Below are positions 1 through 64,000 of a stretch of DNA of 64,000 nt, piece by piece (positions within the stretch are counted from its first letter, which is position 1; every line of letters begins with the position of its first letter). The DNA lies in assembly GCF_000316645.1 (NCBI RefSeq), contig NC_019684.1, forward strand, positions 6,149,501 to 6,213,500, in the 5' to 3' direction. The notes under the pieces were generated by a model that saw only the letters and a program-made list of their open reading frames with translations, searched no databases and was not told the DNA's origin. Source of the stretch: Nostoc sp. PCC 7524. Lineage in GTDB: Bacteria > Cyanobacteriota > Cyanobacteriia > Cyanobacteriales > Nostocaceae. The translations under genes and the position numbers were made by a program.

Positions 1-167
1 TCTTGCAAGTTTAACATTGACATTTTTTGAACATCAACTTCTTGCACTAATCCTAAATTCGTACCATTGCCCCCAACTGTATGATTTTCTTCTACAGCTA
101 TCAAGGCTCTATTTTTATTTTGAATACTATGCTGATTTTTATACACTTTGCCACGAGTAAAAACCAT
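1..167 (-). CDS. Hypothetical protein, N-terminal fragment cut by window edge
   Basis: An open frame on the minus strand runs from an ATG at 167-165 to the window edge, giving about 55 residues (MVFTRGKVYKNQHS...). The frame is also open for about ten codons upstream of this ATG before a TGA. There is no convincing Shine-Dalgarno sequence, and I do not recognise the product. It could be the start of a real gene continuing off the window, or chance. Confidence 0.35.
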   Translation of the reverse strand, partial: MVFTRGKVYKNQHSIQNKNRALIAVEENHTVGGNGTNLGLVQEVDVQKMSMLNLQ

Positions 168-958
168 TGCCAGAGTTATGTAAACTGCTGAGGATATTCA
201 ATAAAAAATGCACATTTAACAGTTGCTTTGACACGTTAGCTTATAGTGCTTGTACACCAGTAAATAGGACAGCAATGATTTAGCAATCTGACATCTGTAT
301 GAATGAAAGTTTGTTTAGCCAAAGTTTCCGTATTATGACAATATTCAGATTGAAAACCCCATATAAGTTCGGGGTTAAGTGTACAAGAATTAGTAGGCAC
401 TAACTATTAATAGTCAAAGCGATTTATTAAACTATTTTTAACTTTACCCCTTGAGATAGATGTAGTTACATTTTTTACTGAAACTTCATATAATATTGAA
501 ATATTTCTTAATCTTGATGTGATACGCTATTGTGAATCAATTGATATTCACAGCTATAAGTATATACCGCCAGTATTTGGTATAGGACTTACGCTTTAGT
601 AACTAAAAATTAAGGATTTGGGTTGGGTATTGGGCATTGAGCATGGAAAATTCGCCAAAGCCCCATGCCTCATACCAGATATAAAGGAATAAGCTTGTTA
701 TGTAAGTCCTAAGTCCAAAAAACTACGTAAAGGCGTAGCACAGCTACGTCTCTCTCAAAATTTCAAGTAACGCATAATTAATTTGTGGATATGTCTATTA
801 GAGATTTACATAGAAGTACAGTAAATCTCTAGTTCCCAACTGCCCTAATCATCAACAAACCAGCAAAACCTTAAATTTTGGTTTGCTTTATTACTCTGGC
901 TTAATCTATTCTGTTGAAAATATAAACAAACATTAAGACAAGTGGTGTGTAAAACGAC
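168..958. other. Long non-coding gap with one MITE-like repeat
   Basis: About 790 bases of AT-rich DNA lie between a minus-strand fragment and the hydroxylase-SDR gene. It holds the inverted-repeat element at 583-711 and a short palindromic stretch near 730-750 (CGTAGC/GCTACG type). No credible ORF or RNA gene was seen. Promoters for the divergent flanking genes presumably lie here but I could not assign them. Confidence 0.5.
583..711. repeat. MITE-like element with TAGGACTTAC termini
   Basis: The element begins TAGGACTTACGC and ends GTAAGTCCTA, so its ends are inverted copies about 130 bases apart. Similar termini occur at 34668-34720 (ACTTACGCAGG) and near 63683 (ACGTAAGTCCTAC). It encodes no transposase. 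This looks like a dispersed non-autonomous repeat; the exact ends are inferred. Confidence 0.5.
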
Positions 959-2206
959 ATGATGCAAATGTTGCTTGCAAGCTTGACTGAGATTGAGGCC
1001 AGGTTACAGATTAATTGGGAACTGGTGAATTCTGGCTTACAGTTTACCAGTTGGGGATTCTTCTCTGTACTGCTAGCAGAGATATTGAGAGATAGCTATC
1101 ACGCGTTGTGTCACAAAGTCAATTGGTTAAGCAAATGGCACAACAAGCACCACATGGCATATCGCCGGGATTTATCAGTTGTTTCTCTGAAAATTTATCA
1201 AGAATCCCAGCTCTACAACGACATTGTAGAATCAAGTCTGTTGGTAGTAGTATTAGCGGTAATTGCCTTAGCTGTGCAGCAAATTGGATTATGGTTGGGA
1301 GTAGCTTATGCTAGCACTTTTTTGTTTGGTGCATCCCGGCGATATTTCTTGGGAATTATTGACACAGACTATAATCACTTACCAGGGCCTCTAGAGACAG
1401 CTCCTTCTGTGTGGTTTGTGAATCGGTCTTACCATTGGCGACACCATTTCGATGATGTTAACGCTTACTACAGTGGAGTATTTTCCTTGGTGGATAAAAT
1501 ACTGGGAACATCACTTTCTCTTAAGGGTAAAACTATCGCCATCACAGGTGCATCAGGTGCTTTGGGGCAAGCATTGATGGCGGAATTACTCAGGTATAAT
1601 GTCAAAATTGTAGCATTAACTACTAATCCAGATAAATTACCTACGGTCGCAGGGCTAAAAGTAATTTCTTGGCAGTTAGGTAATGAAGCTGAAATCAAAG
1701 ACAGTTTAGAGAAAGTAGATATTTTAATTATTAACCACGGTGTTAATGTTTACAGCGATCGCACATCACAAGCCATTAACTCTTCCTATGAAGTGAATAC
1801 TTTTTCGGCGTTACGTTTAATGGACATATTTTTGACAACGGTGACAGGGCCACAAGCAAAAGCAACTAAAGAAATTTGGGTAAATACTTCTGAGGCTGAA
1901 GTATCCCCAGCTTTAAGTCCTCTCTACGAATTGAGCAAACGTACCTTGGGAAATCTAGTAACTCTGAAACGCTTGGATGGTAATTGTGTAATTCGCAAGT
2001 TAATTTTGGGGCCGTTTAAAAGTCAACTTAATCCTTATGGTGTGATGTCAGCACAGCAAGTAGCTCGTGCCATCTTGTTTTTAGCACGCCGTGATTTCCG
2101 CAATATTATTGTGACGATTAATCCTTTGACTTATGTACTGTTTCCTGTCAAGGAAGTTAGCACTTGGCTATATTATCGAATTTTTAGTAAGACACTGAAG
2201 AATTAA
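959..2206 (+). CDS. Fatty-acid hydroxylase (sterol desaturase) / short-chain dehydrogenase fusion
   Basis: This 415-residue protein has two parts. The N-terminal part (about 1-180) carries the histidine clusters of the membrane di-iron sterol desaturase/fatty acid hydroxylase superfamily: SYHALCH, WHNKHH and, further on, YHWRHH, with hydrophobic segments between them. The second part starts at about residue 190 with a Rossmann motif, TGASGALG, and contains a YELSK active-site-like motif, typical of short-chain dehydrogenases. Fusions of this kind are known in cyanobacteria, but the substrate (a lipid or carotenoid-like molecule) cannot be read from sequence. Start: two ATGs in tandem at 959 and 962, without a strong ribosome-binding site. 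A hairpin at 2243 probably ends the transcript. Confidence 0.8.
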   Translation: MMQMLLASLTEIEARLQINWELVNSGLQFTSWGFFSVLLAEILRDSYHALCHKVNWLSKWHNKHHMAYRRDLSVVSLKIYQESQLYNDIVESSLLVVVLAVIALAVQQIGLWLGVAYASTFLFGASRRYFLGIIDTDYNHLPGPLETAPSVWFVNRSYHWRHHFDDVNAYYSGVFSLVDKILGTSLSLKGKTIAITGASGALGQALMAELLRYNVKIVALTTNPDKLPTVAGLKVISWQLGNEAEIKDSLEKVDILIINHGVNVYSDRTSQAINSSYEVNTFSALRLMDIFLTTVTGPQAKATKEIWVNTSEAEVSPALSPLYELSKRTLGNLVTLKRLDGNCVIRKLILGPFKSQLNPYGVMSAQQVARAILFLARRDFRNIIVTINPLTYVLFPVKEVSTWLYYRIFSKTLKN

Positions 2207-2242
2207 AATTTTGTGTCTGAATTTTTTGGTAAGATGATTCGT

Positions 2243-2277
2243 CAAAGCAGTTATTTGTCATACAAACAACTGCTTTG
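2243..2277 (+). terminator. Hairpin after the hydroxylase-SDR gene
   Basis: CAAAGCAGTT at 2243-2252 pairs with AACTGCTTTG at 2268-2277, and an inner TTTGT/ACAAA extends the stem. It lies 37 bases after the stop codon. There is no clear T-tract, so it is a probable transcript-end hairpin rather than a textbook intrinsic terminator. Confidence 0.4.
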
Positions 2278-2424
2278 GCACGGTTAAATCTAAATTTATT
2301 TATAGATTTTAATCAAAGTATAAGGTGAATTTAAATAAATAAATAAAAAGTATAAATAGGAAATTAGTTGTACAGTAATTGCAGTCAGTAAGTTGCTGCA
2401 ATAATAAATTAATTCACAGAAGCT

Positions 2425-3318
2425 ATGTCCCAACCAATTCGCATTCTGTTACAAACTACAATTCCCACAACTGAAGATGACTGGAGCATTTTTCGATTTT
2501 CACTATTGCAAGAATACTTAACATCTATCAAAGATGAAGTAGGCAACCAATTATTTAAAGTTATAGCACGCGATCGCACCTCAGATTCAGAAGGGAATGA
2601 CCCTGTTTTAAGTACCTTAGATAAATCAGATTATGACGAACTTTGGCTATTTGCTTTAGATACTGGTGATGGTTTAACGGAAAAAGATATTGCTGGAATT
2701 AATGCTTTTAGAAAACGCGGTGGAGGAATTCTTTCCACACGAGACCATCAAGATATGGGCTGTTCGATGTGTGGCTTAGTTGATATTGGTGATCTTCACT
2801 ATTTCAATACTCAAAATCCTGATCCTGATGATTCTCGCTGGAGTCGTGATGATCCTCACACTACCTATATTTCCTGGCCAAATTACCATTCTGGAGCTAA
2901 TGGGGACTATCAAACAATTATTCCTGTAGAACCAATTCACCCACTTTTGCAGAATCCCAATTCAGCTTCTGGATTAATTGAATTTTTTCCATCCCATCCC
3001 CATGAAGGTGGTATTGGTGTAAAGCCAGATAATCTTAATAGTCGTGTAATTGCATTAGGTGAAAGCCGAGTTACAGGGCGGACATTTAATCTAGTTGTAG
3101 CGATGGAACACTACACAGATACCCAAGGCAATCAGCTAGGAAGAGCAATAGCTAATTCTAGCTTCCATCACTTTGTTGATTACAACTGGGATATTGAAAA
3201 AGGTTGTCCTTCGTTTGTAGATGAAGCACCGGGAATGGGAATGAAAACACAGCCACAGGCTTTAGAAGATATCAAAACTTATGTGCATAATGTGGCTTTG
3301 TGGTTAGCAGGTTCGTAA
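2425..3318 (+). CDS. Hypothetical protein, possible ThuA/glutamine-amidotransferase-like fold
   Basis: The 297-residue protein has no signal peptide or membrane segment. Its first third (RILLQTTIP..., DELWLFALDTGDG, FRKRGGGILSTRDHQDMG) reads like the class I glutamine-amidotransferase-like (ThuA) fold, where a line about an acute choice between 'open list' and 'closed' strands precedes a GGG turn. Two cysteines sit in DMGCSMCGL and many His/Asp residues are spread through the middle (HYFNTQNPDPDDSRWSRDD). The catalytic residues of true amidotransferases are not evident. It lies alone on the plus strand, convergent with the exosortase module. The function is unknown. Confidence 0.6.
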   Translation: MSQPIRILLQTTIPTTEDDWSIFRFSLLQEYLTSIKDEVGNQLFKVIARDRTSDSEGNDPVLSTLDKSDYDELWLFALDTGDGLTEKDIAGINAFRKRGGGILSTRDHQDMGCSMCGLVDIGDLHYFNTQNPDPDDSRWSRDDPHTTYISWPNYHSGANGDYQTIIPVEPIHPLLQNPNSASGLIEFFPSHPHEGGIGVKPDNLNSRVIALGESRVTGRTFNLVVAMEHYTDTQGNQLGRAIANSSFHHFVDYNWDIEKGCPSFVDEAPGMGMKTQPQALEDIKTYVHNVALWLAGS

Positions 3319-3322
3319 AAAG

Positions 3323-3353
3323 CAAAGTTCAGGGGGCGCATTCCTGAACTTTG
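3323..3353. terminator. Bidirectional hairpin between convergent genes
   Basis: CAAAGTTCAGG (3323-3333) and CCTGAACTTTG (3343-3353) form a perfect 11-bp stem with a 9-base loop. It starts five bases after the stop of the plus-strand gene and lies about 70 bases from the stop of the converging minus-strand gene. No strong T-tract follows on either strand. Confidence 0.55.
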
Positions 3354-3422
3354 ATGATTTGAATCCCTAAAGTGAATATAGGAATCCTATCTGGGTTTAG
3401 AATTCAAAGTAGAGTGCTATCT

Positions 3423-4166
3423 CTAAATTTTATTATTTTTCCTAGCCCAAGCTGTTCCCTTCCAAAAAGTAATAAATAAAGCCGCAGAAATTAAAGCACC
3501 TAAGTTCCATTTCACAGAACTCCTAAACAAATTCAGACGACCAGTAGCTTTAGTTGTTTCCACTCGTGTTTTCAACTGCTGTTTCGCTTCAGTAATTCCT
3601 AAAGATATTTGGTTTTTAATATCTTCAGTATTTCTATTACCCTCTAATCTGACACCTTGATTTCTCAGCAAATTTTCTATCTCTTGAGGTGTAGCTTCAC
3701 TCAATCTTTTTTCTAGCTGATTAGCTTGGGACAGTTGCTGATTATATTGGTTAGTAATTTGTGTAACATTATTGTTATACAACCTCATGGTATTCACTAT
3801 TCCTACAGGAATCAGCAATATATACAATAATCCCACTAACAAAGTTAAATAAGACAAAAATGCTAACAGGCGTGGTTCCCATCTAGCTCGCCTTTCTAAT
3901 TTTCCTGAGAAGACAAATACTAACCCAATCAAAGGTACAGCTACTCGTTCTACTATTCTTCCCATAGTTTGGAATTCCCAACCAGGGTTCATAAAGTTGG
4001 GTGGGACAAATGTCTCAACTAGATCGAAAAATGCTAGTAGCAACATACCATAACCAATGATTCGCCACAGACCGATAAACTCTAGTGAAGAATCTAAAGA
4101 GTCTACAGATTTTTTTAGCTTTGAAAACTCTGTTTCTATTACTTTGGAAAACTCAAAATCAGTCAT
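3423..4166 (-). CDS. HpsJ-family membrane protein of the cyanoexosortase module (HpsJ-B type)
   Basis: This 247-residue protein has about four hydrophobic segments: around residues 30-48, 73-87, 103-122 and 222-236. Between the third and fourth lies a Gln/Asn/Leu-rich extracytoplasmic, coiled-coil-like stretch (NQYNQQLSQANQLEKRLSEA). The same topology and a similar segment (VPLIGLVFVFSG here, VPLVGVGALFTG there) occur in the hpsJ product at 31159-32001, so the two are paralogues. It is the last gene of a minus-strand run after the exosortase and its partner, with a 39-base gap. Exosortase-associated HpsJ-like proteins are known in cyanobacteria; a role in assembling or anchoring the exosortase is inferred. 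Confidence 0.7.
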   Translation of the reverse strand: MTDFEFSKVIETEFSKLKKSVDSLDSSLEFIGLWRIIGYGMLLLAFFDLVETFVPPNFMNPGWEFQTMGRIVERVAVPLIGLVFVFSGKLERRARWEPRLLAFLSYLTLLVGLLYILLIPVGIVNTMRLYNNNVTQITNQYNQQLSQANQLEKRLSEATPQEIENLLRNQGVRLEGNRNTEDIKNQISLGITEAKQQLKTRVETTKATGRLNLFRSSVKWNLGALISAALFITFWKGTAWARKNNKI

Positions 4167-4205
4167 ATTTTTAGGAAGTATTAAACGATTTGTATTGGAT
4201 GAAAT

Positions 4206-4865
4206 TTAAGGTTTAGGAAATCTAGGCTGCCACCATTGATACCACGAAAACCAAGCTTGTTCTAGAACTTTGTAGGCATTGTCTGGGGAAGAATTTTGTA
4301 AAGGCATAGACAAATGTACTAAAAGACAACGCTTATCTATTAATGCCTCCTGCCCTTGCAAAACAGGCAGTAACCGCTCGAAACTGATGTCTTGGGAATA
4401 CCGATTATGTCTATATTGTGCATGAGTAAAGGTACTACCTCCCCTTGGATTGATACAGGCACTAAGATAAGCATTTTGTTTATCTAACCCAAGACCGTAA
4501 TAGCCTACCCCATCTTTGTAACGTACAATATTTGAAGGTTGCTTAGTATTATCATGCTTTCTTAAAATAGTAACATCAGCAGGATAGAAATTTTGTAAAT
4601 AACGCATATCAATATTCAACTTGAAGTCATTTTTGATATATTGATAATTGATGCGAGATAGCAAGTCTGGATACTTTTCTGCTACGACTTGTATAGACTG
4701 ATAATCACTCAGTTGCCATGGTTTTAGAGGTACATCTTTGGGGAATATAAGAGTTCTATTCTTAGGCTTGCCAAAGCTGGGGAATAAGATTGATATTAAA
4801 GAAACTAATAAACCTATGCTAAAGGTTAAAGTTAGAAAATAAATACGAGTTTGTTGCCAGTACAT
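4206..4865 (-). CDS. Cyanoexosortase A system-associated protein
   Basis: This 219-residue protein has a single N-terminal membrane anchor (about residues 8-28, LTLTFSIGLLVSLISILF) followed by a soluble domain on the outer side of the membrane. Its start codon is separated by only five bases from the stop of the exosortase gene upstream, so the two are almost certainly co-transcribed. The family is known as a companion of cyanoexosortase A and resembles the EpsI-type proteins found with other exosortases. The body contains YKDGVGYYGLGLDKQNAY and conserved-looking Cys (CINPRGG, KRCLLVHL). Its molecular role is not established. Confidence 0.8.
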   Translation of the reverse strand: MYWQQTRIYFLTLTFSIGLLVSLISILFPSFGKPKNRTLIFPKDVPLKPWQLSDYQSIQVVAEKYPDLLSRINYQYIKNDFKLNIDMRYLQNFYPADVTILRKHDNTKQPSNIVRYKDGVGYYGLGLDKQNAYLSACINPRGGSTFTHAQYRHNRYSQDISFERLLPVLQGQEALIDKRCLLVHLSMPLQNSSPDNAYKVLEQAWFSWYQWWQPRFPKP

Positions 4866-4870
4866 TGCCC

Positions 4871-5731
4871 TTAGCTATCTGTTAAATTTTGTTCTTTGCG
4901 TTGATTGTTGCTCAGTAATACCCAACAGAAACAACAAAAAAGAAAAGCAGTAATCATAGAAAAGAGTAGAGAACCATCACCGTCATGCCAGTAATCAAAT
5001 GCTTGTTTATCTCCTTGTGCTACTAAGAGTGCCATAAGACAGACACGTATTCCATTGATAATAAATGCCAGGATAGCAGCTACTAATGGTACGATAATTT
5101 TTTGCTTTAAATGTAGCTCAAACATGAAAAGAAAAAGTATGGCTAAACTCAAAGTGTCTAGAATTAGAACTATACCAGAGCAGCCATGATAAACTTCTAC
5201 AGTTCCTGTTGGTAAACTAATTGTTAATCCAGAACGATTCACGTCAAAACCTGTATACCAAAGCAGAAAAGCAGAAAATTTGGCAGTAATAATGGATATG
5301 TCAATACTATTAATTGAAGGTATCCATGTGCGTAGACTAAAAAACAATATTGTCAGTAATTCTATGAAATATTGTTTTAAACCAGAAAAACCAGAAGCTA
5401 TAATAGCTAACGCAAAACCAGATATAAACGGAGAAAATGACAGTAAAATCCCAGAGTTTAACTGATATATGCTATTGATAAATATAAATAGCAGCAGAAA
5501 GAAGCCTAAAAAACTAGATATAATTCCGCTTTCTAACTTTAAACTGTGCTGCTTTTCTTTAAGCTGAGAACATACAGTTGCTAAAAACAAAAAGCACAGA
5601 CAAAAACTGACAGAATCTTTATATCTCCAGAATAAGCTGAGGTGGATGGCTATTAAGCTTGCACCTATCCCTATGAGCAAGAATTCAGGATTTTTAATTA
5701 ATACGTTTGTTTTATTTCTAGTGTGTTCCAT
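4871..5731 (-). CDS. crtA: Cyanoexosortase A
   Basis: A 286-residue polytopic membrane protein with about eight hydrophobic segments. Exosortases are membrane cysteine proteases/transpeptidases thought to cleave PEP-CTERM tails of exported proteins. The three catalytic residues are visible and in order: C184 in HGCSG, R229 in NGIRV, and H249 in YWHDGDG. It heads a compact minus-strand run: exosortase, associated protein (5-base gap), HpsJ-like protein. A likely substrate, a phosphodiesterase with a PEP-CTERM tail, is encoded immediately upstream on the same strand at 6269-7441. The symbol is that of the exosortase family, not the carotenoid gene crtA. Confidence 0.9.
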   Translation of the reverse strand: MEHTRNKTNVLIKNPEFLLIGIGASLIAIHLSLFWRYKDSVSFCLCFLFLATVCSQLKEKQHSLKLESGIISSFLGFFLLLFIFINSIYQLNSGILLSFSPFISGFALAIIASGFSGLKQYFIELLTILFFSLRTWIPSINSIDISIITAKFSAFLLWYTGFDVNRSGLTISLPTGTVEVYHGCSGIVLILDTLSLAILFLFMFELHLKQKIIVPLVAAILAFIINGIRVCLMALLVAQGDKQAFDYWHDGDGSLLFSMITAFLFCCFCWVLLSNNQRKEQNLTDS

Positions 5732-5932
5732 TTCAACTTAGTAGCAGCTATTTGTTGAACAATTTAATTAAGTCATATTCCTTATATTAAAGCTCATGCG
5801 ATCGCCTACGATAAGGGATAGTGTATCGTACGTAAAATTACACAAGTTTATTATGGCCTTATGGAACACACTGAATGCCTACCAGATAAAATCTAGTCAA
5901 GATGGCATAAAAAGCTGAACAAGGACTTAAAT

Positions 5933-5977
5933 AGATAAATTTAACTTTCTACAGATAGGTAGATGTTAAATTTATCT
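5933..5977. repeat. Long perfect-arm hairpin upstream of the exosortase gene
   Basis: AGATAAATTTAAC (5933-5945) pairs with GTTAAATTTATCT (5965-5977), and inner TCTAC/GTAGA extend the helix, giving about 18 bp with one small bulge. No T-tract follows on either side. It may be a processed repeat or a regulatory structure in the exosortase leader; its role is unknown. Confidence 0.5.
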
Positions 5978-6207
5978 AGTATCTTCTAGATAACCATAAT
6001 CTCATCGACGCATCAGTGAAATTTCGGTAAAGTCATGTTGTTTTATTTTAAAGACCTAGAGTACACAGTATAATTTAGCAATCAGTATTCATTAATCGGC
6101 GATAATTGGTTAGGTACTACCACTAGAACCTACAATCCGATTAACCGCACAATTACGGTTCTTTACCTACGAATAAAAGTGTTTATAGATACATATAAAT
6201 TTTTGTA

Positions 6208-6242
6208 CCTCTGCGGTAAAAACACCTTTTGAAACGCAGAGG
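6208..6242. repeat. CCTCTGCG inverted repeat after the phosphodiesterase gene
   Basis: CCTCTGCG (6208-6215) and CGCAGAGG (6235-6242) are inverted 8-mers, 26 bases past the stop of the minus-strand gene. CTCTGCG-type palindromes are, from memory, common dispersed elements of Nostoc genomes. It may also act as a transcript end. Confidence 0.45.
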
Positions 6243-6268
6243 CACAAAGACACCAACAAAAGAGCTAT

Positions 6269-7441
6269 TTAATGTTTATTCCGACGACGGAATAACCATC
6301 CGAATAAAGGTACAATTCCTAATCCCACCATGGCACTAGGTTCAGGAACTAAAGCAGCACGTACTTTGAAGGCTGTATCTGGGTTATCGCTGAATACACC
6401 ATCAAGACCAGTATTGTAAAAACGTCTGTATTCCTCTTCAGGATTACCTTGTAAATTGGCAGGTAGGAAGACGTTTTCATTACGGAATGTCCAAGCGTGA
6501 ACTATCAAGCCTGCTGCATGAGCATCCTTAACCAGAGTAGTAGGAGATGCTAGATTACCACCCACTCTCGGAATAATCAGGTTTTTGTTAGCTCCAATAC
6601 CATCAGCATAGGTAGCAATTTCTGCCAAACCCGCAGGAGTAATTAAATCAGCGTAAGTACGAGTATCTCCACTGACTACAAAATCATAGGGTCTACCACT
6701 AGGGCTAATGAGTTGTACTAAAGAGACATCGGTTAATGTGTTAAGGTCTTTGAGATTGCCAACTTCAAAAGATTGAATGTAAACTGGTGCAGTTTCATCG
6801 ATGTAGCCGTTAGCATTTAAAATCTCCACCAATGGCTCTTCCATGGATAAACCAATGGAATCAAAATAGGTTGGGTGCTTAGTTTCGGGATAAATACCAA
6901 TCGTCCGTCCCAAAGCTGCGCTGTTGGCTTTTGCTAAATCAATAACTTCTTGCAAAGTAGGAATTTCAAACAGTCCATCAAAAGCTGTGTTATCAGGACG
7001 AACAGCCGGAATTCTTTCAATGGCGCGGAGAGTTTTCAACTCAGCTAAGGTAAGATCCTCTGTAAACCAACCTGTGATAGTACGTCCATCAATAACCTTA
7101 GTGGTTTTGAGAGCAGCAAATTGTGGACGCAGATAGATATCTGTACTGGTGTCTGTAGTATTGAGCGTACCATCAGGATTGAGAATTGCTAACGCGTTTT
7201 CGTGGCGTGCTACCAAGACACCATCTTTGGTGGCGACTAAATCAGGTTCAATATAATCAGCCCCCATGTCAATAGCTAGTTGATAAGCAGCTAAAGTATG
7301 CTCTGGACGATAACCACTAGCACCTCTGTGTCCAATCACAATGGGGGGTTGACCTGTTAATGTTCCCGCTAGGACTTTTTCTGTTGGCATAACAGTTATT
7401 GTAGCCATTCCCAGCAAAAATGCTCCCAAGAAATGCCGCAT
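6269..7441 (-). CDS. Secreted glycerophosphodiester phosphodiesterase with PEP-CTERM tail
   Basis: This 390-residue exported enzyme would hydrolyse glycerophosphodiesters to an alcohol and glycerol-3-phosphate. A signal peptide covers residues 1-25 (HFLGAFLLGMATITV...VLAG). The GDPD active site is visible: GHRGASGYRPEHT, the metal-binding YIEPDLVATKDG, and ARHEN. The last 26 residues (365-390) form a PEP-CTERM signal: VPEPS, a hydrophobic helix, then RRRNKH. It therefore looks like a direct substrate of the cyanoexosortase encoded next door. The start is supported by a strong ribosome-binding site, GAGGAG, about six bases before the ATG. Confidence 0.92.
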   Translation of the reverse strand: MRHFLGAFLLGMATITVMPTEKVLAGTLTGQPPIVIGHRGASGYRPEHTLAAYQLAIDMGADYIEPDLVATKDGVLVARHENALAILNPDGTLNTTDTSTDIYLRPQFAALKTTKVIDGRTITGWFTEDLTLAELKTLRAIERIPAVRPDNTAFDGLFEIPTLQEVIDLAKANSAALGRTIGIYPETKHPTYFDSIGLSMEEPLVEILNANGYIDETAPVYIQSFEVGNLKDLNTLTDVSLVQLISPSGRPYDFVVSGDTRTYADLITPAGLAEIATYADGIGANKNLIIPRVGGNLASPTTLVKDAHAAGLIVHAWTFRNENVFLPANLQGNPEEEYRRFYNTGLDGVFSDNPDTAFKVRAALVPEPSAMVGLGIVPLFGWLFRRRNKH

Positions 7442-7612
7442 GATTTCTCCTCACAAGTATTTGATTACAGGCGAATTACTTCAAGTAGCTAAGTTTGTGA
7501 AGTTGAGCTACTGAGTAAGTTTCAGTAAAAACACTTGAATAGGGTAGGAATCCAACGTTAACAAGTCATTAATCTTTAATTATGTATGTTTTAAATTTAT
7601 CATCAAGCAAAA

Positions 7613-7645
7613 ATAACCCTGGTTTCTTTAAAAAACCAGGGTTAT
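7613..7645 (-). terminator. Intrinsic terminator of the tldD-pmbA run
   Basis: On the minus strand, ATAACCCTGGTTT and its perfect complement (13-bp stem, 7-base loop) are followed by TTTTTGC. It lies about 85 bases beyond the pmbA stop codon. Stem strength and T-run fit a factor-independent terminator. Confidence 0.8.
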
Positions 7646-7649
7646 GAGT

Positions 7650-7713
7650 TGGTAGTAAGCGGCTCTAGGTTTGATTATTAAATCTAAACAGGACTAAAAT
7701 CCTTACTACAAAC
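7650..7713. repeat. Degenerate REP-like pair (GTAG plus palindrome family)
   Basis: The segment begins GGTAGTAAG and ends CCTTACTACAAAC, the signature ends of the REP family described at 16868-17623, with a diverged centre. It lies between the pmbA stop and the terminator. Confidence 0.55.
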
Positions 7714-7730
7714 TAGGTTATTTTAAAATC

Positions 7731-9071
7731 TCATTCGCCAGTAATTGATAAGCCATCAACCCAAATTCTAGGAGCTACACCACCAGGGGTTAACTCTACT
7801 TCTTTCTCTACATAAATAATTGACTTCAAAAGTTCCAGAAAATCACCAGCAACGGTTGCTGATTCAATACTTGTTCTCTCACCTTGGTTAATTAACCAAC
7901 CATCAAAGGGCAAAGAAAACGAACCTTGTAAAGATTTTACTCCAGCATGGAGAGCGTGTAAATCATCAATTAAAATCACGTTTTCAGCAGTGGCTAAACT
8001 CAATTCCTGATCAGAGCTTCCGGCTGAAAACACATGATAAAAATTCGGACTAACGCTCACCTTCGCCCCAATACTAGCATTACCTGTTGGTTGAGCATTT
8101 AACCTTTTGGCAGTGCCTGCACTGTGCAGAAAACTGGTTAAAACACCATTTTCGATTAACTTCACCTGACGAGTAGGTGTACCTTCACCATCAAAGGTTT
8201 CTGCGCCTATATTAGCTGGATGTAATGCGTCATCGTACACTGAAATTAGAGGTGAAGCAATTGGTTTACCCAAATCATCGGGAGTAGATAAGCTTTGTTT
8301 ATCTAAAATACTTTGGGCATTAAACAAATTAGAAAATGCACCCAATAAGCTTAAAAAAGCCTCTGGTGAGAACACTACTTGATATTTACCAGTCTTAACT
8401 TTTTCGTAGTGCAAATGACTAATAGTTTTTTCAGCAGTTTCCTTGATACAACCATCAATATCTAAATTGTCTAAACTGCGGTTAACTCTATAAGCACCTG
8501 CACTGCGGGGTTTTCTATTTTCTTCCTCGGTTTTGCTGTAAAGATAAATCGAAGACAAAGACAGAGAATCTTTTCTCAAAGCACCATCACTATTGAGATA
8601 AAATCTATCAATGTCTCTTTGCGCTAAACCGTTATAAGGTACTCCTTTAATGGCTGGATGAGCCGCTAGTAATTCTTTCTCAGCTACTAACAGTTGTTCT
8701 ATTAGTTCCGATACAGGTGCTTGGGGAACTTTTTCATCTAATGTTTTGGCTATTGGAACTGTCGCTTCTGGACTAAAATCTGGGACGTGTTCTTTGACTC
8801 CAAAAAAACTAGCTTCGTAAGCAGTTTTTAAAGCTAATTCTAATCCTTGGGGGTCTACATCGGTGGTACTGGTGATACCGATTGTATTGTCTTCGTTCCA
8901 AACACGGACAGTTACACCAGAGCGATTAGAGGCTTTAACTTGTTTTGGCTCACCTTGGTCAACTTGCACGCTAGTTTCATCAACGATTGAGCCGTAAATG
9001 TCAAATTTTTTAATGCCAAGTTTCTCGGCATTATCCTTGGCGTAAGCAGAAATTTCCTGAATATTTGGCAT
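7731..9071 (-). CDS. pmbA: TldE/PmbA family metalloprotease subunit
   Basis: A 446-residue protein of the TldD/PmbA family, the non-catalytic TldE/PmbA partner of TldD. It lacks the HExxxH motif seen in the upstream TldD, as expected for TldE. Recognisable stretches are SVQVDQGEPKQVKASNRSG near the N-terminus, the central FDGEGTPTRQVKLIENGVL and the C-terminal GGVAPRIWVDGLSITGE. In Escherichia coli the complex degrades unfolded peptides and processes microcin and CcdA; no such modified peptide precursor is visible here, so a general role is likely. It is encoded 104 bases after tldD with a REP pair between them, and the two form one minus-strand transcription unit. Confidence 0.9.
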   Translation of the reverse strand: MPNIQEISAYAKDNAEKLGIKKFDIYGSIVDETSVQVDQGEPKQVKASNRSGVTVRVWNEDNTIGITSTTDVDPQGLELALKTAYEASFFGVKEHVPDFSPEATVPIAKTLDEKVPQAPVSELIEQLLVAEKELLAAHPAIKGVPYNGLAQRDIDRFYLNSDGALRKDSLSLSSIYLYSKTEEENRKPRSAGAYRVNRSLDNLDIDGCIKETAEKTISHLHYEKVKTGKYQVVFSPEAFLSLLGAFSNLFNAQSILDKQSLSTPDDLGKPIASPLISVYDDALHPANIGAETFDGEGTPTRQVKLIENGVLTSFLHSAGTAKRLNAQPTGNASIGAKVSVSPNFYHVFSAGSSDQELSLATAENVILIDDLHALHAGVKSLQGSFSLPFDGWLINQGERTSIESATVAGDFLELLKSIIYVEKEVELTPGGVAPRIWVDGLSITGE

Positions 9072-9096
9072 AACAATTCAAAATGCAAATTGATAA

Positions 9097-9154
9097 GTTT
9101 GTAGTGAGGACTTTAGTCCTCATAATTTTGGGGACTGAAGTCCCCACTACGAAC
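9097..9154. repeat. REP pair between tldD and pmbA
   Basis: It starts GTTTGTAGTGAGGACTTTAG and ends CCCCACTACGAAC: two palindromes facing each other with GTAG-type feet outside. It sits between two co-directional genes of one operon, so it is probably transcribed. Confidence 0.75.
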
Positions 9155-9175
9155 AAATTGAAAATCTCAAATTTT

Positions 9176-10648
9176 TTAGCGGCCACCGACGGTAATAGAA
9201 TCAACTTTGATATGGGGTTGTCCGACTGTGGTGTAAATACTGCCACTAATGGAACCGCAAAAACCAGGAGCAAGATCCAAATCTTGGGAACACATGGAAA
9301 TTTTGTTCATAATTTCCTTAGCTTCACCAATGAGGGTAGCACCTTTTAATGGCTTGGTAATTTTGCCATTTTCAATTAAATAGGCTTCATCCACACTAAA
9401 GTTAAATTGACCAGTCGCGCCTACACTACCACCGCCCATTTTCTTACAGTAAATACCTTTATCTATAGAGGCGAATAAATCGTCAATTTTGTAATCACCA
9501 GGAGCGATGTAAGTATTACGCATCCGGCTAGCCGCAGCAAAGGTATAATTTTGACGGCGGCCACTGCCAGTTCTGGGGTGTCCAGTCCGCCAAGAACCGG
9601 CTCTATCTGCTAGGAAGTTCTTGAGAACGCCTTTTTCTATTAACAGGGTTCTTTGAGCAGGCATCCCTTCGTCATCCATATCAATTGTACCGAAGGCATT
9701 ATCTGCACGTCCTTCATCCCAAGCTGTCAGGCTTTCGTGGGCAATTTTTTCGCCTTTTTTATCGGCAAAGGGTGAGGTGTTGCGCTCAATTTGGGTTGTT
9801 TCTAGTAGGTGTCCGCAGGCTTCATGGAAAATCACGCCACCAAAGTGATTGGCCATGATGATGGGGTAAGTACCTGATTCTACATAATCGGCGTAGAGCA
9901 TTTTCCCGGCGGATTCTGCTATCTGTTCGGCAGCTTGTTGATAGTCCCAAGTTCTCAGGAAGTTAGCATCACTGGTATTACCAGCTCGTTCACCAATGGA
10001 GGCGCGATTGGCACCATCAGCACACAGGATGTTAAAACCCACCGATTGAGTCAGGCGAATGTCACGGGCAAAAGTGCCATCACTAGACGCAACTAAAACT
10101 TCTTGCCAATCACGGAAATAGCTGGCACGGCGGGATTGCACATGGTTAGCTTTGCGATTTAAGTAGGCAGTACCATCCAGGAGAATTTCGCCCATTTCAC
10201 GGATTGAACTGCACAGAGGTAGCCAACCGTCTTTACCTCGTCTGGTGGCGTAGTCTCTGAGTAGTTCTAGGTTAATTTCTGGGATAAAAGCGTTGGGGGC
10301 TGGGAGTTGTAAGCCGAGGATGGAAAGCCCTTTTTCTAAAGCTGCTTTTAAGCCAGAAAATGATAAGTCATTGGTGCTGACGTAGCAATCAGCTTTGCCG
10401 CGAAATACTCTGACTCCCGCACCTGTGGTAAGACTAGGTGAAATACTGGTAATTGTGTCGTCTTCTGCCAAACTACTAATATAGTTGCGACGTTCTAGAA
10501 AAAGTTCTATAAAGTCAGCACCAGCTGCGCGTCCTAAACCCAGGAGGGTAGCCAGGGGGGCTTCCCAGGTTTCATCGAATCGCTCTGGTGTAGATGAATA
10601 TTGCAGCGTGGGGAGTTGATTTGAGAGAAGTAGGGTATTTGTAAGCAT
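9176..10648 (-). CDS. tldD: TldD family metalloprotease, catalytic subunit
   Basis: A 490-residue TldD protease. The zinc-binding motif HEACGH lies at residues 275-280 in [10 protein letters not shown], and the later GSRRGNTSD-type and [20 protein letters not shown] segments are typical of the family. With the PmbA/TldE protein encoded downstream it should form a heteromeric cytoplasmic peptidase. Start: ATG at 10648; the first about 25 residues are variable, so a slightly later start is possible. It is the first gene of the tldD-pmbA unit. Confidence 0.92.
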
Positions 10649-10882
10649 GAATAGCCTCGTCTGCTGGCGTGATCAGAGATTTGACTGAAAAATCCTGGTG
10701 TCATCAGTCTAACAAATCGGTGAAAGAGGCAGTTGGCAGATAAGCGGTAAGGTTTACCCTACTTGGGAGCATAAAAAGATTGAATAACAAAAGCTTCGAT
10801 TTATCTAATCGGGACTCTGAGGATGGCGGATGGCGATCGCTCACAAGTTTTGATTTACGGTCTACTACTTCTCTTAATATAC

Positions 10883-10950
10883 AAGGGTGCGTCAGTACGA
10901 ATACATTCCTGTTACATCAAGGGTTTCTCTAACTGACGCACTCTACTATA
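10883..10950. repeat. MITE-like palindrome, GGGTGCGTCAGT family, copy 1
   Basis: AAGGGTGCGTCAGT at the left end and ACTGACGCACTCTACT at the right end are inverted. The left 22 bases match the copy at 59289-59358 exactly, including the flanking TTAATATAC. The central parts differ. Confidence 0.7.
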
Positions 10951-10986
10951 GGAATCCGGTTTGATTTTTGAAATTATCTGTGTAGG

Positions 10987-11018
10987 CAGGGAGTAGGGAG
11001 TAGGGAGTGGGGAGTAGG
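10987..11018. repeat. AGTAGGG heptamer array
   Basis: Four near-perfect GGGAGTA/GGGAGTG heptamers in tandem. This is the same repeat type that supplies stop codons for two genes at 25414 and 27799. Confidence 0.7.
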
Positions 11019-11128
11019 AAAGAGGGATTTTTGGGTGTACGGATTTTTTTTCATAAATCAAATATGAGTCCTATAGCAGGCAATTTGGCATAATCTGTTT
11101 TTGGTTTTCCCTTGTTAAAATTATATTA

Positions 11129-11926
11129 CTAAGATTCTTTTTGTAGATGCTTCCTAATAGTTTCAACATCTAGTTCTAAAAAATCAGCAATTTCTTGAAT
11201 ACTCATACCTCTTTCAATACATTTAGGAACTAATTTTAATTTTGTTTCTAGTTCTGTTTCTGGCTTGGTCTTGGCTAAGATGCTTTTGTATAAACGAGTA
11301 TTTTTGAATTCATCTAAATCAAGCATAGCTTCAATTTCCTCTAAGTCCAGGTTGGGAAATTTATAAAATACAATGGCTTGGATAAATGCTAGCACTTTCT
11401 TTTGCAGATTTTCATCAGATAAGTTTTCTCTTGCCTGAGTTATGAGCTGTTGTGCTAGAGTAGGAGCTTTTGTCGGTAACTCTACAAATAATTTGGCAAT
11501 TCCTATACCCAAGGAGTCATCAGCACTTACTGCAAGTTCATTCAGATAAATACAGCGCAAATGTGATGCTATTAAAGCCTGATAGCGGTGATGGGGTGGG
11601 ATTTCATTACTGCGTTTGTCGTAAATAACTATTGCATACCAATCTGAGTTGGCTGGTTGATATTGACGGAAGTAAACGAAAATTTCCCCAAAAAGTCGTT
11701 CGTAAAATTCTTCGTCTTTGTAAGTTTGTAATTCTACAAAGTATAAGGGTTCATGTTCAAATCCCTCGATGGTGTAAAATAAACCATCTAAACGAAATGA
11801 CTGTTGTTTGACTTCCGGTGCTGTAAATATATAGATATTGGGATTAGTATCAGGTTTCCCAATCAGTTCAAAAAATATCTGTGGTAGTTCCTTAATTAAT
11901 TCATAAAAAATTACGTCTGTTTTCAT
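11129..11926 (-). CDS. Rpn family recombination-promoting nuclease / putative transposase (DUF2887 type)
   Basis: A 265-residue protein of the Rpn/PD-(D/E)XK nuclease group. The catalytic core is visible: RLDGLFY (Asp), then PLYFVELQTYKDEEFYERLF with the E-x-Q signature of this family. The last 35 residues (ERGMSIQEIADFLELD...) look like a helix-turn-helix and resemble the tail of the Uma2 protein at 58526. Such genes are numerous in filamentous cyanobacteria, often as stand-alone copies. Rpn proteins in E. coli are DNA nucleases that promote recombination; activity here is inferred only. It is monocistronic. Confidence 0.8.
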   Translation of the reverse strand: MKTDVIFYELIKELPQIFFELIGKPDTNPNIYIFTAPEVKQQSFRLDGLFYTIEGFEHEPLYFVELQTYKDEEFYERLFGEIFVYFRQYQPANSDWYAIVIYDKRSNEIPPHHRYQALIASHLRCIYLNELAVSADDSLGIGIAKLFVELPTKAPTLAQQLITQARENLSDENLQKKVLAFIQAIVFYKFPNLDLEEIEAMLDLDEFKNTRLYKSILAKTKPETELETKLKLVPKCIERGMSIQEIADFLELDVETIRKHLQKES

Positions 11927-12356
11927 TGATGCTTATGATGGCGAACTATACAGCCGTTTTTCTTTGGATGCAATATATTGTAGCTTTCTGAGGATGCGGT
12001 AAGTTGTAAATATATAGATCAAGTTCTCCGAACTCAGACAAGTGAATGGTGAGAGTGCAGGGTTTATATCACCTATGATAAACAACCAAAAATAAGGTGA
12101 TTCGGAAAAAACTAGCCTACGATCGCCTGACTTGTCTTTTGTGCAAACTAAACATCTGAATCAATTGTCAGTAGACAACAGGAGATATACCTGATTTATC
12201 CCAACTCACCACAGGACGTACTCGTAAATACACGTAAATATAGATTGAGGGAGAAAGTTTTTTTACTGAAGTGATAGATCACAGATCACAACTGGGTAAG
12301 TTCTTTTTAGAACAGAGCGATCGCCTACTACTTACCCCAAACTTCAGGAGAAACCC
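11927..12356. other. Regulatory-length gap upstream of pilA
   Basis: About 430 bases between divergent genes. It holds two HIP1-like sites (near 12120 and 12318) and a repeated GATCACA pair at about 12268-12280 next to GTGAT, about 80 bases from the pilA start. An AGGAGA ribosome-binding site precedes pilA. The pilin promoter must be here, but I could not fix its boxes. Confidence 0.45.
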
Positions 12357-12902
12357 ATGCTCAAGCCAGAATTGCAAGCTAAATTCCTCAGCCACCTCAG
12401 CAATCGTAAGAATAGAGAAGAAGAAGGTTTTACCTTAATTGAGTTGCTAGTTGTAGTAATTATTATCGGTGTACTTGCTGCGATCGCGCTACCTTCGCTA
12501 CTAGGTCAGGTTAACAAAGCTAAACAATCAGAAGCGAGAAACTACACAGGTACGGTCAACCGTTCTCAACAAGCTTTCTTCTTAGAATATCAAAGATTTG
12601 CTACTGATCTCTCTGAGTTGCAAGTAGGTATTAGAACAGCATCTGAGAATTACAACTATAGCGTCGAAACTGCTAATGGTAGTGGTAGTGTTGCTAGTGT
12701 TGCCCAATTTAAAGGAATTGCTAGTAAAGATGCACTTAAATCTTACTATGGACTGGTAGGTACGCAACTGGGAGATAGTGCAACTAAAGAAGCACTGACA
12801 ATAGCAATAGCTTGTGAGACGAAAGCCCCTTCTAAAACAGTAGCCAGCATCGCTACATTTTCTGAAACCTGTGCTGATGATTTTGTCTCTTTATCTAGGT
12901 AG
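12357..12902 (+). CDS. pilA: Type IV pilin (major pilin PilA, type IV pilin-like G/H family)
   Basis: A 181-residue prepilin. The class III signal sequence ends in EEEGFTLIE: prepilin peptidase should cut after the Gly, leave Phe at +1 and keep Glu at +5. The hydrophobic helix LLVVVIIIGVLAAIALPSLL follows. The body includes NRSQQAFFLEYQRFA, typical of cyanobacterial pilins, and two Cys (ACETKAPS, ETCADD) that could form the C-terminal disulfide. A good ribosome-binding site, AGGAGA, lies about seven bases before the ATG. It is followed by a terminator hairpin and then by ogtA. In Nostoc punctiforme pilA and ogtA are needed for hormogonium motility. Confidence 0.93.
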   Translation: MLKPELQAKFLSHLSNRKNREEEGFTLIELLVVVIIIGVLAAIALPSLLGQVNKAKQSEARNYTGTVNRSQQAFFLEYQRFATDLSELQVGIRTASENYNYSVETANGSGSVASVAQFKGIASKDALKSYYGLVGTQLGDSATKEALTIAIACETKAPSKTVASIATFSETCADDFVSLSR

Positions 12903-12961
12903 AAACATATAAGAGTTTGTCTGCTTATCCTTCTAAGCAGTATCAGATAAAATTTTGTTCG

Positions 12962-12995
12962 ATTGGGTAGTGTTTCTACACATTACCCAATTTTT
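12962..12995 (+). terminator. Terminator between pilA and ogtA
   Basis: ATTGGGTA...TGT pairs with ACA...TACCCAAT and is followed by TTTTTGC. A second small hairpin (CTGCTTA/TAAGCAG, 12921-12940) precedes it. Readthrough from pilA into ogtA is probably partial. The terminator lies inside the longer open frame upstream of ogtA, which supports the later ogtA start. Confidence 0.7.
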
Positions 12996-13059
12996 GCAAT
13001 TTGCTTACCATGACATTACTTATCCAATTTACATCCCAACATTTTTATCCACTATCACT

Positions 13060-15279
13060 ATGCTTTCTTTAACTACTCCCAATGAATGGCATTATCGTGC
13101 TGAAAAATATTTACTCACCGGAAATTACTCACAGGCGGCTAGTCTCTACGAAGAAGCGATCGCCATAGAACCTGATGTTAAATCCTACTATTGGTATCTA
13201 GGATTAATGCTGCTGTTGCAAGAGCAAGATGTGGAAGCTCAAACAACTTGGTTGATAGCGATGATGGAAGGAGAACCGGAACAAGTTGAGCTTTGGAATA
13301 GTGAATTAGTAATAGTTCTGCAAACAGAGGCAGAAAGGCAGGAAGAATTAAAAGAATATTCAATTGCCAAGAAGATTCGTCAAAATATTAAAGAATTTTC
13401 TCCTCAAGATATTCACAATTTATTACATCTACTACAGCTAGCTATCAAGCTAGATGTCTATACAGGTGAAGATTTACAAGAATTAGGAATAATTGAAATT
13501 CTTCAATCTCAATCGATAGTAGAAGTCAATTTAGAACTATTGTTGCAATCTCTCCAGAATCTTCTAACTTATGATCCACTTCATCCATTAACGCTAAATT
13601 TTGTTGAAGAATGTTTACCATATTGTAAAAATAATACCCAAGATTTACTAATTATTTTATTACCAGCAGCCTTAGACATTGGTTATTCTCAAAAGCAATT
13701 TAGTATAGCAGTGAAACTGTGTGAACTATATTTAAATTTAAGCCCTAACAATACAGAATTTATCAGTCATTTGTCTAGCCTTTATCAAAATATTGGTCAA
13801 TATGAAAAAGGTATAGCATCTGCTAAATTATTATTTTCTTTAGTAGAAGAAGTCGCTGATAAAGTTTTTGCTAATCGCCAAATACTCAGAGGATTAATGA
13901 GTACAGGAGGTCATTGGGAAGAATCTTATTATGTATATCAAAGACAAGAAAAATTAATAAAATTTCTCATAGAAGATAATCATACACAACTAGATGTCTC
14001 TAGAATAGCTAGATTATTTAACGCTAACTTTTTTACTCCTTATATTGAAGATAATCCTATAAACACTAGAAATATTCAAAATCAGTTATTGCAGATTTGT
14101 CAAGTCAATATAAATAATTTGGAGCAAGAACACATAGAGAAGTATTCTCAGGGAAATCTGAACAGAAAAACACAAAAACAAATTAATAAAAAATTGAACA
14201 TAGGATATCTATCTCATTGCCTGAGAAGTCATTCTGTAGGTTGGCTAGCACGATGGTTATTTCAACATCATGACCGAGATAAATTTCAAGTCAATGGTTA
14301 TTTTATTAATACTAATCCAACTTTAGACCCTTTGCATGAATGGTATCTTACCAAAGTTGACAAAACTTATAAATCAAACGACTATTTGCAACTAGCTGAT
14401 GAAATCTACCAGGATGAAATTGATATTTTAATCGATTTAGATAGTATTACATTAGATACTACTTGTGACATCATAGCCCTGAAACCAGCACCCATTCAGG
14501 TTACTTGGTTGGGTTGGGATGCTTCAGGAAGCCCATCAGTTGATTATTTTATTGCTGATCCCTACGTTTTACCAGAATCAGCCCAGGAATACTACACAGA
14601 AAAAATTTGGCGTTTACCTCATACTTATATAGGAGTAGATGGCTTTGAGGTGAGTGTCCCTACAGTTAGACGTGAAGAATTAGATATTCCTAATGATGCA
14701 ATAGTCTATTTTTGTGGGCAAAGAGGCTTTAAGCGACATCCAGATATAACTAGACTGCAATTGCAAATTATCAAAGAAGTTCCCAATAGCTACTTTTTAA
14801 TCAAAGGAATGTCTGACGAAGAATCTACTAGAGTCTTCTTTGAAGAACTAGCAGACAAAGAAGGTGTAGAGATATCCCAACTAAGATTTCTTCCAGGCGT
14901 GATTTCAGAATCAGTTCATCGGGCTAATCTAGGAATTGCCGACATAGTATTAGATACCTATCCCTACAATGGAGCTACAACAACCCTAGAAACTTTGTGG
15001 ATGTGCATTCCAATGGTAACAAAGGTAGGTGAGCAATTTGCGGCGCGTAACAGCTACACCATGATGATGAATGCTGGTATTACAGAAGGTATTGCTTGGA
15101 CTGATGAAGAATATGTAGAGTGGGGTGTGCGCTTGGGTAAGGATGAAGCTTTAAGACAACAAATTGCTTGGAAGTTGAGACAATCAAGAAAAACATCACC
15201 GCTATGGAATGGTAAGCAATTTACCCGTGAAATGGAGAAAGCTTACACCCAAATGTGGGAAATATATACAAGTTCGTAG
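13060..15279 (+). CDS. ogtA: TPR / O-GlcNAc-transferase-like glycosyltransferase (SPINDLY family, OgtA-like)
   Basis: A 739-residue protein taken from the ATG at 13060. An upstream in-frame extension to 12955 overlaps a terminator and looks non-coding. Residues 1-380 are helical with TPR-like repeats (AEKYLLTGNYSQAASLYEEA, LYQNIGQYEKGIASAKLLF). Residues 380-735 form the GT41 catalytic region: NIGYLSHCLRSHSVGWL, APIQVTWLGWDASG, VDYFIADPYVLP, FCGQRGFKRHP, DTYPYNGATTTLE. GT41 enzymes transfer a sugar, usually GlcNAc, to Ser/Thr of proteins. Direct placement after pilA matches the Nostoc ogtA locus, so modification of pilin or other motility proteins is plausible but not shown. The stop codon TAG lies inside a REP element. 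Confidence 0.88.
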   Translation: MLSLTTPNEWHYRAEKYLLTGNYSQAASLYEEAIAIEPDVKSYYWYLGLMLLLQEQDVEAQTTWLIAMMEGEPEQVELWNSELVIVLQTEAERQEELKEYSIAKKIRQNIKEFSPQDIHNLLHLLQLAIKLDVYTGEDLQELGIIEILQSQSIVEVNLELLLQSLQNLLTYDPLHPLTLNFVEECLPYCKNNTQDLLIILLPAALDIGYSQKQFSIAVKLCELYLNLSPNNTEFISHLSSLYQNIGQYEKGIASAKLLFSLVEEVADKVFANRQILRGLMSTGGHWEESYYVYQRQEKLIKFLIEDNHTQLDVSRIARLFNANFFTPYIEDNPINTRNIQNQLLQICQVNINNLEQEHIEKYSQGNLNRKTQKQINKKLNIGYLSHCLRSHSVGWLARWLFQHHDRDKFQVNGYFINTNPTLDPLHEWYLTKVDKTYKSNDYLQLADEIYQDEIDILIDLDSITLDTTCDIIALKPAPIQVTWLGWDASGSPSVDYFIADPYVLPESAQEYYTEKIWRLPHTYIGVDGFEVSVPTVRREELDIPNDAIVYFCGQRGFKRHPDITRLQLQIIKEVPNSYFLIKGMSDEESTRVFFEELADKEGVEISQLRFLPGVISESVHRANLGIADIVLDTYPYNGATTTLETLWMCIPMVTKVGEQFAARNSYTMMMNAGITEGIAWTDEEYVEWGVRLGKDEALRQQIAWKLRQSRKTSPLWNGKQFTREMEKAYTQMWEIYTSS

Positions 15280-15305
15280 TGAGGGCTTTAGCCCTTACTA
15301 CAAAC
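15272..15305. repeat. REP element overlapping the ogtA stop codon
   Basis: It runs from GTTCGTAGTGAGGGC through TTAGCCCTTACTACAAAC. The first TAG in GTTCGTAG is the ogtA stop codon (AGT TCG TAG). It is a single palindrome with GTAG foot. Confidence 0.75.
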
Positions 15306-15314
15306 TTTCTCAAC

Positions 15315-15360
15315 AAAGTATTAATTTTATTTTTAAAAATAAAATTAATACTTTTTTATA
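15315..15360. terminator. 40-bp perfect AT palindrome with T-tract after ogtA
   Basis: Bases 15315-15354 form a perfect 40-bp palindrome centred between 15334 and 15335 (outer AAAGTATTAATTTT, core TTTTTAAAAA), followed by TTTTTTATA. Only one G-C pair per arm is present. Its place after ogtA and before xisH suggests an intrinsic terminator working in both directions; a cruciform is possible. Confidence 0.65.
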
Positions 15361-15440
15361 TGGTATTATTTCCCCATCAACTATCCGATCAATGACCAAG
15401 CATCGTAATATAAAAATAAGAAATATAATCATGGATAGAT

Positions 15441-15860
15441 ATGTCTGCTAGAGATATCTTTCATCAAGTGGTCAAACAAGCTTTACAGAAAGATGGTTGG
15501 TACATAACTCACGACCCACTGACAATTAGTGTGGGTGGAGTGAATGTCTCTATTGATTTAGGAGCAGAAAAACTAATTGCAGCAGAACGGGAAGGAGAAA
15601 AAATTGCAGTCGAAGTCAAAAGTTTTTTGGAGAAGTCATCTGCAATATCAGAATTTCATACCGCATTGGGACAATTTATTAACTATAGAGCGGCACTGAG
15701 GCGACGACATCCAGAGCGTGTTTTATACTTAGCAGTACCTTTGACAACTTATAAAACATTTTTTCAACTTGATTTTCCTCAAGAAATGATTGAAGAGAAC
15801 CGAGTCAAGATGATTATTTATGATGTAGAAAAAGAGGTAATTGTTACATGGAAAAATTAG
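15441..15860 (+). CDS. xisH: XisH family protein (fdxN-element excision controlling factor homologue)
   Basis: A 139-residue XisH-family protein. The segment IDLGAEKLIAAEREGEKIAVEVKSF has the D...ExK pattern of the PD-(D/E)XK nuclease fold, which XisH proteins are thought to adopt. It overlaps xisI by 13 bases, so the pair is translationally coupled. In Anabaena 7120 XisH and XisI are accessory factors for fdxN-element excision by XisF. No recombinase or fdxN sequence is seen here, so this is one of the many stand-alone pairs, whose role is open. A toxin-antitoxin-like function is an inference. Confidence 0.9.
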   Translation: MSARDIFHQVVKQALQKDGWYITHDPLTISVGGVNVSIDLGAEKLIAAEREGEKIAVEVKSFLEKSSAISEFHTALGQFINYRAALRRRHPERVLYLAVPLTTYKTFFQLDFPQEMIEENRVKMIIYDVEKEVIVTWKN

Positions 15861-16183
15861 CTAAATATCGTAAAATTATACAACAAATATTACAAGATTA
15901 TAGCCAACAAAAACCTGATAATGGGAATATAGAAGTTGAAAATATTTTTGATACAGAACGTGATCATTACCAAATAGTTCATGTGGGTTGGGAAGGACAG
16001 GATTGGATACATAGTTGTATCATCCATATTGATATTAAAAATGAAAAAGTTTGGCTTCAGTGGAATGGCACAGAGGATGATATAGCAGCCAATTTAGTCA
16101 CTATGGGAGTTCCAAAAGAAGATATTGTTTTAGGTTTTCAATCTCCTTTTATGAGAAAATTTACAGAATATGCAGTTGGTTAA
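15848..16183 (+). CDS. xisI: XisI family protein
   Basis: A 111-residue XisI-family protein starting inside the end of xisH. Family-typical stretches are MEKLAKYRKIIQQIL near the N-terminus, HYQIVHVGWEG, IHIDIKNEKVWLQWNGTE and the C-terminal VLGFQSPFMRKFTEYAVG. The stop TAA shares the palindrome TTAA with the stop of the converging Uma2 gene. It is the partner of xisH; the biochemical role is unknown. Confidence 0.9.
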   Translation: MEKLAKYRKIIQQILQDYSQQKPDNGNIEVENIFDTERDHYQIVHVGWEGQDWIHSCIIHIDIKNEKVWLQWNGTEDDIAANLVTMGVPKEDIVLGFQSPFMRKFTEYAVG

Positions 16184-16758
16184 CTCCAAATCATCTGCAA
16201 GTCTAAAGTAAAACCAATTAATATGTCTTCTCCAGATAAACTAGTAGGAGATTCTAATACTTCTTTTGATTGTCCTTGACGATAAATTTCTACACGACGG
16301 GTTTTTCTATCTATTAACCAACCTAACTGTACTCCCGCATTCATATATTCTTCCATTTTGGCTTGGGTTTGATTCAAGCTATCAGATGGAGACATTAACT
16401 CTAAAACAAAATCGGGAGCAATGGGAGGAAATTTTTCCCGTTGTTCTAATGCAAGTGCATTCCATCGGCTAATTTTTATCCAAGAAACATCGGGAGAGCG
16501 TTCTGCACCATTGGGGAGTTTAAAACAAGTAGAGGAGTCAAAAACTTCACCTAGTTTTGTTTGCTCATTCCACAAAACAAATCTTGTTGTAAGTTTAGCG
16601 TTATATCTTCCAGTTTCTCCCCCTGTGGGTGGCATGATGATTAATTCTCCATTGACATTGCGCTCAAATTTTACATCGGGATTATCCCGACAAAGCTGAT
16701 AAAATTGGTCTTCGCTGAGTCTAATTACATTGTTCAAGTTAATAGTAATAGCAGCCAC
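16180..16758 (-). CDS. Uma2 family endonuclease (DUF820)
   Basis: A 192-residue PD-(D/E)XK-superfamily protein. The family core is clear: NPDVKFERNVNGELIIMPPTGGETG, the SPDVSWI motif with the catalytic Asp, DFVLELMSPSDSL with the catalytic Glu, and the MEEYMNAGVQLGWLID...VEIYR strand. Such proteins are extremely abundant in cyanobacteria, usually as solitary genes; their biological role is not known. It converges on xisI, with stop codons overlapping by four bases. It lacks the C-terminal helical tail seen in the second Uma2 protein in the window (58526-59281). Confidence 0.88.
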   Translation of the reverse strand: MAAITINLNNVIRLSEDQFYQLCRDNPDVKFERNVNGELIIMPPTGGETGRYNAKLTTRFVLWNEQTKLGEVFDSSTCFKLPNGAERSPDVSWIKISRWNALALEQREKFPPIAPDFVLELMSPSDSLNQTQAKMEEYMNAGVQLGWLIDRKTRRVEIYRQGQSKEVLESPTSLSGEDILIGFTLDLQMIWS

Positions 16759-16867
16759 GGCGATATTTTAAGATAGGGGTATAGTATTGAGATATAGAAC
16801 TTCTAGCCTTAATCTTAGTTTATCAGTACAGACATCAAAACAATGAAACTGCGATCGCATATAAAGA

Positions 16868-16922
16868 GTTTCGTAGTAAGGACTTCAGTCCTCGTTTAAG
16901 GGCTAAAGCCCTTACTACAAAC
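16868..16922. repeat. REP pair downstream of the RAYT gene
   Basis: It runs from GTTTCGTAGTAAGGACTTC to TTAGCCCTTACTACAAAC: two REP units in opposite orientation. Each has the GTAG-type foot and a palindrome (AGGACTTCAGTCCT; GGGCTAAAGCCC). It ends two bases before the RAYT stop codon. Confidence 0.85.
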
Positions 16923-16923
16923 A

Positions 16924-17553
16924 TTACAAATCCCAATCTTGACCATAATCTCGCACTGGATATTTAACCCAGCAATCACGTAACCATTGTCTTCCGCAAA
17001 CTTGTAAATACCAGTTCACACTACTTTCAACCCAGTCATAAGGAGATGTCACTAAACCATGTTTGACTGGATTGTAATGAATATAGTTAAACGTTGTATA
17101 GTAATGTCTTTCAGAACGAATAGCGCGATCGCTCCAAGAATACCAAATTTTTCGCTTGGTTACATTATCTTCAAGGTTCCATTGGCGTGAAGTCACACCA
17201 TGTATCTGGCGAAATAAGTCACTCAAGGCATCAAAATTTACAACCTCAACCAACAAATGATAATGATTCAGCAAAACAACCCAAGCACAAATAGTTATGT
17301 TCGTAGTAAGTGCTAAAGCACTTTCTTCTTCATCTCCACCATCACCAAACCTATCAAAAATCATATTGAGTAATTGCTGACGGCGAGATTCAGTGTGCAT
17401 ATAACACTGATGTTCATAACAAGTAGCCGTCAACAAATAGAGTCTTTTATCTTTTACTGGATATGGTGGCGCGTGCGGAGGATAGCCACGTTTCACGCGC
17501 TCTTCAATAAGTTCAGCTTTTTGTTCTGGCGTAAGTTTGCGATATTCATACAT
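16924..17553 (-). CDS. REP-associated tyrosine transposase (RAYT, Y1/IS200-like)
   Basis: A 209-residue single-domain Y1 transposase. The HUH metal-binding motif is NHYHLLVEV. The catalytic tyrosine probably lies in HYYTTFNYIHYNPVKHGLV, a signature stretch of TnpA_REP proteins. Unlike IS200 it is flanked not by insertion-sequence ends but by REP palindromes with GTAG feet on both sides (16868-16922 and 17560-17623), as for E. coli TnpA_REP. A further REP-like sequence lies inside the gene at 17299-17324 and is translated as SALALTTN, between the N-terminal region and the HUH motif. The N-terminus (LTPEQKAELIEERVKRGYPPHAPP) is typical of cyanobacterial copies. No tnpB or other transposase is adjacent. 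Confidence 0.9.
   Translation of the reverse strand: MYEYRKLTPEQKAELIEERVKRGYPPHAPPYPVKDKRLYLLTATCYEHQCYMHTESRRQQLLNMIFDRFGDGGDEEESALALTTNITICAWVVLLNHYHLLVEVVNFDALSDLFRQIHGVTSRQWNLEDNVTKRKIWYSWSDRAIRSERHYYTTFNYIHYNPVKHGLVTSPYDWVESSVNWYLQVCGRQWLRDCWVKYPVRDYGQDWDL
17299..17324. repeat. REP-like sequence inside the RAYT coding region
   Basis: GTTCGTAGTAAGTGCTAAAG followed by CACTTT: a GTAG foot and a palindrome AAGTGC/GCACTT, very like the REP just upstream of the gene (GTAGTAAGCACTTCAGTGCTT). It is in frame without a stop and adds about nine residues. Confidence 0.7.
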
Positions 17554-17559
17554 AGATAT

Positions 17560-17623
17560 TTAAGCACTGAAGTGCTTACTACAAACAAAAGTTTGTAGTG
17601 AGGACTTTAGTCCTCATTACTAC
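17560..17623. repeat. Two REP units head to head upstream of RAYT
   Basis: The first unit (17560-17586) ends GTGCTTACTACAAAC. The second (17591-17623) starts GTTTGTAGTGAGGACTTTAG. They lie six bases from the RAYT start codon and touch the stop codon of the 1323-residue gene at 17623. Confidence 0.85.
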
Positions 17624-20600
17624 TAAGACAAACAAAAAGAATCTTTCTCTTGCGCCTGACTCAAGCTTTCTAAGTTATAGGTTAATAAAGTTTCTGCTTT
17701 AGCTTGAATGAGTGCATCTTGGTTTTCATATTGCAAAGCAATGCGGGCGTGAATACGAGGTAATAAAGCTTGCCACTGAATATCACTCAAACTTTCCACA
17801 AGAGAAATTTCTAATCCCTCAGTTACATCTAAATCTTCTTCCATCAGCAGATTCATTGCCACAGCCGATAACAATAGTTCAACATCCTCAACAGCAACAT
17901 TATTAATGTTGATTAGTAACGTGGTTTTTTCACTATTAGGATGAGTTGCCACTGCCTTAATCACCTGTTCCAATTCTGAACTAATCAACTCTTCTGGTTG
18001 CAACCAATCAGGGAAAATAATTAAGTTGATATCTCCTAAGCGTAAATTTTGACTGAGAGTATCAGCCATATAATTACTGAAGAGTTCTTGGAATAGGTTT
18101 CCTATTTTAGCTGAGTAAGAGCGACTATCTAAAAAACTAGGATTACTCTGCATTTTTTCTTTGATTTGGACGCTCTTTTCTCGCCGCAATTCCGAATTTG
18201 TACCTAATGCAACTGCTAACTCAATGTAAGATTCTTCACTATCTGCAACTAAATTAGGAATATCCAATGTTTGTATTATCGCTGCTCCCATTGCAGAACG
18301 AAAACAATTTCCTTGTCTAGCGATGACAGGTAAATTAACCTGTAGTGGTTCTATTAATGAAGTTGTTCCGGCAAATGGATAGGAATCTAAATAAACATCG
18401 GCAATTTTATAGTATTCCTTCATATCTTCCCGATCTGGGACGGGTTGAGGATCTAAGACTATTAGGCGTTCAGTAGCTAACCCATGCTTAGAAAATATAG
18501 ATTTCAGGTGATGGATAAATTCTATTTTTGGATAATTATTTGACCAATTTAGCCCAAATGGTAAAAGAACTAAAACAGAATTTGAAACTTTAGAGATAAT
18601 TTTAGCCCATGTCCCCATCAATTCTGGAACTGTTTTAAAGTAATTAGCACCAGAGATAAAAACAACAGCATCTTCAGGAACTCCTAAACTATTCCGCTCA
18701 ACGGGAGTTGTTAATTTTCCTTCTTCAGTACCATAACTAAAACAGTGAGCAGTTCCTTCTAGTTTGATTAATTTTTCTTGATAGTGGTCTTGTGCTGTTG
18801 GTGAAGGATCAGTTAATGTACCGGAAATATAATAATCTACATTTCTCATTCCAGTTGTCACAACAGAACCGCCGCTAGTTACTTGTATTCTAGCTAATCT
18901 ATGAATTGCTAATAGGCAGATTTGATTAGTTACTGCGGTTACATTAGTTGCAATGAATAATATATCTAAGTCATCACTACGAATTGTATTAATCTGTTCC
19001 GATAAATTTTGTGGTAACAGTTTAAAAGAGTTTGCAGACAATTGACAATATTGCTCTAATCTATGACCTGTTTCGATAAGTGAGTACAAAATTACTTCAA
19101 AATCTCGACTGATATATTCATAAACAGGAAGATAGGCAAACGTTTCGGCTGAGGGTGTAAAATGTGCTGCTAGGATACCCAGCCTAATTTTTTTTCGGTT
19201 TACAGGCGTATCTGTAAATTCATAATTAATTTCTTGTCCCTTGAGTTTCAATAAATATTCTATTATTTCTGCGCGTTTAACATATATATTTTTTAAATTT
19301 ATCTCGTTAAAGTAAGCTTGGATAAAATTGACATTTTGGGCAAAATGCTCAACTATTTGATTCCATAAATCAGAATCAGAATTACTGAATGTAGATGCGT
19401 GTAGATAATCAAGTGACTTCTGTAAGTATTCAGAGTAATTATCTGCCTCATCAATTTCTAGGAAATAAGGTTTAGGAGAAAACAGAAATTTTAAATAACC
19501 ATTTTCCTCAATTATCTGCTGATATTGGTGAAAAACTTTAGCATTTACATTAATTTGATTTTCACTTATATCAGATATTGGTTTAACTACACGTAATTCT
19601 GCTATAACATGAATGACGTTACCAGGAGATTCTTCCTGTTCAAGTTGCACAATATTAAACTCACCTTTAAATCCATACTTTCTACAAAGCTGTAGATAAA
19701 CAGGGAATTCACTACAGTAGTAGAGGAAAGAATTAATATTCCAAAAACTGACGTGAGTTGGATCTTGAAAAGCACCTCTCCCATCTGTAGATGGTACTCG
19801 AATATCAACTTTTGCACCAGGTTTACAGACTCTCCAAATCTCATTCATTGTATGAATTCTGTCTTGGAGATGCTCAATAATATCATGCGCCTTTAATTCA
19901 TCTACAGAACTATCAGGCAATGGAAATTTTTTATTTAAATCTGCAACAATATCAACGGATGGATCATTACAAATATCAACTCCAATAAACCCAACACTCT
20001 TATTAGCCCCACAGCCTAAATCAATTCTTACTGTTTGTCTATTTAACTGTTTTAAATAGCTAGAGATAGTATCTTGATGTTCATGTTCTTGGTTTGAAAC
20101 TTTATTTTTTTTCTTTATTATTACGATAGCATCACTATAAATTTCACCAAATTGTCTGTCTTGGCTATCATAAAAATGAATAAATTCAATATTTTCTTGA
20201 ATATCCTTTAATGTCTCAATTTTTAAAAATTGGGTGTCATTAATAATTCCATTTTCTAGAGATTTAAGAATCTCTTTAGTGGTTGTAATTCCTGGATATT
20301 CTATCTCACATGGCTGATAGTGTAAGTCTTCAATAATATAAAATCCACCTTCCCGAAGATGTTTAAACAGATATCCTAATGCTATCTGTTGATGATGAGA
20401 AGCATGGCTAGCATCATCAATTATAACATCAAATTTTGACGGATTTTCTTGCACTAATATTTGAAGATCGGATATTTTCCCCATATCACCACGTATAATT
20501 TTGACATTTTCTAAAGGTAGACATTTAGAGAAATCAGCAATATCAAAACCTACAATAAAGGCGTGAGGGAAATATTCTCTCCACATTTTTAGGCTAGGCG

Positions 20601-21594
20601 CATCATCATAAGGTCCTCCTGGATTTCTTTTTTGAACATCATGCCGAAGAAGACCTAGTTCGAGCAAATTTATATTTGAATCTTTATATTTAGAAAGATA
20701 TTTTTGATAAATTGAAGCATAACCATGACAATTATAATATAGACTTCCTTTGTCAGTCTTATACTTATTGGCTATAACTTCAAGCTCCCATATGTATTTT
20801 CTATATGGTAGCTTCTTGTAAGCTCCTATTTCTAAATAATGTTGTCTTGGTGACATATGAGAAGTTGTCACTTCTGGATTCAACCATGAATAAATTTCAT
20901 CTTTAAACCCCGGTGGTAGCCGAGGAATAGTTCCTTTAGGTGCTAACCACTCAATTATAGGATTAGATATCAATGAGCCATTAAATAACGAATATTTAAA
21001 ATTCCGATGCCAAGCAACGAAAGGAAAAGATAGCTGATCTCTTTTAGAGAATCTTAGAACATGGTTAAACCATTCTTCTGTTAGTTCTATCAATTTTGTG
21101 TCTAAATGTTTACGCAGTAGTATTGTTCCTGCAATTAATCCTTGATGTTTTGGAAATCCTTGTAATTGATAAAAATCTAGTTGTTCTCTAACTCTACACT
21201 CATCTTCTAGTCCTGAATGAATTACGACTTCTCCTTCGTCATATATACAATCACGCCAAGGATGATTAAAACAAACAAGTGAAGATTGTGAATTTATATA
21301 CTTCTTGAAAATATCTAACGGATCTACTTTAAAATCTATGGTGTTATCAATATATAAACTATGTTCAAAATCAGATAAAAAATGATGTGGTAACAACTTT
21401 GGTCGCCGAGATTCCCGTTCTGCTTTCAGGCTATGATTGTCTATAAGTACAATTGACCAATCTTTAGATTGCAATTCTGGATTATCTGTGAAACAAATCC
21501 TTTCATAACCAAAAGAATCATTTGGGAAAGGATTTCTAAGATTTTCTTTATAGCCAGTGAGAACTGTATAAACAACACATTTATTTTGATTCAT
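17623..21594 (-). CDS. Four-module protein: DUF616-like glycosyltransferase, two methyltransferases, GT41-like glycosyltransferase
   Basis: A 1323-residue cytoplasmic fusion. Module 1 (about 1-215) starts CVVYTVLTGYKENLRNP and resembles the DUF616/TOD1-like glycosyltransferase group. Module 2 (about 270-495) is a class I methyltransferase of the macrocin/cephalosporin-hydroxylase type (NLLELGL, VGFDIAD, VIIDDASHASHHQ, GGFYIIEDLH). Module 3 (about 520-670) is a second SAM methyltransferase (VRIDLGCGANKS, LKAHDIIEHL). Module 4 (about 800-1180) is GT41-like (KIRLGILAAHF, RIQVTSGGSV, DVYLDSYPFAGTTSLIE). A C-terminal tail (INLIIFPDWLQPEE..., MEEDLDVTEG) follows. The order suggests building and methylating a glycan on a protein or polymer; the substrate is unknown. 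Start ATG at 21594. Confidence 0.75.
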   Translation of the reverse strand: MNQNKCVVYTVLTGYKENLRNPFPNDSFGYERICFTDNPELQSKDWSIVLIDNHSLKAERESRRPKLLPHHFLSDFEHSLYIDNTIDFKVDPLDIFKKYINSQSSLVCFNHPWRDCIYDEGEVVIHSGLEDECRVREQLDFYQLQGFPKHQGLIAGTILLRKHLDTKLIELTEEWFNHVLRFSKRDQLSFPFVAWHRNFKYSLFNGSLISNPIIEWLAPKGTIPRLPPGFKDEIYSWLNPEVTTSHMSPRQHYLEIGAYKKLPYRKYIWELEVIANKYKTDKGSLYYNCHGYASIYQKYLSKYKDSNINLLELGLLRHDVQKRNPGGPYDDAPSLKMWREYFPHAFIVGFDIADFSKCLPLENVKIIRGDMGKISDLQILVQENPSKFDVIIDDASHASHHQQIALGYLFKHLREGGFYIIEDLHYQPCEIEYPGITTTKEILKSLENGIINDTQFLKIETLKDIQENIEFIHFYDSQDRQFGEIYSDAIVIIKKKNKVSNQEHEHQDTISSYLKQLNRQTVRIDLGCGANKSVGFIGVDICNDPSVDIVADLNKKFPLPDSSVDELKAHDIIEHLQDRIHTMNEIWRVCKPGAKVDIRVPSTDGRGAFQDPTHVSFWNINSFLYYCSEFPVYLQLCRKYGFKGEFNIVQLEQEESPGNVIHVIAELRVVKPISDISENQINVNAKVFHQYQQIIEENGYLKFLFSPKPYFLEIDEADNYSEYLQKSLDYLHASTFSNSDSDLWNQIVEHFAQNVNFIQAYFNEINLKNIYVKRAEIIEYLLKLKGQEINYEFTDTPVNRKKIRLGILAAHFTPSAETFAYLPVYEYISRDFEVILYSLIETGHRLEQYCQLSANSFKLLPQNLSEQINTIRSDDLDILFIATNVTAVTNQICLLAIHRLARIQVTSGGSVVTTGMRNVDYYISGTLTDPSPTAQDHYQEKLIKLEGTAHCFSYGTEEGKLTTPVERNSLGVPEDAVVFISGANYFKTVPELMGTWAKIISKVSNSVLVLLPFGLNWSNNYPKIEFIHHLKSIFSKHGLATERLIVLDPQPVPDREDMKEYYKIADVYLDSYPFAGTTSLIEPLQVNLPVIARQGNCFRSAMGAAIIQTLDIPNLVADSEESYIELAVALGTNSELRREKSVQIKEKMQSNPSFLDSRSYSAKIGNLFQELFSNYMADTLSQNLRLGDINLIIFPDWLQPEELISSELEQVIKAVATHPNSEKTTLLININNVAVEDVELLLSAVAMNLLMEEDLDVTEGLEISLVESLSDIQWQALLPRIHARIALQYENQDALIQAKAETLLTYNLESLSQAQEKDSFCLS

Positions 21595-21662
21595 TGATTT
21601 TATTGATATTTGTATAATTTTGATAACTTTTGCTTATTTCAATATCCTAAAAAATTTGTATT

Positions 21663-22058
21663 TTACTTAGTTGTATATTTCTTGTTCATATCCTCCAATA
21701 CAGTTTTATAATCTTGTCGAGCAGGATGCTGTTGTACCAACTTTTCCATTAGCGCGATCGCTCCCTTATGATCTTTCAAACGTAAGCGGATAATAGATAG
21801 CTTTTCCAACGCTTCTTGATTATTTGGTTCACGTTGTAAAACTAATTCGTAACCCTTAGCTTGTTCTGACAATAAAGACTCAGCAGATGTAGTTGTACTT
21901 ACTGGCGGAGGACTATAGATAGCCCGTTGAACAGTTGAAATAGCTCCAAATGCTAATGAACCAAAAAAAGAAATCATCGAAACTGTCGTTAATATTCTTT
22001 TTTTCCTATCAATCTGTCTTTTACGGGCTTTCAAATAGTCTTCGCCTGATCTAGCCAT
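21663..22058 (-). CDS. Membrane-anchored TPR protein, small
   Basis: A 131-residue protein with one membrane segment (about 24-46, LTTVSMISFFGSLAFGAIS) after a basic N-terminus (KARKRQIDRKKR). A TPR-like pair follows (AKGYELVLQREPNNQEALEKL, LKDHKGAIALMEKLVQQHPA). It is likely a bitopic protein with its TPR part outside the cytoplasm. It lies 68 bases upstream of the four-module transferase gene on the same strand, so it may be the first gene of that unit. No specific partner is recognisable. Confidence 0.7.
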   Translation of the reverse strand: MARSGEDYLKARKRQIDRKKRILTTVSMISFFGSLAFGAISTVQRAIYSPPPVSTTTSAESLLSEQAKGYELVLQREPNNQEALEKLSIIRLRLKDHKGAIALMEKLVQQHPARQDYKTVLEDMNKKYTTK

Positions 22059-22899
22059 ATTTGAATCGGGATTGCGGTAAATACTGAGTTACAACAAGCT
22101 TCTAGATAAGAGATTACCCATTACCTCACAGAAACTAACATCTGAACTAAAAATTTTTTATGCTGGAATGAGGCTAAACGTGAAGATATGTTATGCACTG
22201 ACTACCACACGTTGATGAGTGTCGCGCTACTGCCCAGCAAAGTTACTTACTCATAAAGTTACAACATACTTAAGTAGGGGCGGGTTTAACAATTGCACCA
22301 GTGAGTAAACATAATTCTGGATAAACCCGCCCGTACAGGGTTAGGAAGTATGAAAATGAGGAAGATCGGGCAGAGCAATTAATCTCCAATCCCCAATCCC
22401 CTACTACTACATATCTGCTTAATCTCTAGAGAAAAATTAAATATATATTAAGATTTGCGATGATTTGATTTAAGTCTAGATGTTTGCGTTATTGTAGATA
22501 ACGGTTAAATCTACAGAGTAAAAATTCTCTCACTGTTGTTTAACATCTTCAAATCAGCCATTAATTTATGGGCTTTTTAGCAATTGCACAGATTCTGATC
22601 AATACAAAACATAAGATTTTACAAATCCTCTCCCTTTTGTGCTGTTACTGCAACCTTCAGGGCGACTAATTTTTTCGTTGAGCATTCACCATGTCTGCTG
22701 GGTGAGATTTGAGTTTTGTGGAGTAATTACCGTACAAAGCCGAATTTCATCGCTGATGAGAAGAGTTTGTTATGGTATAGTAAAAAAGTTAAGACTAGCT
22801 TTGCCAAACACACACTCTACGCATTGTTGACATTTGCAAGGCGGAAAGCAGTTTTGATTAAGCATTTACCCAATTAAATTTTGAATTGAATTGAGAGTT
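22059..22899. other. Long non-coding gap with a GGGCGGGTTTA repeat
   Basis: About 840 bases between divergent genes. It contains the inverted repeat at 22274-22337 and a short CCCCAAT/CCCCTAC stretch near 22390-22412. From about 22440 to 22890 I see nothing recognisable. The one 63-codon open frame there (GTG start) has no protein-like character. Confidence 0.5.
22274..22337. repeat. MITE-like inverted repeat (GGGCGGGTTTA)
   Basis: GTAGGGGCGGGTTTAAC on the left and ATAAACCCGCCCGTAC on the right are inverted and about 64 bases long overall. This type is familiar as a dispersed repeat in Nostoc genomes; only one copy is in the window. Confidence 0.6.
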
Positions 22900-23118
22900 A
22901 TGACTCAGCAAGTAATTCACCCAATGGTGAAATTGCAGCGTAATGTGCAATCACTCGTTGAATCGAATATTATCAAGCCGACTGATAGCATTTGGAAGAT
23001 TGCGCTGCTCTATGGCAACGATTGGCAGCACTGGAAACAGGAACTGCTCGACTTTGGTTTTAGTATGCAAGATCCAATAGGCGATTTACTCGCTGTGGAA
23101 GCATGGGATGAGGAATAG
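22900..23118 (+). CDS. DUF4327 family protein
   Basis: A 72-residue protein from the ATG at 22900. An in-frame TTG nine bases earlier is an unlikely start. The sequence (MTQQVIHPMVKLQRNVQSLV..., DSIWKIALLYGNDWQHWK, ELLDFGFSMQDPIGDLL) matches my memory of the small cyanobacterial DUF4327 family, which has no known function. It has no membrane segment or signal peptide. It appears monocistronic. Confidence 0.75.
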   Translation: MTQQVIHPMVKLQRNVQSLVESNIIKPTDSIWKIALLYGNDWQHWKQELLDFGFSMQDPIGDLLAVEAWDEE

Positions 23119-23253
23119 GGGCTGGGGACTGGGGACTTTTACGAGATGTGATGCGTAAAACCCCGGATTCATCCAGACGATATAAGCGAATAGTCAAATT
23201 TATTTGGCTTTCTTATATCACTACGAAGCGGGGAAAGTCGTAGCAACAGTAAT

Positions 23254-23595
23254 ATGAAGATTCCTTCTGACGCTATTATTGCCGATGAAAAAATCACACG
23301 CTACTTGTTAGTACCAAGAGAACAAGACGATAAATCAAAGTTTCTCGCCCAGGCTGGATTCACAAAAGAAAACCCAGAACTTTTAAAAGCAGCAATTCGG
23401 CAACTGGTGGATTCAACAACAGCAATACAAGATAGGGATAATGAATATGGGGTGTTCTATCGCGTCACTGGCGAATTAATCGGCTTAAAGGGGCGAAACT
23501 TAGCAGTGATTACAGTATGGCTGCAAAGGTCTGTTGATGGTAAGTTTCAGTTTATCACCCTCAAACCTAACAAGGAGTCTCCAGATGAACTTTGA
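23254..23595 (+). CDS. DUF6883-like small protein (first gene of a pair)
   Basis: A 113-residue protein (KIPSDAIIADEKITRYLLVP, DDKSKFLAQAGFTKENPELL, GLKGRNLAVITVWLQRS). It fits the DUF6883 group as I recall it. It overlaps the next gene by 11 bases, so the two are translationally coupled. Such two-gene units of small cytoplasmic proteins often behave like toxin-antitoxin or nuclease-inhibitor pairs, but there is no evidence for that here beyond the arrangement. Confidence 0.7.
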   Translation: MKIPSDAIIADEKITRYLLVPREQDDKSKFLAQAGFTKENPELLKAAIRQLVDSTTAIQDRDNEYGVFYRVTGELIGLKGRNLAVITVWLQRSVDGKFQFITLKPNKESPDEL

Positions 23596-23830
23596 ACTAT
23601 ACCAGCGTGTTGCTTTAAATCGTGACTTAAACGAATATCAATTAAAAAAAGGTGATGTGGCAACTTTAATTGATTTTGTTCCTCATCCTAGCAATGGATC
23701 AGAAGGATGTGTTCTAGAAGTATTCAGTGCTACTGGTGAATCAATAGCTGTTGTCATCGTTCCCATGACTGATATTGAACCGTTAAAAAATAATGAGATT
23801 TTAAGTGTTCGCTCTTTGGTGGAAATTTAG
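23585..23830 (+). CDS. DUF4926 domain protein (second gene of the pair)
   Basis: An 81-residue protein from the ATG at 23585, where the family-like sequence NFELYQRVALNRDL begins. A longer frame opens at 23534 but overlaps DUF6883 more and has no family match. An AAGGAG-like ribosome-binding site (CAAGGAGTCTCCAG) lies just before. KGDVATLIDFVP and GCVLEVFSATGES suggest a small beta-barrel. It is translated together with the DUF6883 gene. Confidence 0.75.
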   Translation: MNFELYQRVALNRDLNEYQLKKGDVATLIDFVPHPSNGSEGCVLEVFSATGESIAVVIVPMTDIEPLKNNEILSVRSLVEI

Positions 23831-23859
23831 GTCATGCAGTTATCCCATGCCCAATCCCA

Positions 23860-25131
23860 TCACTGACAATTAGCTAATGCTTGCGCTAGTTCTTTGGCAG
23901 TTTGATAGCGATCGCGTGGCAAAGGTTCTGTCACTCGGTCAATAATCTCCCTTAATTGGGGTGTCACAGTGGGAATTTTGCTCACATCGAAGCGAAAGCC
24001 TCGCCCCTTTTGGCGATAGAACTTAAAAGGGTTTTCGCCAGTGAGGAGAAAAATCAACGTCGGGCCGATCGCATATAAATCAGATTGTGTTAAAGGTTGT
24101 CCCCGTTCTTGTTCAGGGGCGCAATAACCTTCAGCACCGATGCGCGTTCCTGGGGTTGTACCAATTTCCTTAACTGCGCCAAAATCTAACACAACTATTT
24201 CATTATTCGCAGTCCGCACCATTAGGTTAGCGGGCTTAATATCACGGTGAATTAACGGTGGTTCTTGGCTGTGGAGATAGTCGAGAATTTCACAGGTTTG
24301 AATCATCCAGGCGATCGCTTGCTTCGGTGTCACAGGACCATTAGTATAGATGCGTTTTTCCAAATCCTGCCCGTGAACTAATTCCATCGCTAAGTATTTT
24401 TTCCCACCCTCCACAAAAAAGTCGTAATACTTAGGAATACCCGGATGATTGAGGGACTTGAGGGTATTTGCCTCTCTGACAAACAATTCCTGAGCCTTGG
24501 CAATTTTCGCCATATCAGCATTCATTTGCTTCAACACCAATAATTGCGGGTGTCTAGCAATCAAACCGGCTGCATCCCAAGCCAGATAAGTAGTACCCAT
24601 ACCTCCCTGTCCCAGAGTCCGTAAAACTTGGTAATAGCGAATCGTCTGCTGTACCGTAAGTGGTTGTCCGCAGTGGATACAAAACAGATTTCCTGGAGAA
24701 TTACCTTCATGGGTGCAACTGGGGGACGTGCTAGCTCTTTGTGAAGTTACTGGTACAGCAACATTTTCTAGCACACTACCCACGGTTGGCGATGCCTGAT
24801 GATCTGGTGGTGTCGCCTCCTGAATTTGGAATTGTAAAATTGGCCCTCCTTGCGCTAGTTGCAGCAAAGCATTGTCCGGTAAAGCACCCTGAATGACTAA
24901 TACACCATTGAGGAAAGTGCCATTTGTGCCTTTACTAAACACTTGCCACGCAGCACCATTCTTAGCAGAACTGACTTGCCGAATTTCCAAATGATGGCGG
25001 GAAACCAAACTATCAGTTAACACAACATGATTATCCGCCGCTCGACCAATCCGAATCACGGCGGAATTTTCAAAGCACCACTGTTTGAGGGGTGTTTTTT
25101 GCTGCGGTTCTAACAATGTCAGAGTAACCAC
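23860..25131 (-). CDS. FHA domain / zinc-ribbon / Ser-Thr protein kinase
   Basis: A 423-residue protein with a GTG start. An FHA phosphothreonine-binding domain (about 20-107) carries [13 protein letters not shown] and SRHHLEI. A zinc ribbon (about 138-157) has only part of the usual Cys set (CTHEG, CIHCG). The Hanks-type kinase domain (about 167-420) keeps the glycine loop LGQGGMG, the catalytic HRDIKPANL, the DFG motif and an APE-like APEQE. It has no membrane segment. It lies downstream of the PP2C phosphatase gene on the same strand, separated by heptamer repeats. The two probably form a kinase/phosphatase switch; targets are unknown. Confidence 0.9.
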
Positions 25132-25153
25132 AATACAACCTGGATAATGAGGG

Positions 25154-25250
25154 ACTGGGGATTGGGGATTGGGGATTGGGGATTGGGGACTGGGGATTAG
25201 GGATTGGGGATTGGGGACTGGGGACTGGGGACTGGGGACTGGAGACTAGG
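25154..25250. repeat. STRR-like heptamer array, ACTGGGG/ATTGGGG
   Basis: Thirteen to fourteen tandem heptamers, ACTGGGG and ATTGGGG (one ATTAGGG, one ACTGGAG), stand in the kinase leader, 23 bases from its start codon. This is the short tandemly repeated type known from heterocystous cyanobacteria. Confidence 0.9.
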
Positions 25251-25311
25251 AATAATAACTCTCTTCAGCTCCCCTGCTCCCCTGCTCCTCTGCCCCTCTG
25301 CCCCTCATCTC

Positions 25312-25337
25312 CCACCCTACGGGAAGCAAGCTACATC
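25312..25337. repeat. Deleted copy of the 48-base repeat
   Basis: CCACCCTACGGG joined directly to AAGCAAGCTACATC: the 48-base repeat of 25349-25396 lacking its central 22 bases. Confidence 0.8.
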
Positions 25338-25348
25338 TCCCTCATCTC

Positions 25349-25396
25349 CCACCCTACGGGTAGGCTTACGCCATCGTAAGAGAAGCAAGCTACATC
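25349..25396 (-). repeat. 48-base repeat, copy A
   Basis: It runs from CCACCCTACGGGTAGGC to AAGCAAGCTACATC. The reverse complement is identical base for base to 52934-52981, 27.6 kb away. Confidence 0.9.
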
Positions 25397-25413
25397 TTCC
25401 CAGTACCCATCTC

Positions 25414-27402
25414 CTACTCCCTACTCCCCACATTCGGACGCACTTTCGCCCGGACGAGTATAGCAGTAATGTTGTCATGACCATTGTATTGGTTGGCCAA
25501 TTCAATTAATTCTGTAATGCCTCCTTCCAAGCTAGTACCAGAACTTAAGAAGGGTAGTAGGTGGTTCTGCCAGTGGGTTTCTAGTAAATCATTATCTGAT
25601 AACCCATCGGAAACTAGAACGAACAGACTATCTTCATTGATCTCGAAAAACTCTACATCGGGGTTAATGGCAGTTTCATCACGCGGCCCCAAGGCTTGGG
25701 TGAGTTGGTAAGCATCAGGACGCGCGTAAGCTATATCAGGTTCTACACCTCTGGCTATTTCTCGTTGACCAACTTCATGATCTACTGTGATTTGCTCCAA
25801 ACCTCGTTTACGAGTGACGCGGTAGCAGCGACTATCACCAACATTAGCAACTGCGGCTTGATTACCTTGAATTAGCACCATCACCAAGGTAGTACCCATC
25901 CGTCCCACCCCGGAACGGGCATCTTGTTGATTTTGTTCAAAAATTGTCTGATTAGCTAGATAAACTCCCTCACGGATAATATCTTCCGTTGGCAGTTGGT
26001 TTGTAGTCCAGTGTTTCTGAAAGTATTGCCGTAGGGTGTTAACTGCTAATTCGCTTGCTACTTCACCGCCAGCGTGTCCGCCCATACCGTCGCAGAGAAT
26101 ATATAAGCCTCGCGCTTGCAAGATGCGGTGTTTGGGCAAGTCTACCTTCTCAATTTTAGTTTCAATGCCAAAACAATCCTCATTATGTTGTCGTTGCCGA
26201 CCGACATCAGTTTGTCCAGCATCTTCTAAGCTACTTAGCTGTACGGACAGTACAACTGTTGGTAAGTCATCAGATTTACCAGCAGTATCTTCTGACTCAT
26301 CTCTTTGCAAAACCGTAGGTGCAGAGGTGTTTTCTTCTTCCATTGGTTCAAAAATAGGGGATGTGGTTATTTCTAGTTCTGTGGCTACTGCTTCTAAGCG
26401 CGATCGCAACTGTGCAATGGTCTGAATATTACCCTGTTCTAAATCATCCAAAATCTGCACGACCGAACCAAATTGAGTCCGTTGGGAGGATCTAAACAGT
26501 GCCTGCCATACTCGACCTAATGCTGTCAGAGTCAAAGGCTGCTCAAGTTTAGCCGGCGTTTCTGCATTCTCATCTGCCTGGAGTGCGATCGCCAAATCAC
26601 GCTCCGGTAGCTGCACGTACAACCGTTGTAGCACCAGCGTTTGGTCTTCATCCAATCGTAAATTTGCCAAATCTAGCAAACTGTAATGAAAACCCAGTGG
26701 TTCTAGTAATGCCCAAAGTTGGGTCATTTGATAACACCAGTGTAAAATTTGTACCGTACTGGTTGTTTCTGCTGACCACAAATCCAGTAAAGACCGCCAA
26801 TGAGAACGGTATTCTATCAGTAATACTTGCAAATCACCCTCCAGCCACGCATCATGAATCTGTGGTATTTCTGGGTAATTGGCAGATTGTAAAGCGAGGT
26901 AAGCTTTAGCCAGATGAGGAATTCCACTCGCTTCTACAGAGGGCGTGAGTAGACCCTGTTGCTGATTGGTTAAAATTGCCTCAAATGGTGATATTTGATA
27001 CGGTTGGCAATCCAAAACCCTGGTACACACTTCACCATTTTGGACTGATATTTCTTCCAACAACTGATAACGCTGCTCTTTGTCTAAATATGAACCCACA
27101 GAAAACTGTGAACTAGAAACTGGAGCAGTAGAAATAGGGGATGGGTGAGGGGGTATCGTCTCCCCTCCGCTTCTCTGTTCCCAGTCTCCAGTCCCCAGTC
27201 CCCAATCCCCAGTTCCCTCCTTCCCAAGAATCGCCCACCATACCGTTCCACATTCTGCGCCACAGTTATGACAATTGAGAGCATCAACAGGTACATCTGT
27301 ACCGCATTGATGACATACTTTGTGGGACAAGGAAGCACCACATTTTTGACAGAATTTGTTAGCGTTAGGGTTTTCAAATTGACACTGAGGGCAAATCAGC
27401 AT
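25414..27402 (-). CDS. Zinc-ribbon / kinase-like / PP2C Ser-Thr phosphatase
   Basis: A 662-residue protein. Residues 1-51 hold zinc-ribbon Cys pairs (CPQC, CQKC, CHQC, CHNC). A linker at 60-76 is encoded by heptamer repeats ([12 protein letters not shown]). About 110-360 looks like a degenerate kinase-like domain without the HRD or DFG residues. The PP2C domain (about 400-650) has the metal-binding acidic residues: DVGRQRQHNEDCFG, CDGMGGHAGG, VANVGDSRCYRV, VLVSDGLSDND and GHDNITAILV. It is encoded upstream of the FHA kinase. The stop codon and the last residues (VGSRE) come from an AGTAGGG repeat. A ribosome-binding site, AAGGAA, precedes the ATG. Confidence 0.9.
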   Translation of the reverse strand: MLICPQCQFENPNANKFCQKCGASLSHKVCHQCGTDVPVDALNCHNCGAECGTVWWAILGKEGTGDWGLGTGDWEQRSGGETIPPHPSPISTAPVSSSQFSVGSYLDKEQRYQLLEEISVQNGEVCTRVLDCQPYQISPFEAILTNQQQGLLTPSVEASGIPHLAKAYLALQSANYPEIPQIHDAWLEGDLQVLLIEYRSHWRSLLDLWSAETTSTVQILHWCYQMTQLWALLEPLGFHYSLLDLANLRLDEDQTLVLQRLYVQLPERDLAIALQADENAETPAKLEQPLTLTALGRVWQALFRSSQRTQFGSVVQILDDLEQGNIQTIAQLRSRLEAVATELEITTSPIFEPMEEENTSAPTVLQRDESEDTAGKSDDLPTVVLSVQLSSLEDAGQTDVGRQRQHNEDCFGIETKIEKVDLPKHRILQARGLYILCDGMGGHAGGEVASELAVNTLRQYFQKHWTTNQLPTEDIIREGVYLANQTIFEQNQQDARSGVGRMGTTLVMVLIQGNQAAVANVGDSRCYRVTRKRGLEQITVDHEVGQREIARGVEPDIAYARPDAYQLTQALGPRDETAINPDVEFFEINEDSLFVLVSDGLSDNDLLETHWQNHLLPFLSSGTSLEGGITELIELANQYNGHDNITAILVRAKVRPNVGSRE
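27180..27222. repeat. Heptamer array translated inside the PP2C gene
   Basis: On the minus strand TGGGGAC/TGGGGAT/TGGAGAC heptamers encode the linker [12 protein letters not shown]. Because 3 and 7 share no factor, every 21 bases gives the same seven residues without a stop in this frame. Confidence 0.85.
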
Positions 27403-27581
27403 AGTGGAAGTTCCTTAATTCCCGTTCCAAGGTGCTTCTAGCCACTAATATCCAAAGTGCCACAATCCGCCGCTTCTGCCTACAGTAGACCTACAAAAAA
27501 TTGTGGTTTCACCCGTGAATTTTGGTGGCAGTATTAATTGTGACGCATATTCGCTAAATATTTCAGACATCGGCAAGATAA

Positions 27582-27672
27582 ATTGGGGATTGGGGACTGG
27601 GGATTGGGGACTGGGGATTGGGGACTGGGGATTGGGGACTGGGGACTGGGGACTGGGGATTGGGGACTGGGT
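27582..27672. repeat. STRR-like heptamer array, alternating ATTGGGG/ACTGGGG
   Basis: Thirteen contiguous 7-base units. In the first two thirds ATT and ACT units alternate, giving a 14-base period, then three ACT units in a row. Confidence 0.9.
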
Positions 27673-27730
27673 AAAAATTCTACCTTTTCTACCTTATCTC
27701 CCCTCACTCCCTCATCCTCCTCATCCTCCT

Positions 27731-27778
27731 CTGCTCCCCTGCTCCCCTGCTCCCCTGCTCCTCTGCTCCCCTGCTCCC
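27731..27778. repeat. CTGCTCCC octamer array
   Basis: Six tandem octamers, five CTGCTCCC and one CTGCTCCT. A similar GCTCCCCT run lies at 25268-25310. Confidence 0.85.
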
Positions 27779-27798
27779 CTACCCCTATTCCCGACTCC

Positions 27799-28389
27799 CT
27801 ACTCCCTACTCCCCATTTTCATCAACTTAACTTCCGCAGCAGTCAAGTTACGCCATTCACCTAAAGCTAGACCATCCAAGCATAAATGAGCAATACTCAC
27901 CCTGATTAAGCGCAAAGTCGGAAACCCCACTGCGGCAGTCATGCGCCGTACTTGGCGATTCTTACCTTCGGTTAGGGTCAATTCTAGCCAACCTGTAGGC
28001 ACATTTTTACGAAATCTAATTGGCGGATCGCGATCGCACACAGGCGGATTTGCTGGCAATAAGCGCACTTTTGCTGGTCGCGTGCGATAATCTTGAATCT
28101 CTACCCCTGTTTGTAATTTGTTGATAGCATCTGCATCAGGAATCCGCTCTACTTGTACCCAGTAAGTCCGTTCATGTCCAAAGCGTGGATGAGACAGACG
28201 ATGCTGTAACCTGCCATCGTTGGTTAATAACAATAACCCTTCGCTATCCCAATCCAACCGCCCCACCGGATACACATCAGGCACATCAATATAATCTTTG
28301 AGGGTTCTATGTTTGGGAGTTTCCTGAGTAAACTGACTCAAGACACCATAGGGTTTGTGAAAAATAATGTAGCGATCGTCAATAGTCAT
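27799..28389 (-). CDS. rluE: 23S rRNA pseudouridine synthase, RluE-type
   Basis: A 196-residue pseudouridine synthase of the RsuA/RluB/RluE group without an S4 domain, as in E. coli RluE (U2457). Motifs are [12 protein letters not shown], the catalytic-Asp motif [17 protein letters not shown] (D46), ERTYWVQVE, and [12 protein letters not shown] near the C-terminus. The last residues, MGSRE plus TAG, come from the GGGAGTAGGGAGTAG repeat that also ends the PP2C gene. Exact target uridine is inferred from similarity to RluE. Confidence 0.88.
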
Positions 28390-28565
28390 TAGTTATTAGG
28401 AATCGACCCTGACCAATTGTAGACAAAGAGCGATCGCCCTTGCCAGTAAAGCCCAACTTCTCTTTTCCTCTTCTTTGAGTTAAATGCCGACATAGCACAT
28501 CACCCACCCCATCAGGAATTGTTAACAACCTTGCACCCAACCGTGAGCAAAGTGGTAAAATCTAC

Positions 28566-30041
<1,476 letters not shown>

Positions 30042-30059
30042 AAGTTTGGAGCCATACAA

Positions 30060-30083
30060 AAAAGCCTGCGATCGCAGGCTTTT
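30060..30083. terminator. Bidirectional terminator with a HIP1 core
   Basis: AAAAGCCTGCGATCGCAGGC plus TTTT is a perfect 24-bp palindrome. The apex is the HIP1 octamer GCGATCGC. It lies between thiC and the converging glycosyltransferase gene; A-run and T-run on both sides suit termination in both directions. Confidence 0.85.
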
Positions 30084-30129
30084 CATATTGATACTGTCTC
30101 TTGGGATGGCATTTTCTAGAGAAGATACA

Positions 30130-31032
30130 TCAATTAATGACATCCGCCTTTGAGGGTTCCGAAGAGACATAAGTTGGTTTAATCTGGCTTTGAGAGATTT
30201 GAGCATCTAGGTTAGGAGTAGGAATATACTTCATCTCCCAAGCTTTCAGCAAAATCAAATATTCGTAGAATGCCTGTAATGTACACCAAGCCAAGCCGGC
30301 GCGTCCATCTAAACAACCGCCCAAGAGAAAATACATATACAAAAAACGCAGAAACGGTCTAGCAGGTAAACGCAAAGACAAATCTTTCAAAGCACGTCGC
30401 CGTTCCACTTCAGACTGGCCAAAGAACAAATCTCGCCAATTAACTTTACCTTGCTCTAATTGATACAATGTTTCTTTGGCTTCATCAGTAGAATAACGGT
30501 TATGTTTTTCAATCCAACGGCTCAAACCCTTGCTACAAGTATAGTGGGGATAGGTTTCCTTTAAGAAACTGGTAGCACCGTCACACACTTCCCGTTCAGT
30601 ATGGCCGTAATCTGTAAACCAAACTTTACCATGACGGAACAGACGCAGTTGGTAACGGGGATATTGAGTGCTGCGACGAATCCATTGATTCAGAAAAATC
30701 ACACGTTCTGCAACGTAATAACCGATGTAATCTGGATTTTGCTTTGCTTGTTCACATTCAGCAAACAATTCTGGTGTCATGCGTTCATCGGCTTCCAGGA
30801 TATATACCCACTCATGTTTGGGGGGGATAGACTCCAGCATCCAAGTGCGTTGTCGTCCGTGGCTTTCAAAAGCGTGCTGCACAACGCGCACAGGATAGCG
30901 ACTGGCAATTTCTACGGTGCGATCGCTACTACATGAATCCACAACGATGATGTCATCCGATAGCATCGCTGACTCTATACAAGCTGCGATATCTAATTCT
31001 TCGTTATAAGTCAATATGTAAATTGAGAACAT
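30130..31032 (-). CDS. Glycosyltransferase family 2, WaaE/KdtX-like (candidate hpsK)
   Basis: A 300-residue GT2 enzyme. N-terminal SIYILTYNEELDIAACIESA, DDIIVVDSCSSDRTVE and the EADERMTPEL metal-site region are those of the lipopolysaccharide-core glucosyltransferase-like subgroup. A weak hydrophobic segment lies near 227-240. It is the last gene of the hps run, 126 bases after hpsJ, with a hairpin in between. By position it matches the glycosyltransferase I remember as hpsK in Nostoc punctiforme; the name is inference. It converges on thiC. Confidence 0.85.
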   Translation of the reverse strand: MFSIYILTYNEELDIAACIESAMLSDDIIVVDSCSSDRTVEIASRYPVRVVQHAFESHGRQRTWMLESIPPKHEWVYILEADERMTPELFAECEQAKQNPDYIGYYVAERVIFLNQWIRRSTQYPRYQLRLFRHGKVWFTDYGHTEREVCDGATSFLKETYPHYTCSKGLSRWIEKHNRYSTDEAKETLYQLEQGKVNWRDLFFGQSEVERRRALKDLSLRLPARPFLRFLYMYFLLGGCLDGRAGLAWCTLQAFYEYLILLKAWEMKYIPTPNLDAQISQSQIKPTYVSSEPSKADVIN

Positions 31033-31099
31033 TTCCCAGTCTTATAGAGATTTTACTAACTGCTAAGTATATTTTTATTATCGGATGAATCACGGTCAA

Positions 31100-31144
31100 A
31101 GGCAGTATAAACTGTCAAAAATTGTTTGATATTTTATACTGCCT
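31100..31144 (-). terminator. Hairpin after hpsJ
   Basis: AGGCAGTATAAA (31100-31111) and TTTATACTGCCT (31133-31144) give 12 perfect pairs, with inner TCAAA/TTTGA. On the minus strand it starts 14 bases after the hpsJ stop. The T-run is short (CCTTTGAC), so it may be a weak terminator or a processing site. Confidence 0.5.
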
Positions 31145-31158
31145 AGTGATGATTAAAG

Positions 31159-32001
31159 TTAACGTGCTGGAACTTTACCTTTAGGCTTACCACCTTGAAA
31201 AGCACCCATACCTCTTAATCCTGTCCAACCGATGATGATGTAACCGATAGATAATAGTAGGCTGCTCATCCCAATCCGGAGTCCAGATTTCCAAGCATTA
31301 TCTTTAGCTTGTTTAGCAGCATCTTCTTTACGCTGACGAATTTGGTTCAATCGTTGATTAGCTAGCCCTTGAGGATCTGTTTGCTGGGCAATAAACTGAT
31401 CAAGCTCTTGGGGATTGGCTTTAAATTTTTTGAGTAGTTCTTTTTGGGCTGCTGGAATTTGGGGATTCCTTAGTGCTTGTTGATATTTCTGCTCATCTTG
31501 AAGCAGATCAGTAAATTGAGCTTTAGCTTGATTGCGTAATTGTTCTAACTGAGCTTTTCCTTGATCATTATTTAGTTGGGCTTGAAATTGGGATAACTGA
31601 TTTTTCAGTTGGTTTTCTGCTTGTTCTGCATCTTGGTTAATTTGATTTACTGTTTGATCACTTGCTTGTCTGACATTATTGAGGTGCAAGGGAAAAACCA
31701 GTAAGAACATTAAACCTAAGATGCTAGAAAGCACCAAAACTGGAAATCTTAAGTCAAAACCTTTCGATCCGCCCTCACTAGCATCTTGCATCCAATAACC
31801 AGTAAACAAAGCTCCCACACCAACCAAGGGTACAATACCTCGGTCTACGAGTGCTGTTGTTAGGTTAATTTGCCATAACCGATCTGTTGGTTGAAAGGGC
31901 AACAACAGAACTAAAAAGTCAAGCAAAAAGGACAAAATTAAAATTATTCCCACCACTTTCAGGGTGAGGGCGGCATTTACAGAATTAGAACGGTTAACCA
32001 T
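31159..32001 (-). CDS. hpsJ: Hormogonium polysaccharide protein HpsJ (HpsJ-A type)
   Basis: A 280-residue membrane protein with about four hydrophobic helices (13-35, 50-68, 86-103, 243-262). Between the third and fourth lies a long Gln/Asn/Ala-rich coiled-coil region (about 110-235), probably on the outer side. It is similar in topology and in VPLVGVGALFTG to the exosortase-linked paralogue at 3423. It stands within the hps run between a DUF2064 transferase and a GT2. Members are needed for hormogonium polysaccharide and motility in Nostoc punctiforme; the molecular function is not known. Confidence 0.85.
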   Translation of the reverse strand: MVNRSNSVNAALTLKVVGIILILSFLLDFLVLLLPFQPTDRLWQINLTTALVDRGIVPLVGVGALFTGYWMQDASEGGSKGFDLRFPVLVLSSILGLMFLLVFPLHLNNVRQASDQTVNQINQDAEQAENQLKNQLSQFQAQLNNDQGKAQLEQLRNQAKAQFTDLLQDEQKYQQALRNPQIPAAQKELLKKFKANPQELDQFIAQQTDPQGLANQRLNQIRQRKEDAAKQAKDNAWKSGLRIGMSSLLLSIGYIIIGWTGLRGMGAFQGGKPKGKVPAR

Positions 32002-32221
32002 AGTTTCTCAAACTTTTGCTCAATTCAAAGTAATTTTCCAATTTCAGTTACTTGAATATTCCATAACGTTGTTTGTTATGCGAAGTATGACTGTACATAC
32101 TGAAAAACGTATGCCATCATAGTACAGAATTTTTGCCCTTGAGTTTGAAGCTACACCAAAGTAACATTTGTTATTCAGGGTGTCGTCGGCAAAATAGCGT
32201 ATTCTAGGATACAAGGGTAGC

Positions 32222-32923
32222 CTACTGGGAATTTGCCTTTCTCATCTTAACTTCTGTATCCAAAATCCGTTGCCAAATCGGTAAATCTTCTGGGCGGTCA
32301 ATATCAGCTAAAGTTGGTAAGTAAAAATACGAGATGTTAAGTTGATTGGCAATATCTATAGTTTGTTGTAATACCTGAGAAGTTCCCCAAGTAATGTTAC
32401 AAAATAATTCCGGGATAAAGCGACGTAGCCCAATCAAGTAGTAGCCACCGTCAATCGCTGGGCCTATTACCAAGTCAAAAGCTTGCAGTTGTGCAGAAGC
32501 TTGAGTGAGAATCTGAGCATTAGCTTCTGGACAATCAGTGCCAATTATAATTACTTGTTGTGCATGGTGATCGAAAGCATCAGCTAGCGATCGCACCATT
32601 CTCACACCCAAGTCCCCTTCCCCTTGACACTGATATAATAAGTCATATCCTAACCACTGTTGCATAAGTTGCAGATTACCACCAGCAAATCTCACTTCTA
32701 TAGATACGTTCTTTGACAATTCTCCAACTTGAGATAGCGTGTACTCTGTCATCTGCTTTTGCAAGTTCGCAGCACCAACACTACCCAAAGCTGGTATCAG
32801 TCGGGTTTTCGTCTTCCCCGGTTCTGGATAGCGAGTAAATATAATTAAGTGCCGTTGAGCAATTTTAATTGGTTTCAGAATAAAGTACCTAGTTGGAATT
32901 GAATAAAAATATATTAATAGCAA
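32222..32923 (-). CDS. DUF2064 / TIGR04282-type glycosyl- or nucleotidyltransferase (candidate hpsI)
   Basis: A 233-residue protein of the MobA/GT-A-like DUF2064 group. Motifs are HLIIFTRYPEPGKTKTRLIPALG, VIIIGTDCPEA and LVIGPAIDGGYYLIGL. The only plausible start in the first 60 codons is a TTG at 32923, ten bases before the stop of the upstream pseudopilin gene, so translational coupling is likely; the first 20 residues are uncertain. The active-site GTDCP and DGGYYLIGL segments are intact. It is part of the hps run; the name hpsI is inferred from position. Confidence 0.8.
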   Translation of the reverse strand: MLLIYFYSIPTRYFILKPIKIAQRHLIIFTRYPEPGKTKTRLIPALGSVGAANLQKQMTEYTLSQVGELSKNVSIEVRFAGGNLQLMQQWLGYDLLYQCQGEGDLGVRMVRSLADAFDHHAQQVIIIGTDCPEANAQILTQASAQLQAFDLVIGPAIDGGYYLIGLRRFIPELFCNITWGTSQVLQQTIDIANQLNISYFYLPTLADIDRPEDLPIWQRILDTEVKMRKANSQ

Positions 32924-33573
32924 TACTTACCATTTGTGTTAGCTTTAGGATTTTCTTTGCCCCTCCTTAGTGCGCCTATAATCGTAGAAACATAAACACA
33001 ACGCTTAACTTTAGAACTCTTTTGACTATAGAAAGTTACTTGGCTTAAGGTTCTAAGTGATGTCTTAGTACACTCATCTTCAACTTTGTAAACGGGACAT
33101 CCTTGGTAGTTAAATAAAATTCGCCAAACTTGCTGCGAAGATTGTTTTGGAATAGTAGTTTCGTTTTTATCCTTATTATTTTTTTCTTGATCAATCTGAA
33201 TATTTGGATGCAGATTGTGCCATATGTGATCGTTATTTTTAACAGCATTAGGAATAAAATTTTCTGCATCTGCTGCATGAACAGTCCATTGCACAATGCC
33301 GTTGTTTTCACGCAAGCTGACTTGATTGGTTATTTTGTCTTTAGTGGCTTGGCTTTGGGCTTGGCGCATAGCCCAAAAAACCTTGTCTTGAGCATCGTTA
33401 AGACGGCGAGTTTCTACAAAAGCTTGCCAGCTAGGTAGTGCTAGGGCAGCTAATATACCAAAGGCAACAACTACTACTAAAAGCTCTATCAGTGTAAAGC
33501 CACTGATAGAACTATGCGTACAGGAATTTTTGGTATTGCTGAGAAGCCAAAAACGTACTGAATATTTATCCAT
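32914..33573 (-). CDS. Pseudopilin, GspH-like (candidate hpsH)
   Basis: A 219-residue pseudopilin from the ATG at 33573; a TTG codon nine bases upstream is the alternative. Class III signal peptide: SSISGFTLIELLVVVVAFGILA with cleavage after Gly and Glu at +5. The downstream helix continues into LPSWQAFVETRRLNDAQDKVF, typical of GspH/FimT. It is separated from hpsB-C-D by hpsE. It is the fourth pseudopilin of the run, which fits a type-II/IV-like machine for polysaccharide export. The name is inferred from gene order. Confidence 0.85.
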   Translation of the reverse strand: MDKYSVRFWLLSNTKNSCTHSSISGFTLIELLVVVVAFGILAALALPSWQAFVETRRLNDAQDKVFWAMRQAQSQATKDKITNQVSLRENNGIVQWTVHAADAENFIPNAVKNNDHIWHNLHPNIQIDQEKNNKDKNETTIPKQSSQQVWRILFNYQGCPVYKVEDECTKTSLRTLSQVTFYSQKSSKVKRCVYVSTIIGALRRGKENPKANTNGKYCY

Positions 33574-33683
33574 GCACCCCAAATAATAGCAACACGAAAT
33601 TTGCTAATATAATCTTTAGATATTTCTTTGAAACAAATAAAAATCGCTTAAGATAGACAAAGGATTATATATTGTTTGCATAC

Positions 33684-34643
33684 TTATTTGTCAAAATACC
33701 CATTTCTCCACAGATAAAACGGGCTAATAAAACTACTTAAAAATAGTTGCATTTCGCAAGCAGCTACTAAATCTGTCTTTATCTTGAATCTATATTTAAG
33801 TAAATGTAATGATATTTTTCTGAGATCATTGAGAATATAAGCTAATAGAGCAAATGGCTTAATCCAAGGATTTATGATTAACATTCTAGTCACATAACGG
33901 CTTAATCCAATACCTCTAAAAAACGGAATTAAATACTCCTTATTTAATCGTGAACTCGGAATTTTGTGCAATATTTCCATTTCTGGATTATACCAAACTT
34001 CCCACCCAGATTTTTGAATATAAGATAACATTTCTAAGTCTTCACTGGTGAGCATATTACCAGTAACTCTACCAGTTAAAATTGGATTGTTTGGGACGCT
34101 ATCTAACCAAGCTTGACGACGCACAACCAAACCAGCAGAGGGAGGAAGCAATTTTTTAGCTGGTTCATACCTTAAAGGCAAATTACCGCGTTCTGTAATT
34201 GCTAAAAATGCAGCAATACGTTGAAAATTTTCTGGTGGTTCTATTTCCCAATCAGGATGTATCTGACTACCATAAGCACCTGCTTGAGGATATTTATGAG
34301 CAAAATTATAAGCAGATATTACCCAATTTAAGTGAGGGTAGTTATCATCATCTAGAAAACCTATTAATTCACTTTTGGCTTCTTGAATAGCACGTTTTCT
34401 AGCGTATGCTGCGCCCTGTTGGGGTTCAAAATAATATTTTAAAGGATAAGGAGATGACCAATTTTCTTGATAACTTTGAATAACTTTTGCTGTGTCATCG
34501 CTGCTGTTATTATCTACAACAATAATTTCCCAAAAGAAATTTTCAGTATGAATTTGATCACGTAATCGTTCCAGTAGTTCAGGCAAACGTTCTGCCCCGT
34601 TATAAGTTGGAATAGCTACAGTAAAATCAATACACATAATCAT
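33684..34643 (-). CDS. hpsE: Hormogonium polysaccharide glycosyltransferase HpsE
   Basis: A 319-residue GT2 enzyme. It begins FTVAIPTYNGAERLPELLERL and continues IIVVDNNSSDDTAKVI, FLDDDNYPHLNW and the acceptor-loop LPPSAGLVVRRQAWL, TSEDLEMLSYIQ. The start could be the first ATG at 34643 or the third codon ATG (34637), which aligns with the paralogue at 48824. It lies in the hps run after hpsD and before the fourth pseudopilin. In Nostoc punctiforme HpsE is one of three glycosyltransferases required for hormogonium polysaccharide; hpsF and hpsG are not found next to it here. Confidence 0.88.
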   Translation of the reverse strand: MIMCIDFTVAIPTYNGAERLPELLERLRDQIHTENFFWEIIVVDNNSSDDTAKVIQSYQENWSSPYPLKYYFEPQQGAAYARKRAIQEAKSELIGFLDDDNYPHLNWVISAYNFAHKYPQAGAYGSQIHPDWEIEPPENFQRIAAFLAITERGNLPLRYEPAKKLLPPSAGLVVRRQAWLDSVPNNPILTGRVTGNMLTSEDLEMLSYIQKSGWEVWYNPEMEILHKIPSSRLNKEYLIPFFRGIGLSRYVTRMLIINPWIKPFALLAYILNDLRKISLHLLKYRFKIKTDLVAACEMQLFLSSFISPFYLWRNGYFDK

Positions 34644-34667
34644 CTACAAAAACAAAAGCTAACTAGA

Positions 34668-34720
34668 TTACGACTTACGCAGGTGACACACCCTACAAAT
34701 GTGCCAGTCGCGTAAATCCT
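34668..34720. repeat. Partial TAGGACTTACGC-family element
   Basis: ACGACTTACGCAGG on the left and GTCGCGTAAATCCT on the right are imperfect inverted ends, in the hpsE leader. It belongs to the same family as 583-711 but is shorter and diverged. Confidence 0.4.
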
Positions 34721-34808
34721 CTAGATATATCGATTTTTAATTATATTCATCTGTATAGCATTCAGTGAATTCACTGAAATTTATTTTCAAATTTTTATGA
34801 CTATATTT

Positions 34809-35531
34809 TTAACCGCAATCACTATCTTTCGCAATTTTTATTGAACCTAAGAGAGTTTTGATAACTACGCATCTTTTGATGTTAGTTGCTTGAGTTGGAT
34901 TCCCAGGTTTAGCCACAGCAACAGAGACAATTAAGCCTTTATACTGTTTGGTGGTACTATCATAACCTAGTTTGTTTTGTTGCACCGATGTTAATCCGTC
35001 AGTTTTTGTTTTGACTGACACATCTAAAGCACCTGTGTAGTCAAAGGTTATTGTTTGCGCGGTTGTTGAACCATAAGTAACAGATGTAGTGCTAGTAGTC
35101 TGATTATTACTTGTGAGATTTGTACCAATTACAATTTGTCCTGATGCAATGTCGAAATTTTGACTTCTCACCTTCCAGTTGTCGTCAGTGGGTGTTAAAC
35201 CTTTAGGATGTACAACAACTTGTGGAATATTATTGTTGTTTCTAAAACTCACACTGTAACTGAGTTTGTTGCGTTTAGCTTCTTGTTGAGCTTCTTGGAT
35301 AGCAGCTAGAACAACATCGTTAGTTTTACTGGCTCTTTGTCTATTCACTAAGGCTATCCAATTAGGTGCTGCGATCGCTGCTAAAACACCAATCATTAAT
35401 ACTACTGCCACAACTTCAATTAGGCTAAAACCATCATTTTTTTGTTCAAATTTAGAATTATTATTCGCTTTCAAAATAAAAAAATTCACAAAAATTCTAT
35501 GTGATATTTTACCTAGCGCAATAGCATACAT
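34809..35531 (-). CDS. hpsD: Hormogonium polysaccharide pseudopilin HpsD
   Basis: A 240-residue pseudopilin. The class III signal ends NDGFSLIEV, followed by the membrane helix VAVVLMIGVLAAIAAPNW. The body is rich in beta-type Thr/Ser/Asn segments, with two Cys near the end (RCVVIKT, DSDCG). A 34-residue leader before the cleavage site is long; a later start is possible but no ATG is better placed. It stands third in the hpsB-C-D set downstream of hpsA. Pseudopilins of this set are thought to form the export apparatus for the polysaccharide. Confidence 0.8.
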   Translation of the reverse strand: MYAIALGKISHRIFVNFFILKANNNSKFEQKNDGFSLIEVVAVVLMIGVLAAIAAPNWIALVNRQRASKTNDVVLAAIQEAQQEAKRNKLSYSVSFRNNNNIPQVVVHPKGLTPTDDNWKVRSQNFDIASGQIVIGTNLTSNNQTTSTTSVTYGSTTAQTITFDYTGALDVSVKTKTDGLTSVQQNKLGYDSTTKQYKGLIVSVAVAKPGNPTQATNIKRCVVIKTLLGSIKIAKDSDCG

Positions 35532-35607
35532 TGCAGATTCACCTTTGTTGGAATGAGAGTTTTAAACACCAGTCAAAATTTTCAGACAATTTATATATTA
35601 TTTCTAA

Positions 35608-36567
35608 TTACTGAGTAAACAAGAAACCAATCCCTCTTACTCGTGATGTTAAGTCAGGAAAATACATTTTTAAGCTTGTATTATCTTTATCAAAATTTAT
35701 GTTATTACTTTGAATTCGGGCTAAGGCATTACCACGTAAATGAACTTCTGCTACAGTTTTATCTGAGTCTACACAGACATAGAAACCACGGGTTTTCACA
35801 TTACCTGTAGCAACACTATCTCCACTTCCAGAATATTTTGGAATCATATCCCCAGTAGAGCAGGTGGGTGCGGGATTAGTAGTAGTATCTGTTGTAGTTT
35901 GATCAATATAATCAACAAGGGGTAAAATATCTTGTGTATATGCTTCACTACTATTCTTGACCCATTTATTCATTTTTGTTTTTAAGTCGCCTTCATCTTG
36001 CAAACTAAATAATTTAAATCCTGCATCCCTAGTATTGTTGATCTCAGTTTCAGTGCTGCCATAACCATTACTAATTTGAAATCTACCAATCCTAGCTGCT
36101 TTAGACCAAGTAGAGTCCCCATCATTAATTATATAATAAGCTACTAAAGAATAGACGAAAGTATCATCATTGCCGACGGTAGTAGCTCCACTTTTCACAG
36201 CTAGTCCACCTGAAATATACTGTCGTTTCCAAAATACTAAAACGGGAAAAAACTGTGTTTTATTATCTGATTTGGGTAATTGATCTCTAATCTCAGCTAT
36301 ACCTTCAGAATCATATATGTATACTGCCTGCTGCAAATCCCTGGAGATATAGTCCAGTGCTGCTTTGATTTCTTGCTCTGTATTTGTCTTAGCTTGTTCC
36401 TTGCGATCATTTTCCATAATACTGATCATAAATCCCATTAAAGGTGTGATTACAAGAAAAGCTAAAAGTAGACCTACCAATAATTCAATTAAAGTAAATC
36501 CACCTGTTTTTTGCTTTACCTTAGAGATTTTTAGCTGATGACTTAAAAGCCAAGTTAACAGTTTCAT
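35608..36567 (-). CDS. hpsC: Hormogonium polysaccharide pseudopilin HpsC
   Basis: A 319-residue PilW/GspJ-like pseudopilin. Signal KTGGFTLIELLVGLLLAFLV with cleavage after the second Gly. NDRKEQAKTNTEQEIKAALDYISRDLQQAVYIYD is the typical long helix and PilW-like stretch. The C-terminus (RGIGFLFTQ) is complete. It follows hpsB by 40 bases; a 76-base gap separates it from hpsD. Part of the hps pseudopilin set. Confidence 0.88.
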   Translation of the reverse strand: MKLLTWLLSHQLKISKVKQKTGGFTLIELLVGLLLAFLVITPLMGFMISIMENDRKEQAKTNTEQEIKAALDYISRDLQQAVYIYDSEGIAEIRDQLPKSDNKTQFFPVLVFWKRQYISGGLAVKSGATTVGNDDTFVYSLVAYYIINDGDSTWSKAARIGRFQISNGYGSTETEINNTRDAGFKLFSLQDEGDLKTKMNKWVKNSSEAYTQDILPLVDYIDQTTTDTTTNPAPTCSTGDMIPKYSGSGDSVATGNVKTRGFYVCVDSDKTVAEVHLRGNALARIQSNNINFDKDNTSLKMYFPDLTSRVRGIGFLFTQ

Positions 36568-36607
36568 AATGCTACATTTTCTCCTGGAAGTTGTAGATAT
36601 TTAGCTG

Positions 36608-37294
36608 CTAGCTACAAGTAGAAGCTGTATTGCTAGTATTTTTGAGCCGGGTACACAAATCACTGAATGTTGTTCCTTTTGTGATTTCTGTAGTAATTTC
36701 TATTAAGGGTGTTTTACGATCGCCTATTCCACCGGTAAAGGTTGTTTGTTTATTCGGTGCTTTTTTCAAAACGCCACCAGCACTAGAAAACCCATCTGAT
36801 CTGTAAACACGTATGCCTAACTGATAGCCTTTTGTGGAGTCAGTAATATTGGTTGTGCTTCCCCCGGTAGTCTCGGTGGCTTGGTTATAGCGAATTGCTT
36901 GAATCACATAGTTGTTGGTACTAGAGGTGGTACAGTTAGCTCCATCAACAGAGACACAGTACAAATTAGTTGCAGGTACAGAACAGTAACTATTGGCTGT
37001 GCAGGTTAGAATTCCCACTGTAGGTGCAGGGTAATCTGCTAAGGCTGTGCCGTCTGTAATGGGGGAATCAGGAGCAGCAATTGTTCCAGAACGAACCCCA
37101 TCAATGTAGCTTCTAGCAGCATCACTAGCTCTCTCAATTCGTTTTGCTTGTACTCGTGTCGCCACTGAGATGACAATCACAGGTGAAACTGCTGCTAGTA
37201 AAATAGCGGCAACTAAAAGAGCTACCAATGACTCAATGATGGTGAATCCTGATTCTGTAGATAAAGATGCTGGTTGCGGTGTGTGATGAATCAT
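36608..37294 (-). CDS. hpsB: Hormogonium polysaccharide pseudopilin HpsB
   Basis: A 228-residue pseudopilin. Signal STESGFTIIESLVALLVAAILL, with Gly/Phe cleavage and Glu at +5. VQAKRIERASDAARSYIDGVRSGTI is the characteristic segment after the helix. Cys residues lie at CTANSYC, CVSVDGANC and the C-terminal CS, suggesting disulfides outside the cell membrane. It follows hpsA by 25 bases. Confidence 0.88.
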   Translation of the reverse strand: MIHHTPQPASLSTESGFTIIESLVALLVAAILLAAVSPVIVISVATRVQAKRIERASDAARSYIDGVRSGTIAAPDSPITDGTALADYPAPTVGILTCTANSYCSVPATNLYCVSVDGANCTTSSTNNYVIQAIRYNQATETTGGSTTNITDSTKGYQLGIRVYRSDGFSSAGGVLKKAPNKQTTFTGGIGDRKTPLIEITTEITKGTTFSDLCTRLKNTSNTASTCS

Positions 37295-37319
37295 AATTCA
37301 GCAGTTGAGGTAGGTAATA

Positions 37320-40300
37320 TCATGGGCAACTAGGACGTTGATCTGAGCTAATAGCATATTTATAGTTAATTGCTGGAATAGCAGGGGTACCAGTGGTAGT
37401 ATTAGCCGGAACAGCTGCAACATTATATTGGCTAGCTGCGTTGTCATAACCGCCAGTAGTGCTAACTTGAGCAGCGCATAACAAAGTTTTCACCCAATTG
37501 TCATCTCGTGGCACTTCCCTATAGAACTCATTGGGAGCATTGGTTGCTGGTGCTGTAAAGCGTTGAGAGAATAAGTCAGGTAACTGAGTCAACAAGGCGA
37601 CATCATAACCCCAAGCCCGGTTAGGTGTGATGTAAAAGGGTGAACGACCTCGGTTTTGCCCACTAACGTTATTTGAATTGACTCGATAACCTTGTGGGTA
37701 GCCAAAAATTGTTCCTGAAGTGCTGTAGCCCAGATTGTCAGTATTAAAGTTAGCAATTAAATTTTGCCAAGGTGCTGTGGCATAGGAACTCCGTTTAAAC
37801 TGAATAAACGAGCCACGCGCTGTTAAATCTCTCCCTGACCAATTTTCTAAGAAACGGATAAAGTTTTCCAAACCACCGCCAAGTTCACCAGTATCAGAAA
37901 AAGTACCTGATGTTGCTCCTGGAGTTGGTGGGCGACTGGGAGTATCTCCTTGAGCGAATACAACATTTGTTTCGGTAGCTGTAGCGCGTTGAAACCAGTC
38001 ACCATTACTAATGACTCTATCACCGTTCTGATTTTCAGTGAGAGTAGCTGTGTCTTCTGGCGTTTTAAACGGAAACTGAATTTGTAATACTGGTACTAGA
38101 AGAGGTTGTGCTGTAGCTCTACTTCCAGTTAGGCTAGTGCGATTTAAAATGAACAGTGGATAGTTAGCCGCATAGTTACTAACACCAGATACGCCTGTCT
38201 TGTCGGTTCTAAACCAAAGAGTGTTACCTGGCGTGTCGGGCTTGTTAGTTGAGGAATCAAATTTAGTATAATCAACGCTGTTAATTGTGAGGGTATTAGT
38301 GAAAGGCAGATACTTGACAGATCCACTAACTATACCCAGAGGTACTGGTGTTTTGTCGTTATCTAATACTAATTTGTTATCTATGGGACTAGATGGAACA
38401 TTTGTTAGAGCAGTACCATCTTTTCTGACAACATTTGCAACGGGAAGATTCGCACTACTGTATCTCAAAAATGCAACTCGTCTTGGGTAAAGTTGGATCA
38501 ACGGATCACTAGAATCTGTCGCAGGCCTTTGTGTAGTACCTGCCCAGAGTTTGGTTTTATCAAATGACGCAATACCAACTAATTGATTTGCCTTGATTGT
38601 TTTGTCACCGTCATAACCAACCACCCAATCATCAGGTTCACAAGCTGTGATTGTTCGTTTCGGGCAGATTTCCATGACGTACTCAGAAAATGTCACACGA
38701 CGTTGAACTGGTGTAACAAAGTTGTTGAAGTAAGAAGAATAAGAACTAGATGAGAGGCTTCCTGGAGTGCTAGATGTTGAGGCGTAGGTACTATCTGTAA
38801 AGTTACGACTGGTGACAAAGTTGTTATCCCAAAAACCGCTTAACCTTGCTGCTACTGTTGCGGTGATGTTGCTTTCATTAATACTGACAGCAGTGTCAGC
38901 CATATCACCATCACCATTAATATCAGCTTTCAGGACTGTTTCATTTAATTGGGTAACTCCTGTATCACTCGTCTGATTGAGATTGACATCAAATTGAATC
39001 GCTGTTTCATCCAGCGTTACTGCTGTCCCTGGATCAATATTGCCATCGCCATTGAAGTCAAAACCTACAGGATAATTACCGTAATTATCATTCAGGTCAT
39101 AGTCACCATCATTACGCCACCCTAATTGGAAATTACCAGACAGCACGGTAATAGAATCAGCAAGCACTGTTGCGGGTCGCCATGATTCACCAGTGGTACA
39201 AGTGGAAAACTGACCGTTACGGCAAGCAAAGTTGGGATTGAGTCCACTAGCAGTGGTACTACCACGGGTGTAAAAGTTACTCCAATTGCTGGTTAGATTT
39301 TCCAGGAATTCTTGCTGAGTATGTTGATTGAAGTTACCTCTCATATATACAGGCAGATTGGTAGCTAAGATTAAGCCTTTTTCCTCTGCTTTATAGGTTG
39401 AAGCACGACTTAAGTTACTACCATTAATCAACATAATGCCATTAGGTCGGCGAGTAGGATCTAGCTTAAAGTCTTTGGAACTTAAATCTATATCTGCACT
39501 GGTAGCAGAGTTGGGGTTACTAACACTGCTGGCATCTGGTAGAGCATCATCACGGGTAGCATAAATAATCCCACTATTGGGGAATAAAAACTCTCCACCA
39601 GTCTTAGATTTTCTTCGCAATAAATCCAAATTTAAGGTAGTAGTACGAATTTCTAAAGGTTGGCGTAACTCTATATCCAAATCGTACTTTGTAGCACTTG
39701 AAGAGTACGGCTTATCAATTGCCTTTATCTGTCTGGCATCAAGAAGTGAGGTTTCTATGATGGCACCATGCGGAATGTTGGTATCAACAGGGCTACCAAT
39801 AGTACCATCCAAAATTTTTAAGGCACACATTGCAGAATCAATAGCCGATTTTTGGGAAAGGCTAAGGTTTCCAGTATTAGCTAAAGCATCCTTAAGTGGC
39901 TTATTTACCCAACGTCCGTTAGGATATTTCAACTCTGCTTGGTAGTCCAACACTGCTGTGTAATCAGTTGTTGCTAATGAAGAAGCTGAGTATACAACAC
40001 CATTGTGAGAATTACCGCCACTACCTGTAGGAATGTTGGACAACCCTGTTAAATCTCTACCAGACGCGGGAAATTGTGGAAAATCTGGCAACCCTTCCTT
40101 ATTTTTGGCTGTGGTGCTGTTGGTGGGGTCGTAGTAAGTGGCAACACAGGCTATGGGAGCTTGATAACTACTTGGATTCTTGGGATCGTAAGATGAATCT
40201 TGATAGTGATAAACTGCCGTAGCTCGCATTTTTAGATAGGGTGTTTCAGCTTTAGGCAAGCCATTGCTAGTGCTAGTAACGCCCATTGGCATACTATCAG

Positions 40301-42365
40301 GCCAGACTTTATCTGTAACCAGAAGATCAGCATCAAATTCTGCTTCAGTGCTGGCGGGAGTACGATTATCAGGTAAATAAATTCCCGCACCCGTGACGAC
40401 ACGCAAACCCCCGACTACATCCAGAGGTCCTGTTGGTTTTTGAGCAGCCGCCTTTTCCCAGAAGCCATCCCGTTCTGTAACGCCCAAATCATCTAATAAG
40501 TTAGCTTGGGTGAATCGCTGACGAGTAGTAGTATTGTTATCCCATTGCTTAGTAGAAATATTTTGTCCTTTTTCTGAACTGACAAATTTGCTACTGCTAC
40601 TGTCGTACCAATATTGTGGTAGGTTGTTGCCTACTAAAATGCGATCGCCAATTCTTTGTTCTTGTCGCGTAGTCAAGCTTCTCAAAACTGCTGGATCTGT
40701 GGCTGGTAGATTAATCTTATTAGCGGTACTTTGCTCATAAACTCCTATCCCTGCATAACCACCAGTCTCAGTTGTTCCATTGCTGGGATCAAAGGGGAAA
40801 ACCCATCTATCTATAGGTCTTAGAGAATCACCACTTCCTTCAAGCGGACTAAGCGCACTAGTTGATGTGTAGTCATAAGCTCCAGTTCCAATTCTAACTA
40901 GTGCATTGACACCAACACCTACTTCTGTGTAGGGAACACGCCGTGTTCGCTTCTTGAAGTAAATCGTTAGCTGCTGTGTTTTAGCATCACTGCTTGAGAG
41001 TGTAGGATCAGCTTGTTGAGCAGAGGTGATTCCATCTTGAACTTCTGTAGGCAGCGATGTCGTAGCTATACTATTAGCAGCCTCTACTAAGCGGTTAATT
41101 CGTTGAGTATGGGCTGCATCATTAAAACCTGCTTGGTTTCCATAAACACTACTCGGTACCGTCTTATTAGTGTTGTTGATGTTAGCAGCTGTGTTGGGGT
41201 CACTACCAGTTGTGGCAGTTGTGGGAGAGTAAGGTCTAGCATCTTTATAGAAATCTACTACTACGCTAGTAGAATTAGATGTATTCGTAGTTTCACTGAT
41301 TCGGGTATTAACCACATTGCCAGCAACAAGAATTTTGCTGTTTTCCTCAGTGTAATAGCAAGAATAGGGACTGCTAACTTGATAAAAGTTAACTGTATTT
41401 CTAGTTAGCAAATTACCATTAGTAAAAACACGTCCATTGATCCTAATCCCACCTCCAGGTGAAATTTCCAGATCGTTTTCATAAATGACCGCATTATTAG
41501 TCAGTGGAATCCGTTCCCGATCTTGTTGATACTCTAAAGATACAAAGCCTTTATTTCCTGTAAAAGTTTCATATTGGGTATTATCTAGCCCTGTAATATC
41601 TGTAATAGGTACGTTGGTGGTGTAGACAAAAATACTTCTTTTCAACTTACCACCAACTTTATACCAACCTTGGCTACCTACCAAATCAGCACTAGTAGCT
41701 ACATTACTTGAGCATCGACCACCAGAAAGACCTTCATCCATCGGCTGCGCTCTTGCTTCTAGCTGACTTCTAGCTCTGGTTGTGCTAGGAGTCCTAAAAT
41801 AAATTCCATATAAAGTAAAACTATCAAACTTACCATCATTATCAGTATCAATAGGATATTTCCAAGCTGAGTAGAGAGTTTCTTCGTCTTGAATACCACT
41901 TGTACTATTGAATTCCTTAACCAATTTCAACTGAGTCTCATCACCAAGGGTAAATTCGTTAATATTGTCATTAATAACCTGAGTCAACGAAAAATCTGAA
42001 GGTGTTGAACGTGGTAATCTAGGGTCTTGAAATAGCTTGTCTAATTTTGCTTTTGCACGATCAAGGGCTGGTGCTGCTGCTCTAAGCACAGTCTCATTTA
42101 CTCTGACATTACTAGCATTTTTAGAACGCTCAAAAGAGCGAAATAAAATAGCTGTAGTCAGTAAAACTACTACTAGAGCAACCATTACTACTGTCGGCAA
42201 AACGAAACCAGCATTTGCAGAACTTCGCCGTTTTTTAGTTACAAACAAATTCCGCAGCAGCCAAATAATAGGCTTTTTAATTGCAGAAAAAGACTGCTTA
42301 CTCAGCAGTTTTATCTTTTTAAACAGTTGTCTTCTTGCTTTGAATAGCTGGTGTTTGGGCGACAT
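37320..42365 (-). CDS. hpsA: Hormogonium polysaccharide biosynthesis protein HpsA
   Basis: A 1681-residue, very large surface or envelope protein. The N-terminus is basic (residues 1-50), followed by NAGFVLPTVVMVALVVVLLT (about 51-70), a single hydrophobic helix resembling a PilX-type class III signal (Gly53-Phe54, but no Glu at +5). The remainder is extracytoplasmic and Ser/Thr/Asn-rich. Calcium-loop-like DxDxDG motifs are visible: DTDNDGKFD near 165, DFNGDGNIDPG and DINGDGDMAD near 1100-1140. It heads the hps run. In Nostoc punctiforme hpsA is required with hpsB-D for the hormogonium polysaccharide; how it acts is unknown. Confidence 0.88.
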   Translation of the reverse strand: MSPKHQLFKARRQLFKKIKLLSKQSFSAIKKPIIWLLRNLFVTKKRRSSANAGFVLPTVVMVALVVVLLTTAILFRSFERSKNASNVRVNETVLRAAAPALDRAKAKLDKLFQDPRLPRSTPSDFSLTQVINDNINEFTLGDETQLKLVKEFNSTSGIQDEETLYSAWKYPIDTDNDGKFDSFTLYGIYFRTPSTTRARSQLEARAQPMDEGLSGGRCSSNVATSADLVGSQGWYKVGGKLKRSIFVYTTNVPITDITGLDNTQYETFTGNKGFVSLEYQQDRERIPLTNNAVIYENDLEISPGGGIRINGRVFTNGNLLTRNTVNFYQVSSPYSCYYTEENSKILVAGNVVNTRISETTNTSNSTSVVVDFYKDARPYSPTTATTGSDPNTAANINNTNKTVPSSVYGNQAGFNDAAHTQRINRLVEAANSIATTSLPTEVQDGITSAQQADPTLSSSDAKTQQLTIYFKKRTRRVPYTEVGVGVNALVRIGTGAYDYTSTSALSPLEGSGDSLRPIDRWVFPFDPSNGTTETGGYAGIGVYEQSTANKINLPATDPAVLRSLTTRQEQRIGDRILVGNNLPQYWYDSSSSKFVSSEKGQNISTKQWDNNTTTRQRFTQANLLDDLGVTERDGFWEKAAAQKPTGPLDVVGGLRVVTGAGIYLPDNRTPASTEAEFDADLLVTDKVWPDSMPMGVTSTSNGLPKAETPYLKMRATAVYHYQDSSYDPKNPSSYQAPIACVATYYDPTNSTTAKNKEGLPDFPQFPASGRDLTGLSNIPTGSGGNSHNGVVYSASSLATTDYTAVLDYQAELKYPNGRWVNKPLKDALANTGNLSLSQKSAIDSAMCALKILDGTIGSPVDTNIPHGAIIETSLLDARQIKAIDKPYSSSATKYDLDIELRQPLEIRTTTLNLDLLRRKSKTGGEFLFPNSGIIYATRDDALPDASSVSNPNSATSADIDLSSKDFKLDPTRRPNGIMLINGSNLSRASTYKAEEKGLILATNLPVYMRGNFNQHTQQEFLENLTSNWSNFYTRGSTTASGLNPNFACRNGQFSTCTTGESWRPATVLADSITVLSGNFQLGWRNDGDYDLNDNYGNYPVGFDFNGDGNIDPGTAVTLDETAIQFDVNLNQTSDTGVTQLNETVLKADINGDGDMADTAVSINESNITATVAARLSGFWDNNFVTSRNFTDSTYASTSSTPGSLSSSSYSSYFNNFVTPVQRRVTFSEYVMEICPKRTITACEPDDWVVGYDGDKTIKANQLVGIASFDKTKLWAGTTQRPATDSSDPLIQLYPRRVAFLRYSSANLPVANVVRKDGTALTNVPSSPIDNKLVLDNDKTPVPLGIVSGSVKYLPFTNTLTINSVDYTKFDSSTNKPDTPGNTLWFRTDKTGVSGVSNYAANYPLFILNRTSLTGSRATAQPLLVPVLQIQFPFKTPEDTATLTENQNGDRVISNGDWFQRATATETNVVFAQGDTPSRPPTPGATSGTFSDTGELGGGLENFIRFLENWSGRDLTARGSFIQFKRSSYATAPWQNLIANFNTDNLGYSTSGTIFGYPQGYRVNSNNVSGQNRGRSPFYITPNRAWGYDVALLTQLPDLFSQRFTAPATNAPNEFYREVPRDDNWVKTLLCAAQVSTTGGYDNAASQYNVAAVPANTTTGTPAIPAINYKYAISSDQRPSCP

Positions 42366-43079
42366 AGCTACTTTCCTGTGAAGTGTTTTACAAAGAATTG
42401 GAAAATGCTTTTAAGATTGAATAATCATGACTGTTACGTAATTTAATTGATCAGTCATGATGAAACTTAAAACTTCTGTAAATAATCACCCTGTGTTAGC
42501 AACACTAAACTCAGTAGCAACACAAAATATTACGATGTGTTCAAGTTATATCATTGAATAAGTTGTTTATCTTATTCGGAAAATACTGATTTTACTGAAT
42601 TACTTGAATTAGTATCAATTCAAGTAAACAACACCGTTAATTCACATTAACTTGTCAGAAGTTTATTTCATTAGACAAAGATTTTATGAAGATATTCATA
42701 ACAGATTAAACTTATATTACCCATCTGCTCAAGAAAACATATCAATTTGATAACAACTTATAGCTGTAGCCAATGAGATTAGGACATCAGGAAATCATAA
42801 AACCATTACCATCAGAGGCTTTTAAACCTGTCACCTGTCACCTGCTATATATAAAGAACCTTTAAAATCAAAAACCTCCCCATAATGGAGAGGTGGCAGA
42901 GTGATTATTCTTGTGTTTAGGTAAATGACCAGTGATTAATTTTGGCAGTGAATACTTCTGTTTAACAATTGTAACCACTTTGATTGGTGATAGTGCCTTT
43001 TGAAGTATTTAACTACCAATTTATTAATAAAAGAGGAGCTTGTGAGGGATATTAACCTCACAACTTTGGCAACCTGGTA
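42366..43079. other. Gap between hpsA and rpmB
   Basis: About 710 bases. It holds the hpsA leader and promoter (not located), a CACCTGT pair near 42830, a CCTCC/GGAGG hairpin at about 42873-42893 and the rpmB terminator hairpin at 43040-43063. No ORF is worth calling. Confidence 0.5.
43040..43063 (-). terminator. Hairpin after rpmB
   Basis: TTGTGAGG and CCTCACAA form a perfect 8-bp stem starting 17 bases after the rpmB stop on the minus strand. A CTCTTTTATT run follows a few bases on. Probable intrinsic terminator. Confidence 0.6.
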
Positions 43080-43316
43080 TTAGTAATGATTTAGATTAAG
43101 ACCAGCTTCTTTCGCCATTGCTTCTATCCCTCTCTTCTCTAGGGTTTTGATGGCTTTGGTAGACAGTTTCAGCTTTACCCAACGGTTTCCACCTGGCCAC
43201 CAAACACGCTTGCTTTGGAGATTGACTTGCTGAAGGCGCTTGGTACGACGATGAGAGTGAGAAATTGCAAAGGCGTTATTTGCTTTTTTACCAGTGAGTT
43301 CACAACGGCGAGACAT
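43080..43316 (-). CDS. rpmB: 50S ribosomal protein L28
   Basis: A 78-residue L28 protein: [38 protein letters not shown] and [20 protein letters not shown] are family signatures. It has only one of the Cys residues of zinc-binding forms (C5). It is short and complete. It stands alone between hpsA and htpG. Confidence 0.97.
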
Positions 43317-43436
43317 AGTTAAGTATCTCCTGATTTGGAATTTCTGTACAACCTTTCTATTTTAGAAGCTCTAGCGCGAATATTGGGGTGAGAGTTGCTG
43401 GAATGTTTTGTATTTTTTTAAAAAATAGACTGGTAT

Positions 43437-43494
43437 GTTTGTAGTAAGGACTTTAGTCCTGAGAACGTTAAGGACTAAAGTTCTTACTACAAAC
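43437..43494. repeat. REP pair after htpG
   Basis: GTTTGTAGTAAGGACTTTAG at the left and AAGTTCTTACTACAAAC at the right: two REP units facing each other. It ends two bases before the htpG stop codon. Confidence 0.85.
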
Positions 43495-43496
43495 TT

Positions 43497-45500
43497 TTAT
43501 TTGCTGGCTTGTTCTGTGAGTTTAGTCAGCACTTCATTGGAACGCTCAACAAAGGACTTCATCCCTTCAGCGTCAAATCCTTTTTGAGACATCAGTGCCA
43601 AATCATAGACGTGTTGACAAATTAAGTTCACCAAGGGATTTGTCGTTGACTGTCCATCACCTTGAATGATGGTACCTTGATTGAGACTGGTGAGGTTTTG
43701 GATGAGGGGATGGGCAGTGTTTACCAGTAAGATGTGATCTTCGGGAAACTCTGCATTTTGCTGCTGCATCATGGCGTTCATTTCCCGCAGGCGGCGCAAG
43801 ATTTCTGGTAACAGAACCATTGCAGGTGGTGTACCTTGGGGATCATCTGATTTTAACGCCTCGGTGCGGATGTTGACTTTGGGTTTGTTGAGGGCTTTCT
43901 CAAATAACTCTTTCACAACCTCACTTTTAGTTTTATTGGTTGTGGGGTCAACAATTTCTCCGGCTTTGTCTTGATCGAGCAGGGTATTATCTAAGTCAGA
44001 GTCTACCCGTGTGAATTTGACATCCTGATATTCGCGTTCCAGGAAGTTAATAAAGTGGGTGTCGATAAAGGAGTCCATAAATAGAACTTCCAAGCCTTGG
44101 TTTTTGTGCAGTTCTATATAAGTGGCTTGGCTAGCTTCATCGGTGCTGTATAAGACGCGGTTTTCGTGGCGTTCTTTGTTGCGTTCTAAGTATTCTTTGA
44201 GCGTTGTGTATGGGAAATGAGAAGTGGAGGCTGAGGAGTCGGGGGAAGACGTGACATCTTGCCAGACATCATCTTCACTAGATTGCACTTGTACTGAAGG
44301 AGTTTCGCTACTCCCTACACCCGATTCCCTATTCCCTGGATTCTGGACAGTGCTGCGGAAAATGATGATGTCTTCGACTTGTTTTTTAAATTTTTCGTCG
44401 TTGAGAACACCGAACTTAACAAAAGTGCCTAGGTCTTTCCAAGCAGTAATGTATTGTTCCCGGTCTTCGCGGTATAATTCTTTGAGTCTATCGCCAACTT
44501 TCTTAGCTATATAATCGCCGATTTTGCGGACGGTGCGATCGCCTTGTAAGGCACTACGGGATACATTGAGGGGAATATCCGTACTATCAATTACCCCCCG
44601 CATCGGCATCAGAAATTGAGGAATAATTTCATCGCAGTTATCGCTAACAAAAACTTGGTTGCAGAATAATTTGATTTGCCCTTTCGTTACATCTACATCG
44701 GGGCGCATTTTGGGAAAGTAGAGAATCCCATTGATAATAAAGGGATAGTCGGTATTTAAATGCACCCAAAGTAAAGGTTCTTCTTGGAAAGGATACAAAT
44801 AACGGTAAAACTCTAGGTAATCTTCTTTTGTCAGGTTACTGGGAGACTCGCGCCAAGGTGCTTTTTGCTGGTTTAATACTTCACCATCTAGTTTGATGAC
44901 AACTGGCATGAAGTCGCAGTAAGTTTTGACAAGATTTTTAATCCGCGCTGGCTCTAAATATTCTTCCTCATCGGGTAAGAGAGTCAGAGTTATTGTAGTA
45001 CCGCGAGTTGTGCGGGTTGACTCATCCAGAGTAAATTCTGGTGAACCATCACAACTCCAGTGAACCGCTTGCGCCCCTTCTTTGTAGGAAAGGGTATCAA
45101 TTTCTACCTTCTGCGCCACCATGAAGGAGGAGTAGAAACCTAAACCAAAATGACCGATAATTGGTTGGTCTGCTTTGCCTTGATATTTGTGAATAAATTC
45201 TTCGGCACTGGAGAAAGCTACCTGATTGATGTATTTCTTTACTTCTTCAGCAGTCATGCCAATGCCGTTATCGCTAATAGACAGGGTTTTGTTGTCTTTA
45301 TCGATGGCAATTTGAATTTCTGGTTCCTCGACTTCTCCCGCATATTCGCCAGCACGGGATACCATCTTCATCTTTTGAATTGCGTCTACAGCGTTAGATA
45401 CAAGTTCCCGCAAGAAAATTTGATGATCTGAGTACAGAGATTTCTTGATGATTGGGAAAATATTCTCAGTATGAATAGTGATAGTGCCTTGTTCTAGCAT
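43497..45500 (-). CDS. htpG: Chaperone protein HtpG (Hsp90)
   Basis: A 667-residue bacterial Hsp90. ATPase motifs are LVSNAVDAI, DNGIGM, GHFGLGFYS and TRGTTITL; SRSALQGD is the middle-domain catalytic Arg region. A Ser/Asp/Gly-rich insert of about 45 residues (about 387-437, NPGNRESGVGSSE...SSASTSHFP) sits between the middle domain and TLKEYLERNKERHENRVLY. Part of the DNA for this insert looks like the CCCTATTCCC-type repeat. It ends next to a REP pair. No CIRCE element is seen upstream. Confidence 0.95.
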   Translation of the reverse strand: MLEQGTITIHTENIFPIIKKSLYSDHQIFLRELVSNAVDAIQKMKMVSRAGEYAGEVEEPEIQIAIDKDNKTLSISDNGIGMTAEEVKKYINQVAFSSAEEFIHKYQGKADQPIIGHFGLGFYSSFMVAQKVEIDTLSYKEGAQAVHWSCDGSPEFTLDESTRTTRGTTITLTLLPDEEEYLEPARIKNLVKTYCDFMPVVIKLDGEVLNQQKAPWRESPSNLTKEDYLEFYRYLYPFQEEPLLWVHLNTDYPFIINGILYFPKMRPDVDVTKGQIKLFCNQVFVSDNCDEIIPQFLMPMRGVIDSTDIPLNVSRSALQGDRTVRKIGDYIAKKVGDRLKELYREDREQYITAWKDLGTFVKFGVLNDEKFKKQVEDIIIFRSTVQNPGNRESGVGSSETPSVQVQSSEDDVWQDVTSSPDSSASTSHFPYTTLKEYLERNKERHENRVLYSTDEASQATYIELHKNQGLEVLFMDSFIDTHFINFLEREYQDVKFTRVDSDLDNTLLDQDKAGEIVDPTTNKTKSEVVKELFEKALNKPKVNIRTEALKSDDPQGTPPAMVLLPEILRRLREMNAMMQQQNAEFPEDHILLVNTAHPLIQNLTSLNQGTIIQGDGQSTTNPLVNLICQHVYDLALMSQKGFDAEGMKSFVERSNEVLTKLTEQASK

Positions 45501-45552
45501 GATGGTAATTTTCGATGTTAGTCTTGAAATCTATGTTTTCCGCCGATAAACA

Positions 45553-45577
45553 CTAACCCTCTGCATTCAGGGGTTAG
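45553..45577. terminator. Hairpin between the glycosyltransferase block and htpG
   Basis: CTAACCC and GGGTTAG form a 7-bp stem around a 10-base loop. It may end the glycosyltransferase transcript, or sit in the htpG leader. The following T-run is poor. Confidence 0.35.
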
Positions 45578-45755
45578 ATGGGTCAGTACGAGAGGGAATT
45601 ATACCAATTAGGATTTTAAAGACATAGTTTAGGCGATCGCTCCTCGCTTGCGGGATTGTTTGCCCCCAAGCCAAGATTCGGATTTCCCTACTAAGTAAAT
45701 TTTCTTATTTTTTTATTCAGGAATATTTTATTTTCTTATATAAGACATGATAATT

Positions 45756-46688
45756 TTATATTTTATTTTTAAATTGGATTAAATAGTAATAAATGTGAGA
45801 AAAATAAATCTTGACTAGTGCTATTGATAAAAGTTTTATTTGTTTGATAAAAGATGGATCATGAATGATACATTTCCAGAGAAATTTAAGTGCTAAATAA
45901 CTATTCTGTTGTGCTGGATTTGCTTCCAAGGCTTTAAAAGTTAAATATCGATACAAATAAGCAAGACTACGTTTTTTTAAATGTTGCAATGCTAAAGCTT
46001 TTGGTTCAGAAAAAGCACGCTCAATCACAATTAATGACGCTGATTCTTGCCTTTTAAGATTTGTAGACATAGAGTTCAATGATATTCGATATAATATCTG
46101 AACTTCTGGAACAATTACAAAATCGTAATGAGCAGCTAACCGCAACCACATATCCCAATCTTCAGCCGCAGTAAGTGATTCATCAAAACCACCAACAGTT
46201 GCTAAAGCTGATCGACGAATTAAAGGATTGGAACCGTTTTCTAAAAAATTAGATATCAGTAATTTACTATAAACATCACCAACATTTGTAACTCGTCTAC
46301 CTGATTTTACTATTTTACCGTTTTCATCAATATAATCTGTCCAACTATATGATACAGCAGCACTCTCAGAAGCAAGTATACTTTTTAGTTGACTTTCTAG
46401 TTTATTTTGTGTCCAAATGTCATCAGCATCTATAAAAGAGATAAACTCACTATTGGCGTGTGATACACCACGATTTCGACTAGCAGGCAATCCTGCGTTT
46501 GGATAAGAAAATATTTGTAAACGTTCATCAGAGATATTTTTGACAATTTCCTCTGTGGAATCACTTGAGCCATCGTTAATGACTATTATTTCCAAATCTT
46601 TCAGGGTTTGTGATAAAATTGAATCTAAAGTTTTTCTGATTGTCTTTTCACCATTGAACACAGGTATGATTACAGATACTAATGACAT
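45756..46688 (-). CDS. Glycosyltransferase family 2 (paralogue 1 of a tandem array)
   Basis: A 310-residue GT2 enzyme. Motifs: VSVIIPVFNGEKTIRKTL, IIVINDGSSDSTEEIV, FIDADDIWTQNKLESQ, NPLIRRSALATVGGFDESL and the ED-x-D active-site region TAAEDWDMWLRLA. A weak hydrophobic stretch at the C-terminus (SIALVKIYFSHIYYYL) may bind the membrane. It is closely similar to the next two genes, so the three arose by duplication. It is the last gene of a minus-strand block headed by an HpsE paralogue. Candidate relative of hpsF/hpsG. Confidence 0.85.
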   Translation of the reverse strand: MSLVSVIIPVFNGEKTIRKTLDSILSQTLKDLEIIVINDGSSDSTEEIVKNISDERLQIFSYPNAGLPASRNRGVSHANSEFISFIDADDIWTQNKLESQLKSILASESAAVSYSWTDYIDENGKIVKSGRRVTNVGDVYSKLLISNFLENGSNPLIRRSALATVGGFDESLTAAEDWDMWLRLAAHYDFVIVPEVQILYRISLNSMSTNLKRQESASLIVIERAFSEPKALALQHLKKRSLAYLYRYLTFKALEANPAQQNSYLALKFLWKCIIHDPSFIKQIKLLSIALVKIYFSHIYYYLIQFKNKI

Positions 46689-46752
46689 ACGTGTTGTTTT
46701 TAATAATTTAAAACATAATTATTATCTTACGAATCTAAAAAAGGCATTTAGA

Positions 46753-47739
46753 CTATATTTCGCCATACTTAACATATGCTAATATAGTGCTAGTATTTAA
46801 ATTATTTTTTGTTGTCTCTAAAAACTGAAAATAATTATTCTGAGCCATTAAGTTAATAACTATTATCTTAAATAATAGTTTAATAAAAGCTTTTGTTCTG
46901 ATTATAGATACATCATATTTGGCAATCATACACAAAAATTTGATAGATAAATTTAAGAATTTATCTGGTGATGAGCTTTCCAAAAGTTTGTAAATTAAAT
47001 ATTTATATAAATTGCCAATACTATAATTTTTTAAACTCTGTAAAGATTGAGGGGCATGATTAAACGCTTTTTCAATAATTTTTAAGGAAGCTGCTTCCAT
47101 TTTTACTATATTAGAAGACATAGAATTAGAAGTAACTCTGTATAAAACATGGGGAAAGGGGACAAGTACAAAATGATAACTACTTGCTAAACGTAACCAT
47201 AAATCCCAATCTTCAGCAGGATTAAGCGATGGTTCAAATTCACCTACTGAAAGCAAGGCTTGCCTACGAATTAAAGGATTAGAACCATTTTCTAAAAAAT
47301 TTCCTACCAAAAGTTTAGCGTAGACATCACCATTGGCGCTAATGCGACTACCATTGCGTAAAAAATGGCTTGATTCATCAATATGATTACACCAACTATA
47401 AGCTACAGATGCTTGAGGGTTTTCTTGTAAAGCCTTGAACTGACAAGCTAGTTTATCAGGAGTCCAAAGGTCATCAGCATCAAGAAAAGCAATATAATCA
47501 CCCTTGGATTTTATGATACCACGGTTCCGGCTAATAGCTAGACCAGCATTGTAAAAAGAATATACGTGTAAACGGTGATCAGCAAACTCATTAATAATAT
47601 CTAACGTAGTATCTTGAGATCCATCATTAATTACGATTAATTCCCAATCAATAAAACTTTGATGTAAGATTGATTGGATAGTTTCTTTTATTGTTTTTTC
47701 CCCGTTATAGACAGGAAGAATTATAGATATTAATGTCAT
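46753..47739 (-). CDS. Glycosyltransferase family 2 (paralogue 2 of a tandem array)
   Basis: A 328-residue GT2 enzyme: ISIILPVYNGEKTIKETI, LIVINDGSQDTTLDII, FLDADDLWTPDKLACQ, NPLIRRQALLSVGEFEPSL and PAEDWDLWLRLASSYHF. The C-terminus (LNLSIKFLCMIAKYD, NYFQFLETTKNN) is unlike its neighbours. It is separated by 15 bases from the gene upstream and 64 from the gene downstream. The block is probably one transcript. Enzyme substrate unknown. Confidence 0.85.
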   Translation of the reverse strand: MTLISIILPVYNGEKTIKETIQSILHQSFIDWELIVINDGSQDTTLDIINEFADHRLHVYSFYNAGLAISRNRGIIKSKGDYIAFLDADDLWTPDKLACQFKALQENPQASVAYSWCNHIDESSHFLRNGSRISANGDVYAKLLVGNFLENGSNPLIRRQALLSVGEFEPSLNPAEDWDLWLRLASSYHFVLVPFPHVLYRVTSNSMSSNIVKMEAASLKIIEKAFNHAPQSLQSLKNYSIGNLYKYLIYKLLESSSPDKFLNLSIKFLCMIAKYDVSIIRTKAFIKLLFKIIVINLMAQNNYFQFLETTKNNLNTSTILAYVKYGEI

Positions 47740-47754
47740 ATATTGTTGCCCATA

Positions 47755-48771
47755 TTACTTATGTGGTAAGGTATGCGGATCTGTAATTATATAACCTAGT
47801 AAACTACTTGTGTTTTTAATAGAAGGAAATTTGGAAAATATTTTATTATTTATATTTCGAGTAAATAGAATAATTAATATTAGTTTTAATAATGCTTTAT
47901 AAATAGTTTTTTTAAACAAAATAGATGGATCAGTTTTGATTGTATAGATAATAAATTTGGTAGTTATCTGAATTTTACTTCTATCTGAATATCCTTCAAG
48001 GGATCTATAAAGCAGATACTTATAGAGATTAGCTAAACAGTATGACTTAAGATACTGTAACGATGCAGGAGCATGACTAAAAGAGCGTTCAAGAACCTGT
48101 AAACAGGCAGATTCTAACTTCCAAACATTAGCAGACATAGAATCAGTGAGAATTCGATATAAAACTTGTACTTTTGGTACTGCTACAAACTGGTATCGTG
48201 CAGCTAACTTCAGCCATAAATCAGAATCTTGTGCATTAGTAAGAGATTCATCAAAACCACCAACATCTTTGAATGCCTGATAACAAATCATAACATTAGA
48301 ACCATTGCCAATAAAGTCTTCTAATAAAAGATGTGGATAGACATTACCTGTGACTGCAATAGTGCTACATTTACGCAAGAATTTACCTGTTTCATCTATA
48401 CAATTTGTCCAACTATAAGCTACAGCAGCTTCAGGATATTCTACTAAAGCTTTGTATTGAGCTTCTAATTTATCAGGAGTCCAAAGATCATCCGCATCTA
48501 TAAAAGTTAAAAACTCACCAACAGCATAAGCAGCGCCCCGATTACGATTAACTGCTACATTTGCTTTAGGATAGGAAAATACTTTGATACGTGAGTCTTG
48601 GAACTGTGAAATAACATCTAAGGTAGAATCTGTAGAACTGGCATTAATAATAATCAGTTCAAAATCATCAAATGTCTGCTGTAAAACAGATTTAACAGTT
48701 TCTTGAATGGTTCTTTCGCCATTGAATACTGGAATGATGACTGATATTATTGGCATATAATAGTCTGTCAT
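47755..48771 (-). CDS. Glycosyltransferase family 2 (paralogue 3 of a tandem array)
   Basis: A 338-residue GT2 enzyme: PIISVIIPVFNGERTIQE, LIIINASSTDSTLDVIS, FIDADDLWTPDKLEAQ, and the acceptor region NAQDSDLWLKLAARYQF. Compared with its paralogues, D in INDGS is replaced (INASS) and the ED dyad becomes QD, so nucleotide-sugar binding or catalysis may differ. Either ATG at 48771 or the in-frame ATG at 48756 (MPIISVII) could be the start; the second aligns better with paralogues. Confidence 0.85.
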   Translation of the reverse strand: MTDYYMPIISVIIPVFNGERTIQETVKSVLQQTFDDFELIIINASSTDSTLDVISQFQDSRIKVFSYPKANVAVNRNRGAAYAVGEFLTFIDADDLWTPDKLEAQYKALVEYPEAAVAYSWTNCIDETGKFLRKCSTIAVTGNVYPHLLLEDFIGNGSNVMICYQAFKDVGGFDESLTNAQDSDLWLKLAARYQFVAVPKVQVLYRILTDSMSANVWKLESACLQVLERSFSHAPASLQYLKSYCLANLYKYLLYRSLEGYSDRSKIQITTKFIIYTIKTDPSILFKKTIYKALLKLILIILFTRNINNKIFSKFPSIKNTSSLLGYIITDPHTLPHK

Positions 48772-48823
48772 ATCTGTATAAACAAATGATTTATATATTA
48801 ATAATTCACATATAGTAATATCA

Positions 48824-49789
48824 TCAGTATAATTTCATAATTTTTCTCATTCTGACCCATCCTAAATAAAAAGGACTAATAAAGGTGGCAAAAAGTCTTT
48901 CTAACTCGCAGCTAGCAACTGTATCAGTTTTCAGTTGGGTATAATAAGAAATGTAATGAAGTGTTAACTTATATCCGTCATTTATTAAATAAAATAAAGA
49001 AAACAGAGGTCTTTGCCACTTTTGTAGAGCAAGCATCCTTAAATGATAGCGACTCAAACCAATACCACGCATCAAAGAAATTAAGTAACTTCTTTCTAAT
49101 CTCCAATGCGGAATAATATGTTCTACTACCATCGCCGGATTATACCAAATTTCCCAACCTGCTTGATAAATGTAGGACAAAGCTTCTGCATCTTCACCTG
49201 CTAACATTGATGTTCCCACCCTACCTACTAAAAAAAGACGATTGGGTACACAATCTTTCCATACTTGGCGACGCACCACTAAACCAGCACCAGGGGGAAA
49301 TCCTTTTTGGCGAGGCTCATATAGCATAGCTTGTGAACCTCTTTCGTTAATAGCAAGGTAAAAAATGATTGGCTTGAGTTGTGCTGAGGGTTCAACTTCA
49401 AATAGTCCATGAATCTGACTGGAGTATGCACCTGCTTTGGGATACTTTTGTCCAAATTCATATGCTGAAATAACCCAATCATTTGCAGGTAAATTATCGT
49501 CATCTAAAAAGCCAATGAATTCTCCGTTAGCTTCTTGAATTGCTTTGTTTCTGGCAAAAGCTAATCCTTGCTCTGGTTCAAAATAATAATGTAATTTTAA
49601 ATAACTAGACCACTGATTTTGATAATCTTTAATAAGTTGAGATGTACCATCTGTACTATTGTTATCTATAACAATAATTTCCCAGTTGATATTATGTAGG
49701 TCAATTTGATTTCGTAACCTTTCTAAAACTTGAGGTAAGCGATTTACACCATTGTAAGTTGGTATCGCTACAGTAAAGTTGATAGACAT
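48824..49789 (-). CDS. HpsE-like glycosyltransferase (paralogue of hpsE)
   Basis: A 321-residue GT2 enzyme, a paralogue of hpsE at 33684: both start with FTVAIPTYNG, have IIV-DNNS-D, FLDDDN, PP-AGLVVRRQ-W and EDAEALSYIYQAGWEIWYNPAM. It heads the tandem glycosyltransferase block and is followed after 52 bases by paralogue 3. So this block carries an HpsE-type enzyme plus three others, as would be expected of an hpsE-F-G-like set, but 10 kb from the hps run. The assignment is inference. Confidence 0.85.
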   Translation of the reverse strand: MSINFTVAIPTYNGVNRLPQVLERLRNQIDLHNINWEIIVIDNNSTDGTSQLIKDYQNQWSSYLKLHYYFEPEQGLAFARNKAIQEANGEFIGFLDDDNLPANDWVISAYEFGQKYPKAGAYSSQIHGLFEVEPSAQLKPIIFYLAINERGSQAMLYEPRQKGFPPGAGLVVRRQVWKDCVPNRLFLVGRVGTSMLAGEDAEALSYIYQAGWEIWYNPAMVVEHIIPHWRLERSYLISLMRGIGLSRYHLRMLALQKWQRPLFSLFYLINDGYKLTLHYISYYTQLKTDTVASCELERLFATFISPFYLGWVRMRKIMKLY

Positions 49790-49894
49790 AATAGCTCACT
49801 TAATATTGATATCAATACCTCTAACAGCTTTAGTATTCCCAAGCAAGCTATTATAGTCAATAATCATCAGTGTATTGCAACAATGAAATGTCAC

Positions 49895-49934
49895 CCCACC
49901 TAAAATCGAAGTTTTTTTAGGATGTTTAGGTGGG
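49895..49934 (-). terminator. Hairpin after clpB
   Basis: CCCACCTAAA (49895-49904) and TTTAGGTGGG (49925-49934) give a perfect 10-bp stem with a 20-base loop, 27 bases after the clpB stop on the minus strand. T-rich DNA lies within the loop rather than after the stem. Confidence 0.45.
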
Positions 49935-49960
49935 AACTGCCGTAAAATTCAGAGCAAAAA

Positions 49961-52603
49961 CTAGGTCATAATCTGTGGCACTGAAACCTTAACTGGTGCT
50001 TTATTGCTGAAAGCCAACCCATTTTCACCTTTGTCAATGTAAATGGTGTCTCCAGCAATAAAAGTATTTTCCAATAACTTGGTAGCAATAGGGTTTTCAA
50101 TTTCTCGCTGAATGGAACGTTTCAGGGGACGTGCGCCGTAAACTGGATCATAACCACGTTCAACTAAGAAATCACAAGCGGCTGGGGAGATTTCAAAGGA
50201 TATTTTTTGCTCTCGTAGCAGATTTTCCACACGCTTGAGTTGAATGCGGATAATATGCTGCATTTCAGAACGGCTGAGGGTGTGGAAGAGAATTATATCA
50301 TCAACGCGGTTGAGAAATTCGGGGCGGAAGTGCGATCGCAAGGCATCCATTACCCGATTTCGCATTGTCTCATACTGGGAATCATCACCAGACACATCTA
50401 ATATATGTTCACTACCAATGTTACTGGTCATCACAATCACTGTGTTGCGAAAATCTACAGTTCTTCCCTGAGAATCAGTAATTCTTCCATCATCTAACAC
50501 CTGTAACAAGATATTGAACACATCGGGGTGGGCTTTCTCTACTTCATCCAAAAGCACTACTGAATAGGGATGACGGCGAATAGCTTCTGAAAGTTGTCCG
50601 CCTTCTTCGTAGCCTATGTAACCAGGAGGCGCACCCACTAAGCGTGAAACTGAGTGTTTTTCCATGTACTCGGACATATCGAGGCGCACTAAAGCATCAT
50701 CCGAGTCAAAGAGAAATTGGGCTAAGGCGCGGGCGAGTTCGGTTTTACCGACACCAGTCGGCCCCATGAATAAAAATGAACCGATGGGGCGGTTGGGGTC
50801 TTTCATCCCCGCACGGGCGCGACGAATGGCGGCGGAAACTGCTTCTACGGCTTCCTGTTGACCGATCACACGTTGATGTAAATGGCTTTCTAATTGCAGT
50901 AATTTTTGCCGTTCTGATTCCAGGAGGCGATTAACGGGGATACCTGTCCACTTAGCAACGATTTCTGCGATGTCGGCTTCGGTGACTTGTTCGCGTAGGA
51001 GGGTAGAACCTTGGCTTTGTAATTCTAACAGCTTCGCTTCTTTCGACTCGCGATCGCGCTGTACTCCCTCCAATTTGCCATACTTCAACTGAGCCGCTTT
51101 ATTCAAATCGTAGGCGCGTTCGGCTTGTTCAATCTGAGTTCTTAAAGCTTCTTCTTCTTTCTTTAAAGCACTGATGGCTTCCAATAGTAGCTTTTCACCT
51201 TGCCATTGATTGCTTAAATCCTGTTGTTTTTTAGTTAAATTAGCAATTTCTAGCTCAATGCGCTCCAAACGCTCCTTAGTTTGGGCTGGAACTTTCTCTT
51301 CCCCAGCTAGAGATAGCTTTTCCATTTCTAGCTGCATCAAGCGGCGGTCAATGGTTTCTAATTCTGATGGTTTGGAGGTAATCTCCATTTTTAACTGGGC
51401 TGCGGCTTCATCTACCAAATCAATGGCTTTATCTGGTAAAAACCGATCAGAAATATAACGCGCCGATAAAGTCGCCGCCGCCACCAACGCCGAGTCAGAA
51501 ATTTTCACATTGTGATGGACTTCGTAGCGTTCCTTCAAACCCCGGAGAATCGAGATTGTATTCTCCACACTGGGCTGATCAACATATACCTGCTGAAAGC
51601 GACGTTCTAGGGCTGCATCTTTCTCAATAAACTTGCGGTATTCATCGAGGGTAGTCGCCCCAATACACCGCAGTTCGCCCCGCGCCAACATAGGTTTGAG
51701 TAAATTTCCCGCATCCATCGCCCCTTGTTGATTTGAGCCTGTACCAACAACTGTATGCAGTTCATCGATAAACAGAACAATTTGACCGTTGGATTCCGTA
51801 ACTTCCCGGAGAACAGCTTTCAGACGGTCTTCAAATTCACCCCGGTATTTTGCCCCAGCGATTAAACTACCGATATCTAAAGAGATGAGTTGCCGATTTT
51901 TCAGAGATTCTGGGACATCACCATTGATGATACGTTGTGCCAGAGCTTCGGCGATCGCAGTCTTACCCACCCCTGGTTCACCAATCAACACCGGGTTATT
52001 CTTACTCCGGCGAGATAACACCTGAATTACGCGGCGAATTTCATCATCCCGCCCAATTACTGGGTCTAACTTCCCTGATTTTGCCTGTTCTGTTAAATCC
52101 CGACCAAATTTTTGTAGGGCTTCATAGCGGGATTCTGGATTTTGGTCTGTCACTTTTTGACTACCGCGAACTGCTTTAATACTGGCTTCTATTTTGATAT
52201 TGTCTACATTAAAACCTTTGAGTACCCGTCTACCAACACGCTCATCATCAGCAAAAGCTAACAGAATATGTTCCACAGAAATATAGCCATCTTTCATCCG
52301 CGCCCTAATTTCTTCAGCGCGGTCAAGCATCGTATCTAAGCTACGACCGAGGTAAAGCTGATCACTTTTGCCAACTTTAGGTTGACGTTGAGTAAAAGCT
52401 TCTAATTGCTGTTGTAAGCGGACAGGATCAACTTCTGCACGAGCCAAAATTCGGATTGCTAAACTTGTAGGCTCTTCTAATAGCGCAATAATTAAATGTT
52501 CAACATCTAGTTGCTGTTGTTGATATGCACGAACTATATCCTGAGATTTCACAATTGCTTCCCAGGCTTTATCAGTAAATTTATTAGGATCTGTAGGCTG
52601 CAT
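49961..52603 (-). CDS. clpB: ATP-dependent chaperone ClpB
   Basis: An 880-residue Hsp100 disaggregase. Clp-N domain 1-150 ([16 protein letters not shown]). The first AAA+ domain has Walker A GEPGVGKT (208-215) and Walker B LFIDEL; a long coiled-coil linker (about 410-530) follows; the second AAA+ domain has GPTGVGKT and [13 protein letters not shown], with the pore-loop-like SEYMEKH and [13 protein letters not shown]. ClpB threads aggregated proteins with DnaK help. Cyanobacteria usually have two clpB genes; which one this is cannot be told. No CIRCE element is obvious upstream. Confidence 0.97.
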
Positions 52604-53063
52604 CTTTACGATTTTTGATGTGGAACTTTAAGATTTTGTAGTTTTAAGGTAAAAATTGAGTAATGAGGAAGAAAGAGTTTAGAGGTGAGAAGCTAGAGGT
52701 TAGTATTGTTACGCAGCACTTTTGCCAATTTCTACTCCCCAATCAGTAATTCCAATATTTTCAACTTGTATCCGCGTATTTATGTTGCGGCAGTCAAGGA
52801 CATAGCAACTAAGTTATAGTTTGACCCACTACCTATTCCCTAATTTAAAACGAAAACATCATCATGAGGTGACTTTGCCAAATGGGATTCGGGAAAATAT
52901 TTAGTTTGGTAGACGGGTAAGAGGGATGAGGGGGATGTAGCTTGCTTCTCTTACGATGGCGTAAGCCTACCCGTAGGGTGGAAGATGAGGAAAACAAGGG
53001 AGCATACGGGAAAATTCAATCCCCAATCCCCTGCTTCCCCAATCCCCAGTCTCAATATGAAAA
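52604..53063. other. Gap upstream of clpB with a 48-base repeat and heptamers
   Basis: About 460 bases. It holds the 48-base repeat at 52934-52981, CCCCAAT/CCCCTGC-type heptamers at 53019-53052, and presumably the clpB promoter. No credible ORF. Confidence 0.5.
52934..52981 (+). repeat. 48-base repeat, copy B
   Basis: GATGTAGCTTGCTTCTC... to ...CCCGTAGGGTGG. Identical to the reverse complement of 25349-25396. Confidence 0.9.
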
Positions 53064-53498
53064 TTACTGAGTTACCAGTTGTTCTGACGATTCCTGTTTT
53101 TGTGCTGAACCTTGAGTTCCTAGTTGAATTAACTCAATTTTGTATCCGTTTGGATCTTCTACAAAAGCAATGACTGTAGAACCATGTTTCATTGGCCCTG
53201 GTTCTCGCACTACTTTACCGCCACGATTTTTAATTTCTGCACAGGTAGCGTAGATATCATCTACACCAAGAGCAATATGACCGTAAGCATTACCTAATTC
53301 ATACTTGTCTACACCCCAGTTGTAGGTTAATTCTATGACTGTGTTATCGCTTTCGTCGCCATAACCAATAAAAGCTAGTGTAAACTCTCCACTAGGATAA
53401 TCCTTGCGCCGTAGTAGTTTCATCCCCAGAACATCACAGTAAAATTTCAAGGACTCTTCCAGATTGCCTACCCGCAACATTGTATGAAGTAAACGCAT
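53064..53498 (-). CDS. gloA: Lactoylglutathione lyase (glyoxalase I)
   Basis: A 144-residue glyoxalase I. It converts the methylglyoxal-glutathione adduct to S-lactoylglutathione. The four metal ligands line up with E. coli GlxI: H5, E56, H74, E122 ([33 protein letters not shown]). A C-terminal extension ([15 protein letters not shown]) is variable. It is a monocistronic gene converging towards the clpB upstream region. Cytoplasmic detoxification enzyme. Confidence 0.95.
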
Positions 53499-53591
53499 AA
53501 TTACCTTTGGTGTTGGCTCTGTAAAATATTGATTTCTGCCAACATTGTACAGAGGGAATGGGGAGTGGTAAAAATTACTCTCCTCTGTTCC

Positions 53592-53668
53592 CTGTCATCT
53601 GTCACCTGTCACCTGTCACCTGTCACCTGTCACCTGTCACCTGTCACCTATCACCTGTCACCTGTTCC
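53592..53668. repeat. CTGTCAC heptamer array upstream of eno
   Basis: Eleven tandem heptamers, mostly CTGTCAC, with CTGTCAT at the left end, one CTATCAC and CTGTTCC at the right end. Confidence 0.9.
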
Positions 53669-53832
53669 CTTTCAAAGACTATTGACTATTGACCAATAAA
53701 TAATCCAAAATCCAAAGTCCGCCCATTTAACCCAATCTCTGGAAATCTTCATTTAATCTCAGCCGATAGTTCGCCTCAGAGCATATGCTAGCGATTGGGT
53801 TGAGCTACTAGATTTTGTGCGATTAACGGTAA

Positions 53833-55140
<1,308 letters not shown>

Positions 55141-55265
55141 GTGACAGGTGACAGGTGAGCCACTGCGGTGGACGGGTTCCCCGGCATATAGCAAGTGGCG
55201 AACCCCTTTAGGGGTTACAGGTTACAGGTTATAAGAACTGTCACCTGTCACCTGTTCCCTGTCAC
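55141..55265. repeat. GTGACAG heptamers and associated repeat after eno
   Basis: It starts at the eno stop with GTGACAGGTGACAGGTGA, continues with GCCACTGCGGTGGACGGG and a GGTTACA pair, and ends with forward CTGTCAC units directly at the argC stop. The two arms are inverted relative to each other. No terminator is needed if this DNA folds. Confidence 0.8.
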
Positions 55266-55268
55266 CTG

Positions 55269-56327
55269 TTATGGATAAAATCCCAACTTGGGTAAACCCA
55301 ATGTCTCATCCCAACCCATCATGAGGTTGAAACACTGAATTGCTTGACCCGCCTGGCCTTTAATCAGGTTGTCAATTGCTGACATCACGATTATCCGGCC
55401 AGTACGGGGGTCAACTTCTACACCGATGTAACAAATATTAGTACCACTAGCCCATTTAGTATGGGGGTAAACGCCGCTATCACATATATTTACCCAAGGG
55501 GAATTGCGATAGAAGGCTCGATAAATTGTGGTTAAATCATCTCCTACTAAACCAGGATCGCGGAGTGTGGCGTATACCGTTGCTAAAATTCCCCGCACCA
55601 TCGGCACCAGGTGGGGGGTAAACTGTACCGTAACTTCATGGCCTGCCAGTTCGCTACAAATTTGCTCAATTTCTGGGGTATGGCGATGACGGGTAACACT
55701 ATAAGCAGCCAGGGAATTATCAGCTTCTGCTAGTAATAAATGAGTTTTAGTTTCTCTACCACCAGTTGATGCACCAGATTTAGCATCGATAATTGCCGTT
55801 TCGGGTACGATTAAGCCTTGCTTGAATAGAGGTAAAAGTGCTAACAGGCTGGCAGTAGGGTAAGCACCAGGACAGCCAACTAACTGGGCATCAGCAATGC
55901 GATCGCGATAAAGTTCGGGTAATCCATACACGGCTGTGGCGACGGTAGCGTGATCACTCCTTTCTGTACCATACCAACTGGTGTAGGTTGCCAAATTCAT
56001 AAATCGATAGTCTGCACTTAGATCGATTACCTTACATCCTTTTTCTATTAATGTGGGCGTAATTTGGCAAGCCAGACCATTTGCTAGGGAAAGAAACACC
56101 GCTTCACAACGATGGGCAATAGTTTCTGGTTCTACAGCCTCAATTGGTAATTTCACGACATTCGCCAATTGAGGGTAGGTAGCAGCCAATGTCTTTCCTA
56201 AATTATTTTCTTCACCTAAATAAACTAATTCGACTTCTGGATGTTCCAGTAGTAATCGTACTAATTGCAATCCGCCATAGCCTGACGCGCCAACAATCCC
56301 AACGGGTACGCGTCTAAAATTACCCAT
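55269..56327 (-). CDS. argC: N-acetyl-gamma-glutamyl-phosphate reductase
   Basis: A 352-residue ArgC from the ATG at 56327. The longer frame begins with TTG at 56375 and is less likely. It reduces N-acetylglutamyl-5-phosphate to the semialdehyde in arginine synthesis. Motifs: [18 protein letters not shown] (NADP binding), FLSLANG, the catalytic Cys in [14 protein letters not shown] (C152 from this start), and [11 protein letters not shown] with a catalytic His. It is convergent with eno and divergent from ribBA. Confidence 0.95.
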
Positions 56328-56673
56328 GATCTCAAATCCCCATCCGCTTTTGGTTAATCTATTGTTATTTGTCAACTACTAGCTACCAGAGGCGAAATTG
56401 ATAAACCGCCACAGAAGACCAGCACCAGAGCATATTCAACGACACAGCACTAAAGCCCAATTTTAACGGTAGAACTGACGCACGAGGATGAAAAATCATT
56501 GGCAATCTTTACAACCGCCCACAGCGAAGAAGATTTTTGCGCCAGTCCTGATTGGCAGAAATTTCTCCATGCGATCGCAACATTGCTAGTCTATATCTGT
56601 GCTGCACAAAGGAGCTACAATCTAAGATAAGAAATTGTTAAAAAAATTTACTATTCCTTAGTTAACATTCTCT
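56328..56673. other. Divergent promoter gap argC / ribBA
   Basis: About 350 bases with one HIP1-like site near 56572 and otherwise ordinary AT-rich DNA. No riboswitch (FMN type) consensus was recognised upstream of ribBA. Confidence 0.45.
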
Positions 56674-58452
56674 GTGTCACAGTCTAAAAATACACAGCAG
56701 CCAGAAAACGCTCCCATTCCTGGAGATGATCCCAACATGGATATAGCTCCTCAAGTAGAGGAGATGAATCATGGTATTAGCCCTGCAACCCCAGATTTTA
56801 TGTTTGATACTATTGATGCTGCCTTGAAAGAACTTAAGGCTGGTCGCGCCATTGTAGTGGTAGATGATGAAAATCGAGAAAATGAAGGCGACTTGATTTG
56901 TGCAGCCCAATTTGCCACACCCGACATGATCAATTTCATGGCGGTAGAAGCTAGAGGCTTGATTTGTTTGGCGATGACGGGCGATCGCCTAGATGAACTC
57001 GATTTACCATTAATGGTGACAAATATTACCGATCCTAATCAGACGGCTTTTACTGTCAGTATCGATGCGGGGCCACATTTGGGCGTATCAACTGGGATAT
57101 CTGCCGAAGATAGGGCGCGTACCATTCAAATAACTCTCAACCCAGCTACCAAACCTTCAGATTTACGTCGTCCTGGTCATATTTTCCCCTTGCGAGCTAG
57201 GGAGGGTGGTGTTCTCAAACGTGCTGGACACACGGAAGCGGCTGTTGATTTATCTCGATTGGCAGGATTGTATCCAGCCGGGGTGATTTGTGAAATTCAA
57301 AATCCCGATGGTTCAATGGCGCGCTTGCAGCAGTTAGTTGATTATGCTAAACATCACAATCTCAAAATTATTAGTATTGCTGACTTAATTAGTTATCGCC
57401 TCAAACACGATCGCTTGGTATATCGAGAAGTGGTAACTAAGCTACCTAGTCAATTCGGTCAGTTTGATATTTACGCCTATCGCCACACCCTAGACAACAC
57501 AGAACACGTTGCCATTGTCAAAGGCAACCCCGATAACTTTAAAGATGAGCCAGTGATGGTGCGGATGCACTCAGAATGTCTGACCGGCGATGCTTTGGGT
57601 TCTTTGCGCTGTGACTGTCGGATGCAATTGCAAGCCGCACTGAAAATGATTGAAACTGCCGGTCAAGGGGTGATTGTCTACCTCCGCCAAGAAGGACGAG
57701 GAATTGGCTTGATTAACAAGCTCAAAGCCTACTCGTTGCAGGATTTGGGATTGGATACGGTAGAAGCTAACGAGCGTTTGGGATTCCCCGCCGACTTGCG
57801 AGATTATGGGATGGGGGCGCAAATTCTCATGGATTTAGGGGTGAAAAAGATTCGCCTAATTACTAACAATCCCCGGAAGATTGCGGGAGTTAAAGGCTAT
57901 GGGTTGGAAGTAGTTGATCGCGTGCCATTATTAATTGAAAGCAACGATTACAATTCCTATTACCTAGCAACTAAGGCGAAAAAGCTGGGTCATATGCTGT
58001 TACAAACCTACTTAGTGACAGTAGCCATTGATTGGCAAGATGACCCGCAATTGGTGACAAAACGCTATGAACGTTTAGAGAAACTGCGGCATTTAGCGAA
58101 AAGTCATGATTTATTGTTACAGGAAGAAGCCCGGCCATTAGCGATCGCCTTATTTGATGAGCCATCGTTAACAGTACACCTGGGTTTTGACCAACCAACA
58201 GTTGCTAGTTCTGACTGGTATCAGCAAAGTGGTCATCCCTATCTCCAAGCTATCTTGCAAATTTTGGATAACCTAGTCACTTTGCCTTATGTTCAAAAGC
58301 TAGAGTTTCTGATTTCTCCTGGTAGCGATCCTCTGAGTAACTTGCAAGTCCAACTAGATAGGCAAACAATTGCAGACGGGGAATTGCCTTCTGTGGTAGG
58401 TGATCGCTTGGAGACACAAAAAATTTATAGTTTTACTAAAAAATTAGACTGA
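56674..58452 (+). CDS. ribBA: Bifunctional 3,4-dihydroxy-2-butanone 4-phosphate synthase / GTP cyclohydrolase II
   Basis: A 592-residue riboflavin-synthesis enzyme. RibB part: [45 protein letters not shown]. RibA part: [17 protein letters not shown] (three Zn-binding Cys: ECLTG, RCDC) and RQEGRGIGL, then [10 protein letters not shown]-terminal extension of about 130-140 residues (from [13 protein letters not shown]) is longer than in E. coli RibA. The GTG at 56674 has no clear ribosome-binding site; an ATG 63 bases later follows GGAGATG and is an alternative start. The residues upstream of it are weakly conserved. Confidence 0.93.
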
Positions 58453-58525
58453 TGGGCTGTGCTTTACCTCTAATTTTTGTAGTCACACGAAAGTATCCGC
58501 GATCGCACATCTTAGGTGAAAAGCT

Positions 58526-59281
58526 ATGTCAGACACAATCCTAGCTACACCAGAAATTCAACTTCCACCAACCCAGACAGAGTTACCCTACGATGATGGC
58601 ATCCCAATGGAAAGCTCACGGCATAAAGCCCAAATGGATTTGCTCATTGATGCTTTAATCCCTTGGTTAGAACTACGAGAGGATGGGTTTGTCGGTGGTA
58701 ATATGTTTGTTTACTACAGTCTGGCGCAAGTGCGAAACAAAGACTTTAAAGGGCCAGACTTTTTTGCAGTGTTGGGAGTTCCTAAAGGAGAACGACGTAG
58801 TTGGGTGGTGTGGGAAGAGGGGAAAGCACCGGATGTAGTGATTGAGTTACTTTCTGACAGCACAGCCTCAGCAGACAACAATGAGAAAAAGCTAATCTAT
58901 CAAAATCAAATGCGTGTATCGGAATATTTCTGGTATGACCCTTTTAATCCTGATGATTTAGCTGGGTTTGCTCTCCAAGAAGGCCTTTATGTCCCCATCA
59001 CAGCAAATACTCAAAATCAATTGGTTAGTAAATCTTTAAGGTTAGCATTGCAGCTATGGCAAGGAAATTATCAAGGTACTGACGCAACTTGGTTACGCTG
59101 GGCAACTTTGACTGGAGAATTACTGCCAACTCCTGAAGAAAAAGAACGTCAACGCGCAAACAAAGCAGAATTACAGTTACTACAAACTGCACGTAATTTA
59201 CTTGAATCCGGGATGACAGTCGAACAGGTAGCTAATTTAACAGGTTTGTCTGCCTCGGAAATAGAAACAACATCAGGGTGA
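58526..59281 (+). CDS. Uma2 family endonuclease (DUF820) with helical tail
   Basis: A 251-residue Uma2-family protein. Core: YYSLAQVRNKDFKGPDFFAV (Asp), APDVVIELLSDSTASADNNEK (Glu...Lys) and YQNQMRVSEYFWYDPF. The C-terminal tail (KERQRANKAELQLLQTARN, LLESGMTVEQVANLTGLS) forms a helical segment and a helix-turn-helix-like end, similar to the Rpn-family tail at 11129. The stop codon is followed within ten bases by a MITE-like repeat. Function unknown; nuclease activity is inferred. Confidence 0.88.
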   Translation: MSDTILATPEIQLPPTQTELPYDDGIPMESSRHKAQMDLLIDALIPWLELREDGFVGGNMFVYYSLAQVRNKDFKGPDFFAVLGVPKGERRSWVVWEEGKAPDVVIELLSDSTASADNNEKKLIYQNQMRVSEYFWYDPFNPDDLAGFALQEGLYVPITANTQNQLVSKSLRLALQLWQGNYQGTDATWLRWATLTGELLPTPEEKERQRANKAELQLLQTARNLLESGMTVEQVANLTGLSASEIETTSG

Positions 59282-59288
59282 GTTTAAT

Positions 59289-59358
59289 ATACAAGGGTGC
59301 GTCAGTGCAAAAAACCCTAGCTATACCAAAAAATTATTCATACTGACGCACCCTACTA
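59289..59358. repeat. MITE-like palindrome, GGGTGCGTCAGT family, copy 2
   Basis: ACAAGGGTGCGTCAGT on the left, ACTGACGCACCCTACTA on the right. The left end matches 10883-10896 and its flank exactly. It starts eight bases after the stop of the Uma2 gene. Confidence 0.75.
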
Positions 59359-59395
59359 ACCGTAAATTTGGGATAATTTATTTTTTGCTGTTCCC

Positions 59396-60271
59396 TTAAG
59401 AATTACCAGCTCGATACACAGGACTGATTTGGCGATAGGTGTTAAGCAAGCCGAATAATCTGTCACTATCAAAACTGAAAGGGTCAGCTCTTTGTCCAGA
59501 ACGATCTACGGCTTTGTGCGTGGTAATACGATCTTCTGGTACTTGGCTTTGGGCAATTAACCAAGCCAAAGATTGATACTGCACCTCTGTGTAACCACTA
59601 TGAGATGTGATGTAATTATTTCCACGCCCATCTGGGGGTGTTTCTAGGGAAACGTGGTAAGCAAAATTATTTACAGATGGTGGTAAATTCGGGTTAGTTT
59701 TGACAGTTTCGGGGCCATCTGCACCATCAAATACAGAGTTAGCTGCGCCAAACGCCCGCTTATCTGGAGGGACAAGATAAATTACAGTCCCGTCTAACTT
59801 AATAATGGCGTGATAACTTGCTTGCACATTTTCATCTTCATGAGGTGTCTGAAAAAAATTAACTGCACTAGCAGCTGAATTAGCGGTTTCGTGAATAACA
59901 ATAATTGGTTGATTATTTAAAATTACACCGTTAGCATCTTGAATATATCTGTCACCGTAGTTGCTGGGGTGTACAGCAGCAATTTCGTATCTAGGTCTAT
60001 ATCTGTTAAAAGCTTCAGTGGTTATGTATCTGCCAGAGCTATTGTTCGTTTTAGTTGGAGATGTGAGTAAATCTTGTTTTTGCTCAACTTGGGCTTGAAC
60101 TGCTTGAACTTGCATTGGTGGATATTGATTCCAGGTGGCAATCTCTTGATTTGATGATGTGGTTGTATTATCTGGTAATTGTGTAACTTTCCCCACGCTG
60201 AGTGCAAAAACTAAAGCAGATAACATGAAAAAAATGATTGATACTCTGCTCGCCCAGGTTCTAAATTTCAT
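59396..60271 (-). CDS. N-acetylmuramoyl-L-alanine amidase (Amidase_2/PGRP type), membrane-anchored
   Basis: A 291-residue protein with an N-terminal signal/anchor (about 10-27, VSIIFFMLSALVFALSVG). The amidase domain (about 120-280) has IIVIHETANSAASAV (Zn ligand His), SYHAIIKLDGT, FAYHVSLETP and THKAVDRSGQRADPFSFD with the His and Asp of the T7-lysozyme-like site. It should cleave the bond between muramic acid and the stem peptide in the periplasm. It is followed by no other cell-wall gene. Roles in cell-wall turnover or septal pores are possible but not shown. Confidence 0.88.
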   Translation of the reverse strand: MKFRTWASRVSIIFFMLSALVFALSVGKVTQLPDNTTTSSNQEIATWNQYPPMQVQAVQAQVEQKQDLLTSPTKTNNSSGRYITTEAFNRYRPRYEIAAVHPSNYGDRYIQDANGVILNNQPIIVIHETANSAASAVNFFQTPHEDENVQASYHAIIKLDGTVIYLVPPDKRAFGAANSVFDGADGPETVKTNPNLPPSVNNFAYHVSLETPPDGRGNNYITSHSGYTEVQYQSLAWLIAQSQVPEDRITTHKAVDRSGQRADPFSFDSDRLFGLLNTYRQISPVYRAGNS

Positions 60272-60467
60272 TTTTTTATGCTTAATAAAGCAGTTTTAAT
60301 TAATATTAATATATTCCTGCTTTATATAAAACAGAATACCAATATAATTTCGTCTACTCACAGAAATATTTCTCTAGGAAGAGATAAATTTAAGTTAAGT
60401 ATTTGTTAAAGTGAGAAAATCATTAACAAGATCAATCCCAAATTATTGTTGACACCAGATTCCACCT

Positions 60468-62186
60468 TCAAATGTCTTGATCTGGTAAAAATAGCGTGAA
60501 TTGACTGCCTACCCCTAACGTTGATGTGACTGTCACATCACCGCCATGTAACCTAGCTAACTTCTGTGTTAAGGCTAAACCTAACCCAGTTCCTTCATAC
60601 TGACGATTTAATTTACTATCTAGCTGTTTAAATGGTTCAAATAAAAATTGAAACTGGCTTGGGTCAATGCCAATCCCTGTATCTGATATTGTAAATTTCA
60701 TGCCTTTTGGCACTTTTTTGACTGATAAAGATACCTCACCTTCTGGAGTGAATTTAATAGCATTGTTGAGCAAATTGATTAACATTTGCTTGATGCGACG
60801 TTCATCTGCCGTGCAAATAGCTGCTGCTGAATCAATTTCACAGGTGAGTTTTAAGCCTTGAGCGATCGCGCGATCGCGCACTGTTGATAAAACATAATTG
60901 CACAAATCTGGCACTAGGATAGGCATCAGAAATAATTCTTCCTTGCCAACCTCTACCTTAGATAAATCCAAGATATCGTTAATCAGCGCCAGTAAATGTT
61001 CGCCACTGCTATATATACAACTTATATATTCTTTTTGTTTCTCATTGAGAGCGCCGACTATTTCTTGTTGTAGTAACTGTGACAAACCCATAACGGCATT
61101 TAGTGGTGTCCGCAGTTCGTGGCTCATGGTTGCTAAAAATTCACTTTTAGCTCTACTTCCCGCTTCGGCTGCTGCTTGGGAAGCACGCAGTTTTAACTCT
61201 GTTTGTTTGCGTTCTGTAATATCTTCAACGATTACCAAATAAAACTCAGGTTGATCATCAACATCTGACAACATAGCAACCGAAAGTTTAGTCCAAATTA
61301 AGCTACCATCTTGATGACGGAAATGTATTTCGGTGGCTACATATCGGTTTTCATCAGTCTGCTGGAAACCTGTGCAAATTGTCGCTGTTAGTTGTTGATA
61401 ACTATTTAAATCTTCTGTTGGCTGAGAAATATAATCTGTAAAATACTTACCGTATAAATCTTCTAGACTGTATCCCAACATTTGACACAGGGCTGGATTT
61501 GCATCTACTATCTGTGCCTTCATATCTAACAGCCCAATACCCATTGCAGAATGCTCAAGAATGGCTTGCAATTGCATTTCACTCTTTCGCAATGTTGATT
61601 GTATGGCTTTGCGTTCTCTTGTCTCTATGGCTAGGGACAAAAAATCAGAAATTGAACTGACAAAATTTTCTTCTTCTAAAGTCCAATGACGCACTTCACC
61701 ACAATGTTCATAACACAAGATTCCTACTAAACAACCTTCTACCCAAATTGGTGTATTGAGCAACGATACAACGCCAAATGCAGAATAATACGTAGATAAT
61801 TCTTGGGTTCTGTAGTCATTGATCACATCATCTACTGCTATGTTGCGTTCCTCTGCTAAAACTTGAAAATAACTTGGGTAATTCTCTTGTAATAAAGATT
61901 GACCATAAGTATGTTCTTGTGTACTCAGATCATATAAATCGATACACTCAAGTGCAGAGCGTTCTTGATTGTAGAACCATACGCCTACTTGCTTCACGAA
62001 TAGTGTTCTAGCCGTAGCCTCCGTAATTTCTTGAAATACAGCATTGAGATTACCTTGTTGAAATGTCTTGCTTGTTGCCAATTGCACTAGGGTCTGACTT
62101 TGTTTACGTCGCTCTTTTTCTTGAATTCGCAAAGCCTCTTGGGCTTGCTGGTGTTGTGTAATATCTTTAACCACTAGCACCTGCAT
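60468..62186 (-). CDS. Sensor histidine kinase, (truncated PAS)-GAF-PAS-HisKA-HATPase
   Basis: A 572-residue cytoplasmic histidine kinase. Domains in order: a PAS tail (MQVLVVKDITQHQQ), GAF-like (about 30-190), PAS (about 203-325, with VEDITERKQ), HisKA with phosphorylated H356 in MSHELRTPLN, and a HATPase domain (NLLNNAIKFTP, ISDTGIGIDPSQ, GTGLGLALTQKL). No transmembrane segment or receiver domain. The N-terminus starts at the end of a PAS domain, so the protein may be a truncated form; a ribosome-binding site, AGGAATAAC, before the ATG argues that this start is used. A hairpin lies in the leader. Confidence 0.9.
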   Translation of the reverse strand: MQVLVVKDITQHQQAQEALRIQEKERRKQSQTLVQLATSKTFQQGNLNAVFQEITEATARTLFVKQVGVWFYNQERSALECIDLYDLSTQEHTYGQSLLQENYPSYFQVLAEERNIAVDDVINDYRTQELSTYYSAFGVVSLLNTPIWVEGCLVGILCYEHCGEVRHWTLEEENFVSSISDFLSLAIETRERKAIQSTLRKSEMQLQAILEHSAMGIGLLDMKAQIVDANPALCQMLGYSLEDLYGKYFTDYISQPTEDLNSYQQLTATICTGFQQTDENRYVATEIHFRHQDGSLIWTKLSVAMLSDVDDQPEFYLVIVEDITERKQTELKLRASQAAAEAGSRAKSEFLATMSHELRTPLNAVMGLSQLLQQEIVGALNEKQKEYISCIYSSGEHLLALINDILDLSKVEVGKEELFLMPILVPDLCNYVLSTVRDRAIAQGLKLTCEIDSAAAICTADERRIKQMLINLLNNAIKFTPEGEVSLSVKKVPKGMKFTISDTGIGIDPSQFQFLFEPFKQLDSKLNRQYEGTGLGLALTQKLARLHGGDVTVTSTLGVGSQFTLFLPDQDI

Positions 62187-62661
62187 TTGTTATTCCTGAA
62201 AAGAAATTACTTTGGTTTGCAGTTCTCAATTCAGATTGAGAACTGTCTTTATAGATACAATTTCCTCAGATAGTTTTACATAACCGGAAGGTATATTTTT
62301 TTGTAGAAGTTTGCCATGATGATGTGATAATTTGAACACTATTTTGAACATCAGTTTTCTAACTTCATCACCCACCACTATAATTGTCGCATTGAAAGCC
62401 AGTGATACGCTACGCCATATATTCGGTAATCGCACTTAAAGTACATTTGTTAAGTTTAAAAATTATTTCATATAAACTTCAATGCAGCTAAATTTATAGC
62501 TGGATTCATCTAAGTGAGATCAATATAATCAGTATTTCTGAATATACATTTAATAAAAATACTAATTGTTGCTTAGGCATTATCCTCTAGAAAGATACTT
62601 GCTAAGTTGAATTTTGCAACAATTAAATTAATGTCAGAGTAGCTATTGCAAAGGTGTTGCA
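62187..62661. other. Gap upstream of the histidine kinase and of the BtuF-like gene
   Basis: About 475 bases of AT-rich DNA between divergent genes. A perfect hairpin at 62220-62245 lies in the kinase leader. An open frame at 62226-62435 on the minus strand has no PAS-like sequence and is not called. No B12 riboswitch was recognised. Confidence 0.45.
62220..62245 (-). promoter_or_regulatory. Hairpin in the histidine kinase leader
   Basis: CAGTTCTCAAT (62220-62230) and ATTGAGAACTG (62235-62245) form a perfect 11-bp stem with a 4-base loop. It lies 33 bases before the ATG on the minus strand. It may be an mRNA leader structure or a protein-binding site. Confidence 0.5.
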
Positions 62662-63588
62662 ATGAAAAATGATAATGTCAGAATTATTTCTTTGATTCCC
62701 AGTGGAACTGAGATTTTAGCCAGCTTGGGGTTAACGGATGCGATTGTCGGGCGATCGCATGAATGTGACTACCCGCCAGAAATCCAAAATCGCCCTATTT
62801 GTACGCAGCCACGCTTAGACAGCAATGCTCCCAGCACTGAGATCCACAATGAGATCAATAATTTACTGCAATCTGCTCTCAGCATCTATCAAATTAAGAC
62901 AGATGTGGTTGAGAGGTTACAACCTACCCATATTTTGACGCAAGACCAGTGTGATGTTTGCGCTGTGAGCTTCCAAGAAGTGGAAAAAGCCGTTGCCGAA
63001 CTCACCCATAGCTCACCTCAGATTGTGTCTTTACAACCTAATCTGCTAGAGGATGTTTGGAATGACATTGAACGAGTCGCTGATATATTTGGTGTAGATG
63101 CTGTCAAAGTCATAGAAAACTTAGAAGCCCGTGTCAAAATTTGCCAGCAAAAAATCCAAGGGCTTTCATTAGCAGAATTACCTACTGTCGCCTGCATTGA
63201 GTGGACAGACCCTTTGATAGTAGCAGCAAATTGGATTCCTGAATTAGTCAACTTAGCTGGTGGACAATCACTCTTTTGTGTAACAGGTCAGCCTTCCCCT
63301 CATTTGCGATGGGAAACACTGTTAGTCAGTAATCCAGATATCATAGTATTTATGCCTTGCGGTTTTGACTTAAATCGCACTCGTCAAGAAGCCAAATTAT
63401 TGACACAAAATCTAGATTGGCAAAATCTTCATGCCTTTAAAACTGGTAGAGTCTACATTACTGATGGTAATGCCTACTTTAATCGTCCAGGCCCCAGACT
63501 GGTAGATTCTCTGGAAATTTTGGCAGAAATTTTACATCCAGAAATTTTTGACTATGGCTATAGAGATACGGCTTGGGAACGATTGTAA
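62662..63588 (+). CDS. Cobalamin-binding-like (BtuF/FecB family) periplasmic-type protein without signal peptide
   Basis: A 308-residue protein of the type III substrate-binding family: RIISLIPSGTEILASLGL, VGRSHECDYPPEI, VVERLQPTHILTQDQCDVCAV, and PDIIVFMPCGFDLNRT. No N-terminal signal or lipobox is present, so it is predicted cytoplasmic. Such BtuF-like proteins are known in cyanobacteria, but the ligand (cobalamin, haem or iron complex) is not determined. No ABC transporter genes are adjacent. Confidence 0.8.
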   Translation: MKNDNVRIISLIPSGTEILASLGLTDAIVGRSHECDYPPEIQNRPICTQPRLDSNAPSTEIHNEINNLLQSALSIYQIKTDVVERLQPTHILTQDQCDVCAVSFQEVEKAVAELTHSSPQIVSLQPNLLEDVWNDIERVADIFGVDAVKVIENLEARVKICQQKIQGLSLAELPTVACIEWTDPLIVAANWIPELVNLAGGQSLFCVTGQPSPHLRWETLLVSNPDIIVFMPCGFDLNRTRQEAKLLTQNLDWQNLHAFKTGRVYITDGNAYFNRPGPRLVDSLEILAEILHPEIFDYGYRDTAWERL

Positions 63589-63696
63589 TCTCAATAGGCA
63601 ATAGACACTGTTGCAATATTCATTAGTTAAAAACAAAACTAATTGCTATTAACTACCTGTAATTTTGTTGTGGTGTACCAGTTACGTAAGTCCTAC

Positions 63697-63996
63697 TTAT
63701 CTAGAATTTGCTGCTTGATTGAGCCATGCGATGAGAATACTTAAAGTGTTAGATAATGCGGCTTCACTTATAGTTACTGTATGCTGTTTACCATTTTCTT
63801 TTACAGTTAACCGATACTGAAAGCGATCGCACTGAGGATCAGGAGAATTAATCTGTTCAGGTAGGTGAAAAAAATCGGCGGCTGTTACCAGTTGAGAAAG
63901 TTCCTCTGCCGCTTTGGCTGGTAGATTATCGGTGTCAATGCTGAGTGACTTCCTGATGCCAGCAAAACCACCCGTGCGTTCCCAGAATATCTGCAT
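63697..63996 (-). CDS. Protealysin inhibitor emfourin-like protein
   Basis: A 99-residue protein. QIFWERTGGFAGIRKSLSID, LSQLVTAADFFHLPEQI and QYRLTVKENGKQHTVTISE fit the emfourin family, inhibitors usually encoded beside M4 (thermolysin-like) metallopeptidases. The start codon lies four bases from the window end, so a neighbouring protease would be outside this window. The ATG MQIF start agrees with family starts. Inhibitor function is inferred from the family. Confidence 0.75.
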   Translation of the reverse strand: MQIFWERTGGFAGIRKSLSIDTDNLPAKAAEELSQLVTAADFFHLPEQINSPDPQCDRFQYRLTVKENGKQHTVTISEAALSNTLSILIAWLNQAANSR

Positions 63997-64000
63997 TGAT

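Follow-up and report, generated by a model that had tools for sequence, protein, structure and literature searches.

A RAYT gene of Nostoc sp. PCC 7524, the GTAG-footed REPs linked to its clade and a REP conserved inside the gene

RAYTs belong to the domesticated transposases. The 64,000-nucleotide stretch of contig NC_019684.1 of Nostoc sp. PCC 7524 analyzed here (hereafter, the window) carries a gene of this kind amid short palindromes with a GTAG foot (REPs), more of which are dispersed along the window. A first-pass annotation had taken the gene and its flanks for a REP/RAYT unit and the transposase for the source of the dispersed repeats. Did this RAYT spread the REPs, and does the REP family depend on it today? 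The locus is well suited to the question. One RAYT at a fixed position, present or absent among close relatives, provides matched genomes in both states, which make the dependence of REPs on the RAYT directly testable. We consider it likely that the locus represents a REPtron, in which a RAYT of subclass 2.8, inherited vertically, has its own clade-specific GTAG REPs, with past REP copying, an ancient REP inside the gene and repeated loss of the gene.

The gene has exactly the coordinates first proposed for it (Table 1), and the genome contains one copy of its clade. We assign it as a RAYT (TnpA_REP) with subclass 2.8 features. NHYH, WY, YIHYNP and a proline-rich N-terminus are features of TnpA_Y1 subclass 2.8 in the published classification (Quentin et al. 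2018, PMC6006769). General profiles score the window protein below their cut-offs: 76.7 bits with NCBIfam REP_Tyr_transpos (NF047646; cut-off 80), a weak 21.4 bits with Pfam Y1_Tnp (PF01797; cut-off 23) and 15.6 bits with the IS200 model (cut-off 55). Six clade members among its relatives that are free of the in-frame insert described below reach 93.5-99.7 bits with NF047646, and this insert may cause the shortfall of the window RAYT. A search of the PDB with the clade profile gave the E. coli TnpA_REP structure 4er8 as top match (E 8.7e-14). The same structure is the best fold match (E 1.3e-08) of the AlphaFold2 model of the window RAYT (mean pLDDT 82.7). N96-H97-Y98-H99, Y157 and N161 are invariant in 39 aligned sequences and align with 4er8. 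An ordinary IS200/IS605 element is ruled out by the poor match to the IS200 profile and by the single copy.

REPs were searched with the pattern GTAGTRAGNNCTNNAGNNCT, either exactly or allowing one mismatch. Under the latter rule, the window contains 12 matches, 10 of them exact, where 0.02 are expected; none of 100 shuffles of the window reached 12. The predicted bracketing of the RAYT by GTAG-footed pairs is confirmed, with exact REPs on both sides. REP units had also been announced near 7650, 9097, 15272 and 43437; the latter three are exact matches and the one near 7650 is recovered only with one mismatch. Upstream of the RAYT, the overlapping matches at 17595-17614 (+) and 17601-17620 (-) form one double-footed palindrome. 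The REPs have perfect stems of 6-8 bp and loops of 2 nt.

Table 1 Features of the window; position 1 is its first nucleotide
Feature	Position	Strand	Remarks
Dispersed REP pair	7652..7709		GTAGTAAG at 7652 (+); 7690-7709 (-), 1 mismatch
Dispersed REP pair	9101..9150		9101-9120 (+); variant partner with GTAG foot at 9150 (-), outside the exact pattern
Glyco_transf_41 (GT41) protein gene	12955..15279	+	homologue near the RAYT in 29/29 long-clade genes
Double-footed REP	15276..15301		overlaps the GT41 stop codon
REP pair downstream of the RAYT	16873..16918		16873-16892 (+), 16899-16918 (-), exact; GTAG feet outward
RAYT / TnpA_REP gene	16924..17553	-	209 aa; NHYH, catalytic-Tyr motif NYIHYNPVKHG, proline-rich N-terminus
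Long-clade in-frame insert region	17299..17346	-	codons 70-85; 12 aa here; short clade without it
In-gene REP	17303..17322	+	exact; foot on the complement of the coding strand; codons 78-84
REPs upstream of the RAYT	17563..17620		17563-17582 (-), 17595-17614 (+), exact, feet inward; 17601-17620 (-), 1 mismatch
Multi-domain glycosyltransferase (Glyco_transf_41 plus others)	17623..21594	-	end just upstream of the RAYT
Dispersed REP pair	43441..43490		43441-43460 (+), 43471-43490 (-)

The genome-wide palindrome search suggested by the first-pass annotation returned 94 exact matches, and none for a reversed-pattern control. Neighbouring matches at most 100 nt apart number 26, of which 25 are feet-out and 1 is feet-in. 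Three of the 25, at distance 6, each represent one double-footed palindrome, so that 22 feet-out pairs remain. This corresponds to the REPIN arrangement, in which a short spacer separates two REPs in inverted orientation and for which about 0.13 neighbouring pairs are expected by chance. Most exact REPs outside the 22 pairs are solitary. Another genome, G035, which carries a short-clade RAYT (locus L027), has 1023 exact REPs; many of those listed are arrayed with a spacing of roughly 28-80 bp.

The clade is composed of a long sub-clade, whose members carry about 8-14 additional residues as an in-frame insert, and a short sub-clade from which the insert is absent. The 29 long-clade genes span 10 genus labels; they include that of G008, which has an internal stop, and that of G087, matched only from residue 15. 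A tolerant scan within 350 nt found REPs on both sides of 27 of the 29 long-clade genes. With the same scan, 9 of 18 short-clade genes have REPs on both sides and 12 on at least one side; other REP stems flank some short-clade genes. A wider hairpin scan covered 54 of 80 named loci, one from the long clade and the others from outside it. These loci come from the best 80 of 126 homologues, which include Chloroflexi, a Deltaproteobacterium, Verrucomicrobia and others. In the 54 loci, the density of GTAG hairpins is 4.19 per kb within 250 nt of the gene versus 0.10 per kb at 1-1.5 kb; 31 have at least one hairpin near the gene, 17 have hairpins on both sides and 23 have none. In the homologues L233, L235, L237 and L238 from other phyla (Verrucomicrobia, Chloroflexi and related MAGs), GTAG-footed flanking hairpins have different stems, suggesting that stem and protein change together. 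A specific link of REP type to RAYT clade is thus supported and, with the identity of the RAYT, the reading of the locus as a REP/RAYT unit stands.

Known systems share parts of this arrangement. E. coli TnpA_REP (4ER8) has the same fold, the HUH and Tyr centre and the GTAG foot. The E. coli-like arrangement initially proposed holds for the foot, but the likeness is otherwise loose: E. coli REPs are bulged whereas those of the window are perfect palindromes, and the window protein, with 209 aa, has a longer N-terminal part. Subclass 2.8 (PMC6006769) is cyanobacterial and shares NHYH, W[YH], YIHYNP, the proline-rich N-terminus and GT[AG]G REP flanks. Its table lists 8 members; here we distinguish two sub-clades, one of them at a fixed locus. 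The presence of a REP insertion in some subclass 2.8 genes is already published, and insertions in subclass 2.4 were suggested to have little impact on the protein (PMC6006769). What our data add is an in-gene REP shared by 29 orthologues, and a comparison of RAYT presence or absence with REP counts. Group 3 REPtrons of S. maltophilia and Marinomonas (PMC8266576) also have perfect palindromic REPs but belong to another protein subclass; Tyr138 of the window RAYT aligns with E. coli Q95, a position relatively conserved in group 3. The cyanobacterial GTAG families 12, 15 and 16, taken together (Di Nocera et al. 2013, PMC3733652), are likewise GTAG-tagged palindromes of Anabaena/Nostoc. REPINs (Bertels and Rainey 2011, PMC3116915), studied in a set that included Nostoc punctiforme, share the REP doublet as spreading unit; here, in contrast, 22 feet-out pairs occur among 94 exact REPs and the rest are mostly solitary.

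Beyond what had first been annotated, the 29 long-clade genes all lie beside a GT41-type glycosyltransferase gene. At 23 long-clade loci the homologue falls inside a flank of 1.2 kb and is 62.8-81.8 % identical; identity is 69-79 % for four congeners, and G018 has 46.7 %. In the window, the GT41 gene is 1.6 kb from the RAYT. No GT41 homologue was found in the examined flanks of the 18 short-clade loci. Eight congeners have the same site without the RAYT. Because G018, which belongs to another genus, shares the site, we infer that these eight cases are losses. In the GT41 gene tree, several nodes of which are weak, genomes with and without the RAYT are intermixed. The long clade is best read as one ancestral locus, inherited vertically and subject to repeated loss.

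REP number was compared across 217 genomes of the family. The clade is present in 45 of them, at E values up to 1e-20 and counting fragments, and absent from 172. One clade match is present in 39 of the 45 and two in 6; four of these 6 contain pieces of one broken gene, and G110 and G113 contain two loci. The median REP number is 52 with the clade versus 7 without. After removal of locus-borne REPs, the medians are 47 versus 7 (Mann-Whitney p 2.3e-7), with a genus-stratified permutation p of 2e-4, which is the minimum for 5000 permutations and leaves kinship within genera uncorrected. When a flat 12 REPs are subtracted from each clade genome, the stratified p is 0.11 and the signal is gone; for the short clade alone it is 0.051. 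The two distributions overlap: 31 of the 172 clade-less genomes have at least 50 REPs, and 8 of the 45 clade genomes have fewer than 10, seven of these with the short clade or a fragment. In the genus of the window, REP numbers are 24, 94, 162, 184 and 272 with the clade and 3, 6, 44, 58, 79, 147, 222 and 243 without, two overlapping groups with no clear difference. The lowest value with the clade belongs to G008, whose RAYT (L019) has an in-frame TAA; its exact share is also low (24/59).

Three clade-less genomes of this genus exceed the 94 exact REPs of the window's genome. G002 has 147 exact REPs, and searches with PF01797 and NF047646 at E 0.001 found no Y1 transposase in it. G010 has 222 and a RAYT of another clade. 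G001 has 243 exact of 287 REPs at up to 1 mismatch, the highest exact share among 13 genomes of the genus, and its REPs are not visibly decayed. The RAYT is therefore associated with REP number, and, given REP-rich clade-less genomes such as G002 and G001, a high REP number today does not need it. The initial claim that this RAYT is the source of the dispersed REPs is supported as a statement about the past, by the clade-specific flanking and the difference in medians, and is not supported as one about present-day dependence, for which these three genomes give the outcome that the first-pass annotation had named as refuting. Several clade-less genomes suggest that REPs can persist without the RAYT clade. 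In such REP-rich lineages, either the loss is recent, or REPs decay slowly, or REPs are useful to the host.

In a rival reading, the host would retain the REPs through selection because they serve as transcription terminators or as structures at mRNA 3' ends, or the REPs would have been amplified otherwise, and the RAYT would now be domesticated to another role, its flanks being no more than its own binding sites. The REP-rich clade-less genomes, with G002 among them, speak for this scenario, as do the REP that overlaps a stop codon at 15276 and the low degeneracy of the G001 REPs. Nevertheless, clade genomes carry more REPs also when compared genus by genus, the REP/RAYT pairing is clade-specific and the 22 feet-out pairs are REPIN-like, so that we regard the scenario as unlikely. 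Spread in trans by another Y1 transposase, whether of IS200 type or from the two other RAYT genes in the Nostoc genome (G000), could be imagined in view of the further Y1 genes of this genome and of the 16 PF01797 matches in G001. It appears highly improbable: the exact REP occurs within 1.5 kb of none of the 59 non-clade Y1 loci examined, which represent 43 distinct places, and, in eight REP-rich clade-less genomes, a REP lies within 1.5 kb of 1 of the 30 Y1 loci examined, out of 53 places found (none in G002). The two other G000 RAYTs (C2:1374141-1374593 and 1791755-1792150) belong to different clades. Within 1.5 kb of them, neither this REP nor GTAG hairpins of the generic scan were found, and they were rejected as current drivers for want of such a REP.

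For the preferred REPtron reading, a course of events can be proposed. As in its relatives, the RAYT protein would most likely bind the REP in its folded, single-stranded form, GTAG foot included, and would cut and join DNA beside it via the HUH-Tyr centre. In the past, this activity may have spread copies of REP pairs through the genome. Long ago, in the ancestor of the long sub-clade, a REP would have inserted into the RAYT gene itself, in frame and at a surface loop, where it is still found with foot and stem largely intact, for reasons weighed below. The gene, today present or absent at one ancestral locus, would have been lost repeatedly, REPs often persisting after it had gone.

The in-gene REP at 17303-17322 had escaped the first-pass annotation. 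It constitutes the second part of the insert and occupies the same codons in all 29 long-clade orthologues. CTAC, the complement of the foot, is unchanged in 29/29. The six stem pairs are all intact in 20 genes, five are intact in 8 and four in 1; an automatic scan whose rules for foot and loop were fixed detected the REP in 26 of the 29. In two longer proteins with an insert elsewhere, we found no REP (L209) or only a weak 5-bp hairpin (L216). In the AlphaFold2 model, residues 72-82 have pLDDT under 50, and the insert region is predicted to be probably a disordered loop. Insert residues 71-77 are variable; the stretch SAxALTTN varies little except at x.

Is the hairpin maintained as such, or does it survive only through the conserved peptide SAxALTTN, the REP being a neutral fossil? 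We give the latter an even chance. In its favour, only two of the six stem pairs are free of first or second codon positions, and the stem is imperfect in 9 of 29 genes. Yet this peptide lies largely in the low-confidence, probably disordered loop, of which residues 71-77 vary freely, and the invariant CTAC also argues for more than a fossil. One stem pair is mostly silent; it is C-G in 17 genes, T-A in 10 and mismatched in 2, hence matched in 27 of 29. In a Pagel test of this pair, dependent evolution was preferred over independent evolution (likelihood ratio 14.1 on 4 extra parameters). The independent switches behind the coupling are few (5 parsimony changes of the pair), and controls are as strong in 8 of 1035 third-position pairs, in 1 of 158 nearby pairs and in 3 of 92 cases where either site of the pair was matched with other positions. 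In G092, a second stem pair is swapped on both sides, with two amino acids changed. None of 500 shuffles reached the observed value for pairing, for doubly changed cells or for the covariation score. No excess is seen for the two other measures, namely pairs changed on both sides (104/500) and pair types (500/500), and with the partner shifted by +3 the covariation score is 0.172, slightly above the 0.157 of the true register. At codon 80, positions 1 and 2 vary and the third is always A, a weak test since 4 of the 41 columns with at least 5 first- or second-position changes, codon 80 included, show no third-position change. There is thus modest evidence for compensatory silent change in the in-gene REP, and the sequence comparison favours, without proving, selection on the hairpin at the nucleic-acid level.

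Copying from the genomic REP pool as a cause of hairpin retention is argued against in G000 only: the stem type of the in-gene REP, GTGC, occurs once among the 94 exact REPs, and only in the RAYT gene. Tentatively, and with more doubt than confidence, we propose that the in-gene REP may be a working cis element. The transposase would recognize this hairpin, whether in its gene, in the mRNA or in DNA under replication, thereby limiting its own expression or tying its persistence to that of its substrate, under nucleic-acid selection since the sub-clade arose. The conserved in-gene REP is thus a concrete candidate for self-regulation. In the literature available to our search, we found no published description of its conservation or of the GT41 locus.

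Two minor observations concern the window itself. Residue 95 of its RAYT, directly before NHYH, is Leu, and Pro in all 46 other aligned clade members; the window gene could be a damaged or sequencing-altered copy. Finally, two small ORFs at 15441-16183, which we take to resemble XisH/XisI, lie beside a Uma2-type gene.
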